Source of the DNA: Candidatus Woesearchaeota archaeon
Lineage (GTDB): Archaea; Nanobdellota; Nanobdellia; Woesearchaeales; SM23-78
Direction of reading: 5' to 3'
DNA: 32,101 nt
Assembly (NCBI GenBank): GCA_016935175.1
Contig: JAFGRK010000003.1
Coordinates: 1-32,101, forward strand
The translations under genes and the position numbers were made by a program. The notes under the pieces are model-generated. The model had not been told where the DNA came from. It searched no databases and worked only from the letters and a program-made list of their open reading frames with translations. Position 1 is the first letter of the stretch. The number at the start of each line of letters is the position of its first letter. Positions 1 to 32,101 of the stretch are shown piece by piece.

Positions 1-1
1 A

Positions 2-343
2 CTTAATGAGCTCACATCCTCATACGCAGGAGCCATTGGCTGGGCCCAGTTCATACCTTCATCATTGAACAGGCTGTTCATCGGCAAGAACATGGATTTC
101 AATGCAGACCCTTTTGACATGGAAGACTGCATACACTCAGTGGCTTACTACCTCAATAGGAGCGGCTGGGACCCAAGAAGGGAAAAAAACATTTATGAAG
201 GCTCCAGGAACTGGAAAGCCTTGCTAGCTTACAACAAATCCTCAGTGTATGTGAAAGCTGTGCTTGAGCTGTCAAGAAGCCTAGATAATTATATCAGATC
301 TGCTGCTGCCAGCGCCAAGCCTAGCCCAGAGCCTGATTTTTAG
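2..343 (+). CDS. Lytic murein transglycosylase, MltB-type C-terminal part (partial)
   Basis: The frame is open from the first complete codon at base 2 and ends at TAG 341-343, so the N-terminal part with the catalytic glutamate is outside the window. The 113 visible residues follow the C-terminal half of the MltB / SLT_2 lysozyme-like domain: SYAGAIGWAQFIPSS matches the family block S(Y/F)AGAMGxxQFxPSS, then DFNADPFD and SVAYYLNRSGW match the DGDGxxDxW...SVANYLxxxGW block, and AYNKSSVYVKAVLELS matches the RYNxSxxYxxAVxxL block. This family cleaves peptidoglycan glycan strands to 1,6-anhydro products. Archaea lack murein, so the target would be bacterial cell wall or another glycan (inference). 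The last dozen residues are a Ser/Ala/Pro-rich tail. Domain identity is secure; function in this organism is not. Confidence 0.8.
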   Translation, partial: LNELTSSYAGAIGWAQFIPSSLNRLFIGKNMDFNADPFDMEDCIHSVAYYLNRSGWDPRREKNIYEGSRNWKALLAYNKSSVYVKAVLELSRSLDNYIRSAAASAKPSPEPDF

Positions 344-356
344 CGTTGGTGCAAAA

Positions 357-398
357 AATTTAAAAGCCACTGCCTGTTCGTTTCTTAAGTGGGGTGAT
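357..398 (+). promoter_or_regulatory. Promoter and ribosome-binding site of alaX
   Basis: An archaeal TATA-like box AATTTAAAAG lies at 357-366. A GGGGTGATT ribosome-binding site at about 390-398 ends five bases before the ATG at 404. The GGTGAT core recurs before several genes here and is complementary to the archaeal 16S rRNA 3' end. Confidence 0.6.
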
Positions 399-403
399 TA
401 GTT

Positions 404-1123
404 ATGACCGAAGTCCTTTATTTGCTTGACTGCTACTTAAAAGAGTTCGAGGCGACTGTTGAGAGTGTCAAGGATGACAAGTATGTTGTGCTTGACAAGA
501 CAGCTTTTTATCCTAATGCAGGAGGTCAACCCTATGACACGGGCAAGCTCGTGAGGTTAAGTGACAATGCCGAATTCTCAATTGTGTTTGTCGCCAAGTT
601 TGGAGATGTGATAAGCCATGAATTTACTCCTGCAGGCCTGCAGGCTGGTGACCAAGTCAAAGGCATAATTGAATGGGATAGAAGATATAGGCATATGCGC
701 ATGCACACAGCAGCCCATGTCATTGCTAATGTTATTGAGAAGGAAGCAGGAGCTCTTATAACAGGCAACCAGCTTGGCCTTGACAAGTCAAGGATTGACT
801 TTAGCCTGGATAACTTTGACAGGGAGAAGTTCAAGGAGTACGAGGAGAAAGCTAATCAGATAATCAAGGAGAACCGCAAGGTCAACTTGTCTATTGTCAG
901 CCGAGAGGAGGCTGAGCAAAGCCTAAAAAAGCTTACAACCCTCGCAAAAGGCTTTCCTCCAGAAATAAAGCAAGTCAGGCTTGTGGAGATTGAGAACTTC
1001 ACTATCGAGGGCTGCGGAGGCACTCATCTTGCCAGCACTGGAGAGATAAAAGGAGTGAGAATAATCAATCTTGAGAACAAGGGCAAGAATAATCGAAGGA
1101 TGTATTATGAGCTGGTGGACTGA
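404..1123 (+). CDS. alaX: Alanyl-tRNA editing protein AlaX
   Basis: A 239-residue free-standing relative of the AlaRS editing domain, which hydrolyses Ser or Gly mischarged on tRNA-Ala. The N-terminal block KTAFYPNAGGQPYDTG (about 32-47) is the AlaX-M / AlaRS hallmark glycine-rich motif. The zinc and tRNA-end binding residues are all present: H101 and H105 in HTAAH, C204 and H208 in CGGTH. The size fits AlaX-M rather than the short AlaX-S, and there is no aminoacylation domain. The start is set by the GGGGTGATT site upstream. It ends 9 nt from the convergent GGDEF gene. Cytoplasmic. Confident call. Confidence 0.93.
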   Translation: MTEVLYLLDCYLKEFEATVESVKDDKYVVLDKTAFYPNAGGQPYDTGKLVRLSDNAEFSIVFVAKFGDVISHEFTPAGLQAGDQVKGIIEWDRRYRHMRMHTAAHVIANVIEKEAGALITGNQLGLDKSRIDFSLDNFDREKFKEYEEKANQIIKENRKVNLSIVSREEAEQSLKKLTTLAKGFPPEIKQVRLVEIENFTIEGCGGTHLASTGEIKGVRIINLENKGKNNRRMYYELVD

Positions 1124-1132
1124 ACTGGTGAA

Positions 1133-1759
1133 CTAATCCGATTTCTTGTCTGTCCCGTGCTTTTGCCTGTACATGAGCTTATCTGACCTGTCAATAATAT
1201 CGTCCATTGGCTCTGTGCTAGTGTGGGCTCTTAGCTCATAGCCGCAAGATACTGACAATTCATACGATATAGGGTTACCCTTCTTGTCTTTACTCTCAAT
1301 CCGATTGTGTTCGTTGTATTTTGCTATCTTGTCAGTTATCCTGTCAATTACTGATTTGCCAGTGCTTCCATCTGCATTTGATAAAAGGATTACAAACTCA
1401 TCCCCTCCCCATCTGATTACATAATCTATGCTCTTAACTGAGGACTCCATTATCCTTGCCAAGTCTCTCATGACTCTATCTCCTTCTTTGTGGCCAAAAT
1501 TGTCATTGAGGTACTTGAGCTTGTTCATATCAATGAAAACTATACCTATGCCCTCCTCTTTCTGAGATGATCTCCCCACAATGTCCGCAATGTTTCGATT
1601 ATAGAAATTAGCATTATACAAACCTGTCTTGCCATCCCTTACAGATTGCTCCCTAAGAACGTTATTCTCATCTTCGAGAAAGTTATTCCTCTGCTCAAGC
1701 TCAGCGACTCTCTTTTCAAGTGCCTCGTACGGCGGTTTAGATTCGTCTTTAGGTTTCAT
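1133..1759 (-). CDS. GGDEF-domain protein (predicted diguanylate cyclase)
   Basis: About 208 residues: a short coiled coil (about 11-40) followed by a complete GGDEF domain. Visible landmarks are DGKTGLYNANFY at domain entry, the first metal ligand in FIDMNKLK (D77), NDNFGHKEGD, and RWGGDEF with an intact GGDEF at 118-122, then the C-terminal SVSCGYE strand. The family makes cyclic di-GMP from two GTP. The inhibitory I-site RxxD is changed to KSID, so product inhibition may be weak. No membrane segment or sensory domain is visible; the coiled coil would provide dimerisation. An ATG at 1777 is also in frame, but the TTTATAAA box at 1793-1800 would place the transcript start near 1770, favouring 1759. 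Unusual for an archaeon; activity is inferred from the motif. Confidence 0.88.
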   Translation of the reverse strand: MKPKDESKPPYEALEKRVAELEQRNNFLEDENNVLREQSVRDGKTGLYNANFYNRNIADIVGRSSQKEEGIGIVFIDMNKLKYLNDNFGHKEGDRVMRDLARIMESSVKSIDYVIRWGGDEFVILLSNADGSTGKSVIDRITDKIAKYNEHNRIESKDKKGNPISYELSVSCGYELRAHTSTEPMDDIIDRSDKLMYRQKHGTDKKSD

Positions 1760-1792
1760 TTTGATTAGATGAAGCATTAATGTGCTTTCTTC

Positions 1793-1800
1793 TTTATAAA
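1793..1800 (-). promoter_or_regulatory. TATA box of the GGDEF gene
   Basis: TTTATAAA on the minus strand, about 37 nt from the ATG at 1759, decides against the further upstream ATG at 1777. Confidence 0.5.
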
Positions 1801-1854
1801 TCTTTCGTTTTTGTAGCCATCAATAAGTAGTAACATAAGTATTTCGGCACAAAA

Positions 1855-2073
1855 TTTATAAACAGGCACAACAATCTAAAGGGCACAATGACACGAGTTG
1901 ATTGTCTTCATAGGTAGTGAACAAGTTCTAGATAGTTACTTTTATAAACAAAACAAATCTCTTGGTGATTATATTCATTGTGAGAAAAGATTTGAAGGAA
2001 GTAGTTCGGAGGATTTCGAGCAAAGCGAGAACATCCTCCTTAAGTTTTTCCCTCAAGGCTTTTCTAAAGGCTT
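1855..2073 (+). other. Upstream region of tRNA-His with two TATA boxes and a hairpin
   Basis: No convincing protein gene is seen between 1760 and 2073. Two TTTATAAA boxes occur at 1855-1862 and 1941-1948, so the tRNA precursor may have a leader of roughly 100 to 190 nt. Within it, GGAGGAT (2008-2014) pairs with ATCCTCC (2033-2039) to give a 7-bp hairpin. A 63-codon frame starting with TTG at 1898 runs into the tRNA and has no ribosome-binding site, so I do not call it a gene. Confidence 0.4.
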
Positions 2074-2190
2074 GGCGGCTTTGGTGTAACCTGGTTAGCA
2101 TAAAAGACTGTGGAAGCAAAAGCAAGGCTTTTGGCCCTGCAGGAAACCTGCAGATATCTTTTGGTCCGGGTTCAAATCCCGGGAGCCGCC
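2074..2190 (+). tRNA. tRNA-His (GTG), with intron
   Basis: Folded by hand. G2074 is the extra G-1 that pairs with discriminator C2190, diagnostic of tRNA-His and here encoded in the genome. Acceptor stem 2075-2081 pairs with 2183-2189 (last pair T-G). D arm 2084-2087 / 2098-2101 carries GG at 2093-2094. Anticodon stem AAAGA (2103-2107) pairs with TCTTT (2157-2161). The loop is C T GTG G A with anticodon GTG at 2110-2112. The T arm is CCGGG (2166-2170), loop TTCAAAT, CCCGG (2178-2182). No CCA is encoded; the next bases are CTA. A 42-nt intron interrupts the anticodon loop after position 37. The next gene is the cognate synthetase hisS, 58 nt downstream. Confidence 0.92.
2114..2155 (+). other. 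Predicted BHB intron of tRNA-His
   Basis: Placed at the canonical 37/38 site. The central 4-bp helix of the bulge-helix-bulge forms between CTGT (2108-2111, exon) and GCAG (2150-2153, intron), with bulges G36 G37 / A and A T / A38, as the splicing endonuclease expects. Inside the intron CAAAAGC (2117-2123) pairs with GCTTTTG (2127-2133), and CTGCAGG with CCTGCAG forms a second hairpin that competes with the central helix. Ends could shift by one or two bases. Confidence 0.7.
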
Positions 2191-2216
2191 CTATTTTTTG
2201 TTTTTCTAACAACAAA

Positions 2217-2225
2217 TTATATAAA
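2217..2225 (+). promoter_or_regulatory. TATA box for hisS-treT
   Basis: TTATATAAA lies between the tRNA and hisS. It is only about 14 nt from the ATG at 2231 but about 28 nt from the ATG at 2249, which also has AAGGTGATT just before it. Both signals favour 2249 as the hisS start. Confidence 0.5.
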
Positions 2226-2248
2226 GAATTATGAACAAGGTGATTGCT

Positions 2249-3571
2249 ATGCAGCTTGAAAACTCAAAAGGGACCCGGGATATACCTCCTGAGGATAAGA
2301 TTGTAAGGAATTACATAATCAGCAGGCTAGTCGAAGTGTTTGAGCGCTACGGCTACTCTCCGCTTGAGACCCCTATAATCGAGAAATATGAGCTCTTGGC
2401 TGCCAAAGGAGGAGCTGGTGATGAATCTGATGCGATGAAAGAGATTTTCACCCTCACAGACCAAGGCCAAAGAAAGCTAGGGCTTAAGTTTGAGCAGACC
2501 TTATCATTTGCTAGGTTCATCGGCATGAACCCTACCCTTAAGATGCCTTTCAAGCGCTATGAGATAGGGCCTGTGTTCAGGGATGGCCCTATAAAACTGG
2601 GCAGATACAGGCAGTTCTGGCAATGCGACGTGGATGTGGTAGGCTGCGAAGACATGGTAGTTGATGCAGAAATCCTGTTGCTCTCGCTTGACGCCTTCAA
2701 GAGCATGGGGCTTGATGCTTATCTTGAAGTCAATAACAGGAAAATCCTCAAGGGAATCATTGAGTTCGCAGGAATCAAGCCTGAGCTAGCAGACTCAGTC
2801 ATAATATCCATTGACAAGCTTGGCAAGATAGGCGCAGATGGAGTAAGAAAGGAGCTAGAGGAGAAAAGCATACCTGATGACCAGACTGCAAAGTTGCTCT
2901 CTGCTTTCAGCATCTCGGGAAGCTTTGAGGAAAAGATAAGCACTCTAAAAGGCATAATCAAAGGCAAGATAGGAGTTGAAGGTATTGAGGAGATTGAGCA
3001 GGTCTTCAGCTATCTTTCAGAAGAACAGAAGAAGAGCATCAATTTCAATGTCTCACTTGCAAGAGGTCTGGGCTATTACACAGGCACAATATTTGAGGGA
3101 TTTGTGAGAAACAGCCAGGTCACCAGCTCAGTCTGCGGAGGAGGAAGGTATGACAGCATGATTCCTGCTCTCCTAGAATCAAAAAAAGAATATCCTTGCA
3201 TAGGCATAAGCTTTGGGCTTGATGTAATAAGTGATGTGCTTAAGCTTTCAGGCAAGGAGTTTGGCAAGACTGTCACCCAAGCATTTGTGATTCCCATCAA
3301 GGCAAGAAAACAAGCCTTCAGCATCTGCCAGGAGCTAAGAAAAGCAGGCATAAATGCTGACATGGATTTCTTAGAGCGAGGCATAAGCAAGAACCTATCC
3401 TATGCCAACAGCATGGGCATACCATTTGCCATCATCGTAGGAGATAAGGAGCTAAAGGAAAATAAAGTCAAGCTTAGGGACATGAAGAGTGGTACAGAAG
3501 AGATGCTACCATTAGATGATACGATAACTAAAATTAATGGGGATTATGTAAACGAACCTAATGGGAAATGA
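2249..3571 (+). CDS. hisS: Histidyl-tRNA synthetase
   Basis: Class II synthetase, 440 residues from the preferred ATG at 2249 (AAGGTGATT four bases upstream; an ATG at 2231 is the alternative). Conserved blocks in order: KGTRDIPPED at the N-terminus, ETPIIEKYELL of motif 1, the motif 2 run FRDGPIKLGRYRQFWQCD, the histidine-specific RGLGYYTGTIFE, CGGGRYDSMI, the motif 3 region GISFGLDVI, and the C-terminal anticodon-binding domain. Charges tRNA-His, whose gene is just upstream; the G-1:C73 pair there is the identity element this enzyme reads. Its TGA overlaps the ATG of treT by 4 nt (ATGA), so the two genes are probably translationally coupled. Confidence 0.96.
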   Translation: MQLENSKGTRDIPPEDKIVRNYIISRLVEVFERYGYSPLETPIIEKYELLAAKGGAGDESDAMKEIFTLTDQGQRKLGLKFEQTLSFARFIGMNPTLKMPFKRYEIGPVFRDGPIKLGRYRQFWQCDVDVVGCEDMVVDAEILLLSLDAFKSMGLDAYLEVNNRKILKGIIEFAGIKPELADSVIISIDKLGKIGADGVRKELEEKSIPDDQTAKLLSAFSISGSFEEKISTLKGIIKGKIGVEGIEEIEQVFSYLSEEQKKSINFNVSLARGLGYYTGTIFEGFVRNSQVTSSVCGGGRYDSMIPALLESKKEYPCIGISFGLDVISDVLKLSGKEFGKTVTQAFVIPIKARKQAFSICQELRKAGINADMDFLERGISKNLSYANSMGIPFAIIVGDKELKENKVKLRDMKSGTEEMLPLDDTITKINGDYVNEPNGK

Positions 3572-4770
3572 TACCTAAAATAAAGGATTATGAGAGGATT
3601 GTAGGCAAGAAAGTCATAAATAATCTTCGTAGCAGTGCTGAGCCCCTGAAGGGCAAGCACGTGGTTCATATAAACGCCACCTCTATGGGTGGGGGAGTGG
3701 CAGAGATCCTGAACACACTGGTCTTCTTGATGAATGATGTCGGCATTGACACTGGCTGGAGGACCATCGTGGGCAGCCATTCCTTCTTTAAGATCACTAA
3801 AGGGATACATAACTCCTTGCAGGGCTCCAGGTGGAAGATGACTGAAGCCAGAAAGAGGACTTATCTTGAGTACTGCAAGAGGAATAGCATCATCAACCAT
3901 ATAGCTGACCATGACATCGTGGTCATCCACGACCCTCAGCCCCTGGGCATGATAAAGGATTATGAGAAAAAAGCCCATTGGCTCTGGAGATGCCATATTG
4001 ACATCTCTTATCCTAACAAGGAAACCCTCGGGTTCTTGCTTCCTTTCATACAAAAATATGATGGGGCCATCATCTCTGCAGAGAAGTTCAGGATTAACAA
4101 CCTAGAAAAGCCCCAGTTTATCATACATCCAAGCATCGACCCATTGTCAGTTAAGAACAGAAAGCTAAGCCATGAAAAAGCCAGGAAGCTCTTGTCCAGG
4201 AAAGGAATTGACCTTGACAAGCCAATAATAACCCAGATATCCCGCTTTGACCCTTGGAAAGACCCTTTTGGGGTGATAAGGATGTACAGGAAAATCAAAG
4301 AGAAGCATGACTGCAACCTAGTGCTAATGGGAGACATGGCGAGTGATGATCCCCAAGGCCCACTGATATATTTCAAGGTGAAGCAGAAAAGCGAAAGGAT
4401 TCCAGGGATCCAGATAATCACTGAGAAGAATGACTTATTAGTCAATGCCCTTCAGCAGGAGTCAGCCTTGGTATTCCAGAATTCTATACGTGAAGGCTTT
4501 GCCCTGACAGTTTCTGAATCATTATGGAAGCGCACGCCAGTGCTAGGGACTAATGTCGGAGGCATCCCATTGCAGATAAGAGATGGAGTGAATGGGTTTG
4601 TAATGAAGAACGAGGCTGATGGGGCTAAGAAAGCATTGCGCATATTGCAGGACCCTGATCTAAGGGCTAGGATGGGAAATGCAGGGCACGAGCATGTTAA
4701 GAAAAACTTCCTGATAACCAGGCACCTGCAGGACTACATTGACTTATTCAACGGGCTGTACACTAATTAA
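3568..4770 (+). CDS. treT: Trehalose synthase TreT (GT4 family glycosyltransferase)
   Basis: A 400-residue GT-B fold enzyme. The start HVVHINATSMGGGVAEIL matches the TreT signature (V-N-S/A-T-x-x-GGGVAE-L), followed by FFKITKGIHNSLQG. The C-terminal half has the GT4 donor-binding motif: ISRFDPWKDP, then SIREGFALTVSESLWKRTPV with the E-x7-E pattern, and GGIPLQI. TreT makes trehalose reversibly from an NDP-glucose (ADP- or UDP-glucose) and glucose. Starts inside the hisS stop codon (ATGA). A GlgC gene at 20489 could supply ADP-glucose. Cytoplasmic, no membrane segment. A closely related GT4 specificity cannot be excluded, but the N-terminal signature is distinctive. Confidence 0.85.
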   Translation: MIPKIKDYERIVGKKVINNLRSSAEPLKGKHVVHINATSMGGGVAEILNTLVFLMNDVGIDTGWRTIVGSHSFFKITKGIHNSLQGSRWKMTEARKRTYLEYCKRNSIINHIADHDIVVIHDPQPLGMIKDYEKKAHWLWRCHIDISYPNKETLGFLLPFIQKYDGAIISAEKFRINNLEKPQFIIHPSIDPLSVKNRKLSHEKARKLLSRKGIDLDKPIITQISRFDPWKDPFGVIRMYRKIKEKHDCNLVLMGDMASDDPQGPLIYFKVKQKSERIPGIQIITEKNDLLVNALQQESALVFQNSIREGFALTVSESLWKRTPVLGTNVGGIPLQIRDGVNGFVMKNEADGAKKALRILQDPDLRARMGNAGHEHVKKNFLITRHLQDYIDLFNGLYTN

Positions 4771-4803
4771 AGCTTTTAATAGATAAGATTAAGAGGCACA
4801 TCA

Positions 4804-5637
4804 TTAATGCCTTATCATGGACAGCTTAATATTATGGTTAAGCCCTTTCAGGCTTGGAAGCCTAATCTTCCTTTGCTCCGGAGAAGCCTTAGCCAACAAT
4901 TTCTTAAGCTTATCAGGATGATCAGTTATTATCCCATCCACTCCGTAGCGTATCATCTTTTTCATCAATGCAGGCGTGTTCACCACCCAAACATTTACCT
5001 TGAAGCCTTGCTTGTGAAGGCGCCTTATGAACCCTTTGCTGACAAATGGATAGGACAGGTTCACATGGTTCGCCTTAAGGGCTTTGGCGTTCCTGATCAC
5101 TAGCCATTGGGTCAGCCTGAAATTCATCCTTGCCAGCGCAGTCACCAATAAATCAAACTGCATGCTGTAAGAGTTAAAGAATATGTAGGCTATGCGCACA
5201 GAGGGCAGCTCATGCCTTATCATCCTCAAGGCATTGGTGCTCACAGATGAAACCAGGACTCGGTCCTGCATGTCATATTTTTTTATGAGCTCAGCCACAG
5301 GCCTTGCTGTCCACATGCTCTTAATTTCAATGTTAAGGTATGCTTCAGGGTCCTTGTTGGCTAATGGAAAAAGTTCTTCAAGAAAGGATATGGGCTGGTT
5401 TCTCTCCTTAGTCCTGCATTTCTTAAGCTCCTTAAGGCCTTTCCAAAGGATTCTTCCCTTGCAATTAGTAGTCCTATCGAGGGTCATGTCATGCATAACC
5501 ACGACACGGTTATCCATTGATAGCCACACATCCACCTCGACGCTATCAACCCCTAGCTCAAGCGCTTTTTTCACAGAGAGCAGAGTATTCTCAGGATACT
5601 TGCCAGAAAATCCCCTGTGAGCAATCACTTCTACCAT
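4804..5637 (-). CDS. Glycerophosphodiester phosphodiesterase
   Basis: 277 residues of the GDPD TIM barrel, hydrolysing glycerophosphodiesters to glycerol-3-phosphate (or, in archaea, possibly glycerol-1-phosphate) and an alcohol. Catalytic and metal residues are in place: H7-R8-G9, E16-N17, E34 and D36 in VEVDV, H49-D50, E104 and K106 in NIEIK, and the end motif VNVWVVNT...GVDGIITDHPDKL. No signal peptide, so intracellular phospholipid turnover is likely. It follows tyrS on the same strand with a 45-nt gap and converges on treT. It is close to UgpQ/GlpQ2 in size. Confidence 0.92.
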   Translation of the reverse strand: MVEVIAHRGFSGKYPENTLLSVKKALELGVDSVEVDVWLSMDNRVVVMHDMTLDRTTNCKGRILWKGLKELKKCRTKERNQPISFLEELFPLANKDPEAYLNIEIKSMWTARPVAELIKKYDMQDRVLVSSVSTNALRMIRHELPSVRIAYIFFNSYSMQFDLLVTALARMNFRLTQWLVIRNAKALKANHVNLSYPFVSKGFIRRLHKQGFKVNVWVVNTPALMKKMIRYGVDGIITDHPDKLKKLLAKASPEQRKIRLPSLKGLNHNIKLSMIRH

Positions 5638-5682
5638 AATAAAACCTTTTGTAACCTAAAGCCCTTGGCAATCCTTGAGAAT

Positions 5683-6777
5683 TCACCTGGTGACTTTAAA
5701 GCTTTCCACTAGCCTTTTCAGCTCAGAGGCTTTCTTGTCAGCCTCAAAATGCTTCCTCACAGGCTCAACTACCAGGTTGACGTACTTGGCAGCCATGCCC
5801 TTCAAGTCAGCAGGGTGAAGCTTTCCCTCTGCAAAAGCCTTTTCCAGCTCAGCATAGCTCTTGAAAGTGACATTTCCCCCGAACTTCTCAGGCCTCTCAA
5901 CTTTCAGCTCATTGAACTTCTCGAACAGGATGTACTTGCAGTATTCCAGCACAGGGTTCTCATGAACCTGCTTTGCAGGGCAATAAGCCCCTGCCATCTT
6001 GCGCTTTATCTCTTCCTCTGTGTCAGTCATGAATATTGCGCTGTCAGGCTTTGACTTGCTCATCTTCATCTCAATAGCCTTATCCTTTGCATCCTTTGCA
6101 TCATCTAATCCTGAGGAAGGAGGCAAAAGCCCCATGAGCATGTGATGGCTCACAATGACTGGCTTCCAGAAGCCGAGTGACTCTCCAATCTCCCTTGCCA
6201 GCACATTCACTTTCCTCTGGTCCATTCCTAGCTGGCAGATATCTGCCTTTAGGTAGAATATGTCTGCGCACTGCATGCAAGGATAGAGTATCTGAGAGGC
6301 TTGCATCACCTCATCATCAGCTCTGCCCATTATCTGGCCGCAGCGAATAATCCTCTTGACCGTCGCGCCCCTTGCCACTTGCATCACAATCTTCCAATAA
6401 TTATCATCCTTCACAAGGTCACTAGCCCAGATGAACTCCACGTTGTTAAGATCCATACCGCAAGCCTTCCAAACCTCAATGAAGTACTTGCCCACAGTCT
6501 TAATCTTTTCCAAGTCCCCTCCCATCTTGTTATTGGCCCAGGCATGCCAGTCAGCCACAAACATCTTGAACTTGACACCTGCCTTGGCCATCTTGTTAAT
6601 ATTAATTGACCTGAGAACTGCTTGTGCTATGTGTATCTTGCCGCTAGGCTCAAACCCATCATAGGCTATGAGCTGCTTTTTCTCTGAGAGCAGCTTTTTC
6701 AGCTCTTCCTCTGTTATTATCTCCTCACCGACTTGCTTGACAAGATTAAGACGCTCATCTAAGCTTAGTTCTGCCAT
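5683..6777 (-). CDS. tyrS: Tyrosyl-tRNA synthetase, archaeal type
   Basis: 364-residue class I synthetase without the bacterial C-terminal S4 domain, as usual in archaea and eukaryotes. YDGFEPSGKIHIAQ (39-52) holds the tyrosine-binding Y and the HIGH-like element; VADWHAWANNKMGG, the MQCADIFYLKADICQLGMDQRKV region (broken here as MQCADIF and LGMDQRKV) and KMSKSKP (about 239-245) complete the active site. Charges tRNA-Tyr. Lies between asnA and the GDPD gene with about 45-nt gaps each side. An A/T-rich box AATAAAAAG upstream could give it its own promoter, so operon membership is uncertain. Confidence 0.95.
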   Translation of the reverse strand: MAELSLDERLNLVKQVGEEIITEEELKKLLSEKKQLIAYDGFEPSGKIHIAQAVLRSININKMAKAGVKFKMFVADWHAWANNKMGGDLEKIKTVGKYFIEVWKACGMDLNNVEFIWASDLVKDDNYWKIVMQVARGATVKRIIRCGQIMGRADDEVMQASQILYPCMQCADIFYLKADICQLGMDQRKVNVLAREIGESLGFWKPVIVSHHMLMGLLPPSSGLDDAKDAKDKAIEMKMSKSKPDSAIFMTDTEEEIKRKMAGAYCPAKQVHENPVLEYCKYILFEKFNELKVERPEKFGGNVTFKSYAELEKAFAEGKLHPADLKGMAAKYVNLVVEPVRKHFEADKKASELKRLVESFKVTR

Positions 6778-6823
6778 ATGCCAGATGGTTTATTCTCGGC
6801 TTTTTATTGTTTTTGCTTTCAGC

Positions 6824-7894
6824 TCAAAGGAGGGGCACGCCTTTGCGTGCAAATTCCCGGTGCACTTCCTCTGGCCAGGCGCTTGACTGCACCTCTGCGA
6901 TATGGGCTTTTTGCAATAGCGCCATGCAAAGCCTTGACTGACCTATTCCTCCGCCAATGGATAAGGGAATCTTTCCCTCAAGAACACCTTTGTGGAACTC
7001 CAGCTCTTTTCTTTGTTCAAGTCCCATCATCTCCAGCTGCCTCAGCAGGGCTTTCTTATCAACCCTTATGCCCATGGATGAGAGCTCAAGTGCTTTTTTC
7101 CTCTCAGGATGCCAGACCAAGATGTCGCCGTCAAGGCCAAAGGTTTCCTTACCACTTTCCCTGGCTGTTGGGGTTGACCAGTCATCATAATCAGCTGCCC
7201 TTAGGTCGTGGGGCTTGCCAGACTTCAATGGGTAGCCTATGCCAATTATGAAGACTGCGCCATGCTCCTTTGCTATCGTATCTTCTCTCTGCTTAGGGGT
7301 GAGCCCAGGGTATTTTTCCTCTAGCTCCTCAGAATGCACAAACATTATCTCCTTAGGAAGCCTTGGCTTCAGCTCTGGGAATTCTTTTGCCACAATGGCT
7401 TCGGTCTCAACTATGGCTGCGTAAATACTTCTTACTATCTGCTTCAAGAATTTAAGCGAGCGCTCTTCCTTGCTCATCACCCTCTCCCAATCCCACTGGT
7501 CAACATAAATGCTGTGTATGGGGCTTATGTCCTCGTCCTTCCTTATGGCATCCATGTCAGTGTAAAGCCCTGTGCCGTGCTTGAAGCTGTATTTTGACAG
7601 AGCATATCTTTTCCATTTGGCAAGGCTATGGACGACCTCTAATGGCTGCTCTGAGAACTTAGCCTTGAAGCTGACAGGGACCTGGGTACCTGCAAGGTCA
7701 TCCTGTAAGCCTTTTCCAACCATTAGAAACCTAGGGGCAGATACTCTCAATAAGCATAATTTCTTAGCAAGCTTTCTCTCAAACACGTCCTTGACTAGCT
7801 TGATGGCTTTTTCTGTCTGGAAAAAGTCTAGCAAGGGCGAGTAGCCTGTTGGCAGTGCTTGCTTGGATAGCTGCTTTGTTATTTGAACTTTCAT
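6824..7894 (-). CDS. asnA: Aspartate-ammonia ligase (asparagine synthetase A)
   Basis: 356 residues from the MKVQITKQ start (an in-frame ATG at 7918 would add eight residues; E. coli AsnA also starts at the equivalent of 7894). Makes asparagine from aspartate, ammonia and ATP. Family blocks: LLRVSAPRF near the N-terminus, VVHSLAKWKRYAL (E. coli AsnA has the same VVHSLAKWKR), GTGLYTDMDAIRKDE, SIYVDQWDWE, LDGDILVWHP, LSSMGIRVD, and the ATP-binding IGGGIGQSRLCM. The fold is class II synthetase-like. Transcribed away from an Lrp/AsnC regulator across a 150-nt gap, an arrangement also known for asnA and asnC in E. coli. A TATA-like ATATATAAAG lies near 7965-7974 on this strand. Confidence 0.95.
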   Translation of the reverse strand: MKVQITKQLSKQALPTGYSPLLDFFQTEKAIKLVKDVFERKLAKKLCLLRVSAPRFLMVGKGLQDDLAGTQVPVSFKAKFSEQPLEVVHSLAKWKRYALSKYSFKHGTGLYTDMDAIRKDEDISPIHSIYVDQWDWERVMSKEERSLKFLKQIVRSIYAAIVETEAIVAKEFPELKPRLPKEIMFVHSEELEEKYPGLTPKQREDTIAKEHGAVFIIGIGYPLKSGKPHDLRAADYDDWSTPTARESGKETFGLDGDILVWHPERKKALELSSMGIRVDKKALLRQLEMMGLEQRKELEFHKGVLEGKIPLSIGGGIGQSRLCMALLQKAHIAEVQSSAWPEEVHREFARKGVPLL

Positions 7895-8044
7895 TTTAAT
7901 CATCATCCTTTCATACATCGTTGCTTACTTGATTTGGTTCAGCCATTAGATGGCAAGCAATCTTTATATATTTATCCTGAAAAAACCGGTTAAAACAGCC
8001 AAAAATAGTAAAATTTATATACTTATTGGAACAATTGTTCCAAT
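7895..8044. promoter_or_regulatory. Divergent promoter region asnA / lrp
   Basis: Holds a minus-strand TATA (ATATATAAAG on that strand, near 7965-7974) for asnA and a plus-strand TATA (AATTTATATA, 8012-8021) for the regulator gene. Between them is the short palindrome AACCGGTT (7984-7991). A much longer palindrome overlaps the regulator's start and is listed separately. Confidence 0.6.
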
Positions 8045-8045
8045 A
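8024..8045. promoter_or_regulatory. 22-bp perfect palindrome, likely Lrp autoregulatory operator
   Basis: The left half TATTGGAACAA (8024-8034) is exactly the reverse complement of TTGTTCCAATA (8035-8045). It lies just downstream of the TATA box and ends on the A of the ATG, covering the expected transcript start. Archaeal Lrp proteins often repress their own gene by binding between TATA and start, so this is the expected place for an autoregulatory site (binding is inferred). Confidence 0.75.
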
Positions 8046-8497
8046 TGGCTTATGAAATGGACGAAAAGGACTTGAAAATCATCGAGATATTGAAAGAGCA
8101 TTCAGAGTACACCACCAGGCAGATAGCAAAAAAGACCTTGCTGCCCACGACCACAATACATAACAGGATAAAAAAGCTCAAGGCAGAGGGGATAATCAAA
8201 AAATTCACAATTGAACCAGACTACTCCAAGATTGACAAAGGTTTCCTTGTCTATGTCCTGATATCAGCCAATATCAGCGTGCTAAAGGAAAAGAAGAAAA
8301 CCCAATATGATATTGTCAAGGAACTAAGAAAGCTTTATTTCATAGAAAGAGCAGATGTTGTCTCAGGAGGCACTGACATAGTGGCTATTGTCCGGGTGAA
8401 AGATGTTGCTGAGTTTGACAAGGTGCTACTAGGCAAGATGCAGCTGCTTGACGGCATTGAGAAGACGCAGTCACTCATTGTGATACATTCTGAGTGA
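8045..8497 (+). CDS. Lrp/AsnC family transcriptional regulator
   Basis: 150 residues: N-terminal winged helix-turn-helix (about 8-55; DLKIIEILKEHSEYTTRQIA, recognition helix TTTIHNRIKKLKAEGII) followed by a RAM ligand-binding domain (about 65-148; FIERADVVSGGTDIVAIVRV, then LDGIEKTQSLIVI). Such proteins bind DNA as octamers and sense amino acids. Its place opposite asnA suggests asparagine or nitrogen control, as with E. coli AsnC (inference). The 22-bp palindrome over its own start supports autoregulation. TATA to ATG distance indicates a leaderless mRNA. The stop is only 10 nt before the structured element at 8508. Confidence 0.93.
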   Translation: MAYEMDEKDLKIIEILKEHSEYTTRQIAKKTLLPTTTIHNRIKKLKAEGIIKKFTIEPDYSKIDKGFLVYVLISANISVLKEKKKTQYDIVKELRKLYFIERADVVSGGTDIVAIVRVKDVAEFDKVLLGKMQLLDGIEKTQSLIVIHSE

Positions 8498-8507
8498 AAA
8501 GCACTAA

Positions 8508-8620
8508 AAAAAGTCGCGTGTGGGAGCCCGAAGGGCCCAACCCCACCCACAGCGACCATCGTGCAACCCATTCACACGCGTTCATGGTGTTGCACTAGGC
8601 GCTGGTCGCCGCGACTTTTT
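8508..8620 (+). ncRNA. Structured element E1: perfect three-way junction, homologous to E2 at 28576-28675
   Basis: Closing helix P1 AAAAAGTCGCG (8508-8518) / CGCGACTTTTT (8610-8620). P2 TGTGGG (8519-8524) / CCCACA (8546-8551) encloses a 21-nt core whose GCCC-GAA-GGGC (8526-8536) is a small hairpin followed by CCAACCCCA. P3 GCGACCA (8552-8558) / TGGTCGC (8603-8609); P4 GTGCAAC (8561-8567) / GTTGCAC (8589-8595); P5 CCAT / ATGG. No nucleotide is left unpaired at the junction. E2 has the same order, core length and helix lengths with compensatory changes. A and T tracts at the ends make it terminator-like, but the inside is far more elaborate than a terminator. It could be a 3' UTR of the Lrp gene, a separate small RNA, or a DNA element; a promoter for it alone is not evident. 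Confidence 0.7.
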
Positions 8621-8747
8621 CACAAAAACACTATTCCAAAACAATAAAATTTAAAAACAAAGTCCTTAAGCTAACTGGAAAAACAATATAAAATCGTCGC
8701 GAGGAGGATTTTTATTAGCTTAACGCTAAAAAACATAAAAGTCAAAG
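8621..8747 (+). promoter_or_regulatory. Promoter and leader of speD
   Basis: Candidate TATA boxes are AAATTTAAAAAC (about 8647-8658) and CAATATAAAATC (about 8686-8697). A strong Shine-Dalgarno-like GAGGAGGA (8701-8708) is 40 nt before the ATG at 8748, too far for direct use; between them TTAGC (8715-8719) and GCTAA (8725-8729) form a hairpin. No site is next to the ATG. Confidence 0.45.
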
Positions 8748-9533
8748 ATGGTAAGACTGGGAGAGCATTATTTAGTAGAGTTAGCGCGATGCGACTCTCG
8801 CGTATTATCTGATTCTGATAGTGTTGAGAATATCCTCCTTAGGGCTTGCAAGGAAGCCAATGCCCATCGCGTTGACCACAATTTCTATTCTATGCCTGAT
8901 AAAAGTGTAAGCGGAGTCATAGTGATTGAGGAGTCTCACCTCTCAATCCACACTTTTCCTGAGCAGGAGTATGCTGTTGCTGACTTCTTCACCTGCAGCG
9001 ATGCAGTGAATGAAGAGAAAGGAATAGCTTACCTGGCAGAGAAGCTAGGCTCAGGCAACTATGGCTTTAGCAGGCTGGAGCGAGGATTATTGCCATATCA
9101 CGAGATTAAAATTCCCAAGGAAGCAAAAGCAGGGCCTGAAGTGGCAGATGCCCCGACAGCCCTTAGCCACGTAATACTAGATGCATGGGGCATTAACCCT
9201 GCAAAGCTTGGAAAAAAGGAAAAGATTGAAAAGCCTTTCTTAGAGGCTGTCAGAAGCAGCGGCCAGACCATCCTTTACCATAACTTCCATGATTTCCCAG
9301 TGAATGGCGCCAGCGGGTTTGTTCTTGGGGATAAGTTCCACGCAACTGTTCACGACTGGCCAGAGCATGGCTACACAGCAATTGACATAATGGCTCGTGA
9401 AGGCAAAGTTGACGCGAATAAGATCGTAAGCTCATTGCTTAGCCAACTCCAGCCAAGGTACAATATCAAGACATCTCTTGAGAGAGGCTCACTTTACAGC
9501 CCTGGCTACAACACTCACATAAATGCTTGGTAA
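8748..9533 (+). CDS. speD: SpeD-family pyruvoyl decarboxylase with tandem domains
   Basis: 261 residues, twice the usual prokaryotic SpeD length. The first half (1-120) has all residues of self-processing S-adenosylmethionine decarboxylase: ESH with Ser63 as the pyruvoyl-forming residue, His68 and Cys83, the same numbering as the Thermotoga enzyme. The second half (about 136-250) repeats the fold: VLGDKFHATVHDWPEHGY aligns with VIEESHLSIHTFPEQEY, but the Glu-Ser is Lys-Phe and the Cys is Arg, so it cannot form a pyruvoyl group. Both halves end in LERG. Prokaryotic SpeD works as a dimer of such units; here the dimer is fused with one dead half, as in eukaryotic AdoMetDC. Role in polyamine synthesis; SpeD relatives with arginine or ornithine specificity are known, so substrate is open. 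No spermidine synthase in the window. Confidence 0.9.
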   Translation: MVRLGEHYLVELARCDSRVLSDSDSVENILLRACKEANAHRVDHNFYSMPDKSVSGVIVIEESHLSIHTFPEQEYAVADFFTCSDAVNEEKGIAYLAEKLGSGNYGFSRLERGLLPYHEIKIPKEAKAGPEVADAPTALSHVILDAWGINPAKLGKKEKIEKPFLEAVRSSGQTILYHNFHDFPVNGASGFVLGDKFHATVHDWPEHGYTAIDIMAREGKVDANKIVSSLLSQLQPRYNIKTSLERGSLYSPGYNTHINAW

Positions 9534-9560
9534 GTGCTGGTTTTCTCCAGAAATAGCTTT

Positions 9561-10766
9561 CTAGACTAGAAAATATACTATCACTGGGACTAAAAGGCAC
9601 CCCATGCTATGCACTCGCGGAATGCTTTTTACTGGCGATATCAATCCCACCCCCAAGCTTGCTATTAGCACCAGGAACCCTAGTGCCCCTGAGAAGAATA
9701 TTATTAATCCTGTTATTAGGGCGATCACCCCTATAGCAAGGGCCTTGTAGTTGACTTTGGTAATTAGCTTGGAGAATCCTTTGCTGATAACCACTCCTAA
9801 CACAAAGGCTATTCCCCCTGCAATCAGCGATGCAGCAAGGAATATAAGGATATGAGTGAGAGTGACGCTTCCTAGCATCTGCTGCACTACAATCACAGCC
9901 CCATTCCTGGCCTTGTCAAGAACAAGAAGCGCTAATAATGATAGCGAGAAGTTGACTGTGCTTATCGCTCCCATGAGTATGAGAAATCCGTGATCCCCTA
10001 GGTTCTTGGTGAACTGCAATGACAGCACTGCTGCTGTTGCTGCCCCTAATCCCGGGAACACTGCTGTCAAGAATCCTGAAGCCTGGCCTGAGATTAAGGC
10101 TTTTATTGTTCTTTTCTTGTCCAGGGGAGTCTCGCTGTCTGCTTTTTGTTCTGGCAAGCATTCTTTCCCATTAAGGCTTATAAGGAGAGTTGAGATGCCA
10201 AAGAGCCCTGATAGCATGGGAAACAATGGGTCCTTGAGGTTAGGCATGCTCAGCACGATGAGGCCTAGCACTCCTGACATGGAGAACACTATCAATGCCC
10301 ATAGCTTATTCTTGTCCCGTAATATCATGAAGCCAGCCACTAAGAGCAATAAGTAGCCCATGTATTTTTCAATGAAAGGATAGCCATGCTTTACTATTGG
10401 CATTAGCAAAGGGAACAATATTATGCTCATCACTAATGCCCCTAGCGAACCTATGAGCGTCAGCTTGACTGCTGCGTGGCCATGGCCTTTTAGCAGGTAG
10501 CGGTGGCCTGGCAGGATGCTAAGAGCTGTGTCTGATGAGTCAGGCGCACCTAAGTATATGCTGGTTATTGGATCAATAAAGGTGTGCGTAGTACCCATGG
10601 CTATGATGAACACTGCAAGAGAAATCAGGGGAAAGTATTGCGAAAGAAAAGGAGTTGAGCTAAGAAGCAAGACACTCATCAGGTTTATATGTATACCAGG
10701 GGAAAGGCCTGTGAAGGTGCCGCATACTATTCCTGCCAATAGTGCAATGAGGATTTGTAATAGCAT
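9561..10766 (-). CDS. TctA-family integral membrane protein (COG1784-like)
   Basis: 401 residues, nearly all hydrophobic, with about ten membrane segments in two halves. The N-terminal GTFTGLSPGIHINLM and the mid-protein GQASGFLTAVFPGLGAA are the paired glycine/proline-rich loops of the TctA (DUF112) fold, found once per half. Bacterial TctA is the large membrane part of tripartite tricarboxylate transporters; the archaeal COG1784 proteins lack known TctB/TctC partners and have unknown substrates. None of those partners is in the window. It has a promoter box shared with the secreted protein gene at 18555. Converges on speD with 27 nt between. Confidence 0.85.
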   Translation of the reverse strand: MLLQILIALLAGIVCGTFTGLSPGIHINLMSVLLLSSTPFLSQYFPLISLAVFIIAMGTTHTFIDPITSIYLGAPDSSDTALSILPGHRYLLKGHGHAAVKLTLIGSLGALVMSIILFPLLMPIVKHGYPFIEKYMGYLLLLVAGFMILRDKNKLWALIVFSMSGVLGLIVLSMPNLKDPLFPMLSGLFGISTLLISLNGKECLPEQKADSETPLDKKRTIKALISGQASGFLTAVFPGLGAATAAVLSLQFTKNLGDHGFLILMGAISTVNFSLSLLALLVLDKARNGAVIVVQQMLGSVTLTHILIFLAASLIAGGIAFVLGVVISKGFSKLITKVNYKALAIGVIALITGLIIFFSGALGFLVLIASLGVGLISPVKSIPRVHSMGCLLVPVIVYFLV

Positions 10767-10797
10767 ATTTGCATCTTTAGTGTTTTTTTAAGCAGGT

Positions 10798-10828
10798 CCT
10801 TTATATAATGCTATCAAGAATTTTCGGA
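10798..10828 (-). promoter_or_regulatory. Promoter module of the TctA-like gene, copy of 18601-18631
   Basis: On the minus strand TCCGAAAATT, a 4-nt variable stretch and ATAGCATTATATAAAG. It contains the TATA box and matches the region upstream of the lamin-tail protein gene at 27 of 31 positions, including 10 bases well upstream of the TATA. Confidence 0.6.
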
Positions 10829-10872
10829 AATAAAAAGTAAAAATCGTAATTTTTACAAGGACTTAAGGTGAA

Positions 10873-11751
10873 TCAGTCCGTTGGCTCATTATCTTCCCAG
10901 GTTATTGATTCTAGGAGATTTTCCCTGTAATCCCATATCTCAAGGGTGAAGCTGTACCTGTCACCATCTTCTGTCTCTGTCAAGGACTTGGAGATGTTCA
11001 GGGTCTTGCTAAAGCTTTTTCCAGGGACAAGAGTGGGTATAGAGGTTGGCTGCTCAGGGTAGTTTATAATCCTGGGATCACCATCTGCTGAGTCAGGAGG
11101 GAAAGGACCGCTAGCCCCTCTGGCAAAGATATGGGCAGTTGCTCCGACTAAATCAGCGTATAGGCCATTAGTGATGTTAAAAGTCACCTGATCGACTCTT
11201 ATTATGCCTGCATCATTCAATGAAGTCCTTGGCTTTAGTGATAATTCAAGCTCCCCTGAAAGCACTGGCTGAGCCTCCTTATTGCATTTGTTATCATAAT
11301 AATAAGCGCCCTTGGTAGAGGTGCACTTCCCTCCACAGTCAATGTTAGTCTCGTCCTGGTTCTTGACACCATCATCGCATGTTGGAGTCACGCATTTCAT
11401 GTTGTCCCTGCACCACCCTCCTGCGCAGTCAGCATTGACATTGCAAGCCTTGAACTCCTCGCACTTAGGGCATTTGCTCCCTCCGCAATCAATATCAGTC
11501 TCTCCAACATCTTTGATACCGTTAGTGCAAAGGTCTGCCTCTGCCGTTGCATTAACAGTCTGGTTTGCCTCTTCAACCCCTGATGCTATTGGCTCTGTTG
11601 TTTCAGCAGCATTGGGTTCGTCAGGAGTGCAATTTGACGCAGCATTCCATTTTATTATCAGAAGCACTGCCAAGGCTATTATTATTGTAAGGTAAATGCC
11701 GTGAAGCATCAATTTTTTCGGGTCAATAACAATCTCAATCCCTTCTGCCAT
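10873..11751 (-). CDS. Membrane-anchored Cys-rich surface protein with DETDIDCGG repeats
   Basis: 292 residues from the ATG at 11751, chosen because AGGTGATC stands four bases before it (a GTG at 11760 is the alternative). One N-terminal membrane segment (about 17-35), a Thr/Glu/Ala-rich linker, then two copies of a Cys-rich repeat: CTNGIKDVGETDIDCGGSKC and CDDGVKNQDETNIDCGGKC, with a spacer CNVNADCAGGWCRDNMKC. The D-x-D-x-D-like acidic run suggests calcium binding. The C-terminal 120 residues look like a beta-sandwich. Likely an extracellular anchored protein whose cysteines form disulphides. Such repeats are frequent in DPANN surface proteins as I recall. Function not known. Confidence 0.75.
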   Translation of the reverse strand: MAEGIEIVIDPKKLMLHGIYLTIIIALAVLLIIKWNAASNCTPDEPNAAETTEPIASGVEEANQTVNATAEADLCTNGIKDVGETDIDCGGSKCPKCEEFKACNVNADCAGGWCRDNMKCVTPTCDDGVKNQDETNIDCGGKCTSTKGAYYYDNKCNKEAQPVLSGELELSLKPRTSLNDAGIIRVDQVTFNITNGLYADLVGATAHIFARGASGPFPPDSADGDPRIINYPEQPTSIPTLVPGKSFSKTLNISKSLTETEDGDRYSFTLEIWDYRENLLESITWEDNEPTD

Positions 11752-11838
11752 AAAGATCACCTTTTATTTATTATGTTAAGAGCGTATAATGCCATTTTAG
11801 AGTATCACATATTTAAATGTTTCTTAGAAAAGAGAGAT

Positions 11839-12048
11839 GCGTTTAAAATCTTCGCTTCGCTCAGCCAGCACCGAGCTACGGCTCGTTTATTTTATTACAA
11901 GGCTCCGTTCCCCAATCAAAAGAGCTTGCTCTTTTGGTGGTGCCAGAAATTTGGAATTTCTGAGCACCCGACTGGGGCGACCCCCAACTCCGCTAGCTTC
12001 TAGAATTTTTATGTGCCTTCGCTAATTGGTGCTGGAAATTTTAAACGC
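11839..12048. repeat. Structured intergenic element E3 (210 nt) with multiple hairpins
   Basis: Fills the 316-nt space between two minus-strand genes. Outer pair GCGTTTAAAAT (11839-11849) / ATTTTAAACGC (12038-12048), 11 bp; next CCAGCACC (11865-11872) / GGTGCTGG (12028-12035), 8 bp. Inside are hairpins GAGC/GCTC (11873-11884), AAAAGAGC/GCTCTTTT (11918-11935), GGTGC-CAGAAAT / ATTTCTG-A-GCACC (11939-11968), GGGG-CGA-CCCC (11974-11984) and CTAG-CTT-CTAG (11993-12003). The stretch ACCCGACTGGGGCGACCCCC (11967-11986) resembles the core of elements E1 and E2 on the plus strand. No credible protein gene in it. Could be a non-coding RNA, a miniature inserted element, or both. Confidence 0.6.
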
Positions 12049-12067
12049 AAAACAACGAAAGAAACTC

Positions 12068-13264
12068 CTAGTCAACTTCAAACTCTTCTGCCAGCTCTCT
12101 CAGAAGCTTGTCTGTCTCAGAAATAGGCTTAGACTCTTTTTTTGGCGGGAGAGGCTCTGGCTGCTTCCTCCTAGGGCTGGTGCTGCTCATCCTGTCAAGG
12201 AGCTGCTGCTTATGCTCATCATCATGCAAGGCTCTCTTGTCATCCTTCTCCTCATGGGAAGCCTTGTGCACTGGCTTTTTTACTTTCCTCTCGTCGCTGC
12301 TGTCAGCAAACCTTATCCTTATCCAGCTTTTCTTCTCCTTCTTCTCCTCTTCCTTGATATCCTGCTTAGTGGCTTTCCTTACCTTTATGTCCAATTGCTC
12401 ATCACTACGCTTACCCATCGCTGCTGTTGTTTTTAAAGGTTTTCCTTGCTTTGGCAGCTTGGCCTCAGCAAAGGCTTGCTTTTGTATCTGCTCCCTCTTG
12501 TGTATTAGCATCTTGATAGCTTCATCCCTGCAAAGCCTCAGCACTTCTTTCGGGTTCTTGTCTGCCTTCTCATAGATTGCCTTCAAGTCCTCGTCCTGGA
12601 AGGGGTAGGTGCCTTTTCCCCCAAAGGCCTGTATCCTGCGTATTAGCATCTCCTTAGTCTCTTCAAAGTTAAGCCTCCTAAGGGTTATACCCAGCTCGTC
12701 CTGCCCTATCTCCCCCAGCCTGCTCTTCTCATACTCTTTTGGCACGCTAGCCACCACTACCTGCAGCTTCAGCCCTTCTTTCCTTAAGCTCTTTATCAGC
12801 TCAAGGTTCTTCTCTGTCAGGTGATGGGCATTGTCTATTATCAGAGTAACTGATTTTTGTCCTAACTTCTTCTTAAGGAAATCCATTAAGTCAGAGCTCA
12901 GAAGCTTCTTATGGGGCTTGGAAAACATCCTCTCGCTCAGCGATAGCAAGGGAATAACCATCTTCTGAGGTATATTTATCTGCTCCTTGAAGACTCCTGC
13001 ATTGATATAGACTGCATGTATCCTGTTGTATTTCTTGAGCCTGTCCTCAAGCCAGACAAGCAGAGTAGTCTTGCCAACACCTTCCTCGCCTACTATGGCT
13101 CCGAAGTGGTAGTTCTTGATGAAGAACCAGTTAAGCTTTTCCTTCTCATCCTTCCTGTCCACCAGGAAGTCGTTTATAGGCGCAAATATCTTGTCTGCAA
13201 AAGGATCTCCCCTGAAGCCTAATGCCTTGTCCCATTCAAGAACAAAATCACTCTTAGTGACCAA
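12068..13264 (-). CDS. AAA ATPase (ExeA/AAA_22-like) with charged tail
   Basis: 398 residues. Walker A GEEGVGKTT (59-67), Walker B LIIDNAHH (141-148), a sensor-1-like strand LQVVVASVP (about 175-183), and an N-terminal GFRGDPF typical of the ExeA / ORC-like STAND-type ATPases. The last 110 residues are low-complexity, rich in Lys, Glu, Ser and Pro, and probably disordered. Starts with TTG at 13264, with GAGGTTAC just upstream and a TATA (ATTTATAAAAT, near 13308-13318). ExeA-like ATPases load or move partner proteins or DNA, but the partner is not evident. The tail may be a docking arm (inference). Confidence 0.75.
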   Translation of the reverse strand: MVTKSDFVLEWDKALGFRGDPFADKIFAPINDFLVDRKDEKEKLNWFFIKNYHFGAIVGEEGVGKTTLLVWLEDRLKKYNRIHAVYINAGVFKEQINIPQKMVIPLLSLSERMFSKPHKKLLSSDLMDFLKKKLGQKSVTLIIDNAHHLTEKNLELIKSLRKEGLKLQVVVASVPKEYEKSRLGEIGQDELGITLRRLNFEETKEMLIRRIQAFGGKGTYPFQDEDLKAIYEKADKNPKEVLRLCRDEAIKMLIHKREQIQKQAFAEAKLPKQGKPLKTTAAMGKRSDEQLDIKVRKATKQDIKEEEKKEKKSWIRIRFADSSDERKVKKPVHKASHEEKDDKRALHDDEHKQQLLDRMSSTSPRRKQPEPLPPKKESKPISETDKLLRELAEEFEVD

Positions 13265-13347
13265 TGTAACCTCGCACCCCCGTACGTTAAGGTTTGAGAG
13301 ATAAAGGGATTTTATAAATGTTTTGGGTTGCGGGCCTGATTATGCTT

Positions 13348-13989
13348 TCAGAAAAGTGGCATTAATTTTTTGGCAGGCTTTTCCTTCTTTTCCCTCATCA
13401 TCCCAAGCACTTTCTCGAACTTCAAAGCCTGCTCAACAGCATCCTCTAATGCATTATGGGTGTGCCTGATGGGAGGGTTGAGCTTCACAGAGCTAAGGTT
13501 AACATTAACATCTCCCATGAACCCACTGTAGACTGAGCTCATGTCCTCCCCGCTATGGCCAAATGGGTTCTTCTCCTGGCAGAAAGTGTCAAAATACCAT
13601 GCTATGAACATGCCGTCAAAAACCACTGGCTTGGCAGCCAGCACAGGCCTGTATCCTTGTGTGTGCTGCAACACCCATTCCCTAAAATCATTCATGGCTC
13701 TTTTTGGCGTCTCTCCATGGTCGTCAAGCACTTGCAACACCCTGGCAGGGTTGAAGAACCTGCTTTTAGAGTCGTACTGCTTTTCTTTTTGCAAGGGCTC
13801 CAAGCATCTCAAGCCTTGGCAGGCGACTTTCATAGCCTCAGTGCTATAGTTGCGGCAGATAGGCTTTAGCTCCCTGTAGAACCGCTGGCTTACATCGCCT
13901 ACAACACAAGCCCCTAATGAGAGCATGGAATAATTGCCAGGGGTAGAGCCTGAAGTCTCAATATCCGCGGATATGTATTTCTTTTGCAT
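13348..13989 (-). CDS. DEDDh 3'-5' exonuclease (DnaQ/RNase T-like)
   Basis: 213 residues from the ATG at 13989. That start fits a leaderless transcript from the TATA box (TTTATATA on this strand) at about 14013-14022; a longer frame to 14010 would begin almost at the box. Exo I: SADIETSG (D9, E11). Exo II region: AKPVVFDGMFIAWYFD. Exo III: HTHNALEDAVEQA, with the H-x4-D of DEDDh enzymes. These remove nucleotides from 3' ends of DNA or RNA using two metal ions. The C-terminus is Lys-rich. Closest in layout to epsilon-type or RNase T-like nucleases; the substrate cannot be told. Confidence 0.8.
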   Translation of the reverse strand: MQKKYISADIETSGSTPGNYSMLSLGACVVGDVSQRFYRELKPICRNYSTEAMKVACQGLRCLEPLQKEKQYDSKSRFFNPARVLQVLDDHGETPKRAMNDFREWVLQHTQGYRPVLAAKPVVFDGMFIAWYFDTFCQEKNPFGHSGEDMSSVYSGFMGDVNVNLSSVKLNPPIRHTHNALEDAVEQALKFEKVLGMMREKKEKPAKKLMPLF

Positions 13990-14022
13990 GAAAGAAAGGG
14001 AAGATGACAAGGTATATAAAAG

Positions 14023-14361
14023 TTACTTGGTGATGATGCTCTCAGCCACCAGCTCTTTCTCTCCGTTGTAGTCTTTTATCTCACCTATGATTTCTACCTT
14101 TTGGCCTTTGCTGAGGTTGATGCTGTCAAACACCACGACAGTGACTGTCTCTTCTTTTTTTATGTTGATGATTGAGAAATCTTCCTTGCTGGTAACCCTG
14201 TCTACTATGCCGCTTATCCTTATGGTTGTCTCTTCATCAAGCATTTTAGCCTCGCTTATGCTCACCTCTTCAAATTCCATAGTGCTCAGGATTATAGCCA
14301 AGGCTGCTAGGCCTATGATGCTTGTGCCTAATGCTATCTTCAGCAGGGTTGAGTCTTGCAT
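14023..14361 (-). CDS. Membrane-anchored OB-fold protein
   Basis: 112 residues: one N-terminal membrane segment (about 7-27), then a tRNA_anti-like OB-fold (RISGIVDRV, then VTVVVFDS, LSKGQKVEIIGEIKDYNGEKELVAESI). The pattern of five strands with KGQKVEIIGEI is typical of nucleic-acid-binding or ligand-binding OB domains in small archaeal membrane proteins. Which side of the membrane it faces is not clear. Sits just upstream of the exonuclease gene with a 33-nt gap, which carries that gene's own TATA box. Confidence 0.7.
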   Translation of the reverse strand: MQDSTLLKIALGTSIIGLAALAIILSTMEFEEVSISEAKMLDEETTIRISGIVDRVTSKEDFSIINIKKEETVTVVVFDSINLSKGQKVEIIGEIKDYNGEKELVAESIITK

Positions 14362-14405
14362 GGGTTTTGCTTAGCTAAGCACTCATTTATTAAATGTGTA
14401 GAAGA

Positions 14406-14428
14406 AATTTCGGAGGATTTACGAAATT
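14406..14428 (-). terminator. Hairpin after dph6
   Basis: AATTTCG (14406-14412) and CGAAATT (14422-14428) form a 7-bp inverted repeat just past the dph6 stop on the minus strand, followed there by TTCTTCT. A weak terminator or mRNA end signal. Confidence 0.35.
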
Positions 14429-14430
14429 GT

Positions 14431-15135
14431 TCATGAAATTACCTTGGTCGGCAAAACATCCTCAAGCTCTGCCTTGACAATAGTATACACTCCTGTGTGC
14501 TCGTTCTCCATTTTCTTATCTGCTTCTATTATATTTATCTGCTTCTTGAAGAATGGCCCGTGTATCACAAGGCTTTCTGCCTCTCCACCCTCAAAGGCTA
14601 CGTGTATGCCTACTTTGTCATGCAGCTTGACTAGCTTGTCAACATCTTTCTCTGTTAGCACTCTTCCTAGCCAGCTCTCATCAAGCCCAAGGGCAGCTAT
14701 GCTTGACAGGATTATCTTGAGGTCGTTGCCTATCATCTCTCTGAAAAGGGTTTCTGGGTTTTCCCCCCATAAAGGGCTTATGCACTCAAGCTTGAGCTCA
14801 TCACATATAGCTTGAATTCTCTCTTTCTGGTAGTTGGAGGCAAAAGCTCCTGTCACTATACCTTCAATCTTGAACTTAGCCTTGGCTTTTTTTATGGCTT
14901 TCTTCAGGTCCTTTAGCTCCTCTTCCTTTTCTCCCTCAGTCTCTTGCTGAAGAAGAGGCAGCCCCAAGGACTGGGCTTGCAGCTCAACAAGATGGATGTT
15001 AGGCGTGTGGAACATGTAGCTCTCCTTGTTCTTTGATATCATGGTTATCAGGCACACTACATCATCCTTTCGCATAGTCTTGTAAAGCGCATAAGTAGAA
15101 TCTTTCCCTCCTGAGAACAACACTCCAAGCCTCAT
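14431..15135 (-). CDS. dph6: Diphthine-ammonia ligase Dph6
   Basis: 234-residue ATP pyrophosphatase-type ligase performing the last step of diphthamide formation on the EF2 histidine (amidation of diphthine by ammonia and ATP). The PP-loop SGGKDS is at 8-13. Family blocks follow: DVVCLITMISKNKESYMFHTPN, VTGAFASNYQKERI with the substrate-side ASNYQ motif, SPLWGENPETLFREM and the GIHVAFEGGEAESLVIHGPF block. Matches the length of archaeal Dph6 (about 220-240). The methyltransferase of the same pathway, DphB, is at 26464-27222. TTTAAAAA-like boxes lie upstream. Confidence 0.93.
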   Translation of the reverse strand: MRLGVLFSGGKDSTYALYKTMRKDDVVCLITMISKNKESYMFHTPNIHLVELQAQSLGLPLLQQETEGEKEEELKDLKKAIKKAKAKFKIEGIVTGAFASNYQKERIQAICDELKLECISPLWGENPETLFREMIGNDLKIILSSIAALGLDESWLGRVLTEKDVDKLVKLHDKVGIHVAFEGGEAESLVIHGPFFKKQINIIEADKKMENEHTGVYTIVKAELEDVLPTKVIS

Positions 15136-15201
15136 GCATATAAGGATAGTTAGAATAATTTAAAAATGTATTGAGTCAGCTAACCATCTCAACCTAATAG
15201 C

Positions 15202-15489
15202 TCAGTCAAACCCCTCTGCGCTGAGCCTTTTTTTCTTTTGGTTAGCATAACCTGCAACCATGGCAACAGAAATGATTATTATCATGATGCCGATGGTTGA
15301 CAAGGCATTGCTGTCCTCAAGGCTTATGGCTGCAGGAGCACCTACTGTCGGGCCTAGTTCCTGGCATTCACCTGACAGGCAATTCTCAGCCACTGCAAAG
15401 CCAGTGACTCCTCCTCTCATGAAGAATATTCCGAGTATGGTGAATAATCCTAATAAAAGATAGTATGCCTTTAGATGATGTGCCTTCAT
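15202..15489 (-). CDS. Small two-segment membrane protein, unknown function
   Basis: 95 residues. A membrane segment at about 8-32 (ending in GVTGFAV), a short external stretch with two cysteines (CLSGEC) and Pro/Gly, a second segment at about 64-84 and a basic Lys/Arg end. The layout suggests both ends in the cytoplasm or a cleaved signal followed by a tail anchor. No known family recognised. Divergent from lonB, 110 nt away; a TATTTAAAG-like box lies between. Confidence 0.6.
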   Translation of the reverse strand: MKAHHLKAYYLLLGLFTILGIFFMRGGVTGFAVAENCLSGECQELGPTVGAPAAISLEDSNALSTIGIMIIIISVAMVAGYANQKKKRLSAEGFD

Positions 15490-15551
15490 AACAATACTTT
15501 TTAATGGCTGAGTATTTAAAGTTTTGTTTCCGCCATGACATCAGGGTAATC

Positions 15552-15591
15552 TTTATAAATGGCTTCTTACTCTCGTAATTAGTAAGGTGAG
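15552..15591 (+). promoter_or_regulatory. Promoter and ribosome-binding site of lonB
   Basis: TATA box TTTATAAA (15552-15559) and the ribosome-binding site AAGGTGAG (15584-15591), eight bases before the ATG at 15600. Unlike most genes here, this one has a short leader. Confidence 0.65.
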
Positions 15592-15599
15592 CAAACATT

Positions 15600-17495
15600 A
15601 TGGTGAGTGAGAATAATTTTAAGACTACTGCTGACATCAAGGTTTCTAATAAGATTGTTGACCAGGTGATAGGCCAGGAAGAGGCTGTCAGGGTAATCAA
15701 GAAGGCCAGCAAGCAAAGAAGGCATGTCTTGCTGATAGGTGAGCCTGGCACTGGCAAGTCAATGCTTGGCATAGCTTTAGCTGAGCTTTTGCCCAAGGAG
15801 AAGCTGGCAGACATATTAGCCTTTCCCAACCCTAATGATGAGAACACACCGCTCATAAGGACTGTGCAAGGAGGCCAGGGGAGGGAAGTCGTGGCTAAGG
15901 CCAAGGTGCAGAACACCAAGCTCTTCAAGTTCTTAAGCCCAGTATCTATCCTGCTGATTGCGCTAAGCCTTTACTTTTCTTTCAGGTTCTATTATATGTG
16001 GCAGGCCAAGGAGATATCTGACATAGTATTCTCTGCCTCGATGATTGTGATGTCTTTCATGTTCCTGGGATTGATGTTTGTTTTTGCCCTTGGGAAGAGG
16101 ATGATGCCTCAGAATTCCCAGAACGCAGTTCCTAAGCTGGTAGTGGATAATTTCAAGAAAGAGCACGCGCCTTTCCTTGACGCCACAGGGGCGCACGCAG
16201 GAGCCTTGCTTGGCGATGTTCTCCACGACCCTTTTCAGAGCGGAGGGCTTGGGACTCCTGCGCATGAAAGGATTGTGGCTGGAATGATCCATAAAGCCCA
16301 CATGGGAGTTTTATTCATTGATGAGATAGCTACTTTGCAGCCCCACACCCAGCAAGAGCTCTTGACTTCCTTGCAAGAAGGCAAGTACTCCATCACCGGG
16401 CAGAGCGAGAGAAGCGCTGGCGCAATGGTCAGGACTGAGCCTGTGCCTTGCAGCTTCATACTGGTGGCTGCTGGCAACATGGAGACTATTAAGCACATGC
16501 ACCCTGCCCTTAGGAGCAGGATCAGGGGCTATGGGTATGAGATTTACATGAAAGAGACCATGCCTGACACTCCTGAGAACAGGCATAAGATAGCAGTCTT
16601 TGTAGCCCAGGAAGTCAGCAAGGACAAGAAGATACCTCACTTCACCCGCGAAGCAGTGGATTACATTGTTGAGGAGGCCAGGAGAAGGGCTAATAGGAAA
16701 GCGCACTTAAGCCTTATATTCAGGGAGCTAGGGGGGATTGTGAGGGCTGCAGGAGACTTGGCTGTTGAGGAAGGAGCCAAGGTAGTGGAGAAAGAGCATA
16801 TAATCAAGGCAAAAAAGGTTGCTAGAAGCTTGGAACAGCAGATTGCTGACAAGTACATTGAGCGAAAGAAAGAATACGACGTCATAGTCACCAGCGGCAA
16901 AAGAGTTGGAAGGGTTAATGGCTTGGCTGTGATTGGCAGCGGAAGCACTTACTCAGGAATAATATTGCCTATTGAGTCAGAGATCACTCCTGGAGGCAAG
17001 GAAAGGAATATCATAGCCACAGGAAAGCTTGGTGAGATTGCCAAGGAAGCAGTCACCAATGTGAGCGCCATTGTCAAGAGGTATTTTGGCGAGGATATCA
17101 AGAACAAGTATGACATCTATGTCCAGTTCCTGCAGACCTATGAAGGTGTTGAGGGCGACAGTGCCAGCATAGCAGTAGCCACAAGCATCATCTCTGCGCT
17201 TAAGAAAATCCCTATCAAGCAAGAAATAGCCATGACTGGAAGCCTTAGTGTCAGGGGAGAAGTATTGCCTGTCGGCGGTGTGAGCTCAAAGGTTGAGGCA
17301 GCTATTGACACCGGCATAAAGAAAGTGATTGTGCCCAAGAGCAACATGCAGGATATTGTGATTGACAAGAAGAAGCTTGAGAAGATAAAGCTGATACCTG
17401 TTGAGAACATAAGCGAAGTACTAAAGGAAGCCTTGGACTGGAAGGGAAAGCAGAAGATACTTGACATGATAACCAGGAGCAATGGGAAGAGGTAG
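15600..17495 (+). CDS. lonB: Archaeal Lon protease (LonB)
   Basis: 631 residues, a membrane-bound ATP-dependent protease that degrades damaged proteins. Order: Walker A GEPGTGKS (47-54); inserted pair of membrane segments (about 108-130 and 138-163), the LonB hallmark; Walker [11 protein letters not shown] (about 235-244); AAA lid with arginine finger region; C-terminal protease domain with the Ser-Lys dyad, Ser in EGDSAS (about 520) and Lys in GGVSSKVEA (about 563). LonB keeps its active sites on the cytoplasmic side. No N-terminal substrate domain, as usual for archaeal Lon. The end KRSNGKR-like basic tail is ordinary. Confident call. Confidence 0.96.
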
Positions 17496-17579
17496 ATTTT
17501 TAGCTGGTTCTAAAGGTTATTTTTTATCAACAGTTTTTGCCCTGGATACCTTAGTCTTTGATGCAAAAACCACACAAAT

Positions 17580-17685
17580 AAAACCCTAAATAAAAGAAAT
17601 AGAAAAATAAGAACAGAGAAGAAACAAAAATAAAGAGAAAAGAAAAAAGAGAAAAAAAACGAAAAACAAAATAAAATAATTTGGC
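17580..17685 (-). terminator. Purine-rich tract, T-rich on the minus strand: probable terminator region
   Basis: A roughly 100-nt stretch made almost only of A and G on the plus strand between the convergent lonB and lamin-tail genes. Read on the minus strand it is a run of T clusters directly after the lamin-tail gene, which is how archaeal intrinsic termination looks. For lonB, the shorter TTATTTTTTATC near 17519-17528 may serve. Confidence 0.55.
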
Positions 17686-17688
17686 GGC

Positions 17689-18555
17689 TTAGCAGCCGCT
17701 ATTGATCTCTCCAGGAGTGCCGTAGTCTCCCAGGCCGTAGCTCACAGCTGCATTGCACCAGTTGCCTCCATTATCATTTGATGCTGCATCGTGGCTTGAT
17801 AGTCCTAGCTGAAGGCTGTAGCCAGCATTGTCCATGGAATCCCAGGGAGCAGTGCTGACATCGTAGCTTACCTGGTCTACCACTCCAGAGCTGCCATCCA
17901 GAAGGATTATTGAGTCTGCGGTGTTGCCAAGGGTGAAGCTTGAGTAGCCTACATCACAAGAAATGCCTCCGTTCACATTGCTGTCTGTGTTCTTGCACAG
18001 CACCACGTATTCTCCTGGAATTACTATCAGATCCTCAGAGAAGGTGTAGCTGTCTGTTCCTTCGTCCTGTATGCTCCAGCCATTGAGATTCACAGTGTCT
18101 TCTCCAGCATTGTACAGCTCTAGCCATTCTCCATAGGTGTCAGTCACAGCATTTGGGTTGTACATGAACTCAGTTATTATAACCTCACCTGATGTGATGC
18201 CAGTGCTGCTTCCCGCGCCAGAAACATCGTCGCATTGCGCGTTCTCTGTGAATACGCACCCAGACACAGGATTGCATTCCTGGTTGGTGCATGGGTCATT
18301 GTCATCGCAGTCCGCATCGATTATGCAGTCAGGCAGGGCCCTTCCTTCAAGAGTCGCCACCCTTAACGCAAGGGCTTGCAGCTCTCCGCTGTTAATTTGC
18401 CCTTGCAGGTTGTGGATGGCGTTCCATAATCTCAAGATAGGATTATTGAGCACACCAGTGCCTTGGGCTGTCGTTGCAAATGCTGAGGTTGATATTAGAA
18501 CAACAACCAAGCAAATTACTAAAGTCGCTAATACTATTCCTAGAATTTTTTTCAT
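17689..18555 (-). CDS. Secreted lamin-tail-domain (LTD) protein
   Basis: 288 residues. Signal peptide at 1-28 (KK, long hydrophobic run, SAFA). A short helical region (40-75), a Cys-rich calcium-like segment DCDDNDPCTNQECNP, then an LTD domain (about 125-250): VIITEFMYNPNAV, GEWLELYNAGEDTVNLNGWSI, VIPGEYVVL, LGNTADSIILLDGSSGVVDQVSY. Bacterial and archaeal LTD domains of this kind are found in secreted or surface proteins and nucleases; here no catalytic domain accompanies it. Ends with Cys. The start is supported by GGGGGTGTTAG before the ATG. Likely an adhesin or structural surface protein (inference). Confidence 0.8.
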   Translation of the reverse strand: MKKILGIVLATLVICLVVVLISTSAFATTAQGTGVLNNPILRLWNAIHNLQGQINSGELQALALRVATLEGRALPDCIIDADCDDNDPCTNQECNPVSGCVFTENAQCDDVSGAGSSTGITSGEVIITEFMYNPNAVTDTYGEWLELYNAGEDTVNLNGWSIQDEGTDSYTFSEDLIVIPGEYVVLCKNTDSNVNGGISCDVGYSSFTLGNTADSIILLDGSSGVVDQVSYDVSTAPWDSMDNAGYSLQLGLSSHDAASNDNGGNWCNAAVSYGLGDYGTPGEINSGC

Positions 18556-18600
18556 CTAACACCCCCTAAATTTTTTTATCAGAAGAGCCCTTGCAGAGGT

Positions 18601-18631
18601 GCTTTATATAATGCTATTATAAATTTTCGGA
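18601..18631 (-). promoter_or_regulatory. Promoter module of the LTD gene, copy of 10798-10828
   Basis: Minus-strand TCCGAAAATTT..ATAGCATTATATAAAG, with the TATA box about 50 nt before the ATG, leaving a leader of about 25 nt with a GGGGGTG site. Its 31 bases agree with 10798-10828 at 27 positions. Upstream of it CGGAG CTT CTCCG (18628-18640) is a short hairpin. Confidence 0.6.
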
Positions 18632-18667
18632 GCTTCTCCGACGACTTCAGAAAAAATTCGCTTATAT

Positions 18668-18697
18668 GGTTACATGGGCTGTGGTTGCATGGGCTGT
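18668..18697. repeat. 15-bp tandem duplication
   Basis: GGTTACATGGGCTGT (18668-18682) is followed at once by GGTTGCATGGGCTGT (18683-18697), one mismatch. It lies in the gap after the TPR gene on the minus strand. Confidence 0.7.
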
Positions 18698-18709
18698 TTT
18701 ATTAAGCAG

Positions 18710-19207
18710 CTATATTTGTAGCACTTCTTTTAGCACAGCAATGTTCTCTGCTGCATGAGAATAGCCAGGGGAAAGCTGCTCTACCAGCTCGTATTCCTTC
18801 AATGCCTCAAGCAGGTCATCCAGGCTCTGCTCATTGCTGTTCCTGAACTTATCCACCAGGTTGACTGCCAGGTCATAATGATAGCTAGGGTTATTTTCGT
18901 CGATAAGGATAAGCCTCCTCAGCTTGGCTACAGCCTCATCGTATTTGCCCTGGCCATTATAAAGCACTGCAAGGTTATTGAGCAGGTTCTCATCCTCGCC
19001 AAGCAGCAAGCCCGACTCATAAGCACCTATTGCTTCATCATAGTTTCCTTGCTCTGCAAAATGATTACCCAGAGAACGATAGAATTCAACATCATTCTTG
19101 AAGTCCTTGCTGCCTGTCTTCATGATGATGCCAGTTCCAAATGCGAGTCCTGCCAACAAGATAATGACTGCCAAACTCACGAATAGAATTATTGTTTTTT
19201 TCTTCAC
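18710..19207 (-). CDS. Membrane-anchored TPR protein
   Basis: 165 residues: N-terminal membrane segment (about 5-27) then about three TPR units with the W/LG/Y/A/P pattern (FYRSLGNHFAEQGNYDEAIGAYESGL, LLNNLAVLYNGQGKYDEAVAKLRRL, NPSYHYDLAVNLVDKF). Starts with GTG at 19207, preceded by GGGTGAGT. TPRs bind partner proteins; facing outside is likely if the segment is a signal anchor. A paralogue lies at 19843-20343 with the same anchor, repeat count and NPSYHYD(L/Y)A(I/V)NLV block, separated by an unknown plus-strand gene. Confidence 0.8.
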   Translation of the reverse strand: MKKKTIILFVSLAVIILLAGLAFGTGIIMKTGSKDFKNDVEFYRSLGNHFAEQGNYDEAIGAYESGLLLGEDENLLNNLAVLYNGQGKYDEAVAKLRRLILIDENNPSYHYDLAVNLVDKFRNSNEQSLDDLLEALKEYELVEQLSPGYSHAAENIAVLKEVLQI

Positions 19208-19345
19208 TCACCCACCCCTGGAACGATTACTTTACTGATCTACGTTAATATTGAGTTAATAATAAGTTGTTTTTATAAAGCTTGCTATTAAATCATCTGA
19301 TGTCAGGAAAACAGTATAAATCAATCAGCATTCCTTATCCTTAGT

Positions 19346-19792
19346 ATGGGAGACTTTTACAATCCTGAGTACGCCGTAGGCCAAATACTAGTCTGCCCCT
19401 TGGACAAGTATTCACTGAAAGGCCCTGCCAAGGCTTCGATGGTTGAATTAGGTGATGATTTTTTCCGATCAATGGGAATGGCCAAAAGCTATGAGATGAT
19501 GGATGATGAGGATGAGCACTCATGGTACATATTCAAGACTCCGGCCGGCGAGGAGCAGGCTGCAATTGACTATTTCACCAGCCTGGAGATAAAGGCATAC
19601 AACGGAGTGGTCATAAAGCCTGTTGATTGGGCTGCCCGCAGGGATTTAAGAATGGAGAAAAGAGTCAAGGACCTTGAGGTTCTTGTGGAGATGGCTGAGA
19701 GGCTGCGTGACGAACCTGAGGAGAGCACTGGGCAATACAATAAGCTGCTAAGAAAAATCACTGACTACATCACCAAGATAGAGGAACACTAG
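19346..19792 (+). CDS. Conserved-looking protein of unknown function
   Basis: 148 residues, no recognised family. About 1-95 looks like a compact alpha/beta domain (GQILVCPLDKY, SWYIFKTPAGEEQAAIDYFTSLEIKAYNGVVIKPVDW); about 100-148 is a charged helical hairpin (KRVKDLEVLVEMAERLRDE...NKLLRKITDYITKIEEH), probably a coiled coil. Acidic overall, no signal or membrane segment, so cytoplasmic. A TATA-like GTATAAATC (19312-19320) about 30 nt before the ATG points to a leaderless gene. It sits between two minus-strand TPR paralogues. Codon use looks like the neighbours, so I take it as real. Confidence 0.65.
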   Translation: MGDFYNPEYAVGQILVCPLDKYSLKGPAKASMVELGDDFFRSMGMAKSYEMMDDEDEHSWYIFKTPAGEEQAAIDYFTSLEIKAYNGVVIKPVDWAARRDLRMEKRVKDLEVLVEMAERLRDEPEESTGQYNKLLRKITDYITKIEEH

Positions 19793-19842
19793 CGAACTAG
19801 TATATAGAACTCATATATCCTAGAATCCGTGTTAATTATTAC

Positions 19843-20343
19843 TTAATTCTTACTATAGTACTGGCTCTTCAAGCCTTCAAGAAAAGCTATATTCTCATCC
19901 ACGTTCTTGAACCCCGGCTCTAACTGGTCTGCTTTCCTAAGCTCCTCTATCGCCTTCTCAATGTCCTCTATCTTGCCCTGTCCTGTCTTTTTTATCTCAA
20001 GCACCAGGTTAATGGCGTAATCATAATGGTAGCTAGGGTTTTCAGGATTTATCCCTATGAGCTTCTCAAGCTCTAGTGCTGCCTGGGCATATTTGCCTAG
20101 CTTGTTAAGCATAAAGGCAAGGTTGTTCATGGCTTTCTCATTAAGAGGGTCAAGGCTCAAGGCTTTCTTGTATTGCTCAACCGCAGGCCAGTACTCGTCC
20201 TTGATTGCAAAGGCATTGCCTGTCATGTAATAGAATTCAGGGTCATTCTTGTCTATCGGGTTGTTTGACACGATTATAGTGGTGGCGATAACTGCAGGTA
20301 TGAGGATGGCTAGCGCAACCAGGAACAATAATCTCTTTTTCAT
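19843..20343 (-). CDS. Membrane-anchored TPR protein, paralogue of 18710-19207
   Basis: 166 residues with an N-terminal membrane segment (about 4-25) and three TPR units (FYYMTGNAFAIKDEYWPAVEQYKKAL, AMNNLAFMLNKLGKYAQAALELEKL, NPSYHYDYAINLVLEI, then an end helix ENIAFLEGL). Shares layout and the NPSYHYD block with the gene at 18710, indicating a local duplication. GGTGATTAG before the ATG supports the start. Likely a scaffold on the cell exterior or membrane side; partners unknown. Function not further assignable. Confidence 0.8.
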   Translation of the reverse strand: MKKRLLFLVALAILIPAVIATTIIVSNNPIDKNDPEFYYMTGNAFAIKDEYWPAVEQYKKALSLDPLNEKAMNNLAFMLNKLGKYAQAALELEKLIGINPENPSYHYDYAINLVLEIKKTGQGKIEDIEKAIEELRKADQLEPGFKNVDENIAFLEGLKSQYYSKN

Positions 20344-20458
20344 CTAATCACCGTTGAGCTTAATTCTTAATGCTATTCTTGATAATGCTGATATTTAAAG
20401 GTTTTGGTTGACGAAAAGAACTGATTAATCATCACCAAGTAGTTACTATAGCGAAAGA

Positions 20459-20466
20459 TTTATAAT
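20459..20466 (+). promoter_or_regulatory. TATA box of glgC
   Basis: TTTATAAT, about 27 nt before the ATG at 20489, implying a leaderless transcript. Confidence 0.6.
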
Positions 20467-20488
20467 TTATAGCAAGGCACCAACTCGT

Positions 20489-21787
20489 ATGACTAAAAAT
20501 AACACCTTGGCGTTCGTGCTAGGAGGGGGAGAAGGCAAAAGGCTCTACCCGCTCACAAGGGACAGGGCAAAGCCATCAGTGCCCTTCGGAGCTAACTTCA
20601 GGGTTATAGATTTTGTGCTAAGCAACCTCTACAACTCAGGCATAAGGAAAATTTATGTGCTAGCACAGTATGAATCGTTCTCTCTCCACAAGCACCTGAA
20701 GAACGGCTGGTACCCTAAGTTCGGCACAGGAGTGAGAGAGTTCATCTCAATGTTACAGCCAGCCCACGGCCACGTTGAAAGGTGGTATAGCGGCACTGCT
20801 GATGCAATACACCAAAACCTAAGGTATGTCTCTGAAGAAAAGCCAAAGCTAGTGGATGTGTTTGGAGGAGACCACATCTATCTCATGGATGTCAACCAGA
20901 TGAACGACTTCCACACAGACTATCAGGCTGATTTGACCATATCTGCCATGCCAGTAAGAAAAGAGCTGGCAGCCAACACCTTTGGAGTGCTAATAGTGGA
21001 CAAGAAATGGCAGCTCATAGGGTTTGAGGAAAAGCCAACAAATCCAACCCCCATGCCCAACAATCCTGACTTCTGCCTGGCATCCATGGGCAACTACGTC
21101 TTCAAGCCAGATGTGTTGATGGATGAGCTAGTGAAGGATGCTAAGAAAGATACCACAAGGGACAAGGAAGTGGCACAGCATCACCCAGACAACCTATCAA
21201 CGCATGACTTTGGCTTTGATGTCATCCCAGCAATGCTGAGGGACGGGAAGAAGATTTTAGTGTATAACTTCCTTGATAACATAATAGAAGGCATGAGCCC
21301 TGAGGAAAGAGGGTATTGGAGGGATATAGGCAACCTTGACCAGTTCTATGAAGCCAACATGGAGTTCAGGAAGGAAAAGCCCCAGCTCAACCTCTACAAC
21401 CCTGAATGGGGAGTGCTTACCTTTATTGAATCATCCAACCCTGCAAAATTCATAAGCGAAGGAGGGAAGAAAGGAAGCGGAGCTGCTCTTGATTCCATTG
21501 TGGCTAATGGCTCAGTAATAGACAAATGCATAGTGGAACGCTCAGTAATATCCTACAATGTGACCATCAATCCTGATGCCAAAGTAAGTGACTCTATTCT
21601 CCTAGGCTACATAAACATAGGTGAAAGAGCAGTGGTGCAAAAGGCCATCATAGACAGAGGAGTGAATGTGCCAAAAGGAGAGGTTATCGGGCTTGACAAG
21701 GCAAAGGACAAAAAAAGAGGGTTTACCATCTCGCAAGGCGGTCTTACGGTCGTGCCAAGGAACTACAAGTTCCCAGGCCAAGAATGA
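20489..21787 (+). CDS. glgC: Glucose-1-phosphate adenylyltransferase
   Basis: 432 residues, the usual bacterial GlgC length. Makes ADP-glucose from ATP and glucose-1-phosphate. N-terminal nucleotidyltransferase motif GGGEGKRLYPLTRDRAKPSV, then PFGANFRVIDFVLSN (the PFGxxxRxIDFxLSN signature), GTADAIHQNL, GGDHIYLMD (metal-binding D), GFEEKP and a long DFGFDVIP block. The C-terminal 110 residues form a left-handed beta-helix (ERSVISYNVTINPDAKVSDSILL). Bacterial-type gene, likely acquired. With no glycogen synthase seen here, its ADP-glucose could feed the TreT enzyme encoded 16 kb upstream (inference). Leaderless TATA at 20459. Confidence 0.95.
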   Translation: MTKNNTLAFVLGGGEGKRLYPLTRDRAKPSVPFGANFRVIDFVLSNLYNSGIRKIYVLAQYESFSLHKHLKNGWYPKFGTGVREFISMLQPAHGHVERWYSGTADAIHQNLRYVSEEKPKLVDVFGGDHIYLMDVNQMNDFHTDYQADLTISAMPVRKELAANTFGVLIVDKKWQLIGFEEKPTNPTPMPNNPDFCLASMGNYVFKPDVLMDELVKDAKKDTTRDKEVAQHHPDNLSTHDFGFDVIPAMLRDGKKILVYNFLDNIIEGMSPEERGYWRDIGNLDQFYEANMEFRKEKPQLNLYNPEWGVLTFIESSNPAKFISEGGKKGSGAALDSIVANGSVIDKCIVERSVISYNVTINPDAKVSDSILLGYINIGERAVVQKAIIDRGVNVPKGEVIGLDKAKDKKRGFTISQGGLTVVPRNYKFPGQE

Positions 21788-21823
21788 TTAATTCGGTGAT
21801 GATTCGAGTTCTATTTAAACCAT

Positions 21824-21880
21824 CACTGGACAAATCCGGAATATTTTCGTTCTTAAATCCTGCCACTGGACAAATGCCGG
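21824..21880. repeat. Two direct copies of CACTGGACAAAT(G)CCGG
   Basis: CACTGGACAAATCCGG (21824-21839) and CACTGGACAAATGCCGG (21864-21880), start-to-start 40 nt, in the gap between glgC and the small gene at 21919, upstream of a TATA-like TAATAAATAAAAG. The 40-nt period is about four helical turns, fitting a factor that binds two sites on the same face. Confidence 0.55.
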
Positions 21881-21918
21881 CGTCAGGTTAATAAATAAAA
21901 GCTACGCTTGCACATTCT

Positions 21919-22164
21919 ATGAAGCAAGAATTCATAACCATCAACAGCACAATACAAGATTATGATGAGTATGTCAAGAACGTCATCCTGCTCAAAAACT
22001 ACCTCAAGAACAAGATAAAGGAGTTGTTGTTTGAGGAAAGCTTTATCCTAACAGAAAACCATAACAGCAAGTACCATGAGTCAACACTGACATTCTACAA
22101 CCAGGAGAAGGATTTACAGGTAGAAGTGATGATAAAGAAGAAGAATAATGAGAATTTTGTATAG
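21919..22164 (+). CDS. Small protein of unknown function
   Basis: 81 residues, no recognised family. A helical N-terminal half (DYDEYVKNVILLKNYLKNKIKELLFEE) and a beta-like second half (KYHESTLTFYNQEKDLQVEVMIKKK), ending in a charged tail. The ATG lies 18 nt after a TATA-like box, so the mRNA would be nearly leaderless. Direct repeats just upstream may regulate it. It converges on kae1 with a 10-nt gap. No signal peptide or membrane segment. Its own promoter favours a real gene, but no function can be named. Confidence 0.55.
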   Translation: MKQEFITINSTIQDYDEYVKNVILLKNYLKNKIKELLFEESFILTENHNSKYHESTLTFYNQEKDLQVEVMIKKKNNENFV

Positions 22165-22175
22165 CTCTTACTTTG

Positions 22176-23162
22176 CTAGCGCCACTTCACATCTACCTGG
22201 TCAGTGCGCTCATAAGGCCTTATGCCTGCCTCTTCGACATTGGTGCTCATGCCTGCCTTGAACATCTCAAGCCCTGCAATCGCTATCATGGCTGCATTGT
22301 CAATGAAGAACTGGTTCTCAAGCACAAAGCTCTCTGCTCCTCTCTCCTCGCACATGAGCCTGCACATCTCCTGCAAGCGCTTGTTGCAGGCAACCCCCCC
22401 GCCAAGCAGGAGCTCTGTCTTGCCTGTGTGGGCCATAGCCCTCTCAGCAACTTCCACCAGCATTGCAAAAACAGTCTCCTGGACACTATAGCACAAATCC
22501 TCTTTTGAATAGTGGCCTGACTTAATCTTCTGGCTAAGGTTGGTCTGCAGGCCACCAAGGCTTATGTCCATTCCCTTAACACTGTAAGGCAGCTTGATGT
22601 ACTTCTTGCCTTGCATAGCATATTCCTCAATCTTAGGGCCTCCTGGAAAGCCCAGCTCTAGCTCCCTTGCAAAGCTGTCGAGGAAGTTGCCAACGCCAAG
22701 GTCTAAGGTCTCACCGAAAACTCGGTATTTGCCTGCCTCATAAGCAATCACCTGGGTATTGGCGCCAGAAGCGTAGAGAAGGACTGGGTCCTTGGCTTTT
22801 GTCAGGAACCTCCCTATCTCAAGATGGGCAATGCAATGGTTAACCCCTATGAGAGGCTTTTTGAGCAAAAGGGCAAGGCTCCTTGCAGTGCCAGCGCCAA
22901 TCCTAAGGCAATGACCTATTCCAGGCCCCTGGCTGAAAGCTATAAGACCAACCTGCTCAGGCTTGATGCCTGCTTTATCAAATGATTGGCTAAGCACCTC
23001 TCCAAGCACTTCAACATGGTGATCTGCCACCTCAGCAGGGATAAGGCCTCCCTTGGTAGTCTTATAGGCATTTATGACATTGGAAAGGACTTTCTTGCCC
23101 TTATCATCTACTATGCTTATTCCAAAGGTGTGCGCAGTACTCTCTATACCTAGGCATATCAT
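22176..23162 (-). CDS. kae1: Kae1, tRNA t6A threonylcarbamoyltransferase subunit
   Basis: 328 residues, ASKHA fold. Transfers the threonylcarbamoyl group from TC-AMP to A37 of ANN-decoding tRNAs within the KEOPS complex. Metal ligands H109 and H113 are in NHCIAHLEIG, the third in FIDNAAM; GIESTAHTFGIS is the first nucleotide-binding block; ASGANTQVI and LLLGGGVACNKRL complete it. No fused Bud32 kinase domain, unlike some archaea, and Bud32 is not in the window. TATA (TTTATAAA-like) at about 23187-23195 overlaps the stop of the upstream lipoprotein gene, giving a leaderless transcript. Confidence 0.95.
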   Translation of the reverse strand: MICLGIESTAHTFGISIVDDKGKKVLSNVINAYKTTKGGLIPAEVADHHVEVLGEVLSQSFDKAGIKPEQVGLIAFSQGPGIGHCLRIGAGTARSLALLLKKPLIGVNHCIAHLEIGRFLTKAKDPVLLYASGANTQVIAYEAGKYRVFGETLDLGVGNFLDSFARELELGFPGGPKIEEYAMQGKKYIKLPYSVKGMDISLGGLQTNLSQKIKSGHYSKEDLCYSVQETVFAMLVEVAERAMAHTGKTELLLGGGVACNKRLQEMCRLMCEERGAESFVLENQFFIDNAAMIAIAGLEMFKAGMSTNVEEAGIRPYERTDQVDVKWR

Positions 23163-23196
23163 AAGAAAAAAAGAACAAGAAAACAGTTTATAAAGC

Positions 23197-23964
23197 TTAT
23201 TCTATGGGAACAGCCTCAGTGGTATTAGTGAGAATTCCCTGGCTTGTCTGTTCAGAAACGCTCCTATACTGTACTCCCTTGAACTCCCTGGGCATGAAGA
23301 ATGAAATCCTGTCTATCTTATCAGCCTTTAGGTAGATTTCCACTCCTTTCTCCACATAATGGAAGACTCTTAGGTTAGAGGTGAAGTCCTGGTAATCAGG
23401 CACATCCAAAAGGTAATAGATAGTTTCCTTGGCTGTCCCTATGCTGGTGTTGCCCTGCAAGTACTTCTGGAATGAAGGCTTCACAGTAATCCTGGTGACA
23501 GTGTTGTTCTCCACATGGATAGTCAGGCCTGGAGCTGTGCTTCCTATGCCTATTTTCTTCTTATAGTCAAGGTTAGAGTAGCTCTTATCAGCAGGAGTGA
23601 ACATCTGGTCAGGAATCCCCAGCCTCTCAATAACCGACTCGTAGGAATCCCCAAGCATCACTCCAAGAAAGCTTATGCCTGTGCTCTTGAAGTCACCCAT
23701 TGACAAGGTGAAGATGTCGTCCTCTGCAATCTCATATTCAGCCTCATTCCTTGGTGAATATTCAAAGTAAAACTCTTCAAAAGAAGGCTTTTCAGCAGGC
23801 TTGACAATCTCATCCAAGTTCTCGTTAATAGTCTGGTTGAACAAAGGATCTGTTATCACAGTAGGCTCTGTCTGAGGCTTGCAGCCAGATAGCAAGGATA
23901 ATGAAAAGAGCAACAATATGCTCACAAGCAAAAAGTTCTTGCCCGCCGTAGTCATACTAGTCAT
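23197..23964 (-). CDS. Predicted lipoprotein with SmpA/BLIP-like repeat
   Basis: 255 residues. N-terminal signal with a lipobox LLSGC, so a lipid-anchored surface protein is likely. A linker follows, then a first alpha/beta unit GVMLGDSYESVIERLGIPDQ with IHVENNTVTRITV, and a second unit about 75 residues later (IGTAKETIYYLLDVPDYQ ... KADKIDRISFFMP). The G-x-x-L-G-D-S-x-x-x-V-x-x-x-L-G-x-P-D pattern resembles SmpA/OmlA/BLIP domains. The start is fixed by GAGGTGAT three to four bases upstream of ATG 23964. Function unknown. Confidence 0.7.
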   Translation of the reverse strand: MTSMTTAGKNFLLVSILLLFSLSLLSGCKPQTEPTVITDPLFNQTINENLDEIVKPAEKPSFEEFYFEYSPRNEAEYEIAEDDIFTLSMGDFKSTGISFLGVMLGDSYESVIERLGIPDQMFTPADKSYSNLDYKKKIGIGSTAPGLTIHVENNTVTRITVKPSFQKYLQGNTSIGTAKETIYYLLDVPDYQDFTSNLRVFHYVEKGVEIYLKADKIDRISFFMPREFKGVQYRSVSEQTSQGILTNTTEAVPIE

Positions 23965-24074
23965 AATATCACCTCAAGGCTTATTTTAATATTATGCCCA
24001 TAAAAAAACATGCTTTATTTAAAAAGCTTATTAAAGGTTTAAGCATGGTTAAAGCCTTTGCAAAGCGAAAGTTA

Positions 24075-24082
24075 TTTATAAA
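24075..24082 (+). promoter_or_regulatory. TATA box of the 30-residue acidic ORF
   Basis: TTTATAAA, about 27 nt before the ATG at 24106, the distance seen at other leaderless genes here. Confidence 0.55.
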
Positions 24083-24105
24083 GAAAAAGCTTCCCTAATG
24101 GCTAG

Positions 24106-24198
24106 ATGGCCAAGAAGAACGAGACCGAGTACAAGGAGTTCCTGTCAGAGGACGAGGAAGACGAGCTAGAGGAAGAGCTCTACGACGACTGGTTCTAG
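24106..24198 (+). CDS. 30-residue acidic micro-protein
   Basis: ATG 24106 to TAG 24198. The peptide starts MAKKNETEYKEFL and continues SEDEEDELEEELYDDWF: about half Asp/Glu, with an aromatic end. Evidence that it is real: the TTTATAAA box at the leaderless distance, a gap with no other gene, and codons that look like those of neighbouring genes. A second ATG at 24098 in another frame gives an unlikely arginine-rich peptide. No homologue recognised. It may be a regulatory or protein-binding peptide; very small genes carry real doubt. Confidence 0.5.
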   Translation: MAKKNETEYKEFLSEDEEDELEEELYDDWF

Positions 24199-24271
24199 GA
24201 CTCTTTGAAGCTCTATGCTGTCATTCATTCTTTTGTTTAAATAAAACCATCCTTAAACCCAAAGAAATACA

Positions 24272-24279
24272 TTTATAAA
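24272..24279 (+). promoter_or_regulatory. TATA box of membrane protein gene 24302
   Basis: TTTATAAA centred about 27 nt before the ATG at 24302; no ribosome-binding site, so leaderless. Confidence 0.6.
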
Positions 24280-24301
24280 CTTTAAGCTCGCATAAAAGCT
24301 T

Positions 24302-25066
24302 ATGAGCTGGATAATGAATATCCTCATTTACCTTTGGGAATTGTTAAAGCTATGGGTAAACACGCTCTTTGTGACCCCTTTCCAGAACACGGAGATGCTC
24401 TGGATTCTGGTTCCTATCTGGCTTGGCTGGTTCTTGGCTGAGTTCTTCCAGGAGAAGACAGGCACCTCCATGGGCAACGCCATATCTAATGCAGTAATTG
24501 TGTTCTGGGGAAGCATTGACTGGCTCAGGCAAACAGCCAGTTTTGTGCATGAAAAAGCCATAACAGGCATTTGGAACATAATAGTGCGCTATTCACTGGC
24601 AGGAATAGTCTTTATCTACGGAGCCCTGATAATCATCTTAGGGATAAAAGGGAAAAAAATCATCCAAAGGACTGGCAGGATAAGGGAAGTCACCTATGTA
24701 TTCGCCATGTTCACACCAATATTTTACCAGACCATACCCTTCTCATTAGAGCACATATTAGCTACCTTGCTCTTCTTCCCGCTATTCTACTTTGCCATTG
24801 AGCTAATAGACAAGTACACTCCTAACCCAAAGGCCATAGTAGAGGATAATGCAGCTATAAGCGGAAGCAGTGCCAACAATGCTGCCAAGAGCCCTTCACC
24901 TATCACCCCTAGCCCAAGCCTCAGGCCTCCAATGCAAAGAAGTACTCAGATGGCAAGAGAACCTGGCTATGGGTTTCCTGGCAGTGGCATGAGAAGCTCT
25001 CCAAGCGCTCCAAATCTCAACCCTCAAAGAAACCAAGGCTACCAGCCTAATAGGCCCAGGGTTTGA
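24302..25066 (+). CDS. Membrane protein with a disordered C-terminal tail, unknown function
   Basis: 254 residues. About four to five hydrophobic segments (near 6-24, 33-50, 97-118, 130-147, 150-170), then a 75-residue tail rich in Ser, Pro, Asn, Gln and Arg, certainly flexible. Tryptophan-rich N-terminus (MSWIMNILIYLWELLKLW). No known family recognised; the polar tail could face the cytoplasm and hold partners. Starts at a leaderless TATA. Converges on the NFACT-R gene with a 5-nt gap. Confidence 0.65.
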   Translation: MSWIMNILIYLWELLKLWVNTLFVTPFQNTEMLWILVPIWLGWFLAEFFQEKTGTSMGNAISNAVIVFWGSIDWLRQTASFVHEKAITGIWNIIVRYSLAGIVFIYGALIIILGIKGKKIIQRTGRIREVTYVFAMFTPIFYQTIPFSLEHILATLLFFPLFYFAIELIDKYTPNPKAIVEDNAAISGSSANNAAKSPSPITPSPSLRPPMQRSTQMAREPGYGFPGSGMRSSPSAPNLNPQRNQGYQPNRPRV

Positions 25067-25071
25067 GCTTA

Positions 25072-25872
25072 TTACTTCTTTATGCGGCAGCTAGCAGGCA
25101 AAGCCCTCATGATGTCATCAAGCCCCAGCAGCACTCCCCCAAGCTGCTTATTGACTGCCTTGGCAACATCGCTAAGCTTGTCATCGCCTTGCAAGAGCTC
25201 AATATACTGGCTGCAATGCTTCTTGATTGCACTTAGGGGCCCGCTCATTGCCTTGCCCTGGTAAATTCCAATAGCGCAGCTCATAGCCGGGTTGTAGAAC
25301 TTCTTCTGCCCGTAAATCATGAAAGCTCCCCTGGCAATGTACTCTCCTGACCTGGCTTGCTTGCTAACCTGCTCAGGCTTGACACAGAAAACAGGCAGGG
25401 TTGCAAGCCCTTGCTTCCAGGCTTTTGAGAATATTGCTGTGAAGACTGCTGCCTCATTGAGTGTTGATTCAGGGATATCCCTGCCTTTGCCATCATCCTT
25501 GCCTTCTCTTTTCACCACTACGAACGGGCTGCCAGGCATGTCGGTGTGGAACACCAAGTCATCAGCCCCAGTATGCTTCTTGATGACCATCTCGTTGGTA
25601 GCAGCATCCCTGCCGCCGATAACCAGATAGCCGTCTGATGATATGAACCACCTGAACTTCTCAAACCACTCTTTCTTAATGGGCAGGTTATGAAGAAGCT
25701 TTTTCTCAGACTTCCCCTTCTCATTCTCCTGCTCCAAGGAGCTTAGCTTTGCCTTGTAATCCTCGACTATCTTTTTAGTGCCCTCTATCTTCCTCTTTTC
25801 CTTCTTGGCCTTCTCAAAATAAGAAGCAGCGTTCTCATCAACTGATTTCCTTATGTCCAGGGCTATTTCCAT
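25072..25872 (-). CDS. Standalone NFACT-R (RqcH C-terminal) domain protein
   Basis: 266 residues: a charged coiled coil (about 15-62) then NFACT-R (DUF814): FEKFRWFISSDGYLVIGGRD is almost word for word the RqcH/NEMF motif (WxEKFRWFxSSDGxLVIGGRDA), followed by FHTDMPGSPFVVVK. RqcH/NEMF normally has about 650 residues and begins with NFACT-N, which is missing here, and no NFACT-N gene is next to it. In full-length proteins this region belongs to the factor that adds C-terminal tails to stalled nascent chains on the 50S subunit. The start ATG at 25872 is sound, so it is not a fragment cut by an obvious frameshift. Confidence 0.85.
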   Translation of the reverse strand: MEIALDIRKSVDENAASYFEKAKKEKRKIEGTKKIVEDYKAKLSSLEQENEKGKSEKKLLHNLPIKKEWFEKFRWFISSDGYLVIGGRDAATNEMVIKKHTGADDLVFHTDMPGSPFVVVKREGKDDGKGRDIPESTLNEAAVFTAIFSKAWKQGLATLPVFCVKPEQVSKQARSGEYIARGAFMIYGQKKFYNPAMSCAIGIYQGKAMSGPLSAIKKHCSQYIELLQGDDKLSDVAKAVNKQLGGVLLGLDDIMRALPASCRIKK

Positions 25873-25935
25873 TTTTCATCAACAGGAAAGAATAGGCATT
25901 AAAAAAACTTTTGCTAGTTTTGCTGGCAATCACTA

Positions 25936-26379
25936 TCAGCAGTCCTGGATGTCCTTGACTTCTAAAGCAGGCTTGTCACAAGGAACTACCTGGTCTCCTG
26001 ATAATACGCTGGCAACTATCTCAACCGAGGCCTTGCCTGCCTTGGCAAAAGGTATGTCCCTGCTGAAGACCTGGCTGCTAGAAAGCTTTGAGTCTGGCAA
26101 GGACTTCTCTGTAAGCCCTGTCTCATCAACCACCCGCATGGTTATTGACTCCACAGGTGAACCTGTGTTCCTTATTCCTACCTTAATCATGTTCTCAGCA
26201 TAGCAAATGTAAGGGCTTATTATCATGCTGACCTTTGAGCAGTCAGGGCCTGTTGCCTCGCCAAGGTTAGAGCTCCAGCTGATGATCATGGTGCCAAGGG
26301 CGACAGCAAAGGCTATCAAGAGGATGGTAGCAATAAGTGGCGACATTGCCTTCTTATTATGAGAAATATAACGAGCCAT
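25936..26379 (-). CDS. Archaeal type IV pilin-like protein
   Basis: 147 residues. Class III signal KKA-MSPLIATILLIAFAVA: basic residues at 9-10, cleavage expected after Ala11 by a prepilin peptidase, then a 20-residue hydrophobic helix that polymerises the pilus. The rest is a beta-rich head (MIKVGIRNTGSPVESITMRVVDE) with four cysteines. Single gene, no assembly ATPase or platform protein nearby. A TATA (ATATATAAAC on this strand) near 26430-26440 gives a leader of about 30 nt. Pilus subunit or minor pseudopilin. Confidence 0.85.
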   Translation of the reverse strand: MARYISHNKKAMSPLIATILLIAFAVALGTMIISWSSNLGEATGPDCSKVSMIISPYICYAENMIKVGIRNTGSPVESITMRVVDETGLTEKSLPDSKLSSSQVFSRDIPFAKAGKASVEIVASVLSGDQVVPCDKPALEVKDIQDC

Positions 26380-26463
26380 CTTGTCTTCCTATATACCTCT
26401 TTTTCTCTTTAATCGCTACTTACTCAACAGCGTTTATATATTTTTCTCTTTGATTGCTGTTCA

Positions 26464-27222
26464 TCAAGCCCATTGCTTAATAGCATCTTCCTCTATAAAG
26501 TGCAGCTCTCCAGGCACTATGAGTGAGTGGAGCGGCTCCCCGAAATCAATCTTCAGCAAGTCTTCTGCTTTTGCATAAACAATCTTGGGCTCAGGGCTGC
26601 CCAGCCTTGCCACGCCAATGCACATGTTATCCTTAGTGAATATCTTTTCCTTTCTTTTTGCTTCAACTCTCAGCAAGTATTCAACAGCTTCTTTTATGCT
26701 CATGTGCTTGCCATGCTCTGCATCAATGTCAAGAAGACACAGAGTGTGCAGCTTATTCTTCTTGTTCTGCTTTATCACATCATAAGGAGCCTCGACATCG
26801 GCGTTATGGAACGGTATGCTAGTAATCTTGCCGTACTTGTAAAGCTCCAATCCGACTATGCCAATGGCATTGAGTACTGAGGCATTATTAATGACTTGAA
26901 CATCTATTTGCTCTTGTTTTGCCCTTAAGAAAAGGTCTGTGTGCGTGGTCGCCCCGAACACATCACCAATCACCAGGAGGGCGACGTTGCTCTTCTTTGC
27001 CGGTTCCAGTATCTCTTCAGCCTTCTTCTCTACAAGTTCCCTGTCTGCCAGGATTATCTTCTTGCCATAAAGATTCTCAAGCCTGTCCACGCCTACTCCA
27101 ACTCCGAGCTTGGAAGTGTAGCCCTCAAGAAGCACCTTATCACATTTCTTCACTGCTTCCAAGCCTTTGAGAGTAATGTCTTTCTCATCCCACAAGCCTA
27201 TTCCTATAAGGTAAAGTGTCAT
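26464..27222 (-). CDS. dphB: Diphthine synthase (diphthamide methyltransferase)
   Basis: 252 residues. Methylates the modified EF2 histidine using AdoMet, second step of diphthamide synthesis. Family marks: MTLYLIGIGLWDEKDITLKGLE, EGYTS, VALLVIGDVFGATTHTDL (the GD-x-x-x-ATTH block), NASVLNAIG and GLELYKYGKITSIP. Class III methyltransferase fold as in cobalamin methylases; length is the archaeal norm. The ligase of the same pathway, Dph6, is encoded at 14431-15135. Confidence 0.95.
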   Translation of the reverse strand: MTLYLIGIGLWDEKDITLKGLEAVKKCDKVLLEGYTSKLGVGVGVDRLENLYGKKIILADRELVEKKAEEILEPAKKSNVALLVIGDVFGATTHTDLFLRAKQEQIDVQVINNASVLNAIGIVGLELYKYGKITSIPFHNADVEAPYDVIKQNKKNKLHTLCLLDIDAEHGKHMSIKEAVEYLLRVEAKRKEKIFTKDNMCIGVARLGSPEPKIVYAKAEDLLKIDFGEPLHSLIVPGELHFIEEDAIKQWA

Positions 27223-27266
27223 TTTGCATTAAAGAAAACGCGTCAATTTAAAAATTATATGCCAGC

Positions 27267-28160
27267 TTATCTGCCGACTTCAAGCCTCTGCAGAACCAAC
27301 AGGTCTTCTGTTGTGAGCTTCATGCCTGTCTTCATCTTCTCGTCAATCTCTTTCTTCTTCTCTTCAAGGCTCTTCTTCTCGTGCTCCTTGAAGCTCTCCT
27401 CAAACTCTATCTTGTTCTCCTCAAGCTTGCCCTTAATAACCCTTAATTCCTCAAGTTTCTTCTTGAGCTCATCATTGACTGAATTAAACTCTTTCTTATA
27501 TTCATCAAACTTATCCCTAAGATCCCCTTCCTCCTTCCTGAACTCGTCAATGCTCTTGGACTTCTCTATAAGGGTCTCATGGTATGACTGGCTCTGAGCT
27601 GCATCATTCTGCACCTGCTTATGCAGCTCATTAGCTTTTCTCTTAAGCTCGTCAATCTCCCTTGACTTCTTCTTCAAGGCATCTGTCTTGTCAGCCAGCA
27701 CCTTTACTTCCTTGTATTGCTTCCTTAGCTGCTTTATGTGCTTCATGAGCTTCTGCTCCTTGTCAAAGCTCATGGGCTCAGTCTGGATCTTGAACTCAAT
27801 GCCGTCAATCTGCCTCAGCAATTCAGAAGGGCCGCTCTTAATCCCGAGATCATTCTTTATCTTCTCATACTCCTCTTTCATCTGCTTTATGAGCATGACT
27901 TCCTTGTTGACCTGCTCGTTAAGCTCATCCCTCTGCCTCTTCTTCTCCCTGACCTCGTGGGTGAGGGTATTCCTTTTCTCCTTAGAGCCAGACAGTTCGT
28001 GGATGCGGCCTTTTATCTCCTTGCCAAACCCTTCTATCTTATGGTAGAGCTCTTCCTTGTGCTTGTTGACTAGGTTGAGATTCTTACGTAGCTCAAGAAC
28101 TTCTTTCTCAGTCTTCTTCAGGTCTTCCAGAAGCTGTTTTATCTCCTCTTCTTCAAGCAT
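27267..28160 (-). CDS. Archaeal coiled-coil protein (COG1340-like)
   Basis: 297 residues from the ATG at 28160, which has AAAGGAG just before it (a longer frame runs to 28208). Almost all of it is Lys/Glu-rich coiled coil. The KEEYEKIKNDLGIKSG-like break and IEFKIQTEPMSFDKEQKLMKHI resemble the COG1340 signature (L-E-x-K-x-Q-T-x-P-L-S-x-E-x-E). This family is widespread in archaea with no settled function; a structural or scaffolding role is usually proposed. No membrane segment. Confidence 0.75.
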   Translation of the reverse strand: MLEEEEIKQLLEDLKKTEKEVLELRKNLNLVNKHKEELYHKIEGFGKEIKGRIHELSGSKEKRNTLTHEVREKKRQRDELNEQVNKEVMLIKQMKEEYEKIKNDLGIKSGPSELLRQIDGIEFKIQTEPMSFDKEQKLMKHIKQLRKQYKEVKVLADKTDALKKKSREIDELKRKANELHKQVQNDAAQSQSYHETLIEKSKSIDEFRKEEGDLRDKFDEYKKEFNSVNDELKKKLEELRVIKGKLEENKIEFEESFKEHEKKSLEEKKKEIDEKMKTGMKLTTEDLLVLQRLEVGR

Positions 28161-28245
28161 TGTCTCCTTTCCACAACCCTGTAAATCAATTATCCGGATA
28201 GGCTGCATTATTAGTTAAAATAACTGAAAATAAAAAATTTTAGCC

Positions 28246-28551
28246 TTATCCGAACAAGGCGCCTAGCCCTGCAGCTGCCTCTTCTGCTGAAGGTTTCTCT
28301 TCTTCCTTCTTCTCTTCCTTCTTCTTAGCCTCTCCGCCTGCTGGCGCGGCTGGGGCTGCAGCTACTGGAGCAGCGAATGCTGCGGTCTTTATGGCCTCAT
28401 CAATGTTAACGCCTTCAAGCGCAGCTACCAAAGCCTTGATCCTTGCGTCGTCTGCCTTGACTCCGGCTGCTTCCAAGACTTTCTTCACAGACCCTTCATC
28501 TACCTTGTTCCCTGCTTTGTGTAAAAGCATTGCTGCGTATACGTACTCCAT
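28246..28551 (-). CDS. rpl12: Ribosomal protein P1 / L12
   Basis: 101 residues: helical dimerisation domain ([34 protein letters not shown]), an Ala/Pro hinge, an acidic KEE run and the C-terminal GLGALFG that recruits translation factors. Stalk protein of the 50S subunit. It has a strong AGGAGG eight bases before the ATG, rare in this window, and is separated from P0 by structured element E2. No independent TATA fits between E2 and the ATG with a leader long enough to hold the AGGAGG, so read-through from P0 is likely. Confidence 0.95.
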
Positions 28552-28575
28552 TTTCTTTTCCTCCTAATACTTTAA

Positions 28576-28675
28576 AAAAATCGCCGCCACCAGCCACAAC
28601 ACCGCAGACTTAATGTCAAGGTGTTTGGTGGCTTCGACGGGGGTTGCCCCCCTCGGGGTGTCGAAGGCGATTTTT
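28576..28675 (-). ncRNA. Structured element E2, homologue of E1, between P0 and P1 genes
   Basis: On the minus strand: P1 AAAAATCGCC (28675-28666) / GGCGATTTTT (28585-28576). P2 TTCGAC (28665-28660) / GTCGAA (28638-28633) around a 21-nt core (28659-28639) with CCCC-GAG-GGGG then GCAACCCCC. P3 GCCACCA (28632-28626) / TGGTGGC (28592-28586). P4 AACACC (28625-28620) / GGTGTT (28603-28598), with a 5-nt 3' bulge GTGGC. No nucleotide is unpaired at the junction. E1 has the same plan. Helices P1 and P2 differ in sequence but stay paired, and P3 swaps one G-C for C-G. It begins 34 nt after the P0 stop and ends 24 nt before the P1 start. Confidence 0.75.
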
Positions 28676-28709
28676 CTTTTATTAAATTATGAAAATAAAT
28701 TTGTGGTCC

Positions 28710-29705
28710 TCAAGCGCCGGACAGGCTTTTCAATGCATTAGCCTCGGCCTCTGCCTGTGCGAGCTTCTCCTTGACAGTCTCGCTAGTGATGATATTGCCT
28801 TCCTTTGCCAGGGCATATGCTTCTTTGTGAGCCTTGGATAGCAATGCATTGATTGTATCCTTGAGAGGCAACTCTATGAACATTGCAAGGTTGAAAGCCT
28901 CTGAAGCTGCCAGCCTGACATTGCTTGCGTACTCTTCCTCGTCAATGTCAAGCACCTTGCTTGTGATTATGTTGCCGTTCTCATAGACTGCTATCAAGTC
29001 AAGCCCTATCTCCATGGGCTCAATGCCCAGCCTTGTGAGCAATGCTGCCAGCTTGTCATTCACCACTGCGCCTTCCTTGGCAACAGTCGCATCTTCCTTG
29101 ATAGCTACCTTACCGCCCTCTATGCCTGTCTTAATCCTGAAGCTTCCCAGCTCCCCGATAACCGGGCCGGGAGCAAAATTAGTAGGGCCTGCAGCAACTA
29201 CGATGTCCCTGGGAGCTTTCTGGCCTGCCTTTATAGGCGCATTGGACTTGCTCTTCTTGAGCAATTTGAACATTGAAAAAGGGTTTTCGCTGGTGAACAG
29301 CAATGCCGGCATTCCTTTTATGTACTGCTCCAGCTCCTTGATGTTGTGCTTCTTGCTCTGCTCAAGTGCCAGCCTGATAAACCTCTTCTTGGTCATGAGG
29401 ATCAATACTTTTCCCCTTAGCTGGTGCCTCATATTGTTTAGCTGCCTTGCAGGAAGGTTTTCCATGTTTACAATGCCAATTATCTCGTTCTTGTCAATCA
29501 AAGCTGCCAAGTCCTTGACTAATTTTTTCTTGGCATCAGACACATGAGCCTTGCCTTTGGCATCAAAAGCAGGTTTTGCTGGCTCAGTCTTAGCTGGAGC
29601 CTTAGGCTTAGCTGGAGCCTTAGCCTTCTTGCCTTCTGCTCCTGCCTTGGATTCTCCTGCTACTGGCTTAGCTTCTCCTTCCGCTTTAATCTCTGCATCA
29701 CTCAT
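28710..29705 (-). CDS. rplP0: Ribosomal protein P0 / L10
   Basis: 331 residues. The rRNA-binding domain starts at about residue 55 (KKKLVKDLAALIDKNEIIGIVNMENLPARQLNNMRHQLRG); the archaeal insertion domain and C-terminal spine helices for P1 dimers follow (LKDTINALLSKAHKEAYALA). Two deviations: an extra N-terminal tail of about 55 residues rich in Ala, Lys, Pro and Glu, and a C-terminus ending KSLSGA without the acidic GLGALFG-type peptide that archaeal P0 normally shares with P1. Sits 15 nt after L1 on the same strand. Confidence 0.93.
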   Translation of the reverse strand: MSDAEIKAEGEAKPVAGESKAGAEGKKAKAPAKPKAPAKTEPAKPAFDAKGKAHVSDAKKKLVKDLAALIDKNEIIGIVNMENLPARQLNNMRHQLRGKVLILMTKKRFIRLALEQSKKHNIKELEQYIKGMPALLFTSENPFSMFKLLKKSKSNAPIKAGQKAPRDIVVAAGPTNFAPGPVIGELGSFRIKTGIEGGKVAIKEDATVAKEGAVVNDKLAALLTRLGIEPMEIGLDLIAVYENGNIITSKVLDIDEEEYASNVRLAASEAFNLAMFIELPLKDTINALLSKAHKEAYALAKEGNIITSETVKEKLAQAEAEANALKSLSGA

Positions 29706-29720
29706 TTTGAATCATCATTA

Positions 29721-30374
29721 TCATTTATCAAGCTTTAATGGCTTGCTCATGGTGAGCTTTATGAAAACATCCCTTATATTGTTCCTCTCTCCAGGCATGT
29801 GGTGTATGAGCTGGTCATAGATGAATATCACGTTGTCAGCCACTTGCTCAGCAGGCATCTCCTCAGTGCCTATCCTAAGCTGGATAAGGGGAATTTTCCT
29901 TGCGCTAATCTTAACAGTCTTCTGCAGCCTGTCATAAAGAGCCTTGAGGTTAGCTCCTTTAGGGGGAACAACACAACCTGCCTTGGGATTGGGCATCTTA
30001 CCCCTGACTCCCAAGTACCTTCCAAAAGCACTAGCCACCTTGGTCATTATATTAGCCTGGGCTACAAAGAAATCATATTGGTTTGCAAGCTTCTTGGCCT
30101 TTGACTTGTCGTACTTTGCAAAGTCATCCTGCATAAGAACCAGGTCAAAGACTGATACTGCCTCGTCCTTGAGCTCAGGCCCAATAAGGCCGCACACCTT
30201 GGTCTTCTTGCCAGTTGTGTGGTGAAGTGTTGCGAAGAACTCTATCTGCTGCTCTGGCTTCTTGAAATCCAGGTCCTTGAGCGATATTATGAGGTCTACT
30301 GACTGCTTGAACTTCCTCTGGGGAGAGTCCTTTTTTAGTTGTTCAAGAGCCTTTAAAACCGAGTCTTTGTTCAT
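29721..30374 (-). CDS. rpl1: Ribosomal protein L1
   Basis: 217 residues, binds 23S rRNA at the E-site stalk. Family marks: RKFKQSVDLIISLKDLDFKKPEQ at the N-terminus, KVCGLIGPE, GRYLGVRGKMPNPKAGCVVPPKG (the L1 signature region GxxxPNPK) and the closing IRLGTEEM strand. First gene of the L1-P0-P1 cluster; L11, often the leader of this cluster in archaea, is not upstream. Preceded by a leader of about 125 nt with repeats. Archaeal L1 is known to repress its own mRNA by binding near the start. Confidence 0.95.
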   Translation of the reverse strand: MNKDSVLKALEQLKKDSPQRKFKQSVDLIISLKDLDFKKPEQQIEFFATLHHTTGKKTKVCGLIGPELKDEAVSVFDLVLMQDDFAKYDKSKAKKLANQYDFFVAQANIMTKVASAFGRYLGVRGKMPNPKAGCVVPPKGANLKALYDRLQKTVKISARKIPLIQLRIGTEEMPAEQVADNVIFIYDQLIHHMPGERNNIRDVFIKLTMSKPLKLDK

Positions 30375-30531
30375 GATGTCTTACCTTGAATAGTTACCTG
30401 AAATATGTTATCTGAATTGACAAACGTTATCTGAAATGACAATTAACACCCTCCTACGCTAGGTAGTGAGACGAAGCAATATCGTCCGGGCTTGACTTGT
30501 TAGGCTATTGGATAAGGAACTTATTTATAAA
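30375..30531 (-). promoter_or_regulatory. Promoter and structured leader of the L1-P0-P1 cluster
   Basis: TTTATAAA (30524-30531) on the minus strand gives a leader of about 125 nt, much longer than at most genes here. It holds a hairpin GACGA/TCGTC (30462-30478 region), CCTA-CGC-TAGG (30453-30463 region) and the GTTAYCTGAA repeats. It also shares the gap with the divergent gene at 30586, whose own TATA is at 30555-30562. Confidence 0.5.
30393..30435. repeat. Three GTTAYCTGAA repeats in the L1 leader
   Basis: GTTACCTGAA (30393-30402), GTTATCTGAA (30407-30416) and GTTATCTGAA (30426-30435), plus a degenerate TTACCTTGAA at 30381-30390, all within 62 nt of the L1 start. Read as RNA on the minus strand they are UUCAGRUAAC. 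Confidence 0.7.
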
Positions 30532-30554
30532 GCTTACTCTTTGCAGCGCAAAAA

Positions 30555-30562
30555 TTATAAAT
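30555..30562 (+). promoter_or_regulatory. TATA box of gene 30586
   Basis: TTATAAAT centred about 27 nt before the ATG at 30586; leaderless. Confidence 0.55.
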
Positions 30563-30585
30563 AAGCTGATGCAAGAAGAAATATT

Positions 30586-30828
30586 ATGGTAAGCAAAAAA
30601 GATACACTGGACAGGCTGAACATGGAGAAGGACTACGAGGACCAGCTGGTCAAGAACCTCAATTATTATTTTCTCTCAGTGCTTGATGACCTGCCTAATA
30701 TGGAAGCAGAGGAGAGGCAGAAGATAAGGCAGCATCTGACAACTATAATGTATGACTCTGCCAGGCACAGCGCACTATTCAACCAACTAGTACATATGGT
30801 GTTCACAAGTGAAAACGATAAATTCTAG
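30586..30828 (+). CDS. Small helical protein, possible first half of a ferritin-like domain
   Basis: 80 residues, two long helices: MEKDYEDQLVKNLNYYFLSVLDDL and ERQKIRQHLTTIMYDSARHSALFNQLV. The spacing and the D-S-A-R-H-x-x-L-F-x-x-L run resemble helices A and B of ferritin/rubrerythrin-like proteins, but the usual E-x-x-H is not exact (S-A-R-H). Ends 20 nt inside the next gene, which encodes two more such helices. Either a partner or, with a +1 shift, the front part of one four-helix protein. No family name can be fixed. Confidence 0.55.
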   Translation: MVSKKDTLDRLNMEKDYEDQLVKNLNYYFLSVLDDLPNMEAEERQKIRQHLTTIMYDSARHSALFNQLVHMVFTSENDKF

Positions 30829-31018
30829 GAAAGAATTCATAGAAAGCCTGAAGGACATAAGGGCTGTAGAAATACTGGCCAGAAAAGGCTACGAGCAAGA
30901 CACAATAACCTTCCAGAACTTCGAGATAACCAACACCATAGCCAAGATAAAGATGGATGAGGATGCGCACATAAAGCTCCTTGATGAGCTGATTAGGATG
31001 TTAGAGAAGAACTTCTAA
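30809..31018 (+). CDS. Small helical protein, possible second half of a ferritin-like domain
   Basis: 69 residues starting with GTG at 30809, overlapping the previous gene by 20 nt; GGTG lies a few bases before the GTG, which supports coupled translation. Two helices: VEILARKGYEQDTITFQNFEI and TIAKIKMDEDAHIKLLDELIRML. The E-D-A-H in the last helix is the E-x-x-H metal motif of rubrerythrin-like proteins. Together with the 30586 product it makes a four-helix set of about 145 residues, the normal ferritin-like size. Confidence 0.55.
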   Translation: MKTINSRKEFIESLKDIRAVEILARKGYEQDTITFQNFEITNTIAKIKMDEDAHIKLLDELIRMLEKNF

Positions 31019-31034
31019 AGTCATAACGGCTATT

Positions 31035-31472
31035 TTACTTGCCTGTGCTGCCAAAACCGCCTTTTCTTTTAGAATCATTAAGCTCGCTAGCTTCTTCAAA
31101 CTCAGCCTTCTCAACCTTCTTGAAATTCATCTGCGCAATCCTGTCACCGCGACTGATAGTGAAATCCTCCTTGCCAAGGTTGATAAGTATGACTCCAACT
31201 TCATCCCTGTAATCACTGTCAAGGATGCCAGGGGAATTAACAATGCTAATGCCGTGCCTGATAGCAAGCCCGCTCCTAGGAGTTATTTCACCCACAAAAC
31301 CAGCTGGGAACTCAGTGCAAAAGCCTGTCGGTATGAGCTTTCGCTCCCCAGGCTTAAGAACAATCTTTTCTTTCACAGCAGCATGCAAGTCAACAGCAGC
31401 GCTGCCAGGAGTCTGATAGCTAGGAAGAGGGATGTCATTGTTGCCTGGTATTCTTTTCACTTTGACTTTCAA
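31035..31472 (-). CDS. dut: dUTP diphosphatase
   Basis: 145 residues from a TTG at 31472, selected because AAGGTGAG precedes it and the upstream gene ends 10 nt before it; a longer frame to 31535 would overlap that gene. Trimeric dUTPase that turns dUTP into dUMP and keeps uracil out of DNA. Motifs: 1 PGSAAVDLHA, 2 PRSGLA, 3 GILDSDYRDEVGV, 4 GDRIAQMNF, 5 RKGGFGSTG. All five are intact. Converges on the 30809 gene. Confidence 0.95.
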   Translation of the reverse strand: MKVKVKRIPGNNDIPLPSYQTPGSAAVDLHAAVKEKIVLKPGERKLIPTGFCTEFPAGFVGEITPRSGLAIRHGISIVNSPGILDSDYRDEVGVILINLGKEDFTISRGDRIAQMNFKKVEKAEFEEASELNDSKRKGGFGSTGK

Positions 31473-31482
31473 TAAACTCACC

Positions 31483-32100
31483 TTAATAGTAATAATAGTC
31501 TTTCTCCCTAGGCTTTTCCAAACCAGCAAACTCAATCATGGCAAGGTTTCTCTTGGAAAGGAAAACTTTTGACAAAGCGTCAAAGCTATATCCCTCTGGA
31601 AGCTGTTTTTCGTCAAACACCAGAAGAGAAGGTGTTTTTTTATTTTTTTTAGCCTCTGCAACCCTGAAAGCAGGGTGAAATCCGAAATTCGCATCCACCG
31701 GGTGAAGTATAAGATTCTGCTTCTCTACCACTTGAAGAGTGCGCTCCATCTCTTCTGCTGTGAGCTTGCGTGAAGTGAAAGAGCTAGCCTTACCATGAAT
31801 GGTGCTGCCGGAAATGTTTGGCGTGAATGAAGTTTCATGATAATAATGCAATTTCTTGTCCAGAGCAGATAAGAACTTGTAGTCATCCTTAATGTTAATT
31901 ACTCCGGCATGCTGTCTCTGGAGGTACTGCTCCCTCCTGTCCTTGAAATCTTCCAAGGCAGCAAGCTCCTCCTCCAGGTAGGAAACGACCCCTTTAGTTC
32001 CTTCATCTATCTTTGCCATGTGCTGCGATAATTCAGGGTGTTTGCTAGTGTCTAGCTTATGCAAATCAGAAAGCCCTTTATATGCCTTGATGATTGATTC
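31483..32100 (-). CDS. Protein of unknown function (partial, runs off the window)
   Basis: The frame is open to the window edge, giving at least 205 residues; a TTG at 32064 and an ATG at 32019 are possible internal starts, and a CATATAAAG box at about 32077-32085 could serve as a promoter. The N-terminal part is helical and charged (KGVVSYLEEELAALEDFKDRREQYLQRQ), the rest mixed alpha/beta (LILHPVDANFGFHPAFRV, SLLVFDEKQLPEGYSF). The last residues are DYYYY. No membrane segment and no recognised family. It is followed 10 nt later by dut, so the two may be co-transcribed. Confidence 0.55.
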   Translation of the reverse strand, partial: ESIIKAYKGLSDLHKLDTSKHPELSQHMAKIDEGTKGVVSYLEEELAALEDFKDRREQYLQRQHAGVINIKDDYKFLSALDKKLHYYHETSFTPNISGSTIHGKASSFTSRKLTAEEMERTLQVVEKQNLILHPVDANFGFHPAFRVAEAKKNKKTPSLLVFDEKQLPEGYSFDALSKVFLSKRNLAMIEFAGLEKPREKDYYYY

Positions 32101-32101
32101 A

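Follow-up and report, generated by a model that had tools for sequence, protein, structure and literature searches.

Is the element at 8508-8620 a structured RNA, and how far does its family extend? The window, a stretch of 32,101 nucleotides from a Candidatus Woesearchaeota archaeon, carries here and at 28576-28675 two sequences that a sequence-only reading had described as a two-member family of perfect three-way-junction RNAs. Three points decide how they should be understood: whether the fold is conserved, where it occurs, and whether it is kept as RNA or as DNA.

Two copies of the junction in the window

Both elements are present at these positions with the helices that had been described: the closing one of 10-11 bp, then one of 6 bp that encloses the core, one of 7 bp, and the inner arm. 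The features are as follows (type I, the arrangement in the window's genus, is set out further below).

8508..8620, + strand: element E1, type I copy; match of 124.8 bits with covariance model R1
8508..8518, + strand: E1 closing helix P1, 5' strand; pairs with 8610-8620 (alignment A2)
8519..8524, + strand: E1 core-arm helix P2, 5' strand; pairs with 8546-8551 and covaries in the order-wide alignment
8525..8545, + strand: E1 21-nt core; hairpin 8526-8529/8533-8536 and C-rich third strand 8541-8545
8552..8558, + strand: E1 helix P3, 5' strand; pairs with 8603-8609
8561-8595, + strand: E1 inner arm
8610..8620, + strand: E1 closing helix P1, 3' strand, with T5 at its end
28576..28675, - strand: element E2, type I copy, in the spacer of the ribosomal protein L10 and L12/P1 genes
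28666..28675, - strand: E2 closing helix P1, 5' strand; pairs with 28576-28585
28660..28665, - strand: E2 helix P2, 5' strand; pairs with 28633-28638
28639..28659, - strand: E2 21-nt core, of the C-G with C class
28626..28632, - strand: E2 helix P3, 5' strand; pairs with 28586-28592

E1 has a gene for an Lrp/AsnC-type regulator on one side and one for S-adenosylmethionine decarboxylase on the other. The two 21-nt cores are identical at 16 of 21 positions, as claimed, and that of E1 is of the G-C with A class in the three-column covariation described below. The statement that no named family has this plan holds for Rfam: a scan of the window at E<=1 returned one tRNA alone, and E1 and E2 match no curated covariance model. 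The tRNA gene (2075-2190, + strand; 116 nt, 43.5 bits with the Rfam tRNA model), which probably has an intron, is not reported by ARAGORN run without introns.

Folded as single-stranded DNA, E1 reaches -33.5 kcal/mol (z -5.5 against dinucleotide shuffles) and E2 -32.2 kcal/mol (z -6.5), with none of 200 shuffles as good in either case. The fold described for E1 is upheld by covariation but not by energy, its RNA minimum being another fold (-51.2 versus -45.0 kcal/mol). Folding energy was accordingly dropped as proof of structure, and covariation used instead.

Distribution of the family

A family of two members is far too small. BLAST of E1 against its own genome finds six further places, and model R1, built on five copies (E1, E2 and three BLAST relatives), finds 48 copies at E<=0.1 in the 1.22-Mb source genome (G000), 46 of them at E<0.01; there are hundreds in the order. 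The sister species G006, of the same genus, has 62 copies, G002 and G005 have 2-4, G003 has ten weak matches, and the search of G001 and G004 gave none. The expectation of further homologues in DPANN hosts was thus correct, covariance-model matches being found across the Woesearchaeota order. Many copies have extra hairpin modules, at a few fixed spots in the arms.

The core pattern is found in 103 stretches of the GTDB collection and, of the 80 listed, all but a handful are from metagenome-assembled genomes (MAGs) of Woesearchaeota or related Nanoarchaeota; a scan of the viral collection's contigs with the same pattern gave no match. A relaxed scan, using only helix P2, the hairpin pairs and four core bases, gives 92 distinct matches in 1.7 Mb of fetched loci and 0 in the reversed control. 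With the core-arm model R2 at E<=1e-4, 69 of 241 sampled genomes of the order (about a quarter) are positive, in 59 of 170 genera, and in a phylum sample of 327 genomes every one of the 37 positives belongs to Woesearchaeota's order, other orders having none. Searches of the literature for repeats of Woesearchaeota, and for junction RNAs in permuted form, turned up no relevant work.

Some arrangements of copies deserve mention. Neighbouring copies lie head to head in G000 (C1, 8520-8631, - strand, and 8649-8761, + strand) and in G006 (C26, 1557-1675, - strand, and 1676-1778, + strand), and palindromic doublets in five loci (L297, L298, L219, L042, L237), with two opposed core arms and a common outer-stem sequence, recall REPINs. 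The ten G003 matches (L046, L053, L058) have equal scores and several lie at contig ends, which suggests a recent burst breaking the assembly; these contig-end repeats were set aside as a weak-scoring relative of the same family.

Covariation of the helices and a third strand in the core

That the structure is conserved while its sequence undergoes compensatory change, as had been proposed from the two copies, is borne out by larger alignments, in which every helix covaries. Alignment A4 shows two-sided changes at 41 of 41 pairs and 90.5% pairing, against 69% when shuffled, figures which are somewhat flattering in that its 87 rows, the matches of G006, G005 and G002, were fitted to the model, some copies being read on both strands. 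In the order-wide core-arm alignment two-sided changes are seen at each of the six P2 pairs and at two pairs of the hairpin, and 97.9% of the cells are paired (71.1% shuffled).

The core also covaries in three columns. Alignment position 38 follows the pair 19-29 in 188 of 194 cases—C-G with C in 155, G-C with A in 21, T-A with T in 12—compared with a mean of 131 and a maximum of 145 in shuffles that take no account of relatedness. Outside the genus, the G-C with A class occurs in loci of five or more genomes and the T-A with T class in three or more, and a single inheritance therefore does not account for the association. Positions 20-28 and 37 are linked too, more weakly. An alternative hairpin, of GGGG with the downstream CCCC, was ruled out as the source of the third-column signal: position 38 is A, not G, when 29 is C. 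We infer that a parallel third strand (C with G-C, T with A-T) would fit either a pyrimidine triplex or, on the opposite strand, one of the purine motif. According to PMC4666352, RNA does not form triplexes of the latter kind.

One junction in two arrangements

Elements are roughly 100-200 bp long, and their two ends pair with each other. Lineages with unrelated ends have the core arm in common, that is, helix P2 and the 21-nt C-rich hairpin with its third strand. In type I, that of the window's genus, the strand begins in the closing helix beside the core arm; in type II, seen in many other families, it begins in type I's third helix and the core arm is the second branch, as in the example outer stem - GGCGGCAGACGG - hairpin - CCTAC - core arm - TCTGCGCC - outer stem. 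The cyclic order of the three junction strands is identical in both, and on our reading of the sequences the two types would be circular permutations of one three-way junction. Numerical sorting into these types is rough, with a large class left as "other". Beyond the model, pairing of the stem is on average clearly above control only at position +1, with 4-7 extra pairs in some copies. A P2 variant, CTCGGC...GCCTC(T/G), with adjacent T-C and C-T mismatches, recurs in unrelated families (e.g. L026, L052).

Signs of transposition

Flanking direct repeats scoring at least 10 are found at 12.2% of 115 copies and at 0.8% of mismatched flanks. In G083 the duplication is an exact 9 bp at three copies (CTATGCTCT, GCTAAGTCG, AGACCAACG) and decayed at a fourth, adjoining GGCTAAGTCAAG-type inverted repeats. 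Terminal inverted repeats like those of MITEs are present in three genomes, GGCTAAGTCAAGTT in G083, GGYGATGTCAACTT in G104 and GGCTCTGTTGAAAATGTCGCC in G005; in the latter two, whose repeats are different, the duplications are of 9-10 bp, and 9-10 bp is also the fixed length of target-site duplication in the type I lineages. Since these repeats differ among the three genomes, lineages with unrelated ends have the inner junction in common. No target duplications were found in type II copies, so that transposition is shown for type I only. Sites occupied in one and empty in the other occur reciprocally between G000 and G006, as is expected of MITEs.

The elements thus resemble MITEs in being short, dispersed, foldable and mostly intergenic, in their terminal inverted repeats and target duplications, and in their absence from some orthologous sites. 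Unlike MITEs, Woesearchaeota lineages with unrelated ends have a conserved inner three-way junction and core, with compensatory change in place, and no autonomous partner with the same ends was found by end-pattern search in the genomes searched. Candidate mobilising enzymes were rejected on their distribution: PF01609 (DDE_Tnp_1) is in 72 of 241 genomes, but these do not include G000 and G006, which are the two richest in copies; there the models for Y1_Tnp and IS1595 likewise have no match. Among 30 genomes checked the sole IS1595-type transposase match is in G115 (C12, 2158-2595).

Other structured repeats offer partial parallels. Bacterial repeats of the BOX, NEMIS and ERIC type are modular, intergenic and of stable secondary structure, with optional internal modules. 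The present family is likewise made of modular, structured, intergenic repeats; it differs in being archaeal, in its structure and in its two circular permutations. Integron attC sites are recombination sites active as folded single-stranded DNA, in which structure is kept over sequence. Such sites occur in archaea too (PMC9668308); unlike them, the copies here are dispersed singly, the type I copies with target duplications, and the loci read contain no cassette arrays. Rickettsia palindromic elements (PMC10969869) are also palindromic, about 100-150 bp long and able to sit in-frame in protein genes; their sequence and fold are different, and their insertion in-frame is frequent, compared with two loci among 123 copies here. 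The core has a parallel in the intrastrand triplex repeats (PIT/BoxC/TM-ECO), dispersed G/C-rich hairpins with a third strand, often in inverted pairs, in which base triples are possible on either strand (PMC4666352). TM-ECO strands are of 9 nt and the minimum of the triplex database is 6 nt (PMC4666352), whereas the core strands here, set in a three-way junction, have 4-5 nt.

Persistence of the fold after insertion

The E2 site is occupied in G000 and G006 and lacks the element in G002, G003, G004 and G005, the L10-L12 spacer of G005 being the cleanest empty counterpart. Between E2 and its G006 orthologue eight helix pairs are compensated and two lose Watson-Crick pairing, on one side only; in P2, four of the six pairs are compensated. 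Seven sites in all are occupied in both genomes, in flanking DNA about 75% identical. Five of them align clearly through the element; the other two (L074/L107 and L069/L105) align poorly and rest on position and orientation. Summed over the seven pairs, 38 positions are compensated, 153 unchanged and 41 unpaired in one copy, part of these 41 stemming from forced model positions; pairing is thus maintained, though imperfectly. Comparison at shared sites shows that the structure persists after insertion while the sequence changes. The contrary picture that the sequence-only reading had set against its own proposal, of inactive repeats scattered without conservation of structure, is correct as to the scattering, to which mobility can be added, but not as to the structure, which is conserved.

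The in-frame copies inside genes are in genes whose names we have taken from recognised sequence motifs. One locus is a presumed Bud32-like kinase gene, in which orthologous copies (L013, 1501-1613; L113, 3902-4059) lie between the catalytic-loop and DFG motifs and the frame stays open in both species. The other is a presumed HypF-like gene (L085, 16639-16751), whose copy is read in the same frame as those in the Bud32-like gene.

RNA or DNA

Helices held by RNA pairing are expected to have G-U much more commonly than A-C. Among 4640 helix cells there are 85 G-T and 92 A-C, and the wobble tolerance of a structured RNA is not seen. The helices of 45 tRNAs from the same loci have 10.6% G-U, a control for the G-U figure alone, as the tRNA program brackets no A-C pair. 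In P2 alone, with wobble given no credit, there are 5 G-T and 13 A-C; nearest-neighbour comparisons give one-sided changes to G-T in 50 cases and to A-C in 67; and nearly half of the two-sided pair changes (134 of 303) are transversions. The comparison of G-U with A-C would argue, indirectly, for DNA. Outside the genus, copies are randomly oriented to neighbouring genes (16, 19, 15, 14); inside it there is a mild sense-strand bias, the clean cases being ++33, --17, -+12 and +-5. With no wobble preference, random orientation outside the genus and mobile copies, the proposal that the elements are RNAs is not supported.

A structured non-coding RNA that spread by riding MITEs, whether small RNA, ribozyme or mRNA leader or trailer element, would nevertheless account for the strong covariation, the conserved unpaired core, the 3' U-run and the sense bias within the genus, and for two circular permutations of one junction, which recall the types of the hammerhead and twister ribozymes. 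We consider it unlikely, given that G-U is no commoner than A-C and very scarce beside the tRNAs of the same loci, that orientation is random outside the genus and that Rfam has no match. Rather less probable still is that these are old, now functionless MITE copies whose helices stay perfect through template switching between the arms of inverted repeats as DNA is replicated, or through exchange between copies. Template switching is reported to create and maintain hairpins (PMC8794818), and such a history would suit two-sided changes without wobble intermediates, the near equality of transversions and transitions, and whole helices swapped between orthologues; the conserved unpaired core bases, the triple covariation and the sharing of one junction by lineages whose ends are unrelated are left unexplained by it.

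The A5...T5 ends raise the further idea of bidirectional transcription terminators, or mRNA-stabilising 3' elements, made from MITEs. Many copies do lie some 10 nt past stop codons, and a T-run ends the outer stem on both strands. Against this, E2 stands between two co-directional ribosomal protein genes that are probably one operon, copies lie in-frame in genes, orientation outside the genus is random, and type II copies often have no T-runs; we regard this origin as very improbable.

A folded strand as the proposed conserved unit

On balance, and with modest confidence, we take E1 and E2 to be non-autonomous, MITE-like mobile DNA elements in which the folded single strand would be the conserved unit. 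In its functional form the DNA would be a folded single strand or a cruciform, extrusion taking place either on the lagging strand or through supercoiling. A putative trans-acting recombinase or host factor may recognise the element by its core arm, the outer stem having the sole task of bringing the two ends together; a stem needing only to do this would explain both the differing end sequences and the two junction permutations. The perfection of the helices probably reflects selection for the fold, aided by template-switch copying between the arms. A bolder proposal, which we advance tentatively as possible but rather doubtful, is that the elements represent a new class of archaeal mobile element, in which a conserved module of single-stranded DNA, folded as a three-way junction and having a short triplex-like core, would be recognised by a putative recombinase, hence the two permutations and the unrelated ends.

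Covariation is usually accepted as proving that an RNA is functional; the structure described here covaries strongly across a whole order and looks like a DNA structure borne by mobile repeats, and a simple comparison of G-U with A-C distinguishes RNA from DNA structure. Should recognition fall on the folded DNA, the family would point to a putative mobilising enzyme in a large group of uncultured archaea, and its marked insertion sites, about 50 per genome, with empty sites that can be dated, would lend themselves to study of how structured repeats are retained and lost.
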